Assembly (NCBI RefSeq): GCF_017303295.1
Contig: NZ_JAFKOK010000014.1
Span: 62,001-126,000, forward strand
Source of the DNA: Rhodobacter sp. NTK016B
GTDB lineage: Bacteria > Pseudomonadota > Alphaproteobacteria > Rhodobacterales > Rhodobacteraceae
Direction: 5' to 3'
DNA: 64,000 nt
Under the pieces are notes generated by a model that was given only the letters and a program-made list of their open reading frames with translations, was not told the origin of the DNA and made no database searches. Made by a program: the position numbers and the translations under genes. This document shows, in pieces, positions 1-64,000 of the stretch (positions are counted from its first letter, which is position 1; every line of letters begins with the position of its first letter).

Positions 1-1
1 G

Positions 2-517
2 GAACAGACCGTCACCCTGCCCTGGACCCGGATCACCGAACCTGCCGATGCCCAAGCGGTTGCCACCCGCGTGCAGGTCATGCCGCGTGCCCATGCCGGC
101 GGCAATACGGCCGTGGGCGAAGCGATCCATGTCTCGGCCGCGTTGCTCGATCAGGTGCGCGATTGCGCGCGCTGGGTGATCGATGTCTCCGGCGACGGCG
201 ATGAGAATGAGAGCTTCACGCTGGGGACCGAACGCGTCACTGCTTATCGGCGCGGCATCCAGATCAACGGGCTGGCGATCGAGGCCGCCGGACAGGCGCA
301 GTCGATCACGAATTTCTATCGCCGCCATGTGGTTACGCCCGGCGGCTTCGTTATCACCGCGCGCCAGCACGAAGATTTCGCCCGCGCGATGCGCGAGAAG
401 ATGCTGCGCGAGCTGGTCGCACCGATGGCCAGCCTGCCGGCACCCCTGCCGCGATCCCCGTCACCCGGGCCCGAATTCGCCGCGCTCGCCATCTTTCTGC
501 CGACGCGCACGCGGTGA
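2..517 (+). CDS. DUF1194 family (VWA-like) protein, 5' truncated by the window
   Basis: Only the C-terminal 171 residues are inside the window; the reading frame is open to the first base, so the start lies upstream. The visible part carries the DUF1194 pattern: GGNTAVGEAI, then CARWVIDVSGDGDEN, then INGLAIE, then the FARAMREKMLREL tail. Proteins of this family are predicted secreted von Willebrand factor A-like folds of unknown role. The last 35 residues are Pro-rich. The family call is from recognised motifs and the function is not known. It is followed after 78 bp by sspB on the same strand. Confidence 0.75.
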   Translation, partial: EQTVTLPWTRITEPADAQAVATRVQVMPRAHAGGNTAVGEAIHVSAALLDQVRDCARWVIDVSGDGDENESFTLGTERVTAYRRGIQINGLAIEAAGQAQSITNFYRRHVVTPGGFVITARQHEDFARAMREKMLRELVAPMASLPAPLPRSPSPGPEFAALAIFLPTRTR

Positions 518-595
518 AGGGTTTTCATCACGCCTGAAAGCCCTATGGTACCGGTAAGACAACCCCCGCGACCGGGGGACTTCAAGAGGACGACA

Positions 596-1066
596 ATGGC
601 GCGCGGAATCGATTATGGAAACCTCATGCACCAGGCCATGCGCGGCCTGATCCGCGAGGTTCTGACCGGAATCGCCGAGAACGGCCTGCCCGGTGAACAC
701 CATTTCTTCATCACGCTGAACACCCGCAATCCCGGCGTCCAGATGGCCGACTGGCTTCATGCGCGCTATCCCGACGAGATCACCATCGTCATCCAGCACT
801 GGTTCGAAAATCTCAATGTCGACGACCAAGGCTTTGCGATCACTCTGAATTTCGGCAATCAGCCCGAGCCGCTTTATATCCCCTACGACGCGATCACGAC
901 CTTCGTGGACCCGTCTGTCGAATTCGGCCTGAAATTCGAAACCCACGCCGATGACGACGACGAGGAAGATGACGAGTTTGAGGACGAGGAAGCGCCGATG
1001 ATGCATTCCGAACCCGAGCCGCAGAAAGCGGGCGAGGTCGTGAGCCTCGACAAGTTCCGCAAGTAG
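596..1066 (+). CDS. sspB: SspB, alpha-type ClpXP protease adaptor
   Basis: This 156-residue protein matches the alphaproteobacterial SspB family, which binds ssrA-tagged polypeptides and hands them to ClpX for degradation. Residues 1-115 form the substrate-binding core, including the stretch EHHFFITLNT and the LYIPYDAITTF segment. A very acidic linker (about residues 120-140, runs of Asp/Glu) leads to the C-terminal tail EVVSLDKFRK, which fits the ClpX-docking peptide. The start at 596 is preceded by an AAGAGGA ribosome site at 583-589. An upstream in-frame ATG at 545 lacks one and would add non-conserved residues. Confidence 0.9.
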   Translation: MARGIDYGNLMHQAMRGLIREVLTGIAENGLPGEHHFFITLNTRNPGVQMADWLHARYPDEITIVIQHWFENLNVDDQGFAITLNFGNQPEPLYIPYDAITTFVDPSVEFGLKFETHADDDDEEDDEFEDEEAPMMHSEPEPQKAGEVVSLDKFRK

Positions 1067-1228
1067 CCGGCGGATATTGACACCGGACACGGGCTTTGAG
1101 GGCGGCGCATTGCGCCGCCTTACTGCTTTCTGGCCGACAAAAGGCATGTGTCTTGCCGGGTTCGGGGTTGTTCCCGGCTGGCCGAGCCCTCATGTTCTGG
1201 GCCAGACGAAAGCAGACCCGAGAATTTC

Positions 1229-1693
1229 ATGAGCAAGTCATTGGCGCGCGTGCGCAAAGCCATCGAAGAGATCGGTCTGGATGCCGAGATCCTGCATCCT
1301 GGCCAGAGCCGCACCGCCGAAGACGCGGCCAAGGCCTGTGGTTGCGAGATCGACCAGATTGTGAAATCGCTGATTTTTCAGGGTGAAAGCGGCCAGATCT
1401 ATCTGTTCCTGACGGCGGGTGGCAACCGCCTCGACGCGGAGAAAGGCGCCAGCGTCGCCGGTGAAGCCTTGCTGCGCGCCGATGCCAACACGGTACGCAA
1501 GGTGACGGGCTTTGCCATCGGCGGCGTCGCCCCGATCGGTCACCTCACCGCGCCGCGCATCTTCGCCGATCCCCGGCTGCGGGATTTCGGAACGGTCTAT
1601 GCCGCCGCAGGCACGCCGGACCACGTCTTTTCCGTCGCCCCCGGCGCGCTGTTTGCCGCTTGCGACGCCACCGAGGCCGAGTTCACGCAATGA
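1229..1693 (+). CDS. YbaK/ProX-type aminoacyl-tRNA deacylase
   Basis: The 154-residue protein has the YbaK/EbsC fold signature: the AACGCEIDQIVKSLIF stretch (about residues 33-48), LTAGGNRLDAEK, and a GFAIGGVAPIGHL motif near residue 95. Family members hydrolyse mischarged aminoacyl-tRNAs such as Cys-tRNA-Pro or Ala-tRNA-Pro in the cytoplasm. Which substrate this copy prefers cannot be read from sequence. The ATG at 1229 was chosen over an upstream GTG because conservation begins there. Its stop overlaps the start of the next gene (ATGA at 1690-1693), so the two are probably translationally coupled. Confidence 0.85.
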   Translation: MSKSLARVRKAIEEIGLDAEILHPGQSRTAEDAAKACGCEIDQIVKSLIFQGESGQIYLFLTAGGNRLDAEKGASVAGEALLRADANTVRKVTGFAIGGVAPIGHLTAPRIFADPRLRDFGTVYAAAGTPDHVFSVAPGALFAACDATEAEFTQ

Positions 1694-2124
1694 GCCTGCC
1701 CCATCCCCTCGACGCGCCGGAATTCTACGATCACCTGATGATCAAGCGGTTCCTGGCGTGGGTGATCGACCTGCTGATCACGCTGGTGATCGTGCTTGTG
1801 GTCTTGGCCCTGACCGGTTTTCTGGCGATTGTCATCCTGCCCTTCGTCTGGTCGGCCATCGCCATCGCCTATCGCACGGTTACGCTGACCCGCTACGGCG
1901 CGACGCTGGGGATGATGGTTGCCTCGGTCCGCTGGGTGCGGCTTGACGCCACCCGCCCCGATCAGACCGTGGCGCTGTGGCATTCGGTGATCTACACCGC
2001 GTCGATGGGGTTCGTGATCCCGCAGATCGCCTCGGTCGCGTTGATGATGGTCACGCCGTACCGACAGGGGCTGAACGACTGGATCCTCGGCACCACGATC
2101 GTCAACCGCTATCTCGAACACTGA
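1690..2124 (+). CDS. RDD family integral membrane protein
   Basis: This 144-residue protein has the RDD-family arrangement. A KRFLAWVIDLLIT helix begins near residue 17, carrying the Arg and Asp of the family motif, and is followed by a strongly hydrophobic segment VIVLVVLALTGFLAIVI. A further hydrophobic stretch follows before NDWILGTTIVNR at the C terminus. RDD proteins are small inner-membrane proteins, some linked to ion or osmolyte transport, but no substrate can be assigned here. It overlaps the deacylase gene by four bases, indicating one transcript. Confidence 0.85.
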   Translation: MSLPHPLDAPEFYDHLMIKRFLAWVIDLLITLVIVLVVLALTGFLAIVILPFVWSAIAIAYRTVTLTRYGATLGMMVASVRWVRLDATRPDQTVALWHSVIYTASMGFVIPQIASVALMMVTPYRQGLNDWILGTTIVNRYLEH

Positions 2125-2289
2125 GGATTGAAACGTCGGCGCGTTCTGGAACACGGATGCGCCATGGCCCTTGGCGGACCCGAAAACCGTTGCTAGGTTG
2201 ATCACAGGCGTGCCTGAGTGCACGCATCGTTGAGTACCGATAGCCACGCCGAAGGTCTTCACCGCCCCGCTTGAAGGAAGTGCGCCCCC

Positions 2290-3153
2290 ATGCGCCACTC
2301 GCTGCCCATAGCGCCGCAATTCTATGTCACGGCTCCGCAGCCCTGCCCCTATCTGCCGGGTCAGAGCGAGCGCAAGCTGTTCACGGCTCTGACCGGCGAA
2401 GGCGCGCGTGCGCTTAACGACACGCTGTCCAAGCAGGGCTTCCGTCGCTCACAGAATGTGCTGTATCGCCCGGCCTGCTCGGAATGCGCGGCCTGCCTTT
2501 CGGCGCGGATCCGGGTGGCGGATTTCGAGCCCTCGCGCAGCCAGCGGCGCAACATCAAGCGCAATCAGCATCTGCACCGCGAAGCGACCAGCCCCTGGGC
2601 CACGGATGAGCAGTTCACGCTGTTTCGCCGCTATCTCGACAGTCGCCACGCCGATGGCGGCATGGCCGACATGGACATCTTCGAATTCGCCGCGATGATC
2701 GAAGAGACGCCGGTGCGCTCGCGCGTGATCGAATATACCGAAAAGCCCAAGGCCCCGGTCGAGAACCGGCGTGGCTCAGGTCGGCATCTGTCGGCGGTCT
2801 GCCTGACCGATGTGCTCGATGACGGGCTGAGCCTTGTCTATTCCTTCTATGACCCCGATCGGATCAAGGACGGGCTGGGCACCTATATGATCCTTGATCA
2901 TGTGGCGCTGGCGCGGCAGGTGGGTCTGCCTTACGTCTATCTTGGCTATTGGGTGCCGGGCAGCGCGAAGATGGCCTACAAGGCCAAGTTCAGCGGGCTT
3001 GAGGTCTATCGCGACGGCGACTGGCACGAATTGGGCGACCCCGAGGAATATGGCCGCCAGCCGCATCCGTTGTCTGTGCGCCCGATCACCGAACAGGTCG
3101 CCGCGATCAGCCTGCCCCCGGCGACGCCCTCTCGCGGGTCGCATAACGGCTGA
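2290..3153 (+). CDS. bpt: Aspartate/glutamate leucyltransferase (Bpt), N-degron pathway
   Basis: At 287 residues this matches the bacterial leucyl/arginyl-tRNA-protein transferase family (Bpt, related to eukaryotic ATE1). These enzymes add Leu to proteins with N-terminal Asp or Glu so that ClpS-ClpAP degrades them. Diagnostic segments are [18 protein letters not shown] (residues 19-36), the Cys-rich stretch [14 protein letters not shown] around residue 63, and the GNAT-like region [13 protein letters not shown] to [11 protein letters not shown]. An AAGGAAG ribosome site sits 10 bp before the ATG. A strong terminator follows. It lies close to sspB, another Clp substrate-delivery gene. Confidence 0.9.
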
Positions 3154-3179
3154 GGTTTCCCCTTTCTTATTCCGTATCA

Positions 3180-3213
3180 CGCCGCGCCCGAAAGCGCGGC
3201 GTTTTGCGTTTTT
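3180..3213 (+). terminator. Rho-independent terminator after bpt
   Basis: A perfect 8-bp stem, CGCCGCGC (3180-3187) and GCGCGGCG (3194-3201), with a six-base CCGAAA loop is followed by TTTT and then a second T run at 3209-3213. It separates bpt from the ilv leader promoter. Between 3214 and 3364 I see no gene or clear signal. Confidence 0.85.
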
Positions 3214-3364
3214 GCCCCGTGCACCCCCGCGAAAACCGGGTGTCCGCACGATGATTCACTCGAATCGACAGTGCTGGTTTTCGTTTCATGCGCAAACAGG
3301 GGGAAAAACGTAATATCCGGAAAGATTTTCGGTCATTTTCGACGCAAACCGATGTCAAGGGCGC

Positions 3365-3393
3365 TTGACGCTGCCCTGCAGCGGCCGTAATGT
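3365..3393 (+). promoter_or_regulatory. ilvBN promoter (sigma-70 type)
   Basis: A -35 box TTGACG (3365-3370) and a -10 box TAATGT (3388-3393) are separated by exactly 17 bp. Transcription would begin near 3400, a few bases before the ribosome site of the leader peptide at 3420. The fit to consensus and the position just upstream of the attenuator make this the likely ilv promoter. Confidence 0.65.
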
Positions 3394-3419
3394 CCCGCCG
3401 AACGCTACAGGAGAGACGG

Positions 3420-3467
3420 ATGTCCGTCGTACTTATCAGTTCAGGGGATCGTACCGGATCGGCATAA
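3420..3467 (+). CDS. ilv leader peptide (attenuator peptide)
   Basis: A 15-codon ORF, MSVVLISSGDRTGSA, begins at 3420 with an AGGAGA ribosome site at 3409-3414 (spacing 5). Codons 3-6 are Val-Val-Leu-Ile, exactly the three end products of the branched-chain pathway. It lies between a good promoter and a terminator 120 bp upstream of ilvB. This is the classical layout of ribosome-mediated transcription attenuation: ribosome stalling at the Val/Leu/Ile codons under starvation would favour read-through into ilvBN. The peptide is visible in the sequence; its regulatory role is inferred from the arrangement. Confidence 0.8.
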   Translation: MSVVLISSGDRTGSA

Positions 3468-3516
3468 GGCCGACACCGATCGTTCCCCATGCGCCCCCCT
3501 TGACCGGGGGTTTTTT
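3444..3516 (+). terminator. ilv attenuator: leader hairpin plus terminator
   Basis: The terminator stem CCCCC (3495-3499) and GGGGG (3506-3510) is followed directly by six T residues (3511-3516). Upstream, GGGGA (3444-3448) can pair with TCCCC (3484-3488), and GATCGG (3457-3462) with CCGATC (3476-3481), giving a leader hairpin that overlaps the second half of the leader peptide. A stalled ribosome at codons 3-6 leaves these segments free to re-pair, for example GGGG with the C run of the terminator. The exact antiterminator is an inference. Confidence 0.75.
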
Positions 3517-3588
3517 GTTGCCCTATCGGCTGGCCTGGGGCAAAGGCTGGCACAAGATCCGAAGCGAGATCCTAAGGTGGAGAAAGTC

Positions 3589-5355
3589 ATGTCCCAGCAG
3601 ACGAACGCAGCGCAAATGACGGGCGCTAAGATGGTCGTTCAGGCGCTCAAGGACCAGGGTGTCGAAGTCGTGTTCGGCTATCCCGGCGGCGCGGTGCTGC
3701 CGATCTATGACGAATTGTTCCAACAGAACGAAATCCGCCACGTTCTCGTGCGGCACGAACAGGGCGCGACGCATATGGCCGAAGGCTATGCCCGCTCGAC
3801 CGGCAAGCCCGGCGTGGTGCTGGTGACCTCGGGTCCCGGCGCCACAAACGCGGTGACCGGCCTGACCGACGCGCTGATGGATTCGATCCCGCTTGTCGTG
3901 ATCTCGGGTCAGGTGCCCACCTTCCTGATCGGCACCGACGGCTTTCAGGAAGCCGACACCGTGGGCATCACCCGCCCCTGCACCAAGAACAACTGGCTGG
4001 TGAAGGATCCCGACAATCTGGCCGAGACGATCCATCAGGCTTTCCACGTCGCCACGACCGGCCGTCCCGGCCCGGTTCTGGTCGATATCCCCAAGGATGT
4101 GCAATTCGCCGACGGCACCTATACCGCGCCGAAAATGGCGAAGGTCGACCATTATCAGCCCCGCGTGAAGGGCGATATCGAGGCGATCACCGCACTGGTC
4201 GAGCTGATCGAACAGGCCGAGCGCCCGGTCTTCTATACCGGCGGCGGCGTGATCAATTCGGGTCCCGGCGCGTGCCAGCTGCTGGGCGAACTGGCCGACA
4301 GCACCGGCTTTCCCGTCACCTCGACCCTGATGGGTCTGGGCGCCTATCCGGCATCGGGCAAAAGCTGGCTGGGGATGCTGGGCATGCATGGCCTCTACGA
4401 GGCCAACATGGCGATGCATGATTGCGATCTGATGATCAATATCGGCGCGCGGTTCGATGACCGGATCACCGGCCGCGTGAACGCCTTCAGCCCGAATTCG
4501 TTCAAGGCGCATATCGATATTGATCCGTCTTCGGTCAACAAGGTGATCCGCGTGGATCTGCCGATCATCGGCGATGTCGGCCATGTGCTGGAAGACCTGC
4601 TGCGGATCTGGAAATCGCGCGGCCGCAAGACCAACAAAGAAAGCCTCGCCAAGTGGTGGCGCCAGATCGAAGAGTGGAAAGCGGTCAATTGCCTCGCCTA
4701 CAAGGGCTCGGACAGCATCATCAAGCCGCAATACGCGCTGCAAAGGCTGGAAGCGCTGACCAAGGGTCGCGACCGCTACATCACCACCGAAGTGGGTCAA
4801 CACCAGATGTGGGCCGCGCAGTTCCTGCATTTCGACGCGCCCAACCGCTGGATGACCTCGGGCGGTCTGGGCACGATGGGCTACGGCCTGCCCGCCTCGA
4901 TCGGGGTGCAGGTGGCCCATCCCGACGCGCTGGTGATCAACGTCGCCGGCGAGGCCTCGTGGCTGATGAACATGCAGGAAATGGGCACCGCGGTGCAATT
5001 CCGCGCGCCCGTGAAGCAGTTCATCCTGAACAACGAGCGTCTGGGCATGGTGCGCCAGTGGCAGCAATTGCTGCATGGCGAGCGGTATTCGCATTCCTGG
5101 TCTGAATCGCTGCCCGATTTCGTGAAACTGGCCGAAGCGTTCGGCTGCAAGGGGATCAAGGTCGATCACCCCGATCAGCTGGACGACGCGATCATGGAGA
5201 TGATCAATTACGACGGCCCGGTGATCTTCGACTGCCTCGTCGAAAAGCACGAAAACTGCCTGCCGATGATCCCGTCGGGCAATGCGCACAACGACATGCT
5301 GCTGCCGTCCGACGATGTCCGCGCCATTACTGGCGCTGGCGCGGCGCTTGTGTAA
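3589..5355 (+). CDS. ilvB: Acetolactate synthase large (catalytic) subunit
   Basis: This 588-residue ThDP enzyme condenses two pyruvates (or pyruvate and 2-ketobutyrate), the first shared step of Val/Leu/Ile synthesis. The N-terminal domain carries the catalytic Glu in RHEQGATHMAEGYAR (about residue 50), and a central FAD-binding region follows. The C-terminal ThDP domain has GEASWLMNMQEMG through ILNNERLGMVRQWQQ. The usual Mg-binding GDG is here GEA, so Asp is replaced by Glu. ATG 3589 follows AAGGTGGAG at 3574-3582; a GTG at 3577 lies inside that ribosome site and is less likely. It is controlled by the attenuator upstream. Confidence 0.95.
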   Translation: MSQQTNAAQMTGAKMVVQALKDQGVEVVFGYPGGAVLPIYDELFQQNEIRHVLVRHEQGATHMAEGYARSTGKPGVVLVTSGPGATNAVTGLTDALMDSIPLVVISGQVPTFLIGTDGFQEADTVGITRPCTKNNWLVKDPDNLAETIHQAFHVATTGRPGPVLVDIPKDVQFADGTYTAPKMAKVDHYQPRVKGDIEAITALVELIEQAERPVFYTGGGVINSGPGACQLLGELADSTGFPVTSTLMGLGAYPASGKSWLGMLGMHGLYEANMAMHDCDLMINIGARFDDRITGRVNAFSPNSFKAHIDIDPSSVNKVIRVDLPIIGDVGHVLEDLLRIWKSRGRKTNKESLAKWWRQIEEWKAVNCLAYKGSDSIIKPQYALQRLEALTKGRDRYITTEVGQHQMWAAQFLHFDAPNRWMTSGGLGTMGYGLPASIGVQVAHPDALVINVAGEASWLMNMQEMGTAVQFRAPVKQFILNNERLGMVRQWQQLLHGERYSHSWSESLPDFVKLAEAFGCKGIKVDHPDQLDDAIMEMINYDGPVIFDCLVEKHENCLPMIPSGNAHNDMLLPSDDVRAITGAGAALV

Positions 5356-5379
5356 GCCCTTGGTGTAAGGAAGAAATTG

Positions 5380-5946
5380 ATGTCCCCGCTTCACATCCAG
5401 CAAGGCTCGTCCAAGCATTCGGCCTACGAGCTTCGCGACCCGAATTCCGAGGTTCTCGAACGCCATACGCTCGCCGTCATCGTCGCCAACGAACCGGGCG
5501 TTCTGGCCCGGGTCATCGGCCTGTTTTCGGGACGCGGCTATAACATCGAAAGCCTCACCGTCGCCGAGACCGACCACAAAGGCCATCGCTCGCGCATCAC
5601 CATCGTCACGGTGGGCACGCCGCAGGTAATCGAGCAGATCAAGGCGCAGCTTGGCCGTATCGTACCGGTGCACGAGGTCCATGACCTGACGGTCGAGGGC
5701 GCCTCGGTCGAGCGTGAGCTGGCGCTTTTGAAGGTCGAAGGTAAGGGCGATGCCCGGATCGAGGCCCTGCGTCTGGCCGAGATCTTCCGCGCCAATGTGG
5801 TCGATTCTACGCTGGAAAGCTTCGTGTTCGAAATGACCGGCGCGCCGTCGAAGATCGACGCCTTCGCCGATCTGATGCGTCCTCTGGGCCTGTGCGAGAT
5901 CGCGCGCACGGGCGTCGCGGCTCTGGCGCGTGGCGGTGCGGCCTGA
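5380..5946 (+). CDS. ilvN: Acetolactate synthase small (regulatory) subunit
   Basis: The 188-residue protein carries an N-terminal ACT domain, LAVIVANEPGVLARVIGLFSGRGYNIESLTV (about residues 29-59 in sections), followed by the C-terminal small-subunit domain. It binds the catalytic subunit, raises its activity and confers feedback inhibition by valine. It starts 24 bp after ilvB ends, with an AAGGAAG ribosome site at 5368-5374, so the two are co-transcribed. A TTG immediately before the ATG is in frame but is not needed. Confidence 0.95.
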   Translation: MSPLHIQQGSSKHSAYELRDPNSEVLERHTLAVIVANEPGVLARVIGLFSGRGYNIESLTVAETDHKGHRSRITIVTVGTPQVIEQIKAQLGRIVPVHEVHDLTVEGASVERELALLKVEGKGDARIEALRLAEIFRANVVDSTLESFVFEMTGAPSKIDAFADLMRPLGLCEIARTGVAALARGGAA

Positions 5947-6397
5947 GCGCCGCGCCCTGTTTCTGAAGGCGCTGCCCTTTCTCACCGGCGCGGCCCTTGC
6001 GGCGGCGCTGGTCCTGACCGCGGTGGCGACGGTTCAGACCCTGAGCCTGATGCGCGCGCGCCCCGCGGGCACACGGGTCGAGGCCTCGGTCCTGACCGTC
6101 GATCTGCGCCCGCCCACCCAGACCGAACCGTGGTACGAAGGGCGCGTGCGGCTCTTTATCTCGGACCGGCATCTGGGCACCTTCACAATCGCAACCGACC
6201 ACCCGCCCGTCTCGGTGACCGAGATCTGGCCCGGGGCCACGGTCGATGTCGCCGTCACCCAAGGCAATCCCCCGCGCGTCGCGTACTGGCCCACCGGTCC
6301 GGAACACCGGAACCGCGTGACGCTGATCGCCCTTGCGCTCACCCTGCTGCTTGCCGCAGTCTCGGGGCTGGCAACCCGGATACTGAGACCCGCATGA
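5930..6397 (+). CDS. Small two-helix membrane protein, unknown function
   Basis: This 155-residue protein starts at a GTG that overlaps the end of ilvN by 17 bp, so it is probably translated by coupling. It has an N-terminal hydrophobic helix (ALPFLTGAALAAALVLTAVA, about residues 14-33), an extracytoplasmic domain of about 90 residues with beta-type character (VEASVLTVD through VDVAVTQG), and a C-terminal helix VTLIALALTLLLAAVSGLA. The layout resembles DUF3592-type membrane proteins, but I cannot confirm the family. Its stop overlaps the next start (ATGA). Confidence 0.7.
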   Translation: MAVRPERRALFLKALPFLTGAALAAALVLTAVATVQTLSLMRARPAGTRVEASVLTVDLRPPTQTEPWYEGRVRLFISDRHLGTFTIATDHPPVSVTEIWPGATVDVAVTQGNPPRVAYWPTGPEHRNRVTLIALALTLLLAAVSGLATRILRPA

Positions 6398-7029
6398 TCC
6401 CGCTCACCCTGATTGCCGGGCATGACGTGCTGTTCGTCATGGCCGCGCGCGCCGAGTTCGGCCCCCATCTGCAGGCCCGCATCACCCCGCTGATCTGCGG
6501 CGTGGGGCCGGTTGAGGCGGCGATCCAGACGAGCCGGGCGCTGACCCTTCTGGAAGCCGAAGGGCGCAAACCCGCGCTCGTCGTGTCGCTCGGCTCGGCC
6601 GGGTCCGCGCGGCTCGATCATTGCGGGCTCTATCAGGCAAGCCATGTCGCGTGGCGCGATATCGACGCCTCGGCGCTTGGGTTCGAGCGCGGTACGACGC
6701 CCTTTCTCGACCTGCCCGCGATCCTGGAATTGGGTCACGCCATTCCCGGGCTTGAGCGGGCGACCCTGTCGACCGGGGCGAATATCGTCTCGGGCACCGG
6801 ATATGACGGCATCGCGCAGGACATGGTGGATATGGAAACCTTTGCCATCCTGCGCGCCTGCATGCTGGCCGAGGTGCCGCTGATCGCCCTGCGCGGCATC
6901 TCGGACGGCAAGGCAGAACTCACCGGCCTGCATGACTGGCAGGAATACCTGCATGTGGTGGATCAAAAGCTCGCCGGCGCCGTCGACAGGCTGGGCGCCG
7001 CGCTGAATGACGGCAGCCTGACGCTGTAG
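6394..7029 (+). CDS. MTA/SAH nucleosidase-like phosphorylase-family protein
   Basis: The 211-residue protein resembles the PNP/UDP nucleoside phosphorylase fold of 5'-methylthioadenosine/S-adenosylhomocysteine nucleosidases. The visible landmarks are LICGVGPVEAAIQTSR (about residues 30-45), VVSLGSAGSARLD, and the substrate-binding VDMETFAI (about residue 147), which corresponds to the Met-Glu of the ribose site. The Asp of the general-acid position could be that of GISDGK. It would salvage or clear MTA or SAH, but substrate choice is inferred. It is the last gene of the ilv transcript, followed by a REP-like palindrome that includes its stop codon. Confidence 0.75.
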   Translation: MIPLTLIAGHDVLFVMAARAEFGPHLQARITPLICGVGPVEAAIQTSRALTLLEAEGRKPALVVSLGSAGSARLDHCGLYQASHVAWRDIDASALGFERGTTPFLDLPAILELGHAIPGLERATLSTGANIVSGTGYDGIAQDMVDMETFAILRACMLAEVPLIALRGISDGKAELTGLHDWQEYLHVVDQKLAGAVDRLGAALNDGSLTL

Positions 7030-7054
7030 GGGGCGTGCTCTGCACGCACCATTC
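7025..7054 (+). repeat. REP-like palindromic element, copy 1
   Basis: The arms GCGTGC (7033-7038) and GCACGC (7042-7047) flank a three-base loop, with flanks TGTAGGGG on the left and ACCATTC on the right. A second copy with the same flanks lies at 49008-49036. The left flank overlaps the TAG stop codon of the nucleosidase gene. Confidence 0.6.
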
Positions 7055-7063
7055 CGGGCCACG

Positions 7064-7084
7064 AAAAAGGGGCCCGAAGGCCCC
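7064..7084 (-). terminator. Terminator of lpdA (minus strand)
   Basis: Read on the minus strand, GGGGCC-TTCG-GGCCCC is followed directly by five T residues. The UUCG tetraloop on a six-GC stem is a strong intrinsic terminator, sited 9 bp beyond the lpdA stop. On the plus strand it may also stop transcripts of the ilv operon. Confidence 0.85.
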
Positions 7085-7092
7085 TTCCCGTC

Positions 7093-8487
7093 TCAATAAT
7101 GAATCGCCCGGCCGTATGCGTCGAGCACGCTTTCATGCATCATCTCGCTCAGCGTCGGATGCGGGAAGACCGTGTGCATCAGGTCTTCCTCGGTCGTTTC
7201 CAGCGTGCGGCCGATGACATAGCCCTGGATAAGCTCGGTCACTTCCGCGCCGATCATATGCGCGCCCAGAAGCTCGCCGGTCTTGGCGTCGAAAATCGTC
7301 TTCACCATGCCTTCGGGCTCGCCCAGGGCAATCGCCTTGCCGTTACCGATGAAGGGGAAACGCCCGACCTTGATGTCGTAACCCGCTTCCTTCGCTTTAG
7401 CCTCGGTCAGGCCGACGCTTGCAACCTGCGGATGGCAATAGGTGCAGCCGGCGATGGTGTTGGGCTTAATCGGATGCGGATGCTGGCCCGCGATCATCTC
7501 GGCGACGATGACGCCTTCGTGGCTGGCCTTATGCGCCAGCCACGGCGCCCCGGCGATATCGCCGATCGCCCACAGACCCTTGACCCCGGTGCGGCAATAC
7601 TCGTCGACCACGACATGCGTGCGGTCGATCTTCACGCCCAGTTCTTCCAGGCCCAGCCCTTCGACATTGCCGACGATGCCGACCGCCGAAATCACCGTGT
7701 CGAAATCCTCGGTCGTGGTCTTGCCGCCCGCTTCCAGATGCGCGGTGACCTTGCCGTTGCCGCGGTCGAGTTTCTTGACCGTGGTCTTTTCCTTGATCTT
7801 CATGCCCTGCTTGGTGAACTGCTTCTTGGCGAAGGCCGAGATCTCGGCATCTTCCACCGGCAGCACCCGGTCCATCACTTCGACCACCGTGGTATCGGCG
7901 CCCAGCGTGTTGAAGAAGCTGGCAAATTCGATACCGATCGCGCCCGAGCCGATGACCAGCAGCTTCTTGGGCATCCGCTTGGGGTCGAGCGCGTGCTTGT
8001 AGGTCCAGACCAGATCGCCATCGGCTTCCAGCCCCGGCAATTCGCGCGCGCGCGCGCCGGTGGCAAGGATGATGTCGGGCGCCTTGAGCGTCTCCTCACC
8101 CTTGTCGCCCTTGACCGAGACCTTGCCCGCGGCCGGGATCGTGGCCTTGCCCATGAAGACGGTGATCTTGTTCTTCTTCATCAGATGGCCGATGCCGCCC
8201 GAAAGCTGCCCGGCCACCCCGCGCGAGCGTTTGACCACGGCGGACAGATCAAAGTCGATCTTGTCCGCGCTCAGGCCAAAATCCTTGGCGCGGTGCATCA
8301 GGTGGAAGACCTCGGCTGAGCGCAGCAGCGCCTTGGTCGGAATGCAGCCCCAGTTCAGGCAGATGCCGCCCAGATGCTCGCGCTCGACAATGGCAACCTT
8401 CTTGCCAAGCTGGGCGGCGCGGATCGCCGCCACATAGCCGCCGGGGCCCGCCCCGATCACGACGACATCAAAGCTCTGCTCTGCCAT
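7093..8487 (-). CDS. lpdA: Dihydrolipoyl dehydrogenase (E3)
   Basis: This 464-residue flavoprotein reoxidises dihydrolipoamide in 2-oxoacid dehydrogenase complexes. It has an N-terminal FAD motif VVVIGAGPGGYVAA, the redox disulphide in GGICLNWGCIPTKALL (about residues 36-51), an NAD motif LLVIGSGAIGIEFASF, and the C-terminal dimerisation domain with the active His-Glu in FPHPTLSEMMHE. The ATG at 8487 has a GGGAGG site 7 bp upstream and is preferred over an in-frame ATG at 8502. It stands alone here, with no E1 or E2 gene adjacent. Confidence 0.95.
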   Translation of the reverse strand: MAEQSFDVVVIGAGPGGYVAAIRAAQLGKKVAIVEREHLGGICLNWGCIPTKALLRSAEVFHLMHRAKDFGLSADKIDFDLSAVVKRSRGVAGQLSGGIGHLMKKNKITVFMGKATIPAAGKVSVKGDKGEETLKAPDIILATGARARELPGLEADGDLVWTYKHALDPKRMPKKLLVIGSGAIGIEFASFFNTLGADTTVVEVMDRVLPVEDAEISAFAKKQFTKQGMKIKEKTTVKKLDRGNGKVTAHLEAGGKTTTEDFDTVISAVGIVGNVEGLGLEELGVKIDRTHVVVDEYCRTGVKGLWAIGDIAGAPWLAHKASHEGVIVAEMIAGQHPHPIKPNTIAGCTYCHPQVASVGLTEAKAKEAGYDIKVGRFPFIGNGKAIALGEPEGMVKTIFDAKTGELLGAHMIGAEVTELIQGYVIGRTLETTEEDLMHTVFPHPTLSEMMHESVLDAYGRAIHY

Positions 8488-8510
8488 GGATCCCTCCCGC
8501 ATGGAATATG

Positions 8511-8524
8511 GTTTAGCACTAAAC
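8511..8524. promoter_or_regulatory. Perfect palindrome upstream of lpdA, candidate operator
   Basis: GTTTAG-CA-CTAAAC is a perfect 6-bp inverted repeat with a 2-bp centre, 24 bp before the lpdA start. Its size and AT-rich arms resemble MarR-type operators. The regulator is unknown. Confidence 0.4.
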
Positions 8525-8629
8525 TATTTCTCAGGCGCATGCAACAGCGCTGGTCCAGGAGCCGGCGGCGCCGGGCGAATAGCCGCCCTGCATGGACCGA
8601 AAAGCCCAATGACGCCGCGCGGTCCGGGA

Positions 8630-9211
8630 TCAAGCCGCTTCAAGCCCGCGAACGGTAGCGCCATAGCCGCCCTCGGCAAGCCACGCGGCCTCGGCAGCCG
8701 TGGTCTCGCGTCCGAGCGCCTCGTTGCGGAAGGGGAAGCGGCGAAAGCGGCGGATGATGTCCCGATGCGCGCGCGCATGAACGATATTGGGTCCGCCGGT
8801 TTCGGGCAGCCGGGCAAGCATCAGCGCCACGCAGCGATCCTGATCGAACGGGCTTTCCGAATGCATGAGCGGCATGTAACAGAATTGCCGCAGCGGCTCG
8901 GGGATCTTCATATCGGAATTGTTGAGCCACATGTAATGCGACACCCGCCGCGCCTTGAAATCGGTGGCAAAGGCCTTGCCCTGACCCCGGAACATGTTGC
9001 GCGGAAACTGATCGGTCAGCAGCAGATAGGCCAGCATCCCGTCCGGGCAGGACATCCAGTTGCGCAGCCCGCCGGCATTGGCGGTGTTCCAGTCCTCTTC
9101 GAAACGCGACCGGATCTCTGCATCCAGCGCCTCACCTCCGGCATACCAGCCATCGGGCCCCAGATCGTTCCAGTAATCGAGGATCGCGTCGGCGCGGGCG
9201 GTGGTCGTCAT
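8630..9211 (-). CDS. DUF924 family protein
   Basis: This 193-residue protein matches DUF924, an all-helical TPR-like family of unknown function common in proteobacteria. Landmarks are ILDYWNDLGPDGWYAGGEALD near the N terminus, LLTDQFPRNMFRGQGKAFATD (the most conserved family segment, about residues 63-83), and CYMPLMHSES with HARAHRDIIRRFRRFP-type residues later. The start at 9211 has an AGGAG site 7 bp upstream. It is not clearly in an operon with either neighbour. Confidence 0.9.
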   Translation of the reverse strand: MTTTARADAILDYWNDLGPDGWYAGGEALDAEIRSRFEEDWNTANAGGLRNWMSCPDGMLAYLLLTDQFPRNMFRGQGKAFATDFKARRVSHYMWLNNSDMKIPEPLRQFCYMPLMHSESPFDQDRCVALMLARLPETGGPNIVHARAHRDIIRRFRRFPFRNEALGRETTAAEAAWLAEGGYGATVRGLEAA

Positions 9212-9322
9212 GGCGGGCTCCTTTTTCGCCAGCCTGCGCCGAGCGCAGGGTGGCGGTCAAGCCCGCCATCGATCACCCGTTGGCGAGAGCCGCGCAAAAG
9301 CGGCCCCTGCCCGTCTTTGCGC

Positions 9323-10564
9323 TCAGGATGACTGCGACTCGGCCTCGGTCTGTTCGAGCGCCGCTTCGATGGTCACCACCGATGCCGTGGGCGAAATCGC
9401 CGTGTAGCTGCCCTGCGCATCGGGCGTCGAGCGGCGCTGCGTCATCCGCCAGCCGGCATAGGCTGCGAGCAGCATGAAGATGATGCCCATATACAGGAAG
9501 AAGCCCGACGGCCCGATGGCGCCCATCAGCCAGCCGGTAACGATCGGGCCCGAAATCGCGCCGATCCCGTTGATGAACATCAACCCGGCCGAGGCCGCCG
9601 CCATGTCGCTGTTGTCGAGATAGTCGTTCACATAAGCCAGCAGCAGCGAATAGAGCGGGTTCGAGATCCCGCCCATCAGCACGCCGATGCCGATCATCAT
9701 CACGAAGGGCACGTCGAACAAGACCGGCACCATCAGCACCACGCTGCCCGCAATCGCCAGCGCAAGGATCAGCAGGCGCCGGTCGGTCCGGTCGCTGAGC
9801 ATGCCGATGGGAAATTGCAGAAACAGCCCGCCCACATAGATCGAGGCGATGAAGATCGACAGATCACGGATATTCAGCCCCGCCTGCGTGCCCCATACCG
9901 AGGCCATGCCGAATTGCGCCGAGAACACGCCGCCCAGCAGGAACATGCCCACGCAACCCAGCGGCGACGCCTCATAGAGAGCCTTGAAGCTCAGACGCTT
10001 GGTCGTGTCAAAGGCCGGCGCAGGCGAGATCGACAGCAGGATCGGCGTGAAGGACAGCGACACCAGAACCGAAGGGATGACGAACAGGATATAACCCGAC
10101 GGATCGCCGAAATTCAGCAACGCCTGCGCGGCGATGATGCCGATCATCTGCACGATCAGGTACAGCGACAGCGCCTGCCCCCGCGTCTCGTTGGTCGAGG
10201 CGTTGTTGAGCCAGCTCTCGGCAGTGATGTAGACGCCCGAAAACGAGAAGCCAATCAGCACCCGCATGACCGACCACGCGATCCAGTTGGGCGCCGCCGC
10301 GTAGAGGATCAGCACCGCCGAAATCAGCGAGCCGAGCGCCGCGTAAACGCGGACATGCCCGACCCGGCGGATCATTTCGGGCGCCAGCCGCGAGCCGAAC
10401 AGGAAGCCCACGAAATAGCACGACATAACGACCGACATCTGCGTGGTCGAGAAATCCTCGATCCCGCCGCGGATACCCAGAAGCGTCCCCTGCATGCCGT
10501 TGCCCAGCATCAGCAGCATCAGCCCGAACAACAGGGGCCAAGTCGATCCGAGAACTTTTAGCAT
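9323..10564 (-). CDS. MFS transporter
   Basis: This 413-residue protein has about 12 hydrophobic helices and major facilitator features: SRLAPEMIRRVGHVRVYAAL after the second helix and FPIGMLSDRTDRRLL in the middle, which is the duplicated loop 2-3 / 8-9 Arg/Asp motif. The general layout is like YcaD-type drug or unknown-substrate carriers, and I cannot assign a substrate. Start 10564 is preceded by GGAGCG; an upstream in-frame ATG at 10597 would add 11 polar residues. The C-terminal 35 residues are a polar cytoplasmic tail. Confidence 0.85.
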   Translation of the reverse strand: MLKVLGSTWPLLFGLMLLMLGNGMQGTLLGIRGGIEDFSTTQMSVVMSCYFVGFLFGSRLAPEMIRRVGHVRVYAALGSLISAVLILYAAAPNWIAWSVMRVLIGFSFSGVYITAESWLNNASTNETRGQALSLYLIVQMIGIIAAQALLNFGDPSGYILFVIPSVLVSLSFTPILLSISPAPAFDTTKRLSFKALYEASPLGCVGMFLLGGVFSAQFGMASVWGTQAGLNIRDLSIFIASIYVGGLFLQFPIGMLSDRTDRRLLILALAIAGSVVLMVPVLFDVPFVMMIGIGVLMGGISNPLYSLLLAYVNDYLDNSDMAAASAGLMFINGIGAISGPIVTGWLMGAIGPSGFFLYMGIIFMLLAAYAGWRMTQRRSTPDAQGSYTAISPTASVVTIEAALEQTEAESQSS

Positions 10565-10742
10565 TGGGGCGCTCCGGTCTGTCCAAGCGTTTCTCACCTA
10601 GCACAGTTACAGTAACGTGAAGGCTGAAAAGCGGCATCTCGGCAACGCTTTGCCCGAACCGTGCAAACGAAGTCCCGCCTAAACCAGATGATCGGCACGC
10701 TCGTCAACAGGATCCTTCGATCCCGGTCGGGTCAGGCGGAGA

Positions 10743-11117
10743 TCAGCGCACGACCTTGCCGCCGCCCCGCTGCCATGCGCCCAGATTGCCGAGGTTATAC
10801 ACCTCTACAAAGCCGTGCCGCTTCAGGATCCCCGCAGCCCGGCCCGACCGCGCGCCCGAGGCGCAATACAGATACAGCGGATGTCCGGCCTTGCGCGCCG
10901 CCGCCAGCCGCTTGTCGAAATGACCAGACGCCGGGTCGGCCGTCAGGTGCAGGCGGTTCAGCGGCAGGTTCAGCGCGCCCTGGGCTTTGCCCGACCGCGT
11001 CTCGGCCTCTTCGCGCACATCGATGATCAGCGCGCGATTGGCGCTCGCCGCGTTGACGGCCTCGGCGGGATCGACAGCGGACGCGCCGCCCATAAGCGAG
11101 GAAAACAGGTTGAACAT
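10743..11117 (-). CDS. Rhodanese-like domain protein
   Basis: A 124-residue single-domain rhodanese. The active-site loop is LYCASGARSGRA (about residues 82-93) with the persulphide-forming Cys at its start. RALIIDVREEAE (about residues 28-39) is the conserved Asp-Val-Arg element. Such proteins move sulphane sulphur or sense it, usually in the cytoplasm. The N terminus FNLFSSLMGGASA is short and mildly hydrophobic but not a convincing signal peptide. It is divergent from uvrA. Confidence 0.85.
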   Translation of the reverse strand: MFNLFSSLMGGASAVDPAEAVNAASANRALIIDVREEAETRSGKAQGALNLPLNRLHLTADPASGHFDKRLAAARKAGHPLYLYCASGARSGRAAGILKRHGFVEVYNLGNLGAWQRGGGKVVR

Positions 11118-11251
11118 CGTCAGGCTCCGCAGGGATGAACAGGATCGGTTGAGTGTGAGATAGCAAGCCGGGCGAAAATATTCAAGATACGGAATTTGTC
11201 TTTCGCTGCAGGGCGGAAAAATCTGTCCGGGCGCCTGCTGGAACCGTCAAA

Positions 11252-11266
11252 GTTTACTATTTGTTC
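11252..11266 (+). promoter_or_regulatory. LexA (SOS) box candidate upstream of uvrA
   Basis: GTTT-ACTATTT-GTTC fits the alphaproteobacterial LexA direct repeat GTTC-N7-GTTC with one mismatch. It covers a plausible -10 hexamer TACTAT (11255-11260), so bound LexA would block initiation. The uvrA ATG is 97 bp downstream. uvrA is a common SOS gene, which supports the call. The rest of 11118-11363 shows no gene. Confidence 0.6.
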
Positions 11267-11363
11267 ACTGCGGCCCATTGGAGACTCGCCGCGCGTGCAC
11301 TATCTTCGCGCCGAAGGCTCGCGCTGAGGGCCGCAACACGACACGAGCCGGAAGCGAAAAAAC

Positions 11364-14228
<2,865 letters not shown>

Positions 14229-14230
14229 GG

Positions 14231-14256
14231 AAGGGGGGCTTTCCGCCCCCCTCTTT
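14231..14256 (+). terminator. Terminator after uvrA
   Basis: An 8-bp stem, AGGGGGGC (14232-14239) and GCCCCCCT (14245-14252), with a TTTCC loop is followed by CTTTG. It forms the left part of the repeated intergenic element at 14231-14305. Confidence 0.8.
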
Positions 14257-14305
14257 GCCATCTGGCAAATTCACCCCCCGAGAGTATTTCGGGCAGAATG
14301 AAAAG
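14231..14305 (+). repeat. Dispersed intergenic element, copy after uvrA
   Basis: The element has four blocks in order: the G6/C6 terminator hairpin, a second small hairpin TTTGCC-atct-GGCAAA (14254-14269), ACCCCCCGAG, and a conserved 3' block GAGTATTTCGGGCAGAATG (14282-14300) ending in AAAAG. The same blocks recur after coxM (52264-52336), and the 3' block recurs after queA on the minus strand (16507-16529). It lies between convergent uvrA and gcdH. Confidence 0.7.
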
Positions 14306-14312
14306 CCGAGCG

Positions 14313-15533
14313 TCAGAAGAACGCCTGCAATCCCGTCTGCGCGCGGCCGAGGATTAGCGCATGGACGTCATGCGTACCCTCATAGGTGTTGACGGTTTCC
14401 AAGTTCACCATATGGCGGATGACCTGGAATTCCTCGGAAATTCCGTTGCCACCATGCATGTCGCGCGCGACGCGGGCGATATCCAGCGCCTTGCCGCAAT
14501 TGTTGCGTTTGATCAGGCTGATCATCTCGGGTGCGCCCTGCGCCTCGTCCAGGAGGCGTCCGACCTGAAGCGCCGCCTGCAGGCCCAGGGTGATCTCGGT
14601 CTGCATATCGGCGAGCTTTTTCTGGAACAGCTGCGTGCCTGCGATCGGCTTGTCGAACTGCTTGCGGTCGAGCCCGTATTGGCGCGCCGCGTGCCAGCAG
14701 AATTCGGCTGCGCCCATCACGCCCCAGGCGATGCCGTAGCGCGCGCGGTTGAGGCAACCGAACGGACCTTTGAGCCCCTCGACATAGGGTAGCAAGGCGT
14801 CTTCGCCCACCTCGACATTGTTCATCACGATTTCGCCGGTGGTCGAGGCGCGCAAGCTGAGCTTGCCTTCAATCGTGGGCGCGCTGAGCCCCTGCATCCC
14901 CTTTTCCAGCACGAAGCCGCGGATGCGTCCGCCATGCGCTTCGGACTTGGCCCAAACCACGAAAACATCGGCGAAGGGCGCGTTCGAGATCCACATTTTC
15001 GAGCCGTTCAGGCGGTAGCCGGTCTCGGTCTTCACCGCACGGGTCTTCATCCCCGCCGGGTCCGAACCGGCATCGGGTTCGGTCAGACCGAAACAGCCGA
15101 TCAGCTGACCCGAGGCCAGCCCGGGCAGATATTTCTGCCGCTGCTCTTCCGAGCCATAGGCGTAGATCGGGTACATCACCAGCGAGCTTTGCACCGACAT
15201 CATCGAGCGATAGCCGCTATCGACGCGCTCGATCTCGCGCGCGACCAGACCATAGGTCACGTAGCCAGCGCCCAGCCCGCCATATTCCTCAGGCACGGTG
15301 ACGCCCAGAAGCCCGGCCTCGCCCATCAGCGGGAACAGCGACGGGTCCGAGGTTTCCTCGCGGAACGCCTTGATCACGCGCGGCTGCAGCACCGTTTGCG
15401 CGAAATCGCGCGCGGCATCGCGCAGCATGCGCTCGTCCTCGGTCAGCTGGGTATCGAGACGCAGGGCATCGTCCCATTGGAACCGGGCGAGGTCGGGGGC
15501 GTCTTTGGGCTTCAGCTTGGGGCGATCGGACAT
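14313..15533 (-). CDS. gcdH: Glutaryl-CoA dehydrogenase (acyl-CoA dehydrogenase family)
   Basis: At 406 residues, this FAD enzyme oxidises and decarboxylates glutaryl-CoA to crotonyl-CoA in lysine, hydroxylysine and tryptophan breakdown. The acyl-CoA dehydrogenase core is visible as [13 protein letters not shown] (about residues 146-158) and [18 protein letters not shown]. The catalytic Glu lies in [19 protein letters not shown] near the C terminus, the pattern typical of the glutaryl-CoA subgroup. A GAGAGG site precedes the ATG. It is divergent from a LysR regulator, the arrangement seen for gcdH/gcdR pairs. Confidence 0.92.
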
Positions 15534-15602
15534 GGGGGCCTCTCAGTTTTGGGGATGGGTCGAAATACCATGAGACAGCGGCGCGAAAAACGGATAAATC
15601 GG

Positions 15603-15614
15603 CATAGAACTATG
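15603..15614. promoter_or_regulatory. Palindrome between gcdH and its LysR gene
   Basis: CATAG-AA-CTATG is a perfect 5-bp inverted repeat 10 bp before the LysR start, in the 91-bp divergent interval. It could be part of an autoregulatory LysR site, but it does not show a full T-N11-A dyad, so the assignment is tentative. Confidence 0.3.
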
Positions 15615-15624
15615 AGGGAATGGA

Positions 15625-16494
15625 ATGCTTCAACGCCGCCTTCTGCCCAATACGCCCGCGCTTCTGGCCTTTGACGCTGTCGCGCGGACCGGGAATTTTA
15701 CCGCTGCCGCGCGCGATCTGGGGCAGACGCAGGGCGCGGTCTCGCGGCAGGTGGCGCAGCTTGAAGGACAGCTGGGCGTGGCGCTGGTCACGCGCGGCGC
15801 GCGCGCCGCGCGGCTCACCGAGGCCGGCGCCGCCTATGCCCGCGCCGTGCGCTCGGCCCTCGACACGCTGGGACAGGGCGCGATGGAGGCGCTTGGCCAG
15901 ACGCCCGAACCCGGACTGCATCTGGCGATCCTGCCCACCTTCGGCACCCGCTGGCTGATGCCGCGCATCCCCCGCTTCGTGCGCCGCCACCCCGAGATCA
16001 CGCTGCATGTCACCACGCGGATCGGTCAGTTCGATCTTGCCGGTGCTGGCATTGATGCGGCCATCCATTCGGGGCGCGGAGACTGGCCCGGCGCGAGACT
16101 GACGCTGCTGATGGAAGAGCGCGTGATCCCGGTCGCCGCGCCCGGCACGCCCGGCGTCGCGGGGCAGCCGCTTCTGGCGCTGGCGACGCGGCCGCAGGCC
16201 TGGCCCGACTGGTGGGCGCATAGCGGGCAGCGCGGCGCGTTGCCCGCGCCGTCGATGCGGCTTGAACAGGTGGCAACGCTGGCGCAGGCGGCGGCGGCGG
16301 GAATGGGTGTCGCGCTGATGCCCGCTTTCCTGATCCGGCCCGAGCTCGACAGCGGCGCGCTGGTGCCGCTGGGCCCCGAGACATCGACGGGCTTCGGCTA
16401 TTGGTTCGTCGAACCCGATGCCACGCCCAAGCCCGCCACAGCCCATTTCAAGGACTGGCTGCTGACCGAAACCGACCGCGATACGGTGGTCTAG
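15625..16494 (+). CDS. LysR family regulator, probable GcdR-type activator of gcdH
   Basis: A 289-residue LysR-type regulator. The N-terminal winged helix-turn-helix is LLAFDAVARTGNFTAAARDLGQ (in sections, residues 13-34) with AVSRQVAQLEGQLGVAL. The effector domain begins near residue 92 (LHLAILPTFGTRWLMPRIPRF), like the GcvA/AmpR subgroup. Its position, divergent from gcdH, suggests it controls glutaryl-CoA breakdown; the effector might be glutaryl-CoA or glutarate, which is inference. A GAGGG site lies 7 bp before the ATG. Confidence 0.85.
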   Translation: MLQRRLLPNTPALLAFDAVARTGNFTAAARDLGQTQGAVSRQVAQLEGQLGVALVTRGARAARLTEAGAAYARAVRSALDTLGQGAMEALGQTPEPGLHLAILPTFGTRWLMPRIPRFVRRHPEITLHVTTRIGQFDLAGAGIDAAIHSGRGDWPGARLTLLMEERVIPVAAPGTPGVAGQPLLALATRPQAWPDWWAHSGQRGALPAPSMRLEQVATLAQAAAAGMGVALMPAFLIRPELDSGALVPLGPETSTGFGYWFVEPDATPKPATAHFKDWLLTETDRDTVV

Positions 16495-16506
16495 CCCGGC
16501 CCGCCT

Positions 16507-16529
16507 CTTTCATTCTGCCACAAATACTC
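16507..16529 (-). repeat. Dispersed intergenic element, 3' block after queA
   Basis: On the minus strand this reads GAGTATTTGTGGCAGAATG followed by AAAG, nearly identical to 14282-14305 (differences only at two central bases and one A). It begins at the queA stop codon and points in the queA direction, as the other copies do relative to uvrA and coxM. Confidence 0.6.
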
Positions 16530-17583
16530 AGTCGCGCCGGGGCAACAGAAGCGAGGCGTCGCCGTAGCTGAAGAAACGGTAGCCAGAAACCACGGCATGG
16601 GCATAGATCGCGTCAATCCGCTCCTTGCCCATCAGGGCCGAGACGAGCATCAGCAGCGTCGATTTGGGCAGGTGGAAATTGGTCATCAACCCGTCTGTCG
16701 CGTGGAACTCGAAGCCGGGATAGATGAAAATATCCGTCTCACCGCGCCAGGGCTCGACGCGGCCCGAGCGTGCCGCGCTTTCAATCAGGCGCAGCGCCGT
16801 CGTGCCGACCGGGATCACCCGGCCGCCTGCGGCCTTTGTGGCGTTGATCGCGTCGGCGGCTTCGGGCGTGACCTCGCCCCACTCGGCATGCATCCGGTGG
16901 GTTGTCACATCCTCGACCTTCACGGGCAGGAAAGTCCCCGCGCCGACATGCAGCGTAACTTCGGTAAACGCGACGCCTTTTTCCCTGAGCGCGTCGAGCA
17001 AGGATGCGTCGAAATGCAGGCTGGCGGTCGGGGCCGCGACGGCGCCACGGGCGCGGGCAAAGACGGTCTGGTAATCCTCGGCATCCTGCGCATCGGCGGG
17101 GCGGCGGCTTTCGATATAGGGGGGTAGCGGCATCCGCCCCGCCGCGTCGAGCGCGGCGTCGAAGTCAGGGCCCTTCAGGTCGAAATCCAGCACGGCCTCG
17201 GTCTCGTCGCGCGCGCTGACGGTGGCGGTCAGGCCCGCGCCGAAATCGACGCGGTCACCGAGCGCCAGCTTGCGCAACGGCCGGGCCAGTACGCGCCAGC
17301 CACCTGCGGGCTCGGGGTTCAGAAGAGTAGCCTCGATCCGCGCCACGCCCGAGCCGTCTTTCGTCGCCCGCGTCCGCGTGCCGAACAGCCGAGCGGGGAT
17401 CACGCGTGTATTGTTCAGAACCAGCCGGTCGCCCGGTTGCAGGATCTCGGTAAGATCCCGGACATGCCGGTCGGCGATCGCCTCCCCCTCGGCCAGCAGC
17501 AGCCGCGCCGCCGGGCGCGGCTTCACAGGCCGCGTGGCAATCAGCTCTTCGGGCAGGTCGAAGTCGAAATCGCTCAGTTTCAT
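16528..17583 (-). CDS. queA: S-adenosylmethionine:tRNA ribosyltransferase-isomerase
   Basis: The 351-residue enzyme transfers the ribosyl part of SAM to preQ1 in the tRNA wobble position, making epoxyqueuosine. Family hallmarks are [18 protein letters not shown] at residues 5-22, [29 protein letters not shown] with [13 protein letters not shown], and the C-terminal [15 protein letters not shown]. Start 17583 is preceded by GGAGAG; the in-frame ATG at 17598 is not. It is divergent from bcp by 85 bp. The tgt gene usually found next to queA is not next to this copy. Confidence 0.95.
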
Positions 17584-17668
17584 GCGGTCTCTCCGCAAAT
17601 TTCCGCTTGCCGCCCTTTAACGCCGCGGCACTTCGACTACAACTTAGGAGACGACGAAGGAGTCTCCC

Positions 17669-18139
17669 ATGGACATCGACGACCAAGCCCCCGATTTCAC
17701 CGCCCCCATGCAGGATGGCGCCACGATCACCCTGTCGGAATTCCGCGGCCAGCCCGTGGTGCTGTATTTCTACCCCAAGGCCGACACGCCGGGCTGCACG
17801 CAAGAGGCCAAGGATTTCACCGAGCTGGGCCACGACTTCAAGAAACTCGGCGCCAAGGTGATCGGCGTCAGCAAAGACGCGCCCGCCAAGCTGGAAAAGT
17901 TCGGGCTGAAATACGATCTGGGCGTCACGCTGGTCTCGGATGCCGAAGGCGATATCTGCGAACGCTACGGCGTCTGGGGCGAAAAGAAGATGTATGGCAA
18001 GACCTTCATGGGCATCACCCGCGCCACGTTCCTGATCGACGGTCAGGGCAATATCGCGCGGATCTGGCCCAAGGTCAGCGTCAAGGGCCATGCCGAAGAG
18101 GTGCTCGCCGCCGTGCACGAGATGCAGCAGATCGAGTAA
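17669..18139 (+). CDS. bcp: Bcp-type thioredoxin-dependent peroxiredoxin
   Basis: A 156-residue peroxiredoxin that reduces hydroperoxides in the cytoplasm. The peroxidatic Cys is in YPKADTPGCTQEAKDF (about residue 46). Bcp enzymes often have a resolving Cys five residues later, but here that position is Lys, so this is the 1-Cys-like form. A second Cys occurs later in GDICERYG (about residue 91) and could resolve in an atypical way. The remaining family features VVLYFYP, KVIGVSKD and GKTFMGITRATFLID are intact. Confidence 0.92.
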   Translation: MDIDDQAPDFTAPMQDGATITLSEFRGQPVVLYFYPKADTPGCTQEAKDFTELGHDFKKLGAKVIGVSKDAPAKLEKFGLKYDLGVTLVSDAEGDICERYGVWGEKKMYGKTFMGITRATFLIDGQGNIARIWPKVSVKGHAEEVLAAVHEMQQIE

Positions 18140-18203
18140 GCGCGGATCTCTGCCCTGCCCTTGCCTGCCCGCGCGCGGCATTATATCAGTCCGAAGACTT
18201 CCC

Positions 18204-18222
18204 GGGGGCCATCGCGGCCCCC
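18204..18222 (+). terminator. GC-rich hairpin between bcp and prfB
   Basis: GGGGGCC (18204-18210) and GGCCCCC (18216-18222) form a perfect 7-bp stem with a five-base loop. The following bases are not T-rich until 18241, so it is either a weak terminator of bcp or a structured prfB leader. Confidence 0.4.
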
Positions 18223-18265
18223 TCGCCTTTGGCGATATCCCTTTTTGCTGACACAGGTGACCTGA

Positions 18266-19390
18266 ATGCGCGCAGAAACCCAGAACAGCGTCGAAGCGAT
18301 CAAGAAATCGCTGGCCCTGCTCGCACAGCGCATGGATCGCGAGACCGCCGCCCACCGGCTGGAAGAATTCGACGCGATGATCGAGGATCCAAACCTGTGG
18401 AACGATCCCGTCCGCGCGCAGAAACTGATGCGCGAGCGTCAGCAGTTGATGGACGCGATGGGCACCTATGACGCGATCAGCCGCGATCTGAACGACAATG
18501 TCGAGCTGATCGAGTTGGGCGAGATGGAAGACGACGCCGAAGTCGTGGCCGAGGCCGAACAAGCCATCAACGCGCTGAAAGAAAAAGCCGCCGCCAAGGA
18601 ACTGGAAGCGCTGCTCGACGGCGAGGCCGACGGCAATGATACCTTCCTTGAGATCAACGCCGGCGCCGGCGGGACCGAGGCCTGCGACTGGGCGTCGATG
18701 CTGCAGCGGATGTATGTCCGCTGGGCCGAGAAAGCCGGCTACAAGGTCGAACTGCAATCGGAAGAAGGCGGTGCCGAGGCCGGGATCAAATCCTGCGCCT
18801 ACAAGATCAGCGGCCCGAATGCCTATGGCTGGCTGAAATCGGAATCGGGCGTGCACCGGCTGGTGCGAATCTCGCCTTTCGGCAAGGGCACGCGCGAGAC
18901 GTCCTTTGCGTCGGTCTGGGTTTACCCGGTGGTCGACGACAATATCGATATCGAGGTCAATCCCGCCGATATCCGCATCGACACCTACCGCTCGTCCGGG
19001 GCCGGTGGTCAGCACGTCAACACCACCGACTCGGCGGTGCGGATCACCCACCACCCGACCGGGATCGTGGTCACGTCGTCGGAAAAGTCCCAGCACCAGA
19101 ACCGCGATATCGCCATGAAAGCGCTGAAATCGCGGCTGTATCAGATGGAGCTGGACAAGCGGAACGCGGCGATCAACGAGGCGCATGAAAATAAGGGCAG
19201 CGCGGGCTGGGGCAACCAGATCCGCAGCTACGTCCTGCAGCCCTATCAGATGGTCAAAGACCTGCGCACGCAGCACGAAACCTCGGATACGCAGGGCGTT
19301 CTGGACGGGGATCTGGACGGATTCATGGCTGCCACGCTGGCCATGCAGGTCTCGGGTAAAAGCCGCGCCGACGCCCAGGGCGAAGAATAA
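18266..19390 (+). CDS. prfB: Peptide chain release factor 2
   Basis: This 374-residue class I release factor ends translation at UGA and UAA. The peptidyl-tRNA hydrolysis motif GGQ is in SSGAGGQHVNTTDSAVR (about residues 250-252) and the stop-codon tripeptide SPF is in VRISPFGKG. The frame is uninterrupted from the N terminus (MRAETQNSVEAIKKSL), so the programmed +1 frameshift known in many bacteria is absent. The gene is single and of full length. Confidence 0.96.
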   Translation: MRAETQNSVEAIKKSLALLAQRMDRETAAHRLEEFDAMIEDPNLWNDPVRAQKLMRERQQLMDAMGTYDAISRDLNDNVELIELGEMEDDAEVVAEAEQAINALKEKAAAKELEALLDGEADGNDTFLEINAGAGGTEACDWASMLQRMYVRWAEKAGYKVELQSEEGGAEAGIKSCAYKISGPNAYGWLKSESGVHRLVRISPFGKGTRETSFASVWVYPVVDDNIDIEVNPADIRIDTYRSSGAGGQHVNTTDSAVRITHHPTGIVVTSSEKSQHQNRDIAMKALKSRLYQMELDKRNAAINEAHENKGSAGWGNQIRSYVLQPYQMVKDLRTQHETSDTQGVLDGDLDGFMAATLAMQVSGKSRADAQGEE

Positions 19391-19467
19391 CCGAGGGCGC
19401 CCCCCTCTCCCTCAGGCCGGGCGCCCGGGCTTGTTACCACGGGCACCGGGCCGATCAGGGGTAAGTG

Positions 19468-19629
19468 TTACAGCTTGATGCCCGGCAGGTAAGCGCCAAG
19501 ACGGCTGAAATCCTTGGCGGGCTGAGCCTTGCGGCGGGTCTTCACGGCCATCGACGCCTCGATACGCGAGATCGCCATCAGGTCGTCGTAGATATCGAGA
19601 GCGGGACGGTTCGTCTGGGTGCGGTTCAT
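19468..19629 (-). CDS. Small conserved-looking protein, 53 residues, unknown function
   Basis: The 53-residue product MNRTQTNRPALDIYDDLMAI and onward is basic at the C-terminal half (KTRRKAQPAKDF). A GGAGA site lies 7 bp before the ATG at 19629. A longer in-frame start at 19698 lacks a ribosome site. The composition (ALDIYDDLMAISRIEASM, then a Lys/Arg-rich stretch) looks like a real small protein rather than a shadow of another gene, since nothing lies on the other strand. I recognise no domain and infer no function. It is convergent with prfB. Confidence 0.6.
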   Translation of the reverse strand: MNRTQTNRPALDIYDDLMAISRIEASMAVKTRRKAQPAKDFSRLGAYLPGIKL

Positions 19630-19898
19630 GGATCGGTCTCCGGATTTCTGCGCCCTTTTGTGGGCGGTGTTACCGTAAGAACGATTGAAACCCTCCAAAG
19701 GTTCATTTTTTCCCGGACACGAATGCGAAATATTCTTTCAGTGGCTTTCGGGGGGGCCGTTCTGCCCGAAACAGCGCTACCCCTGAGGTTGCCGGGTGCC
19801 GGGTAGCGTCAACTCTGCGTGTGTTGCCCTATCCAGAACCCCTTCGGCTTGGCATGATGGGAAGAGCCTTCTCTTGACCCCGCGCTCGGAGAGTTCCC

Positions 19899-20336
19899 AT
19901 GTCCCGTACCCTTCCGCTTCTCGCCCTTGCCGCTGCCGTGACGATGACCAGCCCGGGCACCGCTTTCGCCAATGGCCCCGGCTTCGCGATCAATGATCCG
20001 ACCCGCTGTTTCGACCTGTATTGCGGCAGGCCCTGCCCTGCTGGTCGCAATTGCGGCGACATCCGTCCGCCCCGGCATCCCGTGCGCCCGGTGCATCCGT
20101 GGTGGCCCGGTTTCCGCCCGCCCGTCGGTCATCCGCCCGCCGAATACGCCGATCCCCTGCCTGCCCATTGCGCCATGACCTACCGGCAGGGCGACGGCCA
20201 CCGCGATGGCTACTGGGCCGATTGCCTGCGCGATGCGGGCTTCCGCAATCTGCCGGGGCGCTGCCGCTACACCACCACGGCGGGCGACGCGCTTTACAAC
20301 GCGCAATGTCTGCGGACGGCCGGTTACCGCTACTGA
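19899..20336 (+). CDS. Secreted Cys/Pro/His-rich small protein, unknown function
   Basis: The 145-residue protein starts with a signal peptide (MSRTLPLLALAAAVTMTSPG, cleavage probably after AFA at about residue 24). The mature part has eight Cys residues: four in RCFDLYCGRPCPAGRNCGD and four spread in the C-terminal half (HCAM, ADCLRD, GRCRY, AQCLRT), suggesting up to four disulphides. The middle is Pro/His-rich (RPPRHPVRPVHPWWPGFRPP). I do not recognise the family. It is preceded by GGAGAG and stands alone. Confidence 0.7.
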   Translation: MSRTLPLLALAAAVTMTSPGTAFANGPGFAINDPTRCFDLYCGRPCPAGRNCGDIRPPRHPVRPVHPWWPGFRPPVGHPPAEYADPLPAHCAMTYRQGDGHRDGYWADCLRDAGFRNLPGRCRYTTTAGDALYNAQCLRTAGYRY

Positions 20337-20425
20337 ACGCGGGCATGCGCGTTCGGCGCGATTGATCCGGTCTTGCAAGCTAGGTAGCCTTCCCTTGCGC
20401 GAACGAGCATTGGGAGGCGACCACC

Positions 20426-21223
20426 TTGACCGAGATCCAACCCGACCCGCCGCCGGGGCTGGCGTCACAGCCATCCCCCATACCCGAGCCTCAATCCCTC
20501 GCGCCCGCAGATTTGAGACAGGTTCTGGCGCTTGGCTGGCGCGACTTCACGCGCGCGCCGCTCTACGGCCTCGTCTTCAGCGCGGTCTATGTGCTGGGCG
20601 GGCTGATCATGTATGCGATTTTCTCGGCTGCCGCTGCCGAATACTGGTTCATCCCGATTGCCGTGGGGTTCCCGATCCTCGCCCCCTTCGCCGCGACCGG
20701 CCTGTACGAGGTCAGCCGCCGGTTGGAGACGGGCGAGCCGCTGAGCCTGCGCTCGGTCTTTGCCATCGTCTTCGCGCAGAAGGACCGGCAGGTGCCGTCG
20801 ATGGCGATGTTCATCCTGCTGGTCTTCATGTTCTGGGTGTTCATCGCCCACACCATCTTCGCGCTGTTCTTCGGGCTGACGCCGATCACCGGCTCGACCC
20901 TGTCGATGCTGCTCAGCGCCAATGGGTTGATGATGCTCTTGGTCGGATCGGTCATCGGCGGCGTGATGGCGGCGATGTTCTACGCGCTGACGGTGGTCAG
21001 CCTGCCGCTGCTTCTGGACCGCGAGGTCGATTTCATCACCGCCATGATCACCAGCTTTGGCTGCGTGACGCGCAATCCGGCGGCGATGATCGGCTGGGCC
21101 GCGCTGATCGCCGTGGCGTTGTTTGTCGGCATGGTGCCGCTGTTTCTGGGCCTTTTCGTCGTCCTGCCGGTTTTCGGCCACGCGACATGGCACCTGTATC
21201 GGCGCCTTCTGCCCCCAAGCTGA
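20426..21223 (+). CDS. DUF2189 family membrane protein
   Basis: This 265-residue protein matches DUF2189, integral inner-membrane proteins of unknown function. After a Pro-rich cytoplasmic N terminus come ALGWRDFTRAPLYGLVFSAVY (the family's entry motif, about residues 35-55) and five to six hydrophobic helices. The start is TTG at 20426, supported by a GGGAGG site 8 bp upstream; no ATG occurs before residue 50. It is convergent with the bactofilin gene and separated by a strong hairpin. Confidence 0.85.
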   Translation: MTEIQPDPPPGLASQPSPIPEPQSLAPADLRQVLALGWRDFTRAPLYGLVFSAVYVLGGLIMYAIFSAAAAEYWFIPIAVGFPILAPFAATGLYEVSRRLETGEPLSLRSVFAIVFAQKDRQVPSMAMFILLVFMFWVFIAHTIFALFFGLTPITGSTLSMLLSANGLMMLLVGSVIGGVMAAMFYALTVVSLPLLLDREVDFITAMITSFGCVTRNPAAMIGWAALIAVALFVGMVPLFLGLFVVLPVFGHATWHLYRRLLPPS

Positions 21224-21242
21224 CGCGCTGAGGCCAGAAACG

Positions 21243-21270
21243 AAAAACGGGGGGCCTCTGTGGCCCCCCG
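21243..21270 (-). terminator. Terminator of the bactofilin operon
   Basis: A perfect 9-bp stem CGGGGGGCC (21248-21256) and GGCCCCCCG (21262-21270) is followed, on the minus strand, by TTTTT. It probably also halts the convergent DUF2189 transcript. Confidence 0.85.
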
Positions 21271-21298
21271 TTCAAATTCACATAACCCGTATGACGGC

Positions 21299-21952
21299 TT
21301 ACTTGCCGCCGGCTTTGCTGTCGACAGGCGCTTTGGGCGCCGACGAAGACGCACCGGACGGGGCCGAAGCAGGGCGCGCGGCAGCGGCGGCCGGAGCCGG
21401 GCTTTGCGCCGGGCGCGGCGAGGACGAGGCCTGCGGCTGCGCATTGCCCGAGCTGGCGCTCGGCGCCGACTGCGAGGCCTGCGCCAGCGGATCGTCCTGA
21501 CGCTGAACCGATCCCTCGAAATGGGCGCCCGATTCAATGGCGATGGTCTTGTGGATGATGTCGCCTTCGACACGCGCGGTCGAGGTCAGGCGCACTTTCA
21601 GCCCGCGAACCCGACCGATGACGCGGCCGTTGATGACGATGTCGTCGGCGACGATCTCGCCGCGGATTGTGGCGCTTTCACCCACGGTGAGCAGATGCGC
21701 GCGGATATCGCCGTCGACGACACCCTCGATGACCACATCACCCGAGGTGCGCAGGTTGCCCGAGATCTGCAGATCGGCCGACAGGACCGAGGCAGCCGGC
21801 TTGCTTTTCGGAGCCCCGCCGGGCGCGGCAGAGCCGCCGAAGTCCATGTTGGGGCGCGACGCGGAAGAGGGTTGCGCGGGCGAAGACGATTCGGTCGGAC
21901 GCGCCGCTTCAGGACGAGCGGCGGTCTCGTTGATCCTGCTCTTAGAAAACAT
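21299..21952 (-). CDS. Bactofilin (polymer-forming cytoskeletal protein)
   Basis: The 217-residue protein has the central bactofilin beta-helix (about residues 55-150), with repeating units such as LQISGNLRTSGDVVIEGVVD and VGESATIRGEIVADDIVING. It is flanked by disordered Ser/Pro/Ala-rich tails, the C-terminal one about 65 residues. Bactofilins form nucleotide-free filaments at the inner membrane and recruit cell-wall enzymes. It overlaps by 11 bp the upstream M23 peptidase gene, the classical partner, so the pair probably shapes local peptidoglycan. Confidence 0.92.
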   Translation of the reverse strand: MFSKSRINETAARPEAARPTESSSPAQPSSASRPNMDFGGSAAPGGAPKSKPAASVLSADLQISGNLRTSGDVVIEGVVDGDIRAHLLTVGESATIRGEIVADDIVINGRVIGRVRGLKVRLTSTARVEGDIIHKTIAIESGAHFEGSVQRQDDPLAQASQSAPSASSGNAQPQASSSPRPAQSPAPAAAAARPASAPSGASSSAPKAPVDSKAGGK

Positions 21953-23273
21953 TCTGTGCTGCCCTTATGTAGGTCATGGGATTGATGGGATCGCCGCCGA
22001 CACGGATTTCGTAGTGCAGATGCGTCCCGGTGGAGCGGCCTGTCGAGCCCATACCACCGATACGCTCCCCGCGCGAGACTCTTTGGCCCTCGCTCACGGC
22101 GATACTACTCAAATGCGCATAACGCGTTTCGAACCCGAAGTCATGGCGGATCGTGATCATGTTGCCATAGCCGCTCTGGCGACCGGCGAACGTCACGACG
22201 CCATCCGCCGTGGCATGGATCGCGGTCCCGCGCGAGCCGCCCCAATCCTGCCCGGCATGAAGGCGACGCCCGCCATTGATCGGGTCGGTGCGGTAGCCGA
22301 AAGGCGAGGTCATCCGCGCCCCGTTGACTGGCAATGCGAAGGGCGTGCGGGCCAGCGCGATGCGATACATGTCGATTTCTTCCAGCGCGGCCAGAACCGA
22401 ATTGGCGCGCACCTCGTCGCTCGCCGGGTCCAGCGTGCCCGAGGTCGAGATCGAGATCGGCTGCAGCGAGGCCGATTGCGACTGATAACCCGCGCGCACC
22501 TGCCGCAGCAACGTCTCGCTCGACAGGCCCGCCGCGTTGAACATCCGCTCGATCGGCTGGATCGACGCTTCGACCGCCTGTTCAAGCTGGGTGAAGATGC
22601 GCGTGTTGCGGTCCTGAATCAGCCGGTATTCCAGCGCCAGATGCTGCGCTTCGCGCGTGGCGCCCTCGGCCATGCCGCGGATCATTTCGCGCTCGGCGGC
22701 GGTGCGGTCCAAGGCGGTCAGCACGAAGTCCAGCGTCTGCTGAACCTCACCCAGATTCTCGTTCGCATCGGCAAGCTGGGCATTGGCGTCGAGCGCTTCC
22801 AGTTCGGCCACCCGCGTCAGCGCGTCGTCGCGTTCATCGAGCGCCGTGCTCAGCGTCGCCTGCAGCGCGTCGATACCGCGCGCCAGTTCCGCATTGCGCT
22901 GCTCGCCCGCCATCACCGTGGCCTGCATATGCGCCACGCGGTCCATCGCTTCGCCGAAACGGGCATGCGATTGCTGGGCTTCAGCCAGCGCGCGGTCGCG
23001 TTGCGCGGCCATGTCGTTGAGCCGGGTTTCGAAATAGGTCTGCTCGCGGCGGGTATTCTCGCGCAGGTCGTTCGAGCCGAGTATTTCGAAGAACAGGATC
23101 GAGGTCGCGACAAGGCTCCAGGCCATGTAGGCGACGGTGCCTGTCAGGATCACCGCCTGCGCCGTGGGTTTCAGCCGGACGAAACGAGTGGTCGTCTCCG
23201 AGCGGAGAAACAGACGGCGTTCAGGAAGATAGCGCTCAAGCGCGGCGTTCAGAGTATCGATCCAGGCCCCCAC
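21942..23273 (-). CDS. M23 (LytM-type) peptidoglycan endopeptidase
   Basis: A 443-residue membrane-anchored protein. One transmembrane helix lies near residues 38-60 (AVILTGTVAYMAWSLVATSI), followed by a long coiled coil (about residues 70-240, rich in Ala/Glu/Arg). The C-terminal LytM domain has the zinc ligands in RRLHAGQDWGG (about residue 358) and HLHYEIRVGG, with GYGNMITIRHDFGFETRYAHL between. Both zinc motifs look complete, so it is probably active. It overlaps the bactofilin gene and would be spatially guided by it. Confidence 0.92.
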   Translation of the reverse strand: MGAWIDTLNAALERYLPERRLFLRSETTTRFVRLKPTAQAVILTGTVAYMAWSLVATSILFFEILGSNDLRENTRREQTYFETRLNDMAAQRDRALAEAQQSHARFGEAMDRVAHMQATVMAGEQRNAELARGIDALQATLSTALDERDDALTRVAELEALDANAQLADANENLGEVQQTLDFVLTALDRTAAEREMIRGMAEGATREAQHLALEYRLIQDRNTRIFTQLEQAVEASIQPIERMFNAAGLSSETLLRQVRAGYQSQSASLQPISISTSGTLDPASDEVRANSVLAALEEIDMYRIALARTPFALPVNGARMTSPFGYRTDPINGGRRLHAGQDWGGSRGTAIHATADGVVTFAGRQSGYGNMITIRHDFGFETRYAHLSSIAVSEGQRVSRGERIGGMGSTGRSTGTHLHYEIRVGGDPINPMTYIRAAQNVF

Positions 23274-23444
23274 GGGTTCCCCTCACTTTATCCGGGCGAT
23301 TTAACGCCTCTTCGACGCGTCAACGCGAAACCTTGAACTCTGTTAATCGCCAGACCTTTGCCTAGCAACCGTTTTGCCCATGTCGAATCGCCCCCATAGG
23401 CGGGTCTTGGCGCATTCGGCAAAAAACCGCCGAGTTTGAATCAC

Positions 23445-24323
23445 TTACGCGTTTGCGTCGAAACGCTGAGTGTTCTCGCGATGTTCTTCCGTCAGCGGCC
23501 AGTAGAAATCGGGCGGGATCCCGGCCTCGGCGCGCTTTTCCTCGTTGAAGGGTGGTTTCAGCGCGCCGTGGAAATAGCGCTGCACCAGCCGGTGAAACGC
23601 GTCTTTCGGGTCCTCGTCATGACGCCCGCAGAGGAAGTGAAACCATTTCGAGCCATAGGCGACATGGCCCACTTCTTCGGCATAGATCGTCTCCAGCGCC
23701 GCGACCGCATCCTCGACCCCGGCCTTGCGAAAGAGCTCGATCATACCCGGCGTCACGTCGAGCCCGCGCGCTTCCAGCACCATCGGCACGACCGCCAACC
23801 GGCCCAGGAAATCGTCCTTGGTGTCCAGCGCCGCGCGCCACATGAACGCATGGGCGGGCAAGGCGCCGTAGGACGACCCCATGCTTTCCAGAACATCGCA
23901 GACAAGGTTGAAATGCTTGGATTCTTCCGCCGCCGACTTGACCCAGTCGTCATAGAACCCGATGGGCATCGTCACATCGGTGAAGCGCGCGATGATGTCC
24001 CAGTGCAGGTCCACGGCGTTCAGTTCGATATGCGCGACGGCGTGCAAAAGCGCGATCCGCCCGGCGGGCGAGCCCGGCCTGCGCCGGGGCATGTCGCGCG
24101 GATTCAGAAGCTCGGGCTTGTCGGGCCGCGCGGGCGTATCGGGGGGTGTGCCCTGCCCGACCGGCATCGGTTGGCCCGCCTTGCGCCCCTCGAACCATGC
24201 CTCAGCACAGCGTTTCGACAGCGCGGTTTTCGCGCGCCCGTCGGCCGTGTTCAGAACCGCCACCGCGCATTCGGCAAGGGTTGAGGGCAGTTCCGCAGGG
24301 GGTTGCGGGGGCAAGTCTGTCAT
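23445..24323 (-). CDS. DUF455 ferritin-like protein
   Basis: The 292-residue protein matches DUF455, a ferritin-like helical family. Likely di-iron ligands are seen as HIELNAVDLHWD (about residue 97), SAAEESKHFNLV, VLEARGLD and IYAEEVGHVAYG, which together give the Glu/Glu-x-x-His pattern of the four-helix fold. Function is unknown; some relatives hydroxylate tRNA or oxidise substrates. It overlaps the end of mccA by four bases and is the last gene of the leucine-degradation transcript, where a hydratase or HMG-CoA lyase gene would often be expected. Confidence 0.88.
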   Translation of the reverse strand: MTDLPPQPPAELPSTLAECAVAVLNTADGRAKTALSKRCAEAWFEGRKAGQPMPVGQGTPPDTPARPDKPELLNPRDMPRRRPGSPAGRIALLHAVAHIELNAVDLHWDIIARFTDVTMPIGFYDDWVKSAAEESKHFNLVCDVLESMGSSYGALPAHAFMWRAALDTKDDFLGRLAVVPMVLEARGLDVTPGMIELFRKAGVEDAVAALETIYAEEVGHVAYGSKWFHFLCGRHDEDPKDAFHRLVQRYFHGALKPPFNEEKRAEAGIPPDFYWPLTEEHRENTQRFDANA

Positions 24324-26248
24324 TCATCCTCCAGCGCGATCAGCGCAGCGCCGGCCTCGACCTGATCGCCCGCCTGCGCCAAAATCTCGGCCACTTTTCC
24401 GTCGCGCCCGGCACTCAACGTGTGTTCCATCTTCATGGCTTCCAGAATCGCCAGACGCGCGCCCTTTTCCACCATATCGCCCGCCGAGACAAACACCGCC
24501 TTCACCAGCCCCGGCATCGGTGCCAGGACAACGCCCGCCCCCGCGCCCGCGACTTCAGCCACGCTCAGCGGGTCGGGGATGGTGAAGTGCAGCGTGCGCG
24601 CACCGAAGACGCTGACCGAGACCGGGCCCGTACGCGCCGCCTCGGGCGCCCGCGCGCCGTCGATCCACCACGCATCCGCACGCCGCTCGGCCTGAAGCGT
24701 CTCGTCGCCAACGGCCACCTGCCAGCCCGCACCCGCCCGCGACATCCGCACCGCGTAGCGATCATCGCCCTGCACCAAGTCAAGCGCCTGCGTCAGCGGC
24801 GCCCAGAGCGTGAAGCCGGTCAACGCATCGTCGCGCGGATCAAAGGCCGCCAGAGCCGCGCTTGCCACCTGCAGGGATGTCACCGGCTCCTGTGCTGTCA
24901 GAGCGTCGATATCGCGCCCGATCAGGCCGGTATCCACGTCGCCCGCCCGGAACCCTTCATGCCGCGTCAACGCGCCGAGGAATTCAAGATTGGTCACCGA
25001 TCCCGCCACCTGCGTGCCCGACAAGGCCGCGCTCAGCCGCGACAGCGCCACCGCGCGGGTCGGGCCATGTGTGATCACCTTGGCGATCATCGGATCGTAC
25101 CACGGGCTGATCGTATCGCCCTGACGCACGCCGGAATCGATGCGCGCGCCGTCGGGGAAAGCCAGCCGCGTCAGGGTTCCGGTCGCGGGCAGGAAGCCTG
25201 CGGGCACGTCCTCGGCATAAAGCCGGGCCTCAAACGCGTGGCCGGAGATGGTCAGATCCTCTTGCGCGCAAGGCAGGCTCTCGCCCGCCGCCACGCGCAA
25301 CTGCCATTCGACCAGATCGACGCCGGTGATCAGCTCTGTGACCGGATGTTCGACCTGCAGGCGGGTGTTCATCTCCATGAACCAGAAGCCGTCGGGGCGC
25401 AGGCCCTGCGAGCCATCGACGATGAACTCGACCGTCCCCGCCCCTTTATAGCCGATGGCCTCGGCCGCGCGCACCGCCGCCTGCCCCATCGCCGCGCGCA
25501 TGTCTTCCGTCATGCCGGGCGCGGGCGCTTCTTCGATCACCTTCTGGTGCCGACGCTGCAGCGAGCAATCGCGCTCGAACAGATGCACCGCTTTGGTGCC
25601 GTCACCGAAGACCTGCACCTCGATATGGCGCGGCTGCTCGATGTATTTCTCGATCAGGACCGCCGGGTTGCCGAAGGCCGTCGCGGCCTCGCCCTGCGCC
25701 GAGGCCAGCGCATCGGCGAAATCGCCCGCCCGCTCAACCAGCCGCATCCCCTTGCCGCCGCCGCCCGCCACGGCCTTGATCAGCACCGGATAGCCGATGG
25801 CGTCGGCCTGCTCTTGCAGATGCGCGGGATCCTGATCCTCGCCCATATAGCCCGGGACGATGGGTACACCCGCCTTCTCCATCAGCGCCTTGGCCGCGTC
25901 CTTGAGCCCCATCGCGCGGATCGCCTTTGCCGACGGACCGATGAACACAAGGCCCGCCGCTTCGACCGCGTCGACGAAATCGGGGTTTTCGGACAGGAAG
26001 CCATAGCCCGGATGGATCGCCTGCGCGCCAGTGGCGCGTGCGGCCTCGATGATCGCGTCGCCCCGCAGGTAGCTGTCCGCCGGACGCGGCCCGCCCAGAC
26101 ACACGGCGCTGTCGGCCATCGCAACATGCGCGGCCTGTGTATCGGCCTCGGAATAGACGGCGACGCAGCGCAGCCCCATCGATTGTGCGGTCTTGATCAC
26201 GCGGCAGGCGATCTCGCCACGATTGGCAATCAGGATCGTGTCAAACAT
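24320..26248 (-). CDS. mccA: Methylcrotonoyl-CoA carboxylase alpha (biotin) subunit
   Basis: The 642-residue protein carboxylates biotin with ATP and bicarbonate for the leucine pathway enzyme. Domains in order: N-terminal biotin carboxylase (IANRGEIACRVIKTAQSMG, then GGGGKGMRLV as the ATP-binding loop and EMNTRLQVEHPVTE), a middle linker, and the C-terminal biotinyl domain with the biotinylated Lys in LEAMKMEHTL (about residue 604). A GGAG site lies 6 bp before ATG 26248; a GTG just upstream is in frame. Location after ivd and mccB makes methylcrotonyl-CoA the substrate rather than acetyl- or propionyl-CoA. Confidence 0.92.
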   Translation of the reverse strand: MFDTILIANRGEIACRVIKTAQSMGLRCVAVYSEADTQAAHVAMADSAVCLGGPRPADSYLRGDAIIEAARATGAQAIHPGYGFLSENPDFVDAVEAAGLVFIGPSAKAIRAMGLKDAAKALMEKAGVPIVPGYMGEDQDPAHLQEQADAIGYPVLIKAVAGGGGKGMRLVERAGDFADALASAQGEAATAFGNPAVLIEKYIEQPRHIEVQVFGDGTKAVHLFERDCSLQRRHQKVIEEAPAPGMTEDMRAAMGQAAVRAAEAIGYKGAGTVEFIVDGSQGLRPDGFWFMEMNTRLQVEHPVTELITGVDLVEWQLRVAAGESLPCAQEDLTISGHAFEARLYAEDVPAGFLPATGTLTRLAFPDGARIDSGVRQGDTISPWYDPMIAKVITHGPTRAVALSRLSAALSGTQVAGSVTNLEFLGALTRHEGFRAGDVDTGLIGRDIDALTAQEPVTSLQVASAALAAFDPRDDALTGFTLWAPLTQALDLVQGDDRYAVRMSRAGAGWQVAVGDETLQAERRADAWWIDGARAPEAARTGPVSVSVFGARTLHFTIPDPLSVAEVAGAGAGVVLAPMPGLVKAVFVSAGDMVEKGARLAILEAMKMEHTLSAGRDGKVAEILAQAGDQVEAGAALIALEDE

Positions 26249-26380
26249 CACTCTCTCCGGTCAGACAGGAAAAACCGGCGCGCGAAACGCGGCCGGTTGA
26301 AGGACAGGGCAAACGCCATTCACCACCCGCGTCGGTGCGAGGGGACAGACGGCTAGGAAGGTCGGAAAATCCGCCCGCGC

Positions 26381-26887
26381 TTACGTGCAGAGATTGGCGG
26401 GCACCGGTGCTATGACCCGGTGAATGGGTCGATCGTCGAGATAGATCACCGTCAATCGCGCGCGCGGCTCGGTCACGAACCGCACCTGCGACGCCTGCCA
26501 TAGCCGCGCCCGCAGCGCCACGCGCGAACGCAGGCCCCACCAAGCTTCGGTCAGACAGGACGCGCCCAGAAACGGCGGCGAGCTCAGCCCCATCACTTGA
26601 TGCGGCAGAACCCCTTCGCCCGGGCAGGACAGTTGCACCGTGTCGCCATCCACGACCTGCACCAGCGCGCAGCCCTCGGCCTCGCGCGAAGCTCCGGCAA
26701 AGGCGGCAGCGACGGGCACGACCATGATGACCAGAAGCACCGCCGCGATATGGCGCACCAGCGAATCCTTGCGCTTCCGCTTCTTGCGGAATTCGCGTGT
26801 CATGCTGCGGCGCAGGCCGTTCAGATCCTCTTGCGACGGGCAATGTCGCATCGAGGAAAATCGGCGGGATGAGGCGGGTGCGTTCAT
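26381..26887 (-). CDS. Degenerate staphylococcal-nuclease-like protein, membrane anchored
   Basis: The 168-residue protein has a basic stretch (TREFRKKRKRKDSLVR) then one hydrophobic helix (HIAAVLLVIMVVPVAAAFAG) and a C-terminal domain opening with VQVVDGDTVQLSC, as in thermonucleases. The following catalytic region, usually R-L-x-G-x-D-x-P-E, is here QVMGLSSPPF, so the catalytic Arg and Glu are missing and nuclease activity is unlikely. Four Cys residues remain. The start is uncertain: ATGs at 26887, 26851 and 26803 are all in frame and none has a good ribosome site. It sits between mccB and mccA. Confidence 0.6.
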   Translation of the reverse strand: MNAPASSRRFSSMRHCPSQEDLNGLRRSMTREFRKKRKRKDSLVRHIAAVLLVIMVVPVAAAFAGASREAEGCALVQVVDGDTVQLSCPGEGVLPHQVMGLSSPPFLGASCLTEAWWGLRSRVALRARLWQASQVRFVTEPRARLTVIYLDDRPIHRVIAPVPANLCT

Positions 26888-27136
26888 GGTGATCAGAATC
26901 ACCAGAAATCAAGGCGGGAATGCGGCGAAAGATGCCCGTTTCCGTGCCGAAAGCCTTGTATTGTTGGGGTTTAGCGCGTCCAAGGGGGCGTTTGGCACGC
27001 GCGACAGCCATGCCCGGCAGCAAGTTGCGAAAACGCTCCCGTTCCGCCATGCGAAACGGGAAAAAGTGGTTAGCGTCCCCGCGCTCTGGTCGCCGCGCTG
27101 ATTCGTCTCTGCCGAGCCCGGACATGATCGCCCTCC

Positions 27137-28741
27137 TCACATCCGGAACACGCCGAACCGCGTGTCCTCGATCGGAGCGTTCAATGCCGCCGAAAGCGAC
27201 AGCGCCAGAACCTGCCGGGTCTTGCGCGGATCGACGATGCCGTCGTCCCACAACCGGGCCGAGGCATAGAGCGGATGCGACTGGCGCTCGAACATCTCGA
27301 TCGTGGGGCGTTTGAACTCGGCCTCGTCCTCGGCCGACCATGTTCCCCCCGCGCGCTCGATCCCGTCGCGCTTGACGGTGGCCAAAACGCCCGCCGCCTG
27401 CGCGCCCCCCATGACCGAGATCCGGCTATTGGGCCAGGTCCACAGGAAGCGCGGCTGATAGGCCCGGCCCGCCATGCCGTAATTCCCCGCCCCGAACGAG
27501 CCGCCCACGAGCATCGTGATCTTCGGCACCGAGGTCGTCGCCACCGCCGTCACCATCTTCGCCCCGTGACGCGCGATGCCTTCGTTCTCGTATTTCCGCC
27601 CGACCATGAAGCCGGTGATATTCTGCAAGAAAACCAAGGGGATCTTGCGCTGCGAACACAGTTCGACGAAATGCGCGCCCTTGATCGCGGCTTCCGAGAA
27701 CAGCACGCCGTTATTGGCGACGATGCCCACCGGGTAACCCATCACATGCGCAAAGCCCGTGACCAGCGTCTCGCCGAAGCGCGGCTTGAACTCGTCGAAA
27801 TAAGACCCGTCCACCACCCGCGCGATCACCTCGCGGATATCATAGGGCGTGCGCAGGTCGGCGGGCACGGCGCCGAGGATCTCGTCGGGGTCATAGGCGG
27901 GATCTTCGGGCGCCTGCATCAGCACGCTTTGTGGCTTGCGGCGGTTGAGCTGCGCCACCGCGCGCCGTGCCAGCGCCAGCGCATGGGCGTCGTCCTCGGC
28001 CAGATAATCCGCGACGCCCGACAGCCGCGTATGCACCTTGCCGCCGCCCAGATCCTCGGCGCTGACCACCTCGCCGGTCGCGGCCTTGACCAGCGGCGGC
28101 CCGGCCAGAAAGATCGTGCCCTGATCGCGCACGATGATCGTCACATCCGACATCGCGGGCACATAGGCGCCGCCGGCGGTACACGACCCCATCACCACGG
28201 CGATCTGCGGGATGCCGCGCGCCGACATGTTGGCCTGATTGTAGAAGATGCGCCCGAAATGATCGCGGTCGGGAAAGACCTCGTCCTGATTGGGCAGGTT
28301 AGCGCCACCGCTATCGACCAGATAGATGCAGGGCAGGTTGTTTTCCGCCGCGATTTCCTGCGCGCGCAGGTGTTTCTTGACGGTCATCGGGTAATAGGTG
28401 CCGCCCTTCACGGTGGCGTCGTTGCACACGACCATGACCTCTTGGCCATGCACCAGCCCGATCCCCGCAATCGCCCCCGCCCCGGGGGCCGCGCCGTCAT
28501 ACATCCCATGCGCCGCGACTGCGCCCACTTCCAGAAAGGGCGAACCGGGATCGAGCAGGTTCGCCACACGCTCGCGCGGGGGCATCTTGCCGCGCGACAC
28601 ATGCCGTGCGCGGGCTTTCTCGCCACCGCCCTCGGCCGCCAGAGCGGCCGCCTGCGCCACCTGTTCCAGCGCGTCGAGATGCGCGGCGCGGTTGGATTTG
28701 AACGCGTCCGAGCCGGTGAGGATTTGGGATGTCAGTTTCAT
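27137..28741 (-). CDS. mccB: Methylcrotonoyl-CoA carboxylase beta (carboxyltransferase) subunit
   Basis: The 534-residue subunit transfers the carboxyl group from biotin to 3-methylcrotonyl-CoA, giving 3-methylglutaconyl-CoA in leucine degradation. It has the two crotonase-like halves of acyl-CoA carboxyltransferases: [16 protein letters not shown] in the first and [20 protein letters not shown] in the second. The preceding segment [18 protein letters not shown] is typical of the MCC beta subgroup. It overlaps the acyl-CoA synthetase end by 4 bp. About 250 bp between it and the nuclease-like gene contain no clear gene. Confidence 0.95.
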
Positions 28742-30300
28742 GCGTCGCCCTCCAGCGCCCGTCGTTTCAGTTCCTTGCGGATGATCTTGCCCGTGACGGT
28801 CATCGGCAGCGCCGCCTCAAACCGGATCTCGCGCGGGACCAGATGGGCCGAGAGATGCTCGCGGACATGGGCGCGAAGCGCTTCCTCATCGGCCTCGGCT
28901 CCGTCCTTGAGCACAACATAGGCCCGCACCCTCTCGGTCCGCTCGGCATCGGGCACGCCAATCACCGCAGCCGACGCAACAGCGGCGTGGCGCAGCAGGC
29001 AATCCTCGATCTCGGCGGGGCCGATCCGGTAGCCGGCCGAAGTGATGACGTCATCCTCGCGCCCGACAAAGCGCAGATAACCCGCTTCCCACGCGCCCCG
29101 GTCGCCGGTGAGCATCCACTCGCCGCGAAATTTTTCGGCCGTGGCCTCGGCCCGGTTCCAGTAGGCCAGAAACAATGAGGCCGCGCCCCGCCGGATGGCG
29201 ATATCCCCCTCGCCCCGGTCGATGGGCCCGTCCGGCCCCAGCACCGCCAGATCGAACCCCGGCACCGGCTTGCCGATGCAGCCCGGACGCGGCGCGAAAA
29301 GGGAGGCGGCAGACGACGCCACCATGTTGCATTCGGTCTGGCCGTAGAATTCGTTGATCGTCAGCCCAAAAGCCCGCTGGCCCCAGTCGAGCATTTCGGC
29401 GCCCAAGGGCTCACCTCCTGAGGCGACCGAGCGCAGGCCCGGCAGCGCCATGTCCGAGGCCCTGAGCATCCGCAAAGCAGTCGGCGGGAAGAACACGTTG
29501 CGCACCGTGCCCGCGCGGATCACGTCGCGCGCGGCCTCGGGCGTGAATTTCGCCAACCGCGCCGCGACCACCGGCACCCCCAGCGCCAGCCCCGGCATCA
29601 GCACGTCGAACAGACCGCCGATCCACGCCCAGTCAGCGGGCGTCCAAAGCACGTCGCCGGGCTGACCCAGCCGGTCATGGCTGATCTCGACACCCGGCAG
29701 ATGGCCGGTCAGCACGCGATGTCCGTGCAGTGCGCCCTTGGGTGCGCCCGTTGTGCCCGAAGTGTAGATCAATACCGCCGGGTCTTCGGGTCCGGTCTGC
29801 GCGCCGGGATGGCGCCCGGCCACGCTGACCGGCATGTCCGACAGGTGCAGAACCTCCACGCCCAGCCCGTTCAGCAAGGGCCCGCCTTCGTCATCCGTGA
29901 CGACCAGCGCCGCGCCGGAATCCTCGATCCGGACCGCCAGCGCGTCGTGCCGGAACAGCGTGAACAACGGCACCGAGATTGCGCCGATCCGCCAACAGGC
30001 AATATGGACCGCCGCTGTCCATGGCGACTGGCTGAGCAGCACACCCACCCGGTCCCCCTGCCCGACGCCATGCGCATGAAGCGCGGCCTCGGCGCGCAGC
30101 GACAGGGTCTGCAAGTCGCCATAGCTGACATCGCGCCGCGCGCCCTGCGTCAGGTCGATAATCGCCAGCCGCTCGGGGTCGCGTTCGACCCAGTCGTCGC
30201 AAATCTGCGCCGCCATATTCAGCCGTGCGGGCAAGGCCCAGCGGAAGTCCCGGCGCAGACTTTCATGATCCCCGGTCGCGGCCAGCATCGGGCGGGTCAT
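28738..30300 (-). CDS. AMP-binding acyl-CoA synthetase
   Basis: The 520-residue adenylate-forming enzyme activates a carboxylic acid to its CoA ester. The ATP-binding loop is [16 protein letters not shown] (about residue 173); [21 protein letters not shown] and the C-terminal catalytic Lys in [13 protein letters not shown] are also present. The open frame runs upstream to 30711, but the ATG at 30300 overlaps the previous gene by 4 bp and starts the conserved region. Being inside the ivd/mcc operon, it may activate isovalerate or another short branched acid; this is inference. Confidence 0.9.
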
Positions 30301-30824
30301 CGGTTGCCGAAGCCCCCGGCATAGGCGCGCAGATCCAGCGTACGCTCGGCGGTCATGTCCAGAAGACACGACGACCCCGCCGTCATCCGCATCGAGCCCG
30401 ATCCCCATTGGGCGTATTCCATCGCGCAATTGGCGTCGCGATAGGCAATCCACGCCCGCTGCGCTTCCAACAGGGTTTCGGCCGCGCGCTGGAACTCCGG
30501 CTGCGTCTCGGCCGTGTCGCCCTGCCGCGCAACGTCGCGGGCGCGCTGGTACTCCGCGTTCAGCAGCACGTCCCAAGCGGCGGCCTCGGCCTGTGCGCAT
30601 TGCATCATGCCGACCGTGGTCTGGCCGTCGGGCGCACCCTCCATGCAGGCCTGCGTGCCGATGCCGATACACGCGCGCGCATCCTCGAGCGAGGCGGCGC
30701 TGACAACGCAATCCGAGACACGGCCCATGTAGCTGTCATAGGGCGCCTCGGCCTGCGCGGGACCGCCGAGGGCTAGGGTCGCTAGCACCCCCAGGATCGG
30801 GCGGATAGGGACAGATCGGGTCAT
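30297..30824 (-). CDS. DUF1311/LprI-type periplasmic protein
   Basis: The 175-residue protein has a signal peptide (MTRSVPIRPILGVLATLALG, cleavage after AQA) and the DUF1311 domain, ending with EAQRAWIAYRDANCAMEYAQ followed by GSGSMRMTAGSSCLLDMTAERT. LprI-type relatives include lysozyme inhibitors, but most are uncharacterised. Six Cys residues in the mature part suggest disulphides. The ATG at 30824 is 8 bp after AAGGAG; the ATG at 30830 is too close. A periplasmic protein inside a leucine-catabolic operon is unexpected. Confidence 0.85.
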   Translation of the reverse strand: MTRSVPIRPILGVLATLALGGPAQAEAPYDSYMGRVSDCVVSAASLEDARACIGIGTQACMEGAPDGQTTVGMMQCAQAEAAAWDVLLNAEYQRARDVARQGDTAETQPEFQRAAETLLEAQRAWIAYRDANCAMEYAQWGSGSMRMTAGSSCLLDMTAERTLDLRAYAGGFGNR

Positions 30825-30859
30825 TGGCATCGCTCCTTCATGTCGGGCAAGCGGACGGC

Positions 30860-32020
30860 TTACATCGCCGCCATCAACTCGCGCCCGACCAGCATACGCC
30901 GGATTTCGCTGGTGCCGGCGCCGATCTCCATCAACTTTGCGTCGCGGAACAGCCGCGAGACCGCTGAATCGTTCATGAAACCCGCGCCGCCCATGGCCTG
31001 AACCGCCTGATGTGCCTGCACCATCGCCTGTTCGCTGGCATAAAGGCAGCAGGCGGCGGCATCGGCGCGCGTCACCTCGCCCCGGTCGCAGGCCTTGGCG
31101 ACCTCGTAGACATAGGCGCGCGACGAGTTCATCGCCGTGTACATATCGGCGATCTTGCCCTGCATGAGCTGGAAATTCCCGATGGGCTGCCCGAACTGCT
31201 TGCGCTCTTTCATATAAGGCATGACCTCGTCGAGGCAGGCGGCGATGATCCCCGGCCCGATGGCCGCCAGCACCACGCGCTCGTAATCGAGGCCCGACAT
31301 CAGGACACGAACGCCCTTGCCCTCTTCGCCGAGGATATTCTCATAAGGAACTTCGACATTCTCGAAGACCAGTTCGGCGGTGTTCGAGCCGCGCATCCCC
31401 AGCTTGTCGAAATGCGGCGAGGTCGAGAAACCCGCCATGCTCTTTTCGATAAGGAACGCCGTGATCCCCTTCGATCCCGCCTGCGGGTCGGTCTTGGCAT
31501 AGACCACCAGCGTGTCGGCATCGGGGCCGTTGGTGATCCAGTATTTCGTCCCGTTCAGGACGAAGCGGTCGTTCTTCTTCTCGGCCCGCAGCGTCATCGA
31601 CACCACGTCCGACCCCGCGCCCGCTTCGGACATCGCCAGCGCGCCGATGGCCTGACCGCTGACCAGACCGGGCAGGTATTTCGCCTTCTGCTCGGGCGAG
31701 CCGTTCAGCTTGATCTGGTTGACGCACAGGTTGGAATGCGCGCCGTAGCTCAGACTGACCGAGGCCGAGGCGCGCGCGATTTCCTCCACCGCGACGGCAT
31801 GGGCCAGATAGCCCATTCCCGCCCCGCCATATTCCTCGGAGACGGTGATCCCCAGAAGCCCCAGCTCGCCCATTTCGGGCCACAGCTCGTTGGGGAACGC
31901 GTTGGTGCGGTCGATATCCGCCGCCATCGGCTTCACGCGGTCCTGCGCCCAGCGATGGACCGTGTCGCGCAATGCGTTCACGTCCTCGCCCAGATCGAAC
32001 GTCATGGATGCGGCAAACAT
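30860..32020 (-). CDS. ivd: Isovaleryl-CoA dehydrogenase
   Basis: The 386-residue flavoenzyme oxidises isovaleryl-CoA to 3-methylcrotonyl-CoA, the step before MCC. Acyl-CoA dehydrogenase motifs include [16 protein letters not shown] and [19 protein letters not shown]. The catalytic Glu is in [18 protein letters not shown] (about residue 248), the position specific to isovaleryl-CoA dehydrogenases rather than the C-terminal Glu of other members. ATG 32020 follows AGGAGAGG; the frame upstream to 32137 is not conserved. It is the first gene of the operon and lies just downstream of an operator palindrome. Confidence 0.95.
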
Positions 32021-32036
32021 GCCCTCTCCTCCCCGA

Positions 32037-32080
32037 ATTGAACACTCGTTCAATAAACCCGGAGAGCGGGATTCGGTCAA
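32037..32080 (-). promoter_or_regulatory. ivd operon promoter with overlapping TetR-type operator
   Basis: On the minus strand TTGACC (32075-32080) and TTTATT (32052-32057) are 17 bp apart, a good sigma-70 pair. Right at the -10 and start region lies ATTGAACACTCGTTCAAT (32037-32054), a perfect 7-bp inverted repeat with a 4-bp centre. This form is typical of TetR-family repressors that sense acyl-CoAs. The overlap implies repression lifted by a leucine-pathway intermediate. The regulator gene is not in the window. Confidence 0.7.
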
Positions 32081-32121
32081 ATGAAAAACCGTGTCCGCGC
32101 TTCGTGACGCTGCGGCTGACC

Positions 32122-32472
32122 CTATTGCGACCGCCACGGGCGGTGCTGCGCGCGCCCCCGGCCCTTGCGATCTTCGACTGGATTGTCATCGAGCCATGCG
32201 CGCTCGGCCTGCCGTTCGGCCCGGCGCTCGGCCGCGTTCTCAGTCCCCCAGTGGCGCGGCCGGGTCTGAAGACCTTCGGGTTGGCTTGCTGCATCTTCGG
32301 GCTGATCGGCCAGCGCCTGCCGGTCGGCGCGACGGACCTGCCGGTTCGCCATCGCCTTGATCCGCGGCGCGTTTTTGCGCGCGGCCTTGTCCGAGGAATT
32401 CGCGGCAATCTTGCGCTGACGTTTGCGGTCGCGCTCTTTCTCGGCCTTGGGATCTCGTCTGTCGTCGCTCAT
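32122..32472 (-). CDS. Small highly charged protein, unknown function
   Basis: The 116-residue product is strongly Arg/Lys/Asp/Glu-rich, with segments such as [18 protein letters not shown] and [16 protein letters not shown]. No ribosome site is obvious before the ATG at 32472. The frame could be chance in GC-rich DNA, but the segment [17 protein letters not shown] and the lack of any opposing gene favour a real protein. No domain is recognised. It ends 102 bp upstream of the ivd start region. Confidence 0.45.
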
Positions 32473-32519
32473 GGGCGCATCGGGCCACGGACAGCCCGGC
32501 GCCTCAAGAAAAAACCGCG

Positions 32520-33122
32520 TTACCGGAAAACCAGAAGCGCGGTGAAGCCCAGAAGCACCGCCATGATCCGCAGGAACACCTTCCACGCGCGTGGCGCGGC
32601 CAGTAGTGCGGTCAGCAAGGTGCCGGCGCCGGTCCAGAACAGGCAGACGAGCAGGTTGAGCGACGAAAACGCCGTGGCCAGCCGTGCGGCTTCGAACCAC
32701 GCCACTTGCCCCGCGCCGTAGCCCGCCGAAGCGGCGAAAGCCACGGCCCAGACCTTGGGGTTGATCCATTGGAAAAGCACCGCGCCCCTGAAGCTGAGCG
32801 GCTTCGCATCGGGGCCATCCGCCGCGCGGGGCCGGCCCGAGGCGCGCCACAGCCCCCACGCCATCCACAGGATGAAGCCCCCCGCGCCCAGCCGCAGGAT
32901 CAGGTTCAAAAGCGATGAGGCCTGCACCGCAGCCCCCACGCCCATCGCCGTGACGCCGGCGGTGATGCCCACGCCCACCACCACGCCGAACAGATGCGGC
33001 AATGTGCGCCAGAAACCGAAGCGCGCGCCCGATGCGGTCAGCATGATGACGTTCGGTCCGGGTGTGAACAGGCCCAGAAACACGAAACCGTAAAGCAGCG
33101 GATCGAAGAAAAGATGCAGCAT
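32520..33122 (-). CDS. LysE/RhtB family amino acid exporter
   Basis: The 200-residue protein has six hydrophobic helices and the LysE-family opening GLFTPGPNVIMLTASGARFG (about residues 17-36), followed by VVVGVGITAGVTAMGVGA. The family exports amino acids or their analogues such as Lys, Thr or homoserine lactone. The substrate cannot be read from sequence. WINPKVWAVAFAASAGYG is another family hallmark. It is separated from the TRAP genes by a hairpin. Confidence 0.88.
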   Translation of the reverse strand: MLHLFFDPLLYGFVFLGLFTPGPNVIMLTASGARFGFWRTLPHLFGVVVGVGITAGVTAMGVGAAVQASSLLNLILRLGAGGFILWMAWGLWRASGRPRAADGPDAKPLSFRGAVLFQWINPKVWAVAFAASAGYGAGQVAWFEAARLATAFSSLNLLVCLFWTGAGTLLTALLAAPRAWKVFLRIMAVLLGFTALLVFR

Positions 33123-33144
33123 GGCGCAGTCCCTAAACGAGAAC

Positions 33145-33167
33145 GGGCGGCGGTATTCCCGCCGCCC
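33145..33167 (-). terminator. Hairpin at the end of the TRAP operon
   Basis: GGGCGGCGG (33145-33153) and CCGCCGCCC (33159-33167) form a perfect 9-bp stem with a five-base loop. On the minus strand GTTCTCGTTT follows, a weak T tract. It lies 25 bp after the dctM stop. Confidence 0.6.
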
Positions 33168-33192
33168 GCCCGGATGATCCGGTCTGCCGGTT

Positions 33193-34578
33193 CTAGCCGC
33201 CCAGAGCGAAGCTTGGCAACCACAGAACCAGCGCAGGGAAGAAGACGCACAGCGCCAGACCCAGCACCTGCAGCAGCACGAAGGGGATGATGCCCGCATA
33301 GATCTGCTGGATTTTCACCTCGGGCGGCGCCACGCCCTTCAGATAGAACAGCGCAAACCCGAAGGGCGGTGTCAGGAAGCTGGTTTGCAGGTTCACCGCG
33401 ACAAGGATCAGGAACCAGATCACGATGGGCGTCGACACACCGTCCCAGACGCCGACATGGCCGCCGAAATCCAGAAGCGCGACGATCGGCGCGAAGATCG
33501 GCAGCACGATCAGGGTGATCTCGATCCAGTCGAAGAAGAACCCCAGCGCGAAAACCATCGCCATCAGCACGAACAGGATCGACCACGGACCCGCCGACGA
33601 GCTTTCGATGAACTCGATGATCAGCTCTTCCCCGCCGATCGACTTGAACACGAAACTGAACGCGGTAGCGCCGACGAAGATGCCGAACAGCATGGCACCG
33701 GTCAGCGCCGAGCGCACGCAGACATCCATCAGCGTCGCCCAGTTCAGGCGGCGGTTGAACGCGGCCAGCACGACCGAGCCCGCAGCCCCCACGCCCGACG
33801 CCTCGGTCGGGGTGGCGATCCCCGCGAAGATCGAGCCCAGCACCGCCACGATCAGCAGGATCGGCGGCAGGAATGAACGGAAGATCATCCGCCAGAACTC
33901 TGCCCGCGTCGAGGGGCCGATATCCTCGGCCATGGGCGGTGCCAGATGCGGTTTCCAGCGGCACAGGAAGAAGATGTAGAACGTGTAGAGCAGCGCCAGA
34001 AGCAGCCCCGGCACGATGGCGGCGATGAAGACCGTCCCCACCGGCACCGACAGCAGGTCCGACATGATGACCAGCATGATCGACGGCGGGATCAGGATGC
34101 CCAGCGTCCCCGAAGCGGCAATCGTGCCGGTGGCCAGTGGGATCGAGTAATTCGCCTTCATCATCACCGGCAGCGCCATCAGCGTCATCATCACGACCGA
34201 CGCGCCGATGATCCCCGTGGTCGCGGCCATGATCGTGCCCATCAGCGTGACCGACAGTGCAAGCCCACCGGGCACCCGGCGCAGCAGCACCTGCAGCGCT
34301 TCCAGCAGATCCGTGGCGACGCCGGATTTCTCCAGCATCGTGCCCATGAAGGTGAACATCGGGATCGCCACCAACACCAGCGACGCCATCGTCCCGCCAT
34401 AGATCCTGAGCGGGATCAGCTGGATCTGATCCAGCCTGAACACGCCCGCCCAGTCGCCCAGAACGGCGAAGACCAGCGCGATGCCGCCCAGAATGAAGGC
34501 CACGGGATAGCCGGTGAACAGCACCACGGCGAGCACCGCGAACATGATCAGCGGCATGTAGTGAATGAGAGTATCCAT
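33193..34578 (-). CDS. TRAP transporter large permease (DctM type)
   Basis: The 461-residue membrane protein has about 12 to 13 hydrophobic helices and DctM features such as TGYPVAFILGGIALVFAVLG near the N terminus, MASLVLVAIPMFTFMGTMLE and GTLGILIPPSIMLVIMSDLL. It forms the sodium-driven translocation channel for the DctP-bound ligand. Its gene starts 14 bp after the small permease ends. Substrate is set by the DctP component. Confidence 0.92.
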   Translation of the reverse strand: MDTLIHYMPLIMFAVLAVVLFTGYPVAFILGGIALVFAVLGDWAGVFRLDQIQLIPLRIYGGTMASLVLVAIPMFTFMGTMLEKSGVATDLLEALQVLLRRVPGGLALSVTLMGTIMAATTGIIGASVVMMTLMALPVMMKANYSIPLATGTIAASGTLGILIPPSIMLVIMSDLLSVPVGTVFIAAIVPGLLLALLYTFYIFFLCRWKPHLAPPMAEDIGPSTRAEFWRMIFRSFLPPILLIVAVLGSIFAGIATPTEASGVGAAGSVVLAAFNRRLNWATLMDVCVRSALTGAMLFGIFVGATAFSFVFKSIGGEELIIEFIESSSAGPWSILFVLMAMVFALGFFFDWIEITLIVLPIFAPIVALLDFGGHVGVWDGVSTPIVIWFLILVAVNLQTSFLTPPFGFALFYLKGVAPPEVKIQQIYAGIIPFVLLQVLGLALCVFFPALVLWLPSFALGG

Positions 34579-34592
34579 GCTCTTGTTTCCGA

Positions 34593-35600
34593 TCAGGCCT
34601 CGGCCGTCTGGCCGTTGGTTTCAGTATCGCCGGCATATTGCCCGGCCTGCAGCCGCAGGCGCATCGGCCCGAACAGATAAACGACGCATTTGAACGCTGC
34701 CGACAGCGCGGCCAGCGCCACGAAGACGAAGCCCGCAGGCAGCATTCCCTTGACGATGAAGCGGTGCGGCAGGCCCGTCAGCGCGTCCGAGCCTTCGCCG
34801 ATATTGTAGGCCCGCATCGCGTTCTCGACGCCGTATTCCATGACCACGTAGCAATAGGGCACCATGAACAGCATCGCCCCGAGCAGCTCGATCCACGCGC
34901 GCATCCGGGGCCGCATCATGTCGCGCACCAGTTCGATGCGAACATGCGCATCGCGGACATAGCCAAACCCCAGCGCGAACAGGAACAGCGCCGCATGCAG
35001 ATGCCATTCCATCTCTTGCAGCCGGGTCGAGGTGAACATCCGGTACCAGTCGGTCTGCGTGAAATCCGGGCTCCAGCCCAGATATTTCCGCTGCGCGACG
35101 TCATAGAGGATGATGATCATCATCGGGATGAACAGCAGCGCAGCGGTCTTGCCGACCATGGTGCAGGCGCGCGCCAGTTGGTTCGAGGCATCGAGCAGGT
35201 ATTGCGCCCATCCCTCGCGCGCGCCGCGAAGCGCCAGAATCGCGATGACCGCGAAGAAGATCGTCACGGCAATCAACAGAGGCATCGCGTAATCGACCAG
35301 CGGCGCGAAGAAATCGAGCGTGCGCTGCGCCTCTTCCCAGCCGTCGCGCTCGCGCCGGACGATGCGTTCGAGCGCGCGTATATCCGAGCGTTGCAGCGCC
35401 AGCGGCGTGGCCACCATGACCGAGGCCCAGCCCAGAAGCGTCGCGGCCGAGAACCAGCCGGGCTGCGCGCGCAGAAGCCACGCGCCCAGATGCGACACAA
35501 GGATGGCCCCCAGCGCATAGAAGACCCAAAGCGAGGTTGGATCGACCACGACGATGACAGCCGAGGCCGCGATGGTGATGATCGACAAAAGCGTACCCAT
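34593..35600 (-). CDS. TRAP transporter small permease (DctQ type), long variant
   Basis: The 335-residue protein is larger than classical DctQ subunits (about 160 to 200 residues). It has an N-terminal extension of about three hydrophobic helices (MGTLLSIITIAASAVIVVVD onward) before the DctQ domain, which starts near residue 170 and includes HLHAALFLFALGFGYVRDAHVRIELV. The VRD-HVRIE motif is the DctQ hallmark. The long form occurs with TRAP systems for 2-oxo acids and related ligands. Start 35600 has a GAGAGG site about 10 bp upstream. Confidence 0.88.
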   Translation of the reverse strand: MGTLLSIITIAASAVIVVVDPTSLWVFYALGAILVSHLGAWLLRAQPGWFSAATLLGWASVMVATPLALQRSDIRALERIVRRERDGWEEAQRTLDFFAPLVDYAMPLLIAVTIFFAVIAILALRGAREGWAQYLLDASNQLARACTMVGKTAALLFIPMMIIILYDVAQRKYLGWSPDFTQTDWYRMFTSTRLQEMEWHLHAALFLFALGFGYVRDAHVRIELVRDMMRPRMRAWIELLGAMLFMVPYCYVVMEYGVENAMRAYNIGEGSDALTGLPHRFIVKGMLPAGFVFVALAALSAAFKCVVYLFGPMRLRLQAGQYAGDTETNGQTAEA

Positions 35601-35691
35601 GACGGTGCAGCCTCTCGATGTTTGCAAGGAAAGTGCCAAGAAAGGGGCATCCCGCACGCGGGATGCCCCAAAGTCTCAGGACGTCAGACGA

Positions 35692-36723
35692 TCAGTCCAG
35701 ATAGCCGATCTCGCGCCACCGGGCATAGTTCTGCCGGAAGGTCGAGTAGCTCTCGTAGACGCGCGCGAAATCCTCGTCCTCGGCCACCAGCTCGGCGGCA
35801 ACCTCGTCCCAGGCGGCTTCCAGCGCGGCCAGATCTTCGTCCGACCACTGGCGGATATTCACGCCATGCTCTTCTTCCAGCTCACGCAGCGCGTCGAATT
35901 GCAGCGCCTCGCCCTCGGCCAGACCATAGGCGATATTGGCGTCGCAGACGGTCTCGATGGCGAATTGCGTGTCCTCGTCCAGCTCTTCCCACAGATCAAG
36001 GTTGATCATCAGGTCGAAGAAGGTCGATTGCTGGTGCCAGCCGGGGAAATAGTAATAGCTGGCGACCTGATAGAAGCCCAGATTGAGGTCGATGGCGGGC
36101 ATCGAGAACTCGGTCGCGTCGATCGTGCCCAGTTCCAGCGCCGGGAAGATGTCACCGCCAGCCAGAAGCTGGGTCGACACGCCCATACGCTCCATGACCT
36201 TGGCGCCCAGACCGAAGAAGCGCATCGACAGGCCGCGCAAATCCTCGACCGAGTTGATCTCTTCGCGGAACCAGCCAGAGGCCTCGGGCGCGATGACGGC
36301 GCAGATGATCGACTTGATGTTGTGCGGCTCGTAAAGCTCTTCGAGGAATTCCTCGCCGCCGCCGAATTTCAGCCAGGCGAGGTATTCACCCGCCTGCGGA
36401 CCGAACGGGACGGCGGCCAGAAGCTGCAGCGCGGGAACGCGACCCGCCCAATAGCCCGGCGTCGACCAGCCGGCCTCGACCGCGCCCGACCCCACCGCGT
36501 CGAACACTTCCAGCGCCGGCACGACACCACCGGGATTCTGGAACGTCACTTCGATTTCGCCGCCGGTGATGCGGGTGATCTGGTCGGCGATGCGCTGGCC
36601 CAGCGTGCCAAGCTGCGGCAGCGAGCCGGGATAGGTCGATTGCAGGTTCCAGCTTTGCTGCGCCTGTGCGCCGCCCGCAAACATACCGGCGACCAGCGCC
36701 GTGGTGGTCAGAATTTTTTTCAT
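35692..36723 (-). CDS. TRAP transporter substrate-binding protein (DctP/TakP-like)
   Basis: The 343-residue periplasmic protein has a signal peptide (MKKILTTTALVAGMFAGG, cleavage after AQA). The ligand-binding region has SGWFREEINSVEDLRGLSMR and GAKVMERMGVSTQLLAGGDI with YPALE-like FPALELGTIDATEF and YYYFPGWHQQ, close to the TakP group that binds 2-oxo acids such as pyruvate. The Arg of LKMR-type (here LSMR) would bind the carboxylate. TakP has Trp where this has Phe in DATEF, so the ligand may differ. A GGGAGAGAG site precedes the ATG. Confidence 0.9.
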   Translation of the reverse strand: MKKILTTTALVAGMFAGGAQAQQSWNLQSTYPGSLPQLGTLGQRIADQITRITGGEIEVTFQNPGGVVPALEVFDAVGSGAVEAGWSTPGYWAGRVPALQLLAAVPFGPQAGEYLAWLKFGGGEEFLEELYEPHNIKSIICAVIAPEASGWFREEINSVEDLRGLSMRFFGLGAKVMERMGVSTQLLAGGDIFPALELGTIDATEFSMPAIDLNLGFYQVASYYYFPGWHQQSTFFDLMINLDLWEELDEDTQFAIETVCDANIAYGLAEGEALQFDALRELEEEHGVNIRQWSDEDLAALEAAWDEVAAELVAEDEDFARVYESYSTFRQNYARWREIGYLD

Positions 36724-36878
36724 GTCTCTCTCCCTGTTGACGGAAATCCCGTGGAAAACTCCCCTTTTCCCCGGCCGCCTTTTCTTCTCTCGAACCATGA
36801 CGAAGTGCCAAGTCAGACGGGTTTTGCAGCGCGCCGCGCCCTTGCCCCGTTCACAGATTCTTCGTCACTGCCTCAAGA

Positions 36879-36922
36879 GGTAAAATAATCTTACCAATCT
36901 GTCCAAGAAAAACTCTTACCAA
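36879..36922 (-). promoter_or_regulatory. Direct and inverted repeats upstream of dctP, candidate operator
   Basis: Within the AT-rich 232-bp gap upstream of dctP, TCTTACCAA occurs twice (36889-36897 and 36914-36922), 25 bp apart. The first copy also pairs with an upstream half: GGTAA (36879-36883), AATAATC, TTACC (36891-36895). This looks like a two-site operator, possibly for a GntR/FadR-type regulator. The remaining gap (36724-36878, 36923-36955) shows no gene. Confidence 0.5.
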
Positions 36923-36955
36923 CTGGCAATTTTGCAAATCGTTTCACACGATTGC

Positions 36956-38329
36956 TCAGCGATCGCGCAGCGCAAGCGTCAGCCTGATCCCGTCGCGCGC
37001 ACGCACCGTCAGCTGCGCCACGGGCACCGGCGCGGGGCCCGGCGCCGGCGTGATCCGGAAGGCCCGCGCGATCTGTGCCAGCATCAGCGGCCCCTCGATC
37101 ATCGCGAAGCCCGCCCCCGGGCAGGCCCTTGGTCCAGCCGAAAACGGAATGAACCCGTCACGCGCCGCCGCGCGCCCCTCGGCGCTTTGCCAACGCGCGG
37201 GACAGAACGCATCGGGCGCGTCCCAGATGTCCTGATGCCGTCCCAGATGCCAAGGCGAGATCACCACCTGCGCCCCCTTCCCGACCCGTCGGCCCCGGAA
37301 CGTCACCGGGCAACCCGCCTCGCGCACCATCATCGGCACGGGCGGATACAGCCGCAGCGCCTCGCGGAACACGTCGCGCGCTTGTTTCAACCGGCTCACC
37401 GCGCCGAAATCGGGTGCCGCGCCCAGCACGCTCGCGGCCTCTTGAGCGACCGCTTCCTGCAGTTCGGGATCGAGCGCCAGCAGGTACAGAGCCCAGCCCA
37501 GAACCGAGGCCGAGGTCTCGTGCCCGGCAAGGAAAAACACCGCCACCTGATCGACCATCTCGTCATCATCGAAGCCCCGCCCATCCAAGGGATCGGCCAT
37601 CGTCATGATCTTGGTCGCCAGATCGTCGGGCGCACGCCCTTCCGCGATGGCGATCCTGCGCGCCTTGACCAACTGGCGGATCTGGTCGCGGATCCGCCGC
37701 GCCGCCCGCCGCGTCGTGCGCCGGTGAAAGCGCGGCATCCAGCGCGGCAGCGGTAGAAAGGCCGCGAGGTTCAGCAAGGGCTGCGTGCGCTGGTAGTCGC
37801 GAAAAGCCGCGTAGACCCCGCTGGCAACCGCGTCCTCAATGGGCACCGAGAACAGCGTGCGGAAGATCACATCCGCCGTCGCGTGGCTCATCTGCGCCTC
37901 GATCTCGACAGGGGTGTCGCCCGCCAGCGCCCCGAGTCGGGCGACCGCCGCCTGCCCCGCCGCCAGCATTGCCGGAAAGGTGTCGCGCAACCGCCCGCCC
38001 TCGAAAGCCGGGTCGATGATCCGCCGCTGACGCTGCCAGAGCGCGCCGTTGCTCAGAAACACCCCCTGCCCCAGCAACGGCTCAAGCCCCGCCGCCATAC
38101 GCGGCGATTTGGGGAAATCCGCAGGGTCCTCGATCAGCACCCGGCGCCAGAGCGCGGGTTCGTTGGTCAGGAACGTGTGCAGAAAGGGCAGCCGGAACTC
38201 GGCCATCTTGGCCCGGTAAAGCCGTTCGGGATTGGCGCTGAGAATGTCGCGCCGAAACGCCCGCAGATAGCGCCAGAAGGCAAACCGCCCGTCGCGCGAG
38301 GCGGGTTTGGGCGGCAGGATCGGGCTCAC
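36956..38329 (-). CDS. Cytochrome P450
   Basis: The 457-residue P450 has the oxygen-activation helix AGHETSASVLGWALYLL (about residue 268), the ExxR motif in FREALRLYPPVP and the heme-thiolate loop FSAGPRACPGAGFA (about residue 402). The length and N terminus (no strong anchor) suggest a soluble, class I type, needing ferredoxin and reductase not found here. It resembles bacterial P450s close to CYP4-like fatty-acid hydroxylases, but substrate is not known. The GTG start overlaps the upstream hydrolase stop (GTGA), so the two are coupled. Confidence 0.9.
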   Translation of the reverse strand: MSPILPPKPASRDGRFAFWRYLRAFRRDILSANPERLYRAKMAEFRLPFLHTFLTNEPALWRRVLIEDPADFPKSPRMAAGLEPLLGQGVFLSNGALWQRQRRIIDPAFEGGRLRDTFPAMLAAGQAAVARLGALAGDTPVEIEAQMSHATADVIFRTLFSVPIEDAVASGVYAAFRDYQRTQPLLNLAAFLPLPRWMPRFHRRTTRRAARRIRDQIRQLVKARRIAIAEGRAPDDLATKIMTMADPLDGRGFDDDEMVDQVAVFFLAGHETSASVLGWALYLLALDPELQEAVAQEAASVLGAAPDFGAVSRLKQARDVFREALRLYPPVPMMVREAGCPVTFRGRRVGKGAQVVISPWHLGRHQDIWDAPDAFCPARWQSAEGRAAARDGFIPFSAGPRACPGAGFAMIEGPLMLAQIARAFRITPAPGPAPVPVAQLTVRARDGIRLTLALRDR

Positions 38330-39543
38330 ATCACGCTCCGATGCGGCGAATAGACCCGCCGTTCGACCTGCGGCGAGGCCATGCGCCCGCGGTATCGGTC
38401 GGCCAGCAACAAAGGACCGGCGGTGATCTGGAAATAATCGTAATCACGCGGACGTTCGAAACAGGCGAGATACTGGATATGCAGGCGGAAGAATTGCCGC
38501 CGTATCTGCCGCCATTTCTCGGGCGAGACGGTCTCGGAAAACGCCGCGCTGAAGACAAGCGGATTGACCGGGGTTTCGGGCGCCACGCCGCAAACAGCGG
38601 GCGGATCGGTCAGCCAGAAACACACGCCGTCGCCCCTTGCCGTGACATCGACCCATGTCACGGACTCGCTTTGCGCCAGCTGATTGAGATCGGCGCGCAG
38701 CCGCGTGGCCTCGGGCAGGAACCCCTGCATCGGGATCGCCTGCCCCAATGTCAGCAGCGCCAGCCGCGCACCGTCCTCGGGCAAGCCCCTCCGCTCGACC
38801 GCCGCCGCCAGCGTCACCGCCAGCGCCGCGCCCGAGGAATGGCCGACGATCAGCACCTCATCATTGCCGTCGCGCAGGGCCGCCGAGACCTCGTCCGCGA
38901 AAGCCTCGAGCCGTTCGGACAGATCCGCGCCATAGCCGCCGCGATGCGCCGCCACCTGCGCGAAATCATAGAGCATGTAATAGGCAAAGAACTTGGTATC
39001 GAGCCTGCGAAACCCGATCAGGATCGCCGCCATGGCGCCCGCACCCAGAGCGACCCCCACCAGATGCCCCACCCATCCGCCGATCAGCGCGTGGGCAGCC
39101 CACCACACCGCGCCAAAGCCCAGCAGGGCCACCAGCATCTGCGCGCTCAGCATTCCCACGGGCCACGCACCCGTCAGCATCGGGCCGGGCCGCAACCGGA
39201 TCATCGCCTTCAGTGCGCCGGTCGAGAAGAAGATCCACAGCGTCCGCACCATCAGCAGATAGGTGGCCAGAATTCCGCGCCGCATCGAGGCCTGCACAAG
39301 GTCCGACCAGACCAGCACGCGCACACGCGCCTCGGTCTCGGCCCCGTCGATCCGGGTGCGCACTTTCCAGACGTAAAGCCCGCTGCCCGTCTCGGCTTCC
39401 ATCGACAGCGAATAGCCCGAGATATCGGCCTGCGCCGCGCCTTCCTTGCGATAGAACTCGCGGTAGCGCCGGGGCGGGAACGGGTCATAGCCGGGCACGT
39501 AGAACACCCGCCGCTTGCGCACCCTTACCTGCCCGTCACCCAT
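38326..39543 (-). CDS. Membrane-embedded serine hydrolase (alpha/beta type), unknown substrate
   Basis: The 405-residue protein begins with a short basic stretch and RVFYVPGYDPFPPRRYREFY. Two or three hydrophobic helices follow between about residues 122 and 180. A soluble C-terminal domain carries the nucleophile elbow IVGHSSGAALAVTLAAAV (Ser about residue 240). His and Asp partners are not certain. ATG 39543 has GAGGG 5 bp upstream. It is directly followed by the P450, and I infer a two-step lipid modification, with no further evidence. I do not recognise the family name. Confidence 0.7.
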   Translation of the reverse strand: MGDGQVRVRKRRVFYVPGYDPFPPRRYREFYRKEGAAQADISGYSLSMEAETGSGLYVWKVRTRIDGAETEARVRVLVWSDLVQASMRRGILATYLLMVRTLWIFFSTGALKAMIRLRPGPMLTGAWPVGMLSAQMLVALLGFGAVWWAAHALIGGWVGHLVGVALGAGAMAAILIGFRRLDTKFFAYYMLYDFAQVAAHRGGYGADLSERLEAFADEVSAALRDGNDEVLIVGHSSGAALAVTLAAAVERRGLPEDGARLALLTLGQAIPMQGFLPEATRLRADLNQLAQSESVTWVDVTARGDGVCFWLTDPPAVCGVAPETPVNPLVFSAAFSETVSPEKWRQIRRQFFRLHIQYLACFERPRDYDYFQITAGPLLLADRYRGRMASPQVERRVYSPHRSVM

Positions 39544-39631
39544 GCTACCCTCACGCGTTTTCAACACGCTACGCGAAAACGAAAGGCGCGCAAACCCGCC
39601 CCGTCACCTTGTCGCAAAGACTCAGACGACC

Positions 39632-40378
39632 TCAGCCGATCCGCCCCAGCGCCGGGAAGATGTCGAGCAGCCAGAACGAGAAATCGGCCAGCCAGCCGGT
39701 GATCAGCGCGAGCCCGACCAGCACCAGCAACGCGCCCATCACCTTTTCGACCACGCCCATCCACGGCTTGATGCGATTCATCACGCCCATCGCGCGGGTG
39801 ATGAAGATCGCGGCCAGCAGGAAGGGCAGGCCCAGCCCCACCGCATAGGCCGCCAGCAGCCCGGTGCCGCGCGCCACCGACCCTTCGGTCGCGGCCAGCG
39901 TGATGATCATGCCCAGAATAGGCCCGATGCACGGCGTCCAGCCAAAGGCAAAGGCCAGTCCCAGCATATAGGCGCCGAAGGCCGAGCCGCCCTTGCCCCC
40001 TTCGAACCGGGCTTCGCGCATCAGGAATGACAGCCGGAACAAACCGAGGAAATGCAGGCCCATCACCATGACGACGACGCCCGCGGCCATGGCGAATTCC
40101 TGTCGGTAGGCCAGAAAAAGCCGCCCCAGCGACGAGGCGGTGAAGCCCAGAAACAGGAACACCGTGCTCAGCCCCATGACGAAGAACAAAGCCGGGATCG
40201 TCGCCGGGCTCATGCCACGGCTTTCGGTCAGGTCGCGCATCGAGATACCCGACATATAGGCCAGATAGGGCGGCACGATGGGCAGCACGCAGGGGCTGAG
40301 AAAGGACAGCAGCCCCGCCGCCAGAGCCACGATCAGGGCGGGCAGCAAGGCTGCGTCGAACAGGTCGATCCCGAACAT
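39632..40378 (-). CDS. ccdA: CcdA-type cytochrome c biogenesis / thiol-disulphide membrane protein
   Basis: The 248-residue protein has six hydrophobic helices and two redox Cys in SFLSPCVLPIVPPYLAY (about residue 29) and FGWTPCIGPILG, as in CcdA and the DsbD central domain. It passes reducing power from cytoplasmic thioredoxin across the membrane for cytochrome c maturation. ATG 40378 is the start of the conserved region; an upstream frame to 40528 is not. It lies between rne and the hydrolase/P450 pair. Confidence 0.92.
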   Translation of the reverse strand: MFGIDLFDAALLPALIVALAAGLLSFLSPCVLPIVPPYLAYMSGISMRDLTESRGMSPATIPALFFVMGLSTVFLFLGFTASSLGRLFLAYRQEFAMAAGVVVMVMGLHFLGLFRLSFLMREARFEGGKGGSAFGAYMLGLAFAFGWTPCIGPILGMIITLAATEGSVARGTGLLAAYAVGLGLPFLLAAIFITRAMGVMNRIKPWMGVVEKVMGALLVLVGLALITGWLADFSFWLLDIFPALGRIG

Positions 40379-40446
40379 GGCGTGGCGTCTCCCGGCTGTG
40401 TCTTGAGGGCGCGATCCGGATGCGGACCCCTGCCCCTGATAGCGAA

Positions 40447-40473
40447 GCGCCCCCCGTTCGTCACGGGGGGCGC
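40447..40473 (-). terminator. Terminator-like hairpin after rne
   Basis: A perfect 10-bp stem GCGCCCCCCG (40447-40456) and CGGGGGGCGC (40464-40473) with a seven-base loop lies between rne and ccdA. The T tract on the minus strand is short (TTCGCT), so termination may be partial. Confidence 0.5.
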
Positions 40474-40540
40474 GCTCACGTTCTTGGTATTGCGACCTCG
40501 GGTCGCGGAGGTCTTGCCCCGCGCCCAAGGCGCTCAGTGG

Positions 40541-43500
40541 TCAGCTCTTGCGCGACCACCAGCCCGCGCGGCGAGGCCGCGACGGCGCGGGTTCGGCTTC
40601 CGGTTCCGCCTCAGGGGCCGTTTCGGGCGCGGTCTCGGGCGCCGGAGCCGTCTCGGTCTGTGCACGCGTCACAGGCTGCGGCGCCTTTTCCGACGCGGGC
40701 GCGTCAAGCGGAGCCTCGGCTGCCCGGTCATCCGGGGTTTCGGCAGGCGTTTCAGCCGGGGCCTCGACCGGGATTTCGGCGGGCTGCTCGTCCGGGGCCT
40801 CGACCGGGGTGACCGGCGCGTCCTCGGGCGTCGAGGGGACCGGGGCTTCGACCGGGGTCTCCACCGGCGCTTCGCTCGGCGTCTCGCCCGGCACTTCTGT
40901 GCCCGCAGCGGCGACCGGCTCGGCAGCTTTCGCAGCTTCCTCGGCCTTGGCGGCTTTTTCGGCCTCGATCTCGGCCTTCTTGCGGCGCGGCGCGCGGCGA
41001 CGTTTGGGCTTTTCGACCTCGACCTCGGTGGCGGCTTCCGCAGGCGCTTCGCTCACGGGTTCCGCAGAAGCCTCCTGCTTGGCGTCGTCCTTGGCGGCCT
41101 CGCCCTCGGCGTCCGTGCTCTTGCGACGCGACCGGCGACGCCGTGCGGGCTTGGGCTCTTCGACCGGCGTGGGTGCAGCCTCGGCGGTTTCGGCAACGGC
41201 CTCGGCCGGGGCCTGTGCGACCGGCTCGGCAGCGGGTTCGGCCTCAGGCGCGTCCTCGGACCCGTTGTCATCGTCGGATGAATCGTCGCCGTCGGAGTCA
41301 CCGTCGTTGCGGTTGCCATTCGACTGGCCACCCCGCCGACGCCGACGACGGCGGCGCTTGCGCTTGCCCCCTTCGCCGTTGCCATCCTCGTTTCCGTCGC
41401 CCTTGGCCTCGGTTTCGCCGGACTCGTCGGCTTTCGCCTCGGTGGTGTCCTCGGCCTCGGCCTCGGCGTCGGTGTCGTCTTCATCCTCGACGTCGTAATC
41501 ATCAAGTTCGGACATCGTCTTCGCGTCCAGCGACACGACCGGAGTCGTCGGCGCCGTCACGATCCGCGTCGCGGTCTTGAATTTCTCGATCGAGTAATCG
41601 GGGCTGATCAACGAGGGATCCGCTTCGATCCGGATCGCCATGCCATAGCGCAGTTCGATCTGCTGCAGATGCTCGCGCTTGGTGTTGAACAGGTAATTGA
41701 CGATCCCGATCGGCGCCTTGACCAGCACCTCTTTCGAGCGGTTGCGCGTCCCTTCTTCTTCCAGCGAGCGCAGGATCTGCAGCGCCAGCGAGTTATCCGA
41801 GCGGATCAGGCCCGTACCGTGGCAATGCTGGCAGGGCTGCGTCGTCGCCTCGATCATGCCGGGGCGCAGACGCTGGCGGCTCATCTCGAGAAGGCCGAAG
41901 GCCGAGATACGGCCAACCTGAATGCGCGCGCGATCGGTGCGCAGAGCGTCTTTCAGGCGCTTTTCCACCGCCGCGTTGTTCTTGCGCTCTTCCATGTCGA
42001 TGAAGTCGATCACGATCAGACCGGCAAGGTCGCGCAGGCGCAACTGGCGGGCCACCTCGTCAGCGGCTTCGAGGTTGGTCTTCAGCGCGGTGTCTTCGAT
42101 CGAGCCTTCACGCGTCGACTTGCCCGAGTTCACGTCGATGGCGACCAGCGCTTCGGTCACACCGATGACGATGTAGCCGCCCGATTTCAGCTGAACCGTC
42201 GGGTTGAACATCTGGCCCAGATAGCTCTCGACCTGAAAGCGCGCGAAGAGCGGCAGACCCTCGCCATAGAGCTTCACGTTCTTGGCGTGGGACGGCATGA
42301 TCATCTTCATGAAGTCCTTGGCGGTGCGGTAGCCCGCTTCGCCTTCGACCAGAACCTCGTCGATATCCTTGTTGTACAGATCGCGGATCGACCGCTTGAT
42401 GAGGTTGCCCTCTTCGTAGATCGGCGCGGGCGCGATGGATTTCAGCGTCAGCTCGCGGATCTGCTCCCAGACGCGGAACAGGTATTCATAGTCGCGCTTG
42501 ATCTCGGATTTGGTCCGGTTGGCCCCCGCCGTGCGGATGATCAGCCCCGCGCCTTCCGGCACGTCGAACTCGGACGCGATGTCCTTGAGTTTCTTGCGGT
42601 CGGCGGCGTTGGTGATCTTGCGGCTGATGCCGCCGCCCCGTGCCGTGTTGGGCATGAGCACGCAGTAACGACCGGCCAGCGACAGGTAGGTGGTCAGCGC
42701 CGCACCCTTGTTGCCGCGCTCTTCCTTGACGACCTGGACCAGCATGATCTGCCGGACCTTGATCACTTCCTGAATCTTGTAGCGGCGCGCGCGCGAGCGG
42801 CGCGGCGGGCGCACTTCGTCGGAAACGTCCTCGTCAGCGACGGATTCGATGTCGCTGTCGTTATCGGCCGCGTGATCGGCAGCGCGATAGGGTTTCTTGT
42901 CGTCCTTGTCGTCGGCGTGATCGTGATCGTCGCCATGCGCGTCGTCCTGATCGGCCTCGGCGCTGTCGTCTTCGTCGAGCTCGACGATATCCATCGCGCC
43001 ATAGGTGCGATGCTCCATGCCTTCGGAATTGGCGGCCATCGGCGCGCGCGGCGCAGGCTTGTCATCCGCGCCTTCATCCGGGCTCTCGTCCGACGCCGTT
43101 TCGGGCTGCGCTTCGGCGCGTGCCGTTTCGTCAGACTGGGCGTCTTCGGCTTTGGCCTCTTCCGGTGCGGCCTCCGCAACAGGAGCCTCTTCGGCGTCCG
43201 GCTGGGCGGTTTCGGCCTCAATCGCCGGCGCGGTCTCTTCCGAAACCTCGGGCGTGACGTCCTCGACAGCGGTCTCCGTGACGGGGGTCTCCGTGACGGC
43301 GCTATCCGCAACCGGCGCTTCGGTGGCGGCTTCGACAGGCGCGTCGACCGGCGTTTGCGGCGCTTCCGCGCCCTGCGTCTCGGTCACCGCCGCTTCGGCC
43401 GTGCTGGCCTCGTCGTCGGAATTGTCGTCGCGGGCGTCATCCTTGGCGTTCTTGCCACCCTTCTCGTTCTTGTCGCCCCGGCGGCGACGCGTGCGGCGGG

Positions 43501-43813
43501 TGGTTTCTTCCTCCTGATCGCGGGCCAGCGCGCGCTCTTCTTCCAAGAGCGCCTGACGGTCGGCGACGGGGATCTGGTAATAATCGGGGTGAATCTCGGC
43601 AAAAGCGAGGAATCCGTGCCGGTTACCGCCGTAATCGACGAAAGCGGCCTGCAGCGAGGGTTCGACCCGCGTTACTTTGGCAAGGTAGATGTTGCCAGCC
43701 AGCTGGCGCTTGTGGATGGTTTCGAAATCGAATTCCTCGACCTTGTTGCCATCCAGAACGACAACGCGGGTCTCTTCCGCATGTGTCGCGTCAATAAGTA
43801 GTTTCTTTCCCAT
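40541..43813 (-). CDS. rne: Ribonuclease E
   Basis: The 1090-residue endonuclease processes and degrades RNA as the scaffold of the degradosome. The S1 domain (residues 40-90, VEPSLQAAFVDYGGNRHGFL) is split by a very acidic insertion of about 250 residues before it resumes at RRYKIQEVIKVRQIMLVQVV. The catalytic DNase I-like domain has Asp residues in AIDVNSGKSTREGS and VIDFIDMEERKNN, and the zinc link is CQHCHGTG. The C-terminal 350 residues are disordered, with Arg-rich RKRRRRRRRRGG and Ala/Glu/Pro-rich tracts. Rne/Rng type is set by the long tail. Confidence 0.95.
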   Translation of the reverse strand: MGKKLLIDATHAEETRVVVLDGNKVEEFDFETIHKRQLAGNIYLAKVTRVEPSLQAAFVDYGGNRHGFLAFAEIHPDYYQIPVADRQALLEEERALARDQEEETTRRTRRRRGDKNEKGGKNAKDDARDDNSDDEASTAEAAVTETQGAEAPQTPVDAPVEAATEAPVADSAVTETPVTETAVEDVTPEVSEETAPAIEAETAQPDAEEAPVAEAAPEEAKAEDAQSDETARAEAQPETASDESPDEGADDKPAPRAPMAANSEGMEHRTYGAMDIVELDEDDSAEADQDDAHGDDHDHADDKDDKKPYRAADHAADNDSDIESVADEDVSDEVRPPRRSRARRYKIQEVIKVRQIMLVQVVKEERGNKGAALTTYLSLAGRYCVLMPNTARGGGISRKITNAADRKKLKDIASEFDVPEGAGLIIRTAGANRTKSEIKRDYEYLFRVWEQIRELTLKSIAPAPIYEEGNLIKRSIRDLYNKDIDEVLVEGEAGYRTAKDFMKMIMPSHAKNVKLYGEGLPLFARFQVESYLGQMFNPTVQLKSGGYIVIGVTEALVAIDVNSGKSTREGSIEDTALKTNLEAADEVARQLRLRDLAGLIVIDFIDMEERKNNAAVEKRLKDALRTDRARIQVGRISAFGLLEMSRQRLRPGMIEATTQPCQHCHGTGLIRSDNSLALQILRSLEEEGTRNRSKEVLVKAPIGIVNYLFNTKREHLQQIELRYGMAIRIEADPSLISPDYSIEKFKTATRIVTAPTTPVVSLDAKTMSELDDYDVEDEDDTDAEAEAEDTTEAKADESGETEAKGDGNEDGNGEGGKRKRRRRRRRRGGQSNGNRNDGDSDGDDSSDDDNGSEDAPEAEPAAEPVAQAPAEAVAETAEAAPTPVEEPKPARRRRSRRKSTDAEGEAAKDDAKQEASAEPVSEAPAEAATEVEVEKPKRRRAPRRKKAEIEAEKAAKAEEAAKAAEPVAAAGTEVPGETPSEAPVETPVEAPVPSTPEDAPVTPVEAPDEQPAEIPVEAPAETPAETPDDRAAEAPLDAPASEKAPQPVTRAQTETAPAPETAPETAPEAEPEAEPAPSRPRRAGWWSRKS

Positions 43814-44270
43814 AGTCTCTCACGTGTCCCCCGCAATCCGTCACCCGGCCCCGAAGGGCCGCGCGGCAGAGAGTCGTTTGGGGAATTATGGGCAATGCCA
43901 TGCGTCAGCCGACGGCGGGCGGCGCCTTCGCGCGTCCCGGTCTCAGTCAAAGCTGATGCGCCAAGTGGCATCACGGTTTCAGGCTCCGACGCATCCGGCT
44001 AGCGTTGCGTCCATGACAGGCCCTCGCGGCGGCGCCGCTCCGGGCAGTTCTACGGCCCGTGGGCCGATCCCGCCGTCTTCTCACCCGAAGGGAGAGTAAG
44101 GCTGTGAATTTCGGGCTTTGCGCCAATCGCAAAGCTGTCACAAACATAGGGGGGAACACCCGTCCTATTCAATATGGAAAATGCGCACGCGAAACGTCGG
44201 CGCAAGAAAGTTTCGAATTCTTCGAAATTCGACGCCTTCCGGCGCCCCTTTACGCGGCTTTCGCGTCAAA
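43814..44270 (-). other. Long non-coding leader of rne
   Basis: No gene is seen in this 457-bp stretch. On the minus strand it holds several GC-rich stems, including GGCCC-TTCG-GGGCC around 43850. The only ORFs are weak. As rne mRNAs in other bacteria carry long structured leaders for autoregulation, this may do the same, but that is inference. Confidence 0.4.
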
Positions 44271-44306
44271 TGAAAGGGCGGGTCCCGCTGTTGCGCGAAC
44301 CCGCCC
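44271..44306 (-). terminator. Terminator-like hairpin after dctD
   Basis: GGGCGGGT (44276-44283) and ACCCGCCC (44299-44306) form a perfect 8-bp stem. On the minus strand it is followed by TTTCATTT. It lies 18 bp after the dctD stop. Confidence 0.65.
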
Positions 44307-44323
44307 TGCCCTTTGGCTGAATG

Positions 44324-45703
44324 TCAGACGTAATCCGTCCGGCTCAACCCGTATTTCGCCATCTTTTCGTTAAGCGTCCGGCGCGGCAGACAGAGCTCTT
44401 CCATCACCGCGACGATCGACCCCTTATGGCGCCGCATCGTGTTGTCGATCAGCGTCTTTTCAAAGGCTTCCACGTAGTCCTTCAGCGGTTTGCCCTCGGT
44501 CGTCAGCGCCCCGCCCGAGGCTTCGTTCTCGGCCATCACCAGCGACACGACCGATCCTGAGCCGCGACGGCTCTGCAGCACCGATTGCTCGGCGATCGAG
44601 ATCAGCTGGCGGATATTGCCCGGCCACGGCGCCTGCAGCAGATAGGCCGCGTCCTGCGCGCTCAGATCCGGGGCGGGGCAGCCGTATTCCTCGGCGTAAT
44701 CCGTGGCATAGCTCTTGAACAAGGCCAGAATATCCTCGCCCCGCGTCCGGAGCGGCGGCAGGGTCAGCTTCATCGCGGCCAGACGGTAGTACAGATCCGG
44801 GCGCAACACGTCTTCCAGCGTGCGACCGGGTTTGTGATCGTTGCAGATCGCCACGATCCGCGTATGCGGCGGCGCGGGCTGGTCGTTGATGAAGGTCAGC
44901 AGGCGGCCCTGCAGGACCGGGCTCATCGCCTCGATATCCTCCAGACACAGCGTGCCGCCCCGCGCTTCCTCGACCAGCGGCAGGCCGCCCGATTCCACCG
45001 GACCGAACAGACGGGCCGACAGCGCCTCGTCCTCGATCCCCGCGCAGGAGACGCTGACGAATTTGCGCCCGGCGCGCGGCCCCACGGCGTGCAGCGCATG
45101 CGCCACCAGCGTCTTGCCGGTGCCGGTTTCGCCGTCGATCAGCACGTGGCCATCGGCCTGCCCGTAATCGAGAATATCCTCGCGCAGGCGCACCATCTCG
45201 TTCGAGCCACCGACAAGCCGGTGCATAATCGCCCCACCATCGGCCAGCTCGTGACGCAGCGCCCGGCTTTCCAGCGCCATCGCGCGCGCTTTCAGCGCCG
45301 CGCGGGCCAGATCGGCCATCCGCTCGGGGTCGAAGGGCTTCTCAAGGAAATCATAGGCGCCCAGTCGCATCGCCTCGACCGCCATCGGCACGTCGCCATG
45401 GCCGGTGATCAGGATCACGGGCAGCGAGGCATCCATCCCCATCAAACGCTTCAGCAAGGCCATGCCGTCCATGCCGGGCATGCGGATATCCGTCACGACG
45501 ATACCGGGGAAATCCACGCCGATCTGCGCCAGCGCCTCTTCCGCGCCGGCATAGGTTTCGGGCTCGAAGCCCGACAGCGACAGCCATTGGCTGATCGAGG
45601 CGCGCATGTCCTGCTCGTCATCGATCACGATCACCCGCGTCGGGGTTCTGGGTGCCGAAGTCGTGGCCTTTTCGGCCGGTGCAGCGGTGTTGCCCGCATT
45701 CAT
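44324..45703 (-). CDS. dctD: DctD-like response regulator lacking the sigma-54 contact motif
   Basis: The 459-residue protein has a receiver domain (residues 22-135; phospho-Asp in GIVVTDIRMPGMDG), an AAA+ domain and a C-terminal Fis-like helix-turn-helix. The Walker A motif is GETGTGKTLVAHALH. The GAFTGA loop that contacts sigma-54 is absent: LFGPVESGGLPLVEEARGG stands in its place. The Walker B position reads LCLEDIEAM, with Glu-Asp instead of Asp-Glu. It probably regulates TRAP or C4-dicarboxylate genes with DctB, but not in the classical sigma-54 way. Confidence 0.85.
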   Translation of the reverse strand: MNAGNTAAPAEKATTSAPRTPTRVIVIDDEQDMRASISQWLSLSGFEPETYAGAEEALAQIGVDFPGIVVTDIRMPGMDGMALLKRLMGMDASLPVILITGHGDVPMAVEAMRLGAYDFLEKPFDPERMADLARAALKARAMALESRALRHELADGGAIMHRLVGGSNEMVRLREDILDYGQADGHVLIDGETGTGKTLVAHALHAVGPRAGRKFVSVSCAGIEDEALSARLFGPVESGGLPLVEEARGGTLCLEDIEAMSPVLQGRLLTFINDQPAPPHTRIVAICNDHKPGRTLEDVLRPDLYYRLAAMKLTLPPLRTRGEDILALFKSYATDYAEEYGCPAPDLSAQDAAYLLQAPWPGNIRQLISIAEQSVLQSRRGSGSVVSLVMAENEASGGALTTEGKPLKDYVEAFEKTLIDNTMRRHKGSIVAVMEELCLPRRTLNEKMAKYGLSRTDYV

Positions 45704-45776
45704 GCAGCAATCTCCTGATCCATTCAGACGTTAACATAAGCCGAAAACGCGGCAGGCCCAATCCCGCCGCGACACG

Positions 45777-47558
45777 CTACACAGAGGATTGTCCCACCCT
45801 GTCCTGCCCCGCCTCGGCCAGAACCGGCAAAGCGATCTCGAACGCGGCGCCGCCTTCGGGCAGGTTGCGCGCGGTCAGCCGTCCGCCATGGTCGGCCACG
45901 ATACCCGAGGAAATGGCCAGCCCCAGCCCGACGCCGTCGCCCGCCCCTTTCGAAGTGTGGAAGGGTTCGAAGATCTTGTCGATATCGCGGATGCCAGTCC
46001 CGTTATCCTTGATCGTCAGCGTCACCGTATCGCCCTGCGTCAGGATCAGGTCGATCTGCGGCGCGTTGACGTTCTGCGTGGCATCGACCGCGTTGCGCAT
46101 CAGGTTGATGAGCACCTGTTCAATCCGCAGCCGGTCGCCCATCACCCGCACCGGGTCCTTGGGCAGTGTGCGTACAACCAGAACCCGGCGCTCGCGCAGG
46201 CGGGGTTCCATCATCGTCAGCGCCTCGGTCACGCAGTCGCGGATGTCGATCGCGGCAAAGGCATCGCCGCCCTTGCGCGCGAAGCTTTTCAACTGACGGG
46301 TGATCGCACCCATCCGGTCGATCAGGTCGTCGATGCGCTGGAAGCTGACCAGCGCCTCTTCGGTGCGCCGCCGCGTCATCAACAGCCGCGCGCCCGCCAG
46401 ATAAGTCTTCATCGCCGCGAGCGGCTGGTTCAGCTCGTGGCTAACGGCGGCCGACATTTCGCCCAGAACCGCCAGTTTCGACGATTGCGCCAGCGTCTGC
46501 TCGGCCACGGTCAGCTCTTTTTGCACCTTCTCGCGCGCGGCGATCTCGCGCTGAAGGCGCAGGTTGAGCTGACGCAGCTCGACCGATTCCTGCTCGAACA
46601 GCGCCGATTGCGAATAGGCCCGGCGGGAAAACAGGTAGAACACCATCGCCAGAAGCAGCGCGAAGGCCATGATGATCAGCGCCAGAACGCCGTTCACCTT
46701 CTCGCGCACGCCGTCATAGGTCGTAAAGCTGATGATCCGCCAGCCCCTGTGCTGCACCCGGGTTTCCGAGCGCAGGACGGCCTCGTTCGACAGGAAGGCA
46801 TCGGGTCCGCGCCCGGCCAGATCGGCGGTATAGCGCAGCGCCCATTCGATGGCGGTCGGCGCGTCGCGCATTGCCAGCGCCTCGGCCTCGGTCCGGCCCC
46901 GCCAGCGCGGCTCGGTCGCCAGAACGATCCGCCCTTCGCTGTCGAGCACCGCCACCGCATCCGAAAATCCCGACCACGCGCGCTCGAACTTGGCCAGATC
47001 GACCTCGACCGTGACCACGCCCAGCACCTGACTGCCCGCGCGGATCGCACGGGCATAGGCAAAGCCGTAGCCGCCCGAATCACGCTGGCGGACATTGAAA
47101 ATCGTGTCATTGGCACGCCGGGCTTCGATGAACAGCGGCTCGCTCCCACGCACGCTGCCCAGCCGGTTGCGGTCGGTCGCGGCAACCACCCGCCCCGACG
47201 TATCCAGCAGCTCGATCGAGGCGGCGCCGACTTCGCTCTGCAAGCCGATCAGCAATTGCGAGATCGAGGCATAATTCGAATTCTGCAGCGCCTCGCGCAG
47301 CACAGGGTCGCGCGCCAGAAGGATCGGCACCACCTGCGTGCGCTGCAATTCGGCTTCGATATTCCCGGCATAAAGCACCAGCCGCAACTCGGCGCGGGTG
47401 CGGGTATCGACGGTGAAACTTTCGCTCAGCCAGTCGTCCATCACCCAGACCACCGCCACCGCTACGACCAGCAGTGCCCCGATCAGGGCCTTGCCCCAGG
47501 CGGGCATCCCTGTTCTCAGGACCGATACGGATTGCGAGTGCGACGGGTCGGTGCTCAT
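45777..47558 (-). CDS. dctB: DctB-type sensor histidine kinase
   Basis: The 593-residue inner-membrane kinase senses C4-dicarboxylates outside the membrane. One helix lies near residues 24-42 and a second near residues 293-313, enclosing a periplasmic double-PDC domain of about 250 residues. After a coiled coil comes the H box [20 protein letters not shown] (phospho-His about residue 388), then the N box [12 protein letters not shown] and G boxes [16 protein letters not shown] and [13 protein letters not shown]. It lies 73 bp upstream of dctD on the same strand. Confidence 0.9.
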
Positions 47559-47615
47559 GGGCGCAACTTACGCAGGTGCCGCGAGCGGCTCAAGCAACAG
47601 CGTCCGCGTCACGCC

Positions 47616-48284
47616 TCAGGTAAGCGCCAACGCGCCCATCACGCCGTCGAACAGCGCACGGCCATCGGTGCCGCCATGCTGGGCGCTGACCGCGCGTTCG
47701 GGATGGGGCATCATGCCCAGCACCCGCCGGTTGGCCGACAGAATGCCCGCGATATCGTTGCGCGAGCCGTTGGGATTGACGACATAACGGAACGCCACGC
47801 GCCCCTCGCCTTCCAGCGCGGCAAGCGTATCCTCGTCGGCCTGATAATTGCCGTCGTGATGGGCGATCGGAATGATCGGCTCGGCGCCCGCCTGATAGGC
47901 CGAGGTAAAGGCGCTTGCCGTGGTCTCGACCCGCAACGCGACCGGCTTGCAGACGAATTTCAGCCCTGCATTGCGCATCAGCACGCCCGGCAGCAGCCCG
48001 GTTTCGCACAGAACCTGAAAGCCGTTGCACACGCCCAGCACGTAACCGCCGCGCTCGGCATGGGCGATGACGGCCTTGGCGATGGGCGAGCGCGCAGCGA
48101 TCGCGCCGCAGCGCAGGTAATCGCCAAAGCTGAAGCCGCCCGGCACGCCGACGATGTCGGTGCCTTCGGGCAGCGTCGCGTCCTTGTGCCAGACGCGGGT
48201 GACATCGGCGCCGGCCTCTTCGAAGGCCACGGCAAGGTCACGGTCGCAATTGGAACCCGGGAAGGTGATCACGGCGGCTTTCAT
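47616..48284 (-). CDS. purQ: Phosphoribosylformylglycinamidine synthase subunit PurQ
   Basis: The 222-residue glutaminase subunit supplies ammonia to PurL in purine synthesis. The class I amidotransferase triad is visible: the nucleophilic Cys in [10 protein letters not shown] (about residue 86) and the His-Glu pair in [10 protein letters not shown] (about residue 198). A GGAG site precedes the ATG. The usual partner purS is not adjacent; the gene is divergent from coxS. Confidence 0.95.
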
Positions 48285-48479
48285 GCGCGGCTCCGATATT
48301 GGCAGGCGGGATTGGATGCGCCCCCATTACTGCGATGCGGCAGGCAAAGAAAGGGGGGAATCGGCCCCCTGCCCGTCCGGTCGCGGCGCAAAATCGCGGT
48401 TTTGGGCAAAATACGCCTAAGGTGGCATTTCGCCCCTCGCCTGCGCGTGCTTTCATGCAGCCATCCAAGGGAGGGATAC

Positions 48480-48968
48480 ATGACCAAGGTTACACTGACC
48501 GTGAACGGCCGGTCCATGTCGGGACAGGCCGAGGGACGCACGCTTCTGTCGTCGTTCCTGCGCGAAGAGCTGGGTCTGACCGGTACCCATGTCGGCTGCG
48601 ATACCAGCCAGTGCGGCGCTTGCGTCGTGCATGTGGACGGACAGGCGGTGAAAAGCTGCACGGTGCTGGCGCAGGATGTCGAGGGCGCCAACGTCACCAC
48701 GATCGAGGGCATGGCGAATGCCGATGGCTCGCTGAACACGCTGCAACAGGCGTTTCAGGACCATCACGGCCTGCAATGCGGCTTCTGCACGCCGGGCATG
48801 GTGATGGCGGCCTCGTCGCTTCTGGCCGAGAACCCCAAACCCACCGAGGCCGAGGTGCGCCATTACCTTGAAGGCAATATCTGCCGCTGCACGGGTTACC
48901 ACAACATCGTCAAGGCGGTGATGGCGGCCTCGGGTCAGGATGTGAGCGACACGGTCGCCGCTGAATAA
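48480..48968 (+). CDS. coxS: CoxS-type [2Fe-2S] small subunit of a form II CO dehydrogenase-like enzyme
   Basis: The 162-residue subunit has two [2Fe-2S] sites of the xanthine oxidase family. The plant-type site has [15 protein letters not shown] (about residues 40-54) plus a fourth Cys at SCTVL. The second has [15 protein letters not shown] and [25 protein letters not shown] precedes the ATG. It transfers electrons from the Mo site to FAD. The gene order S-L-M is that of form II, not the M-S-L of true CO oxidisers. Confidence 0.9.
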
Positions 48969-49007
48969 GGACGGGCCCTGGCGGGTCGCCCGCCGGATCT
49001 CAGGACT

Positions 49008-49036
49008 TGTAGGGTGCGTGATTTCACGCACCATTC
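49008..49036 (+). repeat. REP-like palindromic element, copy 2
   Basis: GGTGCGTG (49013-49020), ATTT, CACGCACC (49025-49032) is a perfect 8-bp palindrome between coxS and coxL. Its flanks TGTAGG on the left and ATTC on the right are the same as for the copy at 7025-7054. Confidence 0.65.
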
Positions 49037-49058
49037 ATCGACATCAGGGAGGGATTCC

Positions 49059-51434
49059 ATGCCCAAGGACGGCGGAATCGGCGCCAGCACAAAGCGGCGC
49101 GAGGACGTTCGTTTCCTTACCGGGAACGGACGCTACACGGACGACATCAACCTGCGCGGACAGGCGCATGCCTTTTTCCTGCGCTCGCAGGTCGCCCACG
49201 GCAAGATCAACACGATCGACACCAGCGCCGCCGAGGCGATGGACGGCGTGATCCGCATCTTCACCGCCAAGGATTTCGAAGGCGTGGGCGGCGTGCCCTG
49301 CGGCTGGCTGATCACCGACAAGCACGGCCAGCCCATGCAGGAACCCAAGCACCCGGTACTGGCCGAGGGCAAGGTGCGCCATGTGGGCGACCCCATCGCC
49401 GTGGTCATCGCCGAGACGCTGGACCAGGCCCGCGACGCCGCCGAGGCGATCGATCTCGATATCGAGGACCTGCCCGCCGTTGTCGACATGAAGGCCGCTT
49501 TGTCCGCCGACGCGCCCAAGGTGCATGACGAGCTGAGCTCGAATCTGTGCTACGACTGGGGCTTCGTCGAGGAAAACAAGGCCGCCGTGGACGAGGCCTT
49601 CGCCAGTGCCGCGCATGTCACATCGCTGGAACTGGTCAACCAGAGGCTCATCGCCAATCCGATGGAGCCGCGCGTGGCGGTGGGCGATTACGATCCGTGG
49701 AACGACAATTCCACGCTCTACACCACCTCGCAGAACCCGCATGTGATCCGTCTGTTGATGGGCGCCTTCGTGCTGGGCATCCCCGAGCACAAGCTGCGTG
49801 TCGTCGCGCCCGATGTGGGCGGCGGCTTCGGCGCGAAGATCTTCCACTATGCCGAGGAAGCCTTCTGTACCTTCGCCGCACGTCAGCTGAAGCGGCCGGT
49901 GAAATGGACCTCGTCGCGCTCGGAAGCCTTCATGTCGGATGCGCATGGCCGCGACCATGTCACGAAGATCGAGCTCGCGCTCGATGCCGAGAACAACTTC
50001 ACCGCGATCCGCACCGAAACCTATGCCAATATGGGCGCCTATCTCTCGACCTTCGCGCCCTCGGTCCCGACCTGGCTGCACGGCACGCTGATGGCAGGCA
50101 ATTACCGCACGCCGCTTATCTATGTGAACGTGAAGGCCGTGTTCACCAACACCGTGCCGGTCGACGCCTATCGCGGCGCAGGCCGCCCCGAGGCCACGTT
50201 CCAGCTTGAGCGTGTCGTCGACAAGGCCGCGCGCGAGCTGGGCGTCGATCCGGTCGAGCTGCGGCGTCAGAACTTCATCAAGGCCGATCAATTCCCCTAT
50301 GCCACCCCCGTGGCGGTCGAGTACGACACCGGGAATTACGACGCGACGATGGACAAGATGCTCGAGCTTTCGGATTACGCGGGCTTCGCTGCGCGCGCCG
50401 AGGAGTCAAAGAAACGCGGCAAGCTGCGCGGCTTCGGCATCGCCCATTACATCGAGGCCTGCGGCATCGCGCCGTCGAACCTCGTCGGGCAACTGGGCGC
50501 CCGCGCCGGTCTTTACGAATCCGCCACCGTGCGGGTGAACGCGACCGGCTCGATCTCGATCTATACCGGCTCGCATTCGCACGGTCAGGGGCACGAGACC
50601 ACCTTTGCCCAGGTCGTGGCCGACATGATCGGCATCGATGCGGGACAGGTCGAGATCAACCACGGCGACACCGCCAACACGCCGATGGGCATGGGCACCT
50701 ATGGCTCGCGCTCGCTGGCCGTGGGCGGCTCGGCGCTGGTCAAGGCCACCAACAAGGTGATCAACAAGGCCAAGAAGATTGCCGCCCACCTGCTCGAAGC
50801 TTCGGAAGCGGATATCGAGCTGGCTGACGGCAAGTTCACCGTCGCGGGCACCGACAAGTCGGTGGACTGGGCGGGCGTGACGCTGGCCGCCTATGTGCCG
50901 CATAACTACCCGCTGGAATCGATGGAACCGGGGCTGGAAGAGACGGCGTTCTACGATCCGTCCAACTTCACCTATCCCTCGGGCGCCTATGGCTGCGAGG
51001 TCGAGGTCGATCCTGATACCGGCGAGGTCGAGATCATCGGCTTCACCGCCGCCGACGATTTCGGCAACGTCGTGAACCCGATGATCGTCGAGGGTCAGGT
51101 CCATGGCGGTCTGGCACAGGGTATCGGTCAGGCTTTGCTCGAGCGCTGTGTCTATGACGCGGACGGACAGCTCGTCTCGGGCTCGTATATGGACTACGCC
51201 ATGCCGCGCGCGGACAATGTGCCGAACTACACGGTCGACCATTCCTGCGTCACGCCCTGCACCCACAACCCGCTGGGCGTGAAGGGCTGCGGCGAGGCCG
51301 GCGCCATCGGCAGCCCGCCTGCCGTCATCAACGCGGTCATCGACGCGCTTCAGCGCGGCGGCCATTCCCACGTCACCCATATCGACATGCCCGCTTCGCC
51401 CTCGCGCGTCTGGGCCGCGATGAACGCCAAGTAA
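49059..51434 (+). CDS. coxL: CoxL-type molybdenum large subunit, form II (aerobic CODH-like)
   Basis: The 791-residue molybdopterin hydroxylase has the active-site loop [19 protein letters not shown] (about residue 370). True form I CO dehydrogenases have AYRCSFR there, with the Cu-binding Cys. Here the Cys is missing, so CO oxidation is unlikely or weak. Other family hallmarks are [11 protein letters not shown] and [10 protein letters not shown], and [16 protein letters not shown] with the catalytic Glu. AGGGAGG precedes ATG 49059. The true substrate is unknown (perhaps an aldehyde or heteroaromatic). Confidence 0.9.
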
Positions 51435-51445
51435 AGGAGGTCCGA

Positions 51446-52234
51446 ATGTACAATTTCGACTTCGTCAAACCCGCCTCGGTCGAGGATGCGGTCGCCGCCC
51501 TGTCCGGGGACGAGGCGCAGCCGCTTTCGGGCGGCATGACCCTGCTGCCCTCGATGAAACAGCGCCTGAACGCGCCCGCGACGCTTGTGTCGCTGACCGG
51601 GATCGACGCGCTGAAAGGCGTGTGCCGCGACGGCGACATGCTGGTCATCGGCGCCGCCACGCCGCACGCGGTCGTGGCGCGCGACGCCGCCGCCGATTAC
51701 CCGGCGCTGGCGGAACTGGCAGGCCAGATCGGCGACCCGATGGTGCGCAACCGCGGCACGATCGGCGGCTCGCTGGCCAATAACGACCCCTCGGCCTGCT
51801 ACCCGGCGGCAGCGCTGGCCTCGGGCGCGACCATCGTCACCGACAAGCGCGAGATCGCGGCGGAAGAGTTCTTCCAGGGCATGTTCGCCACCGCGCTCGA
51901 CGAGGGCGAGATCATCACCTCGGTGAAGTTCCCGATCCCGCAGAAAGCAGCCTATGCCAAATTCGCCCAGCCCGCGTCGCGCTTCGCGCTGACCGGGGCC
52001 TTCGTCGCGCAATATGCGGACGGGGCGCGGGTGGCGATCACCGGAGCATCGGAAAACGGCGTGTTCCGCTGGAGCGAGGCCGAAACGGCGCTGTCGTCGA
52101 ACTTCTCGGCCGACGCGCTCAACGGACTGGCGGCCTCGGCCGATCAGATGATCGGCGATCTGCACGGCACGCCCGAATACCGCGCGCATCTGGTGGGCGT
52201 GATGACCCGCCGCGCGGTCGGTGCCGCACACTGA
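51446..52234 (+). CDS. coxM: CoxM-type FAD subunit
   Basis: The 262-residue subunit binds FAD via ALSGDEAQPLSGGMTLLPSM (about residues 16-35) and MVRNRGTIGGSLANNDPSACYP, both typical of the xanthine dehydrogenase FAD domain. It passes electrons to a quinone or other acceptor. It starts 11 bp after coxL with an AAGGAGG site. It is followed by the repeated terminator element. Confidence 0.9.
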   Translation: MYNFDFVKPASVEDAVAALSGDEAQPLSGGMTLLPSMKQRLNAPATLVSLTGIDALKGVCRDGDMLVIGAATPHAVVARDAAADYPALAELAGQIGDPMVRNRGTIGGSLANNDPSACYPAAALASGATIVTDKREIAAEEFFQGMFATALDEGEIITSVKFPIPQKAAYAKFAQPASRFALTGAFVAQYADGARVAITGASENGVFRWSEAETALSSNFSADALNGLAASADQMIGDLHGTPEYRAHLVGVMTRRAVGAAH

Positions 52235-52263
52235 ACGCGGCACTATCGCTGCTGAAACCAAGT

Positions 52264-52389
52264 GAGGGGGGCTGTCTGCCCCCCTCTTTGCCTTGCGGCA
52301 AATTCACCCCCCGAGGATATTTGTGGATCAAAGATGGGCCTTAACAGGTCCTTAACCGCGCATCTTTGCTCTGCAAATATCCCCGGGGG
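52264..52389 (+). repeat. Composite terminator and dispersed repeat after coxM
   Basis: It opens with a 9-bp stem, GAGGGGGGC (52264-52272) and GCCCCCCTC (52278-52286), followed by TTTG, the likely coxM terminator. A small hairpin TTTGCC-ttgc-GGCAAA follows, then CCCCCCGAGGATATTTG and on to AAAGATG at 52336. A second copy of this 3' block lies inverted at 52361-52389, so the two form a long inverted repeat around a 24-bp centre with CCTTAAC twice. Same family as 14231-14305 and 16507-16529. From 52390 to 52495 I see only a GC-rich trmJ leader. Confidence 0.7.
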
Positions 52390-52495
52390 AGGCGCGGCGG
52401 CGTCAGCCGGTGTGGCGGGGGGCAGAGCCCCCGACGGCTTGCGGTTGCCAAGCACGGCGCCGGTCGTTAATCGGGCGGGCGAAAGGATCCCGATC

Positions 52496-53245
52496 ATGCG
52501 CGCGCTTTCCACCGACCTCGGCACCGCCCCCCTGATGGTGCTTACCCGTCCGCAGATGGGCGAGAATATCGGCGCCGCGGCGCGGGCGATGCTGAATTTC
52601 GGCGTCGAGCACATGCGCCTGATCGCGCCGCGCGACGGCTGGCCCAATCCCAAGGCAATCGCCATGGCTTCGGGCGCGTCGAGTGTGCTCGACAACGCCG
52701 CCGTCTTTCCCGATGTGGCCGGGGCGATCGCCGATTGCGATTACGTCTACGCCACCACCGCGCGCGGGCGTGGATTGGTGAAGCCCGTCCTGACGCCCGA
52801 AACCGCGATGGCCGAGGCGCGCGCGATGATCGGCGCTGGCAAGCGGGTGGCGGTGTTGTTCGGCCCCGAGCGCGCGGGGCTGGAAAACGACGACGTGGCC
52901 CATGCCAATGCGATCATCACCGTGCCGGTCAATCCGGGTTTTTATTCGCTCAACCTCGCGCAATGCGTGTTGCTGACGGCTTATGAATGGATGCGCCAGA
53001 CCTCGGAGGTCGAAGGCGCTCGGCTGGAACTGGCGGGCACCGACCTTGCCACGCAGGTCGAGATCGAGAAGCTGGGCGATCATTTCGAGGGGCGTCTGCA
53101 AGAGGCCGGGTTCTTTCACCCGCCCGAGAAGGCACCGCATATGAAGCGCAATCTGCGCAACATGTGGGGTCGCTGGGGCATGACGCGTTCGGAAGTGCAA
53201 ACGCTGCACGGCGCGCTGCGGCAATTGGTGCGCGCCAAAGACTGA
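52496..53245 (+). CDS. trmJ: TrmJ-type tRNA 2'-O-methyltransferase (SPOUT)
   Basis: The 249-residue SPOUT methyltransferase modifies the ribose at tRNA position 32. Landmarks are RPQMGENIGAAARAMLNFGVE (residue 18 on), VYATTARGRG, FGPERAGLENDDVAHAN and VPVNPGFYSLNLAQCVLL; the last two form the SAM-binding trefoil knot. The ATG at 52496 has AAGGA 9 bp upstream; the frame upstream to 52262 runs through the repeat element and is not coding. Confidence 0.9.
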   Translation: MRALSTDLGTAPLMVLTRPQMGENIGAAARAMLNFGVEHMRLIAPRDGWPNPKAIAMASGASSVLDNAAVFPDVAGAIADCDYVYATTARGRGLVKPVLTPETAMAEARAMIGAGKRVAVLFGPERAGLENDDVAHANAIITVPVNPGFYSLNLAQCVLLTAYEWMRQTSEVEGARLELAGTDLATQVEIEKLGDHFEGRLQEAGFFHPPEKAPHMKRNLRNMWGRWGMTRSEVQTLHGALRQLVRAKD

Positions 53246-53319
53246 CCGGTGGGTCCGGGCGCTCTTGATACCGCCCCACCCCCGCAATAGCTTGACGCCG
53301 CCAGAACAGGAGTGTGCCG

Positions 53320-54483
53320 ATGGCGAAACGCCCGATCTTCGAGGACGCCGCAGCGCCCAAAGCCGCCGCCCAGGCAGGACCACAGACCGGCTCCCGTCCC
53401 GCACGGAGCGGCGGGATCGAAGCCCCGTCGGGCGCGCGGCGCGCGATCCGGCTCTGGCTGGGGGTGCTGTTCGTCATGGTCATGGCGATGATCGCCGTGG
53501 GCGGGCTGACGCGGCTCACCGATTCCGGTCTGTCGATCACCGAGTGGAAGCCGCTGACCGGCGCCCTGCCGCCGATGAACGATGCCGACTGGCAGGCCGA
53601 GTTCGACCTCTATCAGCAGATCGACCAGTTCCACCTGATGAATGCCGACATGACGCTGTCGGAATTCAAGTCGATCTATTGGTGGGAATGGTCGCATCGT
53701 CAGCTTGGCCGCGCGGTGGGCGTGGTCTGGGCGCTGGGTTTTCTGGCCTTTCTGGCCTTGCGCAAGATCCCGGCGGGGTGGACCGGACGGCTACTGGTGC
53801 CGGGTATTCTGGGCGGTGTTCAGGGGGCGATCGGCTGGTGGATGGTCTCATCGGGGGTGACGCAGGGCGAAGGCGTGACCACGGTGGCAAGCTACCGGCT
53901 GGCCACCCATCTGGGGCTGGCTTTCGTCATCCTTGGCGTCATCGCGTGGTATATGTTCCTGCTGGGCCGGCCCGAGGCGCAGCTGCTCCAGGCCCGACGC
54001 TCGCGCGAGGCGAAACTGTTCTCACTGGGCACGGGGCTCATGCATTTCGCTTTCCTGCAGATCATTCTGGGCGCACTGGTCGCAGGGATCGATGCCGGAC
54101 GCGGCTATACCGACTGGCCGCTGATGGGTGGCTCGGTACTGCCGCCGGCGATGTGGGAGTTGAGCCCTGTCTGGCGCAACCTTTTCGAGAATGACGGCAC
54201 GGTGCAGTTCATCCACCGCGTCTCGGGCTATCTGCTGTTCGTCTTCGGCGTGATCGCGTGGAACCGGGGCCGCCGGTCGAGCTATGCGCGCACGCGCATG
54301 GCCTTCCACTGGGTTCTGGGCGCACTGACCGCGCAGATCGTGCTGGGCATCGTCACCGTGATGCATGGCGCACCGCTGGAGCTGGGCATCGCGCACCAGT
54401 TCATGGCCGTCATCCTGTGGGTGCTGATCATTCGCGCCCGCTATCTGGCCCAGTATCCGCTGGGCGGAACCATCCGGGGATAA
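53320..54483 (+). CDS. ctaA: Heme A synthase
   Basis: The 387-residue membrane protein oxidises heme O to heme A for aa3 oxidase. It has eight hydrophobic helices in two four-helix halves. Conserved His residues appear in WSHRQLGRAVGVVWAL, RLATHLGLAFV, QFIHRVSGYLLFVFG and ELGIAHQFMAVIL. VGGLTRLTDSGLSITEWKP near residue 60 is a family signature. ATG 53320 lies 7 bp after AGGAG. It is the alphaproteobacterial COX15 type and is followed 3 bp later by the carboxypeptidase gene. Confidence 0.95.
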   Translation: MAKRPIFEDAAAPKAAAQAGPQTGSRPARSGGIEAPSGARRAIRLWLGVLFVMVMAMIAVGGLTRLTDSGLSITEWKPLTGALPPMNDADWQAEFDLYQQIDQFHLMNADMTLSEFKSIYWWEWSHRQLGRAVGVVWALGFLAFLALRKIPAGWTGRLLVPGILGGVQGAIGWWMVSSGVTQGEGVTTVASYRLATHLGLAFVILGVIAWYMFLLGRPEAQLLQARRSREAKLFSLGTGLMHFAFLQIILGALVAGIDAGRGYTDWPLMGGSVLPPAMWELSPVWRNLFENDGTVQFIHRVSGYLLFVFGVIAWNRGRRSSYARTRMAFHWVLGALTAQIVLGIVTVMHGAPLELGIAHQFMAVILWVLIIRARYLAQYPLGGTIRG

Positions 54484-54486
54484 ACC

Positions 54487-55956
54487 ATGACCGCATTCGA
54501 CGAAATCGTCGCGCATGAGCGCACCAGCTGGGCCCTGTCGCAGGTGATGGGTCGCCTGGGCTGGGATCAGGAAACCGTCATGCCGCGCGGCGCCGCCGAG
54601 CAGCGCGGCGAGGAAATGGCGGCGATGGAGGAAGTGCTGCACGCGCGGCGCACCGATCCGCGCCTTGGCGAGTGGCTGGAAGCGGCCACCGCCCCCGATG
54701 CGAAAGGCGAGGCGATCCTGCGCCATGTCCGCCGCTCGTACACCCGCAATACCCGCGTGCCCGCCGCGCTTGCCTCGGAAATCGCCCGCGTGACCTCGGT
54801 CGCGCAGGGTGTCTGGGCCGAGGCCCGCGCACGCGATGACGTGCCGCATTTCCTGCCCACCCTCACGCGGGTGATCGAGTTGCGGCGCGAGGAAGCCTCG
54901 GCGCTGGCCGAGAATGGCGCGCTCTATGACGCGCTGCTCAACGATTACGAACCCGGCATCACTGGCGACGAGGTCGCGGAGATCTTCGCGCGGATGCGCA
55001 CACGGCTGGTCTCGCTGCGCGAGAAGGTGCTGGGCGCGGAGTATCAACCCGCGCCGCTGAAAGGCGAATTCCCGCGCGAAGGGCAGCTGCGTCTGAGCCG
55101 CCTGCTGGCCGAGACCTTTGGCTACGATTTCGCCCATGGGCGGCTCGATCTGGCCGTCCATCCCTTTTCATCAGGGTCGGGCGCGGATGCGCGCATCACC
55201 ACAAGGGTGGCCGAAAGCGATCCGTTCAACTGCCTTTATTCGACGATCCACGAAGTGGGCCATGCCTGCTACGAGCAGAATATCGCCCCGGATTACCGCT
55301 ATTCGCCGTTGGGCGAAGGCGTGTCGATGGGCGTGCATGAAAGCCAGAGCCGGATCTACGAGAACCAGGTTGGCCGTTCGCGCGCCTTCACGGGCTGGCT
55401 GCATGGGCAGATGCGCCACGAATTCGGCGATCTGGGTCTGGATCCCGAGGCGTTTTTCGGCGCGGTCAACCGGGTGCAGCCGGGCTATATCCGCACCGAG
55501 AGCGACGAGGTGCATTACAACCTGCACATCATGATGCGCTTCGATCTGGAACGCGCGCTGATCTCGGGCGATCTGAAACCCGCCGATCTGGAAGCGGCGT
55601 GGAACGACCGGTTCCTCAAGGATTTCGGTGTCGCAGTGGACCGCCCGTCGCACGGAATGCTGCAGGATGTGCACTGGTCTGTGGGTCTGTTCGGCTATTT
55701 CCCGACCTATGCTTTGGGCAATGTCTATGCGGGCTGCCTGATGAAGGCGTTGCGCAAGGATCTGGTGGGGATCGACACCGCGCTGGCGGAGGGCCGGCCT
55801 ACCGTCGCGACCGAATGGCTGACCGAAAAGCTGCAACGCCATGGCGGCCTGCGCGAGCCACGCGACACGATCGCCCATGCCAGTGGTTTCGAGCCGTCGG
55901 AAGCCCCGCTGATGGATTATCTGGAGGCGAAATTCAGCGACCTTTACCGGCTCTGA
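54487..55956 (+). CDS. M32 family carboxypeptidase
   Basis: The 489-residue metallopeptidase trims C-terminal residues from peptides in the cytoplasm. The zinc site is STIHEVGHACYEQN (HExxH, about residues 254-258) with the third ligand Glu in MGVHESQSRIYENQVGRS. RTESDEVHYNLHIMMRFDLER is another M32 hallmark. Start 54487 is 3 bp after ctaA, so they are co-transcribed. Its stop codon TGA is the origin of the 12-bp tandem repeat that follows. Confidence 0.93.
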   Translation: MTAFDEIVAHERTSWALSQVMGRLGWDQETVMPRGAAEQRGEEMAAMEEVLHARRTDPRLGEWLEAATAPDAKGEAILRHVRRSYTRNTRVPAALASEIARVTSVAQGVWAEARARDDVPHFLPTLTRVIELRREEASALAENGALYDALLNDYEPGITGDEVAEIFARMRTRLVSLREKVLGAEYQPAPLKGEFPREGQLRLSRLLAETFGYDFAHGRLDLAVHPFSSGSGADARITTRVAESDPFNCLYSTIHEVGHACYEQNIAPDYRYSPLGEGVSMGVHESQSRIYENQVGRSRAFTGWLHGQMRHEFGDLGLDPEAFFGAVNRVQPGYIRTESDEVHYNLHIMMRFDLERALISGDLKPADLEAAWNDRFLKDFGVAVDRPSHGMLQDVHWSVGLFGYFPTYALGNVYAGCLMKALRKDLVGIDTALAEGRPTVATEWLTEKLQRHGGLREPRDTIAHASGFEPSEAPLMDYLEAKFSDLYRL

Positions 55957-55959
55957 CAA

Positions 55960-56019
55960 GGGCTCTGAAACGGGTTCTGAAACGGGTTCTGAAACGGGTT
56001 CTGAAGGGGGTTCTGAAGG
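55960..56019 (+). repeat. Five tandem 12-bp units after the M32 gene
   Basis: The units are GGGCTCTGAAAC, GGGTTCTGAAAC twice and GGGTTCTGAAGG twice, without gaps. A degenerate unit CGGCTCTGACAA (55948-55959) covers the last codons and the stop of the carboxypeptidase gene. Because the unit is a multiple of three, every copy carries a TGA in frame with the gene. Confidence 0.9.
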
Positions 56020-56094
56020 GGGCATCGAGCCCCCGCGCCGCGCGGCCGGGCCTTTGGCCCGGCAGGACAAACGGGACCGATGTACCTTTATCGG

Positions 56095-56124
56095 GGCGGC
56101 TCACGGGTGAGGGCCGCCATTTTT
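56095..56124 (+). terminator. Terminator after the M32 gene
   Basis: GGCGGC (56095-56100) pairs with GCCGCC (56113-56118) and the inner TCAC with GTGA, leaving a small GG bulge. Five T residues follow at 56120-56124. A second stem without a T tract, GCCGGGCC-TTT-GGCCCGGC, lies at 56045-56063. Confidence 0.75.
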
Positions 56125-56152
56125 GATTATTTGAGACAAAGTGAAAGAACGC

Positions 56153-57316
56153 TCAGGCGGCTTGCCCGGCAGCCCAGCCCGAGGACCAGGCCCATTGGAA
56201 GTTATAGCCGCCGAGCCAGCCGGTGACATCGACCACCTCGCCCACGAAATAGAGACCGGGCACGGCGCGTGCCTGCATCGTCTTCGCGTCGAGTGCCCTG
56301 GTATCGACACCGCCCAGCGTCACTTCGGCAGTGCGCCAGCCCTCGGTCCCGTTGGGCACGAGCTGCCAGCGATGCACGGCGTCGCCGAGATTTTGCAGCG
56401 CCGCTTTCGACTGGGTGGCGAGCTTGCCCGATAGGCCCGCGCGGCCGGTGATCGAGCGCGCGAGTTTCTCGGGCAGATCGAGCGCATTCGCGAGCTCGCG
56501 CGCGCCCCTTTCGGCGCGGGCCGACTGGGCCTCTTGCGCGATATCGCGGCCGGCGGCTAGGTCGACTTCGATCGCCTGCCCTTCGCGCCAATAGCTGGAA
56601 ATCTGCAGGATTGAGGGCCCGGACAAACCGCGATGGGTAAAGAGCAACCCTTCGTCAAAGGCGATCTTCGCGCCCTTGAGCCCCACGCGCGCCTGCACGC
56701 TGACCCCCGCCAGCGTCTGGATAGCGTCGCGCTGCGCATCCGAGAATGTCAGCGGCACAAGGCCCGGGCGCGGCTCGATCAGGTCGAGACCGAAGGCGCG
56801 CGCAATGTCATAGCCCAGCCCCGTCGCGCCCATCTTTGGGATCGACTTGCCCCCGGTCGCCACCACCACGACCTTGGCCCTGAGCGGGCCATCCCGGGTC
56901 TCGACCGTGAAACCCGGGAGCACGCGCTTGACCTCGATGCCGAGGCGCAACTCGCCCCCGGCCTCGGCCAGATCGCGCAACAGCATGTCCACGACCTGCC
57001 GCGCCGAACCGTCGCAAAACAGCTGGCCCAGCGTCTTTTCGTGCCACGCGATCCCGGCGCGATCGATCCGGGCGATGAAATCGTGCTGCGTGTAGCGTCT
57101 GAGCGCCGAGAGCGCGAAGCGCGGGTTCTGGCTGAGGAATCGTTCGGGCGCGATCTGCAGGTTGGTGAAGTTGCACCGCCCGCCGCCAGAGATGCGGATC
57201 TTCTCGCCCGGCGCCTTGGCATGGTCGAGCACCAGCACGCGGCGGCCCCGGCGCGCGGCTTCGATCCCCGCCATCAGCCCGGCGGCCCCCGCGCCGAGCA
57301 CGATCACATCCCACAT
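56153..57316 (-). CDS. BaiN/HI0933-type NAD(P)/FAD-dependent flavoprotein
   Basis: The 387-residue flavoprotein starts with VIVLGAGAAGLMAGIEAARR (FAD dinucleotide fold) followed by KIRISGGGRCNFTN, the HI0933/BaiN signature. VVVVATGGKSIPKMGATGLGYD and GLYFVGEVVDVTGWLGGYNFQWAWSSG complete the family pattern. Relatives reduce unsaturated substrates, and some act on bile acid or membrane lipid intermediates. The true substrate is unknown. ATG 57316 has GGAGG 6 bp upstream; the longer frame to 57427 is not conserved. Confidence 0.88.
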   Translation of the reverse strand: MWDVIVLGAGAAGLMAGIEAARRGRRVLVLDHAKAPGEKIRISGGGRCNFTNLQIAPERFLSQNPRFALSALRRYTQHDFIARIDRAGIAWHEKTLGQLFCDGSARQVVDMLLRDLAEAGGELRLGIEVKRVLPGFTVETRDGPLRAKVVVVATGGKSIPKMGATGLGYDIARAFGLDLIEPRPGLVPLTFSDAQRDAIQTLAGVSVQARVGLKGAKIAFDEGLLFTHRGLSGPSILQISSYWREGQAIEVDLAAGRDIAQEAQSARAERGARELANALDLPEKLARSITGRAGLSGKLATQSKAALQNLGDAVHRWQLVPNGTEGWRTAEVTLGGVDTRALDAKTMQARAVPGLYFVGEVVDVTGWLGGYNFQWAWSSGWAAGQAA

Positions 57317-57357
57317 GCCCGACCTCCTGCCTGATGCCCTGCGTGTCGCCCGCGCTG

Positions 57358-58026
57358 CTACACTGCCTGCGCGCCCTGCGAAACCCCGCGGTCGCGCCAC
57401 TGTCGGCGATAGCCGCTGGCGCGCCAATGGTGCAAGACCGGCAGCCAGATCGGCCGCGTCACCTCGAGCATCGGGGAACAGCCAAGCGCCGCCTGCGCCC
57501 CCTCGGCAAAGGCCCGCGTCGCGACCGCATCGAACATATGATGGCGCGCATGGTCATCGAGGCGCATGCCGCTGCTGCGCTCGGCTGCGAGAATCGCCGC
57601 GCCCATATCGGCATGCGAATGCGCCCGGATGCCGCTGGCCAGAGCGAGGAACCGCGCCAGCGGCGCCGAGACGGGCCGCAACGACCGCGTGCGCCGATGA
57701 TAAGCCCGCCAATGCGGTGCGATCCGGCTCAGTGGGGCGTCGATCCGGGCGACGACATGCTGGGCATAGAGCGCGTAGAAAGGCGGCATGACATGCAGCG
57801 GAAACACCGATTCGGGCGATGGTGCGAGCCGTGCAAGCCAGTGCCGCGTGGTGCTGAGATAGAGGGCGGCGAAATCACCGTAAGCCCGGTGAGGATGATC
57901 GGCGTCAAGGTGCTCAAATGTGGCGGCAATCTTGGTCAGCCGGCGCTCGACGGCCTCGGCCTGGGCGCGGCTCTCGTCCGCTGGCGCTCCCGGTTCCCGA
58001 TCCAGACGGTACAAGACGCTCCCCAA
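57358..58026 (-). CDS. Unrecognised 222-residue protein
   Basis: The product is His/Arg/Ala-rich, with FEHLDADHPHRAYGDFAAL, HVMPPFYALYAQHVVARID and SGIRAHSHADMGAAILAAE. The ordering, with paired His and helical segments, vaguely resembles DUF5995, but I am not sure. The first possible start is TTG at 58026; a second TTG at 58014 follows GGGGAG. It ends 42 bp upstream of the flavoprotein start, so both may be one transcript. No signal peptide or membrane helix is visible. Confidence 0.55.
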   Translation of the reverse strand: MGSVLYRLDREPGAPADESRAQAEAVERRLTKIAATFEHLDADHPHRAYGDFAALYLSTTRHWLARLAPSPESVFPLHVMPPFYALYAQHVVARIDAPLSRIAPHWRAYHRRTRSLRPVSAPLARFLALASGIRAHSHADMGAAILAAERSSGMRLDDHARHHMFDAVATRAFAEGAQAALGCSPMLEVTRPIWLPVLHHWRASGYRRQWRDRGVSQGAQAV

Positions 58027-58174
58027 TCAACCGCGATGTGCAGACAGGATGGCAGTCCGCTGCCCTTCTGGCAAGCGCGCGAAGGGCTCGGGTCATGGCC
58101 ATGAACATGATCGCTAATTTTTTGCCCGCGCCCTCTTGCGGCGGCCGATTCAGCGGGATAAACACCGCCGCAGT

Positions 58175-58249
58175 TGGGGCGTAGCCAAGTGGTAAGGCAA
58201 CGGTTTTTGGTACCGTGTACCGTAGGTTCGAATCCTACCGCCCCAGCCA
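58175..58249 (+). tRNA. tRNA-Gln (anticodon UUG)
   Basis: A 75-nt cloverleaf with CCA encoded. Acceptor arms are TGGGGCG (58175-58181) and CGCCCCA (58239-58245), then G-CCA. The D stem is GCC/GGC, the anticodon arm is ACGGT-TTTTGGT-ACCGT with TTG at positions 34-36, and the T arm is GTAGG-TTCGAAT-CCTAC. G37 is a small deviation from the usual A37. Confidence 0.97.
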
Positions 58250-58428
58250 TCTCACAAGATATGATGCCGAATCCTGACGGCATTTGCGCCGGTCAAACCG
58301 GCGGCTTGGCCAGTTGCGGCGGCGGACGAAGCCGTCACCGGTTGTTTCGGATATGTTCGAAAGAAGATATGCCCCTTGCAAGGCAAGGCAGGGCCGCACA
58401 CCGACGGTGCGACGCCTGGAACGCCCGC

Positions 58429-59154
58429 TCAGATCTCGATTTTCTGGAAACCGTCGCGCAGGGCGTTGGACCATGCCTGCGACATCGCGCGGAAGGATTC
58501 GTTCTCGGCCTCGATCCGCTCGCTGCGGGTGACGCGGCAGGCGTCTTTCTCGATCACCGCGAAATCGAGCGGCATCCCCACCGAGAGATTCGAACGCAGT
58601 GTCGAATCCATCGACAGGAAGACCGCCTTGCGCGCGTCTTCCAGCGAGGTGTCGGGCGAGACCACGCGGTCGAGGATCGGCTTGCCGTATTTGTGCTCGC
58701 CGATCTGAAGATAGGGCGTGTCTTCGGTCGATTCGATGAAATTGCCCTCGGGATAGATGAGGAACATCCGCATTGTCCCCCCCTTGCGCTGGCCTGCGAC
58801 GATCATCGAGGCGGCGGTCGAAACCTTCGAGGCCTGCATCTTGGCGTCGATATCCTGACGCACAGAGGCCAGCGTGTTGCCGACGATCTCGGCCACTTCC
58901 AGCATCGTGTTGGCCTGCATGATCGAGGGCGTGTCCTCGGTCTCGGGATGCTCGATCCCGTCGCGGAGCTGGGCCAGCGTGGTCTGCGTGACCGACAGGC
59001 TGCCCGCCGTGAGGATGACGATGCAGCGCTCGCCCGATTCCTCGAAGGTGAACATCTTGCGGTAGGTGGCGATATTGTCGAGCCCCGCATTGGTGCGGGT
59101 GTCAGACAGCAGAACCATCCCGGCCTTCAGCAGCAATCCCACGCAATAGGTCAC
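58429..59154 (-). CDS. anbu: Anbu proteasome-homologue peptidase
   Basis: The 241-residue protein is the Anbu (ancestral beta-subunit) Ntn hydrolase, a bacterial relative of proteasome beta subunits. The start is GTG at 59154; once the initiator Met is removed the N-terminal residue is Thr (MTYCVGLLLKAG), the expected nucleophile. VLLSDTRTNAGLD holds the Asp of the active site and RKMFTF the Lys. Length is normal. It is the last gene of the four-gene Anbu operon, 61 bp after the transglutaminase. Its substrates are unknown. Confidence 0.9.
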   Translation of the reverse strand: MTYCVGLLLKAGMVLLSDTRTNAGLDNIATYRKMFTFEESGERCIVILTAGSLSVTQTTLAQLRDGIEHPETEDTPSIMQANTMLEVAEIVGNTLASVRQDIDAKMQASKVSTAASMIVAGQRKGGTMRMFLIYPEGNFIESTEDTPYLQIGEHKYGKPILDRVVSPDTSLEDARKAVFLSMDSTLRSNLSVGMPLDFAVIEKDACRVTRSERIEAENESFRAMSQAWSNALRDGFQKIEI

Positions 59155-59215
59155 GTTACACCGGCCCTCTCAGCCCCGCCGCGCCCCGCCAGCCGGGGCC
59201 TGCGAACGCCCGTGC

Positions 59216-60022
59216 TTACTGTTGCGCCGACGCGATCGCAACGGCAATCTCCATGGTTTCCGAGCCCGGCCCACGGGCGATGCCCCGGATCGGGGCCGCG
59301 CCCTCGGCATCGGCGCCGCAGCCCAGCCGGATATACCGCTCATCGGGGCAGCATTCATTGGCGGGGTCGAAGCCGACCCAGCCGAGCCCGTCGATCCAGA
59401 TCTCGGCCCAGGCATGCGCGGCCTCGTGCGACTTGCCGTCCGAATCGGTAAACAGATAGCCCGAGACGTAGCGCGCCGGCATTCCGCGCGCCCGCGCGCA
59501 GGCGATAAGGGCATGGGCATGGTCCTGACAGACGCCCTGCCCCTGCTCCAGCGCCTCGGCGGCGGTGGTATGGGCATCGGTCGCGCCCGGCGTATAGGCG
59601 ATCGCACCCGATACCTTGGCCGACAGATCATGCGCCAGCGCCAGTCCGGTTTCGCCCGACGCCTTGGCCGCCAGCGCCTTCAGTCCGCCATCGGCGATGG
59701 TCGGGCCGGTCTCGCCCAGCCACGCGATGGGCGAGAGCAATTCGCGATTGCCGCGCAGAACGCCCGCGCAGTCGGTCGTCGTGACGCTGCCGGTGACGCG
59801 GACCTCGATCCGGTCGACCGGGCCGGTAACCGTCCAGCCCTGCACGTAATCGCCCGCACCGTCACGGAAACTGCCGCCCATCATGCCGTCGGAAACCGTC
59901 ACGTTCCAGCTTTGCACGCTCTGGTTCAGGCATTGGGTCGGCAGCAGGCGGTGGCTTTGCACCACGCCACGTACCGGCTGGTCGTAGATATAGGTGGTGA
60001 CGTGTTCGACCGTCAGTTTCAT
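59216..60022 (-). CDS. Transglutaminase-like cysteine peptidase of the Anbu operon
   Basis: The 268-residue protein has the N-terminal beta domain (EHVTTYIYDQPVRGVVQSHRL in the first 25 residues) and the transglutaminase-like catalytic core. The triad is Cys in GQGVCQDHAHALIA (about residue 165), His in EAAHAWAEIW and Asp in GWVGFDPANECCPDE. It probably cleaves or forms peptide or isopeptide bonds together with the ATP-grasp partner. It overlaps the alpha-E gene by 4 bp. Confidence 0.9.
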   Translation of the reverse strand: MKLTVEHVTTYIYDQPVRGVVQSHRLLPTQCLNQSVQSWNVTVSDGMMGGSFRDGAGDYVQGWTVTGPVDRIEVRVTGSVTTTDCAGVLRGNRELLSPIAWLGETGPTIADGGLKALAAKASGETGLALAHDLSAKVSGAIAYTPGATDAHTTAAEALEQGQGVCQDHAHALIACARARGMPARYVSGYLFTDSDGKSHEAAHAWAEIWIDGLGWVGFDPANECCPDERYIRLGCGADAEGAAPIRGIARGPGSETMEIAVAIASAQQ

Positions 60023-60972
60023 CGCACATCCCCATTGAGATAAGCCGCATGGACCCGCCCGCCGAGATCGCCGATCTCGGAGATAAAGCGCATGAGGAAT
60101 TCGTGCAGCCCCTCTTCAAAGATCGTCTCGGTCGAGGTCTCGAACATCCGCGCCATCATGTTGCGCGCGGCGCTCTGGGCCTCGGTCGGGCGGCGGTAAT
60201 AGCGCGCGAGCCGGTCGAGATGCAGGTTGAGCGCCTCGACGCAGGGCACGAGGCCGCGCGGGGTCTGCGGGTTCAGGATCAGGAAATGGGCGATCTTGCG
60301 CGCGGTGATCTCGCCGCCATAGGCCCAGTGAAAGGCGCGGTGCAGCGACATCGCCCGCAACAGCGTGCGCCATTGGTAATTGTCCAGCCCCGAACCCACG
60401 AAATCGGCATGCGGCAGCAGGACCCAGTATTTCACGTCGAGCAGCCGCGCCGTGCTGTCGGCACGCTCAAGATAGTAGCCGATATTCAGGAAATCCCAGC
60501 CATCGTTGCGCAGATGGGTCGTATCCATCGCGCCGCGCACCATTGCGCAGTGCCGCCGCGTCCAGTCGGTCAGACGGTTGAGCGACTGATCCGAGCGCGG
60601 CTCGCGCTCGATCTGGCGCATTTCCTGAAACGCGGTGTTCAGCGCGTCCCACATCTGCGTCGTCAGCGCCGTGCGCACGATGCGCCCGTTTTCGCGCGCA
60701 GCGGTGATGCAGGATATGACCGAAGACGGATTCTCGCGGTCGAAGAACAGATGGCTCTCGATGTTGCGCTGCACCGGGTCGCCGTATTTCTTCATGAAGG
60801 TGTCGTGCGTGCCATTGGCATGCAGCAGCGCCTCCCATTCGTTGCGGTAGCCCTGTTCGGAATTGGGCAGCATGGCGATCCGCGCCCCCACTTCCAGAAG
60901 CCGGGCAGCGGTTTCAGCGCGCTCCATGTAGCGGGCCAGCCAGAACAGGTTATCGGCGGTTCTACTCAACAT
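60019..60972 (-). CDS. Alpha-E domain protein of the Anbu operon
   Basis: The 317-residue all-helical protein matches the alpha-E family. Landmarks are MLSRTADNLFWLARYMERAE at the start (the family hallmark with ARYMERAE), RNIESHLFFDRENPSSV, and NIGYYLERADSTARLLDVKY, the second ERA motif. No catalytic residues are known, and the family is found beside ATP-grasp and transglutaminase genes. ATG 60972 has GGAG 8 bp upstream, while the upstream frame to 61365 overlaps the ATP-grasp gene and is a shadow. Confidence 0.9.
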   Translation of the reverse strand: MLSRTADNLFWLARYMERAETAARLLEVGARIAMLPNSEQGYRNEWEALLHANGTHDTFMKKYGDPVQRNIESHLFFDRENPSSVISCITAARENGRIVRTALTTQMWDALNTAFQEMRQIEREPRSDQSLNRLTDWTRRHCAMVRGAMDTTHLRNDGWDFLNIGYYLERADSTARLLDVKYWVLLPHADFVGSGLDNYQWRTLLRAMSLHRAFHWAYGGEITARKIAHFLILNPQTPRGLVPCVEALNLHLDRLARYYRRPTEAQSAARNMMARMFETSTETIFEEGLHEFLMRFISEIGDLGGRVHAAYLNGDVR

Positions 60973-60977
60973 ATCTG

Positions 60978-62390
60978 TTACTCCGCCAACACCCAGGTAT
61001 CCTTGACCCCGCCGCCCTGCGACGAGTTCACGACGAGCGACCCCTCGCGCAGCGCGACGCGCGTCAGGCCCCCCGGGACCAGCGCGATCCGCTCGCCCAC
61101 AAGGCAATAGGGCCGCAAATCGACGTGCCGCGGCGCCACGCCTTCCTCGACGAAGCTGGGCACGGTCGACAGGGCCAGCGTCGGCTGGGCGATGTAATTG
61201 TCGGGATCGGCCTCGATCTTGGCGCGGAAGATCTCGATCTGCTCCTTGGTGGATTTGGGCCCCACCAGCATCCCGTATCCGCCCGAGCCATGGACCTCCT
61301 TGACGACCAGCTCGCCCAGATTGTCGAGCACGTATTTGCACTCGTCCTCCTTGGCGCATTGCCATGTCGGCACGTTGTTCAGGATCGGCTCTTCGCCCAG
61401 ATAAAAGCGCACCATTTCCGGCACGAAGGTGTAGACCGCCTTGTCATCCGCGACCCCGGCACCGGGGGCCGAGCAGATGCTGACCCCGCCCGAGCGATAG
61501 ACATCCATCAGCCCCGGCACGCCCAGCATCGAATCCGGCCGGAAACACAACGGGTCCAGAAACGCGTCATCGATCCGGCGATAGATCACATCCACCTTAC
61601 GCGGGCCTTCGGTCGTGCGCATCCAGACGAATTCGCCCTCGACGAACAGATCCTGCCCCTCGACCAGCTCGACCCCCATCATGTCGGCAAGGAAGGAATG
61701 CTCGTAATACGCGCTGTTGAAATGGCCGGGCGTCAGGATCACCACATTGGGCTCGCGGTCGCATTTTTCGGGCGCGACCGAGGCAAGGGTCTGGCGCAGG
61801 ATCTCGGGATAGGCCTCGACCGGCTGGATATGGTTGGTGCTGAAGAGTTCGGGGAACATCCGCATCATGATTTCCCGGTTTTCCAGCATGTAGCTGACCC
61901 CCGAGGGTGTGCGGCAATTGTCTTCCAGCACGAAGAAATCGTCGGGCCCGGTCCGCACAAGATCGATGCCGACGATATGGCTGTAGACCCCTTTGGGTGG
62001 CTTGATGCCCGCCACGACTTTCTCATAGGCGTCGTTGAGATAAACCAGCTTGGCCGGGATCCGCCCTGCCCGCACGATTTCACCGCGATCGTAGACATCG
62101 GCAAGGAACGCATTCAGCGCCCGCGCCCGCTGTTTGATACCGCGCTCGAGCCGCGTCCATTCGCGTCCGCTGAACACCCGCGGGAACATGTCGAACGGGA
62201 TCAGCCGGTCGGGATCGCCGCCTTCGCCATAAACCGCGAAGGTGATCCCGATCCGTCGGAAAAGGGCTTCGGCTTCGGCTTGTTTCAGATTGCGCAATTC
62301 TGCGGGCATCTGATCGACCCAGCCCTGCAGATGCGCGTAAGGCGCTCTAACCGCGCCGTTTTCCATCATTTCGTTGAAATAATTTATCAT
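60978..62390 (-). CDS. Circularly permuted ATP-grasp type 2 protein of the Anbu operon
   Basis: The 470-residue protein is a predicted amidoligase. Landmarks are AYEKVVAGIKPPKGVYSHIVG, FFVLEDNCRTPSGVSYMLEN (metal and nucleotide loop), VVILTPGHFNSAYYEHSFLA and LVVKEVHGSGGYGMLVGP, the permuted ATP-grasp order. It is proposed to build a short peptide tag or modify protein carboxyls. ATG 62390 begins the conserved region. As the first gene, it carries the likely operon promoter. Confidence 0.88.
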   Translation of the reverse strand: MINYFNEMMENGAVRAPYAHLQGWVDQMPAELRNLKQAEAEALFRRIGITFAVYGEGGDPDRLIPFDMFPRVFSGREWTRLERGIKQRARALNAFLADVYDRGEIVRAGRIPAKLVYLNDAYEKVVAGIKPPKGVYSHIVGIDLVRTGPDDFFVLEDNCRTPSGVSYMLENREIMMRMFPELFSTNHIQPVEAYPEILRQTLASVAPEKCDREPNVVILTPGHFNSAYYEHSFLADMMGVELVEGQDLFVEGEFVWMRTTEGPRKVDVIYRRIDDAFLDPLCFRPDSMLGVPGLMDVYRSGGVSICSAPGAGVADDKAVYTFVPEMVRFYLGEEPILNNVPTWQCAKEDECKYVLDNLGELVVKEVHGSGGYGMLVGPKSTKEQIEIFRAKIEADPDNYIAQPTLALSTVPSFVEEGVAPRHVDLRPYCLVGERIALVPGGLTRVALREGSLVVNSSQGGGVKDTWVLAE

Positions 62391-62412
62391 GCCACCGTCC
62401 CTGTTCACCTTA

Positions 62413-62440
62413 AGTGTAGTCGATCCGGCGCGCTCGGCAA
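62413..62440 (-). promoter_or_regulatory. Candidate promoter of the Anbu operon
   Basis: On the minus strand TTGCCG (62435-62440) and TACACT (62413-62418) are 16 bp apart, with the start codon 23 bp beyond the -10. The match is moderate. The 308-bp divergent gap 62391-62698 holds no gene. Confidence 0.35.
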
Positions 62441-62609
62441 TGGTAAGAGATGATGGTACTGTTAACGCTCGCGGGTCAAAAACCGCCCGAATTTCCATCA
62501 ATCCGACGACAAAACGCCCTCTGCGCAGGCATCCCGCCAGCGCCGATCCCGCGCCCGACGACCGGCGCGAGGGCCGGGTTCCGGCGCGTCGCCGGGCGTC
62601 ATTCGGGGG

Positions 62610-62630
62610 GCGGGCGAAATTAACGCCCGC
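62610..62630. other. Inverted repeat in the Anbu/PDC divergent gap
   Basis: GCGGGCG (62610-62616), AAATTAA, CGCCCGC (62624-62630) is a perfect 7-bp dyad 68 bp upstream of the PDC gene. It may be an operator or leader hairpin; no T tract follows. Confidence 0.35.
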
Positions 62631-62698
62631 TAAAACCTTCGGTCCTAAGGTGCGAATCGCGTCCGGCTTTTGGGCGTGTTTTCTCAGGGGACCAAGAC

Positions 62699-63268
62699 AT
62701 GAAACTGGCCACTCTCGCCGCGATCGCCACCCTCACCGCCAGCGCCGGTTTCGCCCAGGATTTCGGCCCGGCGCTCGAAGGCTATTACAATTCGGAACTC
62801 AGCGCGCTCGGCAGCGACCCCGCGATCCTCGACGCCGTGCGCGCACAGAACGCGGTGACGTCGTCCTATGACGGCGACCGCATCGCCGCGCTCGACCGCA
62901 CCTGGCAGGCTGAACTGGGCCAGGCCGACATGCCCACCATCACCCCCGTTCTGGGCAATGCCCTGTCCGACCATCTGCGCAGCGAAGTTGAAGCCTCGCG
63001 CGGGCGTATCACCGAAATCATCGTGATGGACGCGGTCGGCCTCAATGTCGCTGTCTCTGCGGCCACGTCGGATTACTGGCAGGGGGATGAAGCGAAATTC
63101 ACCGAAACCTACGGCGCGGGCCCCGGCGCCCTGCATCTGAGCGACATCGAACTCGACGAATCGACCGGCCGCTATCAGGGGCAGATCTCGTTCCCGCTGG
63201 TCGATCCCGATACGGGCAGCCTGATCGGCGCCATGACTGTCGGTGTCGATGCCGAGCAACTGATGTGA
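62699..63268 (+). CDS. Secreted PDC-type sensor domain protein
   Basis: The 189-residue protein has a signal peptide (MKLATLAAIATLTASAGF, cleavage after FAQ at about residue 20). The mature part is a single PDC/Cache-like fold: EIIVMDAVGLNVAVSAATSD, DYWQGDEAKFTETYG and GQISFPLVDPDTGSLIGAMT, the usual ligand-pocket elements. Lacking any membrane helix or output domain, it may bind a ligand in the periplasm and report to the sensor encoded 24 bp downstream. AGGGGA lies before the ATG. Confidence 0.75.
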   Translation: MKLATLAAIATLTASAGFAQDFGPALEGYYNSELSALGSDPAILDAVRAQNAVTSSYDGDRIAALDRTWQAELGQADMPTITPVLGNALSDHLRSEVEASRGRITEIIVMDAVGLNVAVSAATSDYWQGDEAKFTETYGAGPGALHLSDIELDESTGRYQGQISFPLVDPDTGSLIGAMTVGVDAEQLM

Positions 63269-63292
63269 TCGCGACAGGATAAGGATCCGACG

Positions 63293-64000
63293 ATGCGACT
63301 TCTCCAGACCTTGCCGCGTCTCGACGCGACCAACTTCCGTCTGTCGCTCTTCATCAAGATTTCGGCGGTCGTCGTTGTCGCGATGCTCTTGGTCGAAACG
63401 GCCAGCTTCACCATCTCCTATGGTACGGCCAGCCGGAATGCGATCGAGAACATGCACTACGTCACCGAGCTGCGGCTCGACGATCTGTCCGAACAGACGG
63501 CGGCACCGGTGCGCTTCAACGATACCGGCCGGCTGGAGGAATTCGTCCAGAGCTTCTCGCAAATCGACGCCAGCTCCCTCCTCGGCCTGACGGTCACCGA
63601 CCAGGCGGGCAACACGCTCATCTCTCACGGCGACGCGGCGGCTTTGCAAAGCGCTCGGACCGCCGCTGCCGACGCCTCGGGAACCGAAGCCGGGCAAATG
63701 ACCCGCTTTGATCTTGGCGATGGCCGTTTCATGATGGAGACGCCGATCGTCACGAGCAATGCGGAAGAACCGATTGGTCGGGTTATGTCGCTCTGGACGA
63801 CCGAACCCGCGCTTGAACGCGCGCATGCCGACACCTGGTTCTCTCTCGGCCTCGCAGGGCTGGTCGTTGCCATCATGGTCCCGCTGACGATGCTGATCAT
63901 GCGCCAACTCATCTCTCTTCCGATGCGCAGGCTGGCCGACTCGCTGGCGCAGATCGGAGCGGGCAATTATGACGGCGACATCCCGTCGCTGACCCGCGGC
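63293..64000 (+). CDS. HAMP-containing membrane sensor (chemoreceptor or kinase), 3' truncated by the window
   Basis: The frame is open to the window edge, showing the first 236 residues. A short basic N terminus precedes one helix (LFIKISAVVVVAMLLVETAS, residues 19-38), then a periplasmic domain of about 140 residues, and a second helix FSLGLAGLVVAIMVPLTMLI (about residues 183-202). A HAMP start follows (MRQLISLPMRRLADSLAQIG). The output domain lies outside the window, so it may be a methyl-accepting chemotaxis protein or a histidine kinase. The pairing with a secreted PDC protein suggests co-sensing. Confidence 0.8.
   Translation, partial: MRLLQTLPRLDATNFRLSLFIKISAVVVVAMLLVETASFTISYGTASRNAIENMHYVTELRLDDLSEQTAAPVRFNDTGRLEEFVQSFSQIDASSLLGLTVTDQAGNTLISHGDAAALQSARTAAADASGTEAGQMTRFDLGDGRFMMETPIVTSNAEEPIGRVMSLWTTEPALERAHADTWFSLGLAGLVVAIMVPLTMLIMRQLISLPMRRLADSLAQIGAGNYDGDIPSLTRG

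Follow-up and report, generated by a model that had tools for sequence, protein, structure and literature searches.

Gene content and organization of the locus

Here we analysed four co-linear genes on the minus strand of a 64,000-nucleotide stretch of DNA (hereafter the window), encoding an ATP-grasp protein, an Alpha-E protein, a transglutaminase-like protein and the proteasome relative Anbu (Table 1). A Pfam scan of the four proteins assigned them to CP_ATPgrasp_2, Alpha-E, Transglut_core together with Bact_transglu_N, and Proteasome, the ATP-grasp having PF04174 as its second match (E = 3e-148). The nearest solved chain is 3n6x for the ATP-grasp (E = 4.2e-197; labelled a putative glutathionylspermidine synthase) and 3isr for the transglutaminase-like protein (labelled a putative transglutaminase-like cysteine protease). 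Anbu aligned near full length with the solved Anbu chains 5loy (E = 5e-72), 5nyj (3e-71), 5nyf (1.1e-70), 5nyw (6.2e-58) and 5lox (1.3e-55), reaching residue 240 of 5nyj. The source genome, of 4.84 Mb, also carries a separate HslV-like gene, and its closest relatives among those listed belong to Pararhodobacter, with Anbu identities of 93% and 91%.

The ATP-grasp and Alpha-E genes are 5 bases apart, those of Alpha-E and the transglutaminase-like protein overlap by 4 bases, and 61 bases separate the latter from Anbu, which is exactly the spacing given in the initial annotation of this DNA. Its statements that all four partners are present and intact also agree with our results, the former through the minus-strand coordinates and Pfam matches for all four families and the latter through the full family matches and the retention of the expected catalytic residues. 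Its rating of the locus as the best candidate for an undescribed system had to be abandoned: the operon is described in the accessible text of PMC5666114 and PMC6376114, which rules out an undescribed system, its first descriptions are credited there to Valas and Bourne (2008) and Iyer et al. (2009), and several Anbu structures have been published, so that the system counts as known. Compared with the Anbu operons of Pseudomonas, Yersinia and others, the present copy shares the four families, their order and the N-terminal Thr with Asp and Lys, with no difference of substance, and the locus is almost certainly an ordinary orthologue of that operon. A later functional study of the operon was not found in the open-licence literature. 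Membership of a known anti-phage defence system was rejected, as PADLOC models matched none of the four proteins.

Table 1. Features of the Anbu locus in window coordinates
Feature	Position	Strand	Remarks
ATP-grasp, circularly permuted, 470 aa	60978..62390	-	ATG start at 62390; PF14403 3.7e-165
Alpha-E, 317 aa	60019..60972	-	PF04168 2.5e-87; ER motifs 17-18, 169-170
Transglutaminase-like, 268 aa	59216..60022	-	PF01841 2.9e-23, PF08379 4.6e-15
Anbu, 241 aa, GTG start, Thr second	58429..59154	-	PF00227 6.8e-07; solved Anbu chains
tRNA-Gln (TTG)	58175-58249		
Possible promoter element TTGCCG-N16-TACACT, tentative	62413..62440	-	By eye; similar only in L015, L016, L017

Conservation of the operon among related loci

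One protein search returned 80 related loci, 74 of which carry the four genes in identical order on one strand. In the remaining six, contig ends interrupt three loci (L028, L054 and L076) and Anbu stands alone in the other three (L047, L086 and L089); Alpha-E occurs elsewhere in the genome of L047, and a search for Alpha-E in the genomes of L086 and L089, both labelled as MAGs of unstated completeness, found none. Loci L003 to L014 (12 loci) are too short to contain the ATP-grasp. Of 85 measured pairs of Alpha-E and transglutaminase genes, 79 overlap by 4 bases or by 1. The same four-gene order extends to a divergent group of Anbu proteins (42-54% identical), where 18 of 20 loci have it; these 20 were picked by hand from the 105 genomes, out of 149 in the family, that gave a match. 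The two exceptions, L098 and L100, have no small transglutaminase gene between those of Alpha-E and Anbu.

When the window's other open reading frames of at least 70 aa were compared with the 80 loci, with recurrence reported from 5 loci upwards, no shared flank appeared except an HI0933-like flavoprotein and its antisense frame (6 loci), which rules out a fifth conserved operon gene among frames of that length. The evolutionary distances of the four proteins, to which this comparison was restricted, correlate with r between 0.94 and 0.97 (91 rows) and with r between 0.72 and 0.83 inside the close clade of 74, correlations that may reflect common descent alone.

Core and accessory genes in Pseudomonadota

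We profiled Alpha-E, CP_ATPgrasp_2, Anbu and DUF2126, whose Pfam name makes it a putative amidoligase, in 299 Pseudomonadota genomes including the window's own. Alpha-E is present in 156 genomes, CP_ATPgrasp_2 in 161 (157 above the cut-off; the total includes five weak matches without Alpha-E), Anbu in 102 and DUF2126 in 84. The ATP-grasp accompanies Alpha-E in 156 of 156 genomes, and the pair accompanies DUF2126 in 84 of 84 and Anbu in 101 of 102, the exception (G241) having neither member of the pair. All four families occur together in 51 genomes, the pair with Anbu in 50, the pair with DUF2126 in 33 and the pair alone in 22. Among the Alpha-E matches listed, the start of Anbu lies no more than 10 kb from an Alpha-E in at least 86 of the 102 genomes (79 on the same strand and 7 on the opposite one) and farther than 10 kb or on another contig in 13, many of the genomes being drafts; for 3 of the 102 no Alpha-E position is among those matches.

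Because Anbu is found with the pair in 101 of its 102 genomes, yet 55 of the 156 genomes with the pair lack Anbu, we consider it likely that the ATP-grasp and Alpha-E form the constant core and that Anbu is accessory. The dependence is one-way: Anbu depends on the pair, which does not depend on Anbu. The picture of a four-partner unit therefore holds as regards the co-linear genes but not as regards their equal standing. The core pair is widespread, as the Alpha-E count shows, and its function would reveal the purpose of Anbu, a proteasome relative; the asymmetry places the ATP-grasp/Alpha-E pair first for assays, with Anbu treated as downstream.

Conserved residues of the three enzymes

Conservation of single residues was calculated from sequences chosen by length bands (113 for Anbu, 107 for the transglutaminase-like protein, 95 for Alpha-E and 93 for the ATP-grasp), numbers that count the window sequence plus its own copy among the loci (L003) where complete. 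In the transglutaminase-like protein C165, H203 and D219, which we take to be its Cys-His-Asp triad, are at least 97% conserved (n = 107).

Residues D143, E156, N158, K317, K364 and D424 of the ATP-grasp, its putative Mg/ATP residues, are invariant in all 17 aligned stand-alone copies. A search of the PDB with the ATP-grasp profile gave 3n6x as its sole match and did not recover the solved GspS and TryS structures, and since the profile reaches only 3n6x the roles of these residues rest on motif spacing. The spacing E156-x-N158-x4-S163 equals Glu344-x-Asn346-x4-Ser351 of trypanothione synthetase, a motif match and not a superposition; in the accessible text of a molecular dynamics study of that enzyme (PMC3581523), Asp330, Glu344 and Asn346 are Mg ligands and Ser351 contacts the substrate. 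The operon thus resembles glutathionylspermidine/trypanothione synthetase in having an ATP-grasp with the E-x-N-x4-S spacing and differs from it in being made of separate polypeptides, in the presence of Alpha-E and in hydrolases of other families. The Y. bercovieri ATP-grasp is described, in the portion of the published account at hand, as releasing phosphate from ATP without stimulation by Anbu, glutamine or glutamate, a release that plain ATP hydrolysis would explain as well.

Residues T2, D18 and K33 of Anbu, invariant in 17 aligned sequences and at least 97% conserved (n = 113), correspond after Met removal to the catalytic Thr1, Asp17 and Lys32 given for Anbu in PMC6376114. The N-terminus MTYCVG is shared by 92 of 92 loci (L003 to L094, the window copy L003 included), whose start codons are ATG in 87, GTG in 4 and TTG in 1. 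The claim that the GTG start leaves Thr at the N-terminus is accordingly sound as regards Thr in second position but not as regards the GTG, which is without meaning in itself because 87 of the 92 genes start with ATG and all encode MTYCVG. Pfam places Anbu in the proteasome family, and it has the same Thr, Asp and Lys positions as HslV and the 20S proteasome; it differs from both in that no AAA+ gene occurs among the three neighbouring open reading frames scanned by Pfam, and from the latter in its score for the archaeal beta subunit, 23.2 bits where the cut-off is 224. The accessible part of PMC6376114 reports that Anbu of three species showed no amidase activity on proteasome substrates and that the Y. 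bercovieri operon proteins formed no specific complex, and that of PMC5666114 states that co-expression gave no different form of Anbu and that essentiality is absent under non-stress conditions.

Internal duplication and predicted fold of Alpha-E

The two halves of Alpha-E (residues 8-148 and 157-306) align with an hhalign probability of 98.3 (E = 1.5e-14). In a control run the score of the halves was 85.2 (probability 98.1), compared with 19.5 for the best of 60 column shuffles and 11.2 for a reversed half. The motifs E17-R18 and E169-R170, each at least 97% conserved (n = 95), correspond to one another between the halves, and by this comparison of sequences Alpha-E is an internal duplication. 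An AlphaFold2 model built from 51 sequences (the window's and 50 of 70 relatives) is all helical, with a mean pLDDT of 88.5 and a pTM of 0.88. By sequence, no solved relative of Alpha-E was detected in the PDB, and a Foldseek search with the model gave no match at E ≤ 0.001 among 350,542 PDB chains or in BFVD; the best E values were 0.54 (PDB) and 0.042 (BFVD), and TM-scores did not exceed 0.28 in the best 50 matches of each. The predicted fold is possibly new to the PDB. Occurrence of Alpha-E on viral contigs was considered and rejected, none of 41 pattern matches being a relative. In the open-licence literature, a search that leaves Iyer et al. (2009) outside, we found no earlier mention of the duplication or fold of Alpha-E or of the degenerate fused ATP-grasps treated below.

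Upstream regions and the link to nitrogen

Published observations in other species connect this operon or its relatives with nitrogen, as far as the accessible texts go. On nitrate versus ammonium the P. putida genes PP_2685 (proteasome beta) and PP_2688 (ATP-grasp) rise by 4.44 and 3.99 log2 units, respectively (PMC8050072); expression of B. cenocepacia I35_5080-83, a related cluster that includes a large transglutaminase-like protein, depends on NtrC (PMC5491218); a Bradyrhizobium ATP-grasp gene has a predicted RpoN site at -113 (PMC13207237); COG3484 shows enrichment in the sigma-54 regulons predicted for alpha-, beta- and gamma-proteobacteria (PMC12316311); and marine metagenomes show an association with urea-metabolism domains (PMC3597751). 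Unchanged expression under various conditions is cited in PMC5666114.

Among 72 upstream regions of the present family a strict sigma-54 box occurs in none and an NtrC-type palindrome in 2, and on these counts we rejected sigma-54 or NtrC control here, nitrogen control of this family being unsupported. A loose TGG-N-GC pattern, present in 63 of the 72, is uninformative. The tentative promoter element upstream of the ATP-grasp gene (Table 1) has its counterparts in the three nearest relatives compared, and the consensus promoter scan misses it, having found 1 promoter, elsewhere, where 1.1 were expected. The consensus terminator scan found 6 against 3.0 expected (sd 2.1).

Functional interpretation

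What the four genes do is an old and real question, and the side results of this work sharpen its testing. Our best explanation, for and against which we see the case as evenly poised, is an ordinary Anbu operon with a ligase core that performs ATP-driven amide conjugation, the transglutaminase-like protein and Anbu acting downstream. We put forward a detailed division of labour more tentatively, and expect that it may well need revision. The ATP-grasp would activate a carboxylate as an acyl phosphate and then join it to an amine, as its glutathionylspermidine/trypanothione synthetase relatives do. Alpha-E, which is always found with the ATP-grasp and is fused to it in a sister cluster, may be a docking or carrier subunit, duplicated and helical, whose two ER sites would present substrate or product. 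The transglutaminase-like protein might transfer the product or cleave it again by amide exchange, and Anbu, as an N-terminal-Thr hydrolase, would trim or recycle the conjugate. By analogy with other species, the setting would be nitrogen limitation. Against this explanation stand the lack of any activity detected for the Anbus tested and of a specific complex of the operon proteins, both as stated in the accessible literature, the 13 genomes in which Anbu is distant from every listed Alpha-E, and the genome G241, which has Anbu without partners.

A peptide-tagging pathway, which the initial annotation ascribed to the literature, is indeed proposed in print and summarised in PMC6376114. The ATP-grasp and the transglutaminase would attach a peptide tag and Anbu would degrade the tagged proteins in the manner of ubiquitin or Pup, a scheme that suits Anbu as a proteasome relative (by Pfam and by the solved chains) but that we judge unlikely. 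The peptidase activity that it calls for on proteasome substrates is absent according to the available text of PMC6376114, no AAA+ gene occurs in the neighbours scanned and no flank is shared, and the 80 loci contain no conserved extra frame of at least 70 aa that could be the gene for a small tag protein; moreover, the 55 of 156 core genomes without Anbu indicate a use for the core that does not involve degradation by Anbu. Degradation enters differently into a possibility named in PMC6376114, by which Anbu would break down proteins unspecifically under nitrogen starvation while the transglutaminase frees ammonia from glutamine side chains. The induction of the P. putida genes (PMC8050072) and the NtrC control of the related B. 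cenocepacia cluster (PMC5491218) are in keeping with this idea, which nevertheless leaves the constancy of the ATP-grasp and Alpha-E unexplained, encounters the same lack of observed Anbu proteolysis (PMC6376114, in the part available) and finds no nitrogen promoter motif in the upstream regions; it seems to us quite improbable.

The ATP-grasp might instead make a free amide compound, similar to glutathionylspermidine and never attached to protein, with the transglutaminase and Anbu serving as amidases. The label of 3n6x, the closest solved ATP-grasp, points in this direction, as do the Mg motif common to trypanothione synthetase (PMC3581523) and the trypanosomatid synthetase-amidase that, in the accessible text of PMC2784880, pairs ligation with hydrolysis. 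However, such a pathway needs no role for Alpha-E, the name of 3n6x is a depositor's label and no product is known, and we view it with some doubt.

A sister cluster with a fused ATP-grasp

The same genome contains a second cluster (L095) that encodes a 1148 aa transglutaminase-DUF2126 protein, an 808 aa ATP-grasp/Alpha-E fusion and a 295 aa transglutaminase. It has its core families in common with the Anbu operon, and Anbu and DUF2126 occur together in 51 of the 299 genomes, but it differs in the addition of DUF2126, in an ATP-grasp that is fused and without E156 and N158, and in having no match to Anbu, of which the genome has a single copy. We aligned the 17 stand-alone ATP-grasps with 16 fused copies, selected via DUF2126 matches and hence unable to reveal fusions without DUF2126. 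In all 16 fused copies E156 is replaced by G, A or S, N158 by R, and K317 and D424 are lost, and from these losses the fused ATP-grasp looks like a dead ligase. Its fold is probably kept, in view of the retention of D143 (as D or E), of S163 (15 of 16) and of R426 (16 of 16).

One may imagine two sister pathways of amide conjugation built on a common logic: the Anbu operon with a live ATP-grasp and a duplicated, helical, two-site Alpha-E whose fold would be absent so far from the PDB, and the sister cluster in which the fused ATP-grasp would be a dead ligase retained as a binding platform and DUF2126 would ligate. Alpha-E would be central to both as a carrier, keeping hold of the nascent conjugate for the ligase, the transglutaminase and, in genomes that have it, Anbu. 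We offer this scheme as a rather doubtful one. In L098 and L120 DUF2126 neighbours a stand-alone ATP-grasp whose motifs are intact, which speaks against a strict replacement of the ligase by DUF2126. The apparently dead fused ATP-grasps provide a natural comparison to the live ATP-grasp inside one genome.

As to gene arrangement in the divergent group, a transglutaminase-DUF2126 gene adjoins the operon in L098, and the transglutaminase match of L100 sits in a long frame resembling that of L098.

Gene content of the operon and its variants

The small transglutaminase gene is absent from between the Alpha-E and Anbu genes in two loci of the divergent Anbu group, L098 and L100, and in L098 the operon is adjoined by a transglutaminase-DUF2126 gene. 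Anbu also occurs without its partners nearby, in L047, L086, L089 and L133 (the latter in genome G241), and a search for Alpha-E in the genomes of L086, L089 (both titled as MAGs) and L133 found none.

The Alpha-E protein is an internal tandem duplication, each half carrying one ER motif, and its predicted fold gave no significant match in the PDB using Foldseek. In the alignment of fused ATP-grasps, from loci picked via DUF2126 matches, with 17 stand-alone copies, the Glu and Asn that motif spacing suggests to be Mg-binding are lost from all 16 fusions. The genome of the window encodes a further proteasome-family protein (PF00227, 1.0e-25), which we take to be HslV-like.

Coordinates of the features discussed (window positions unless a locus is named)
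Feature	Position	Remark
Transglutaminase-DUF2126, ATP-grasp/Alpha-E fusion, transglutaminase	L095:8077-14863 (G000:C4:14000-33000)	second cluster, window's genome
Operon lacking small transglutaminase	L098:91-6783	
Alpha-E	60019-60972	
Proteasome-family gene	L139:1414-2037	
Small divergent protein	62699-63268	upstream of operon
ORF	54487-55956	presumably M32 carboxypeptidase-like
12-base tandem repeat	55952-56017	5.5 copies

Neighboring features

The small divergent protein had no match in a Pfam scan, and its start looks signal-peptide-like by eye. The tandem repeat lies at and past the end of the ORF.
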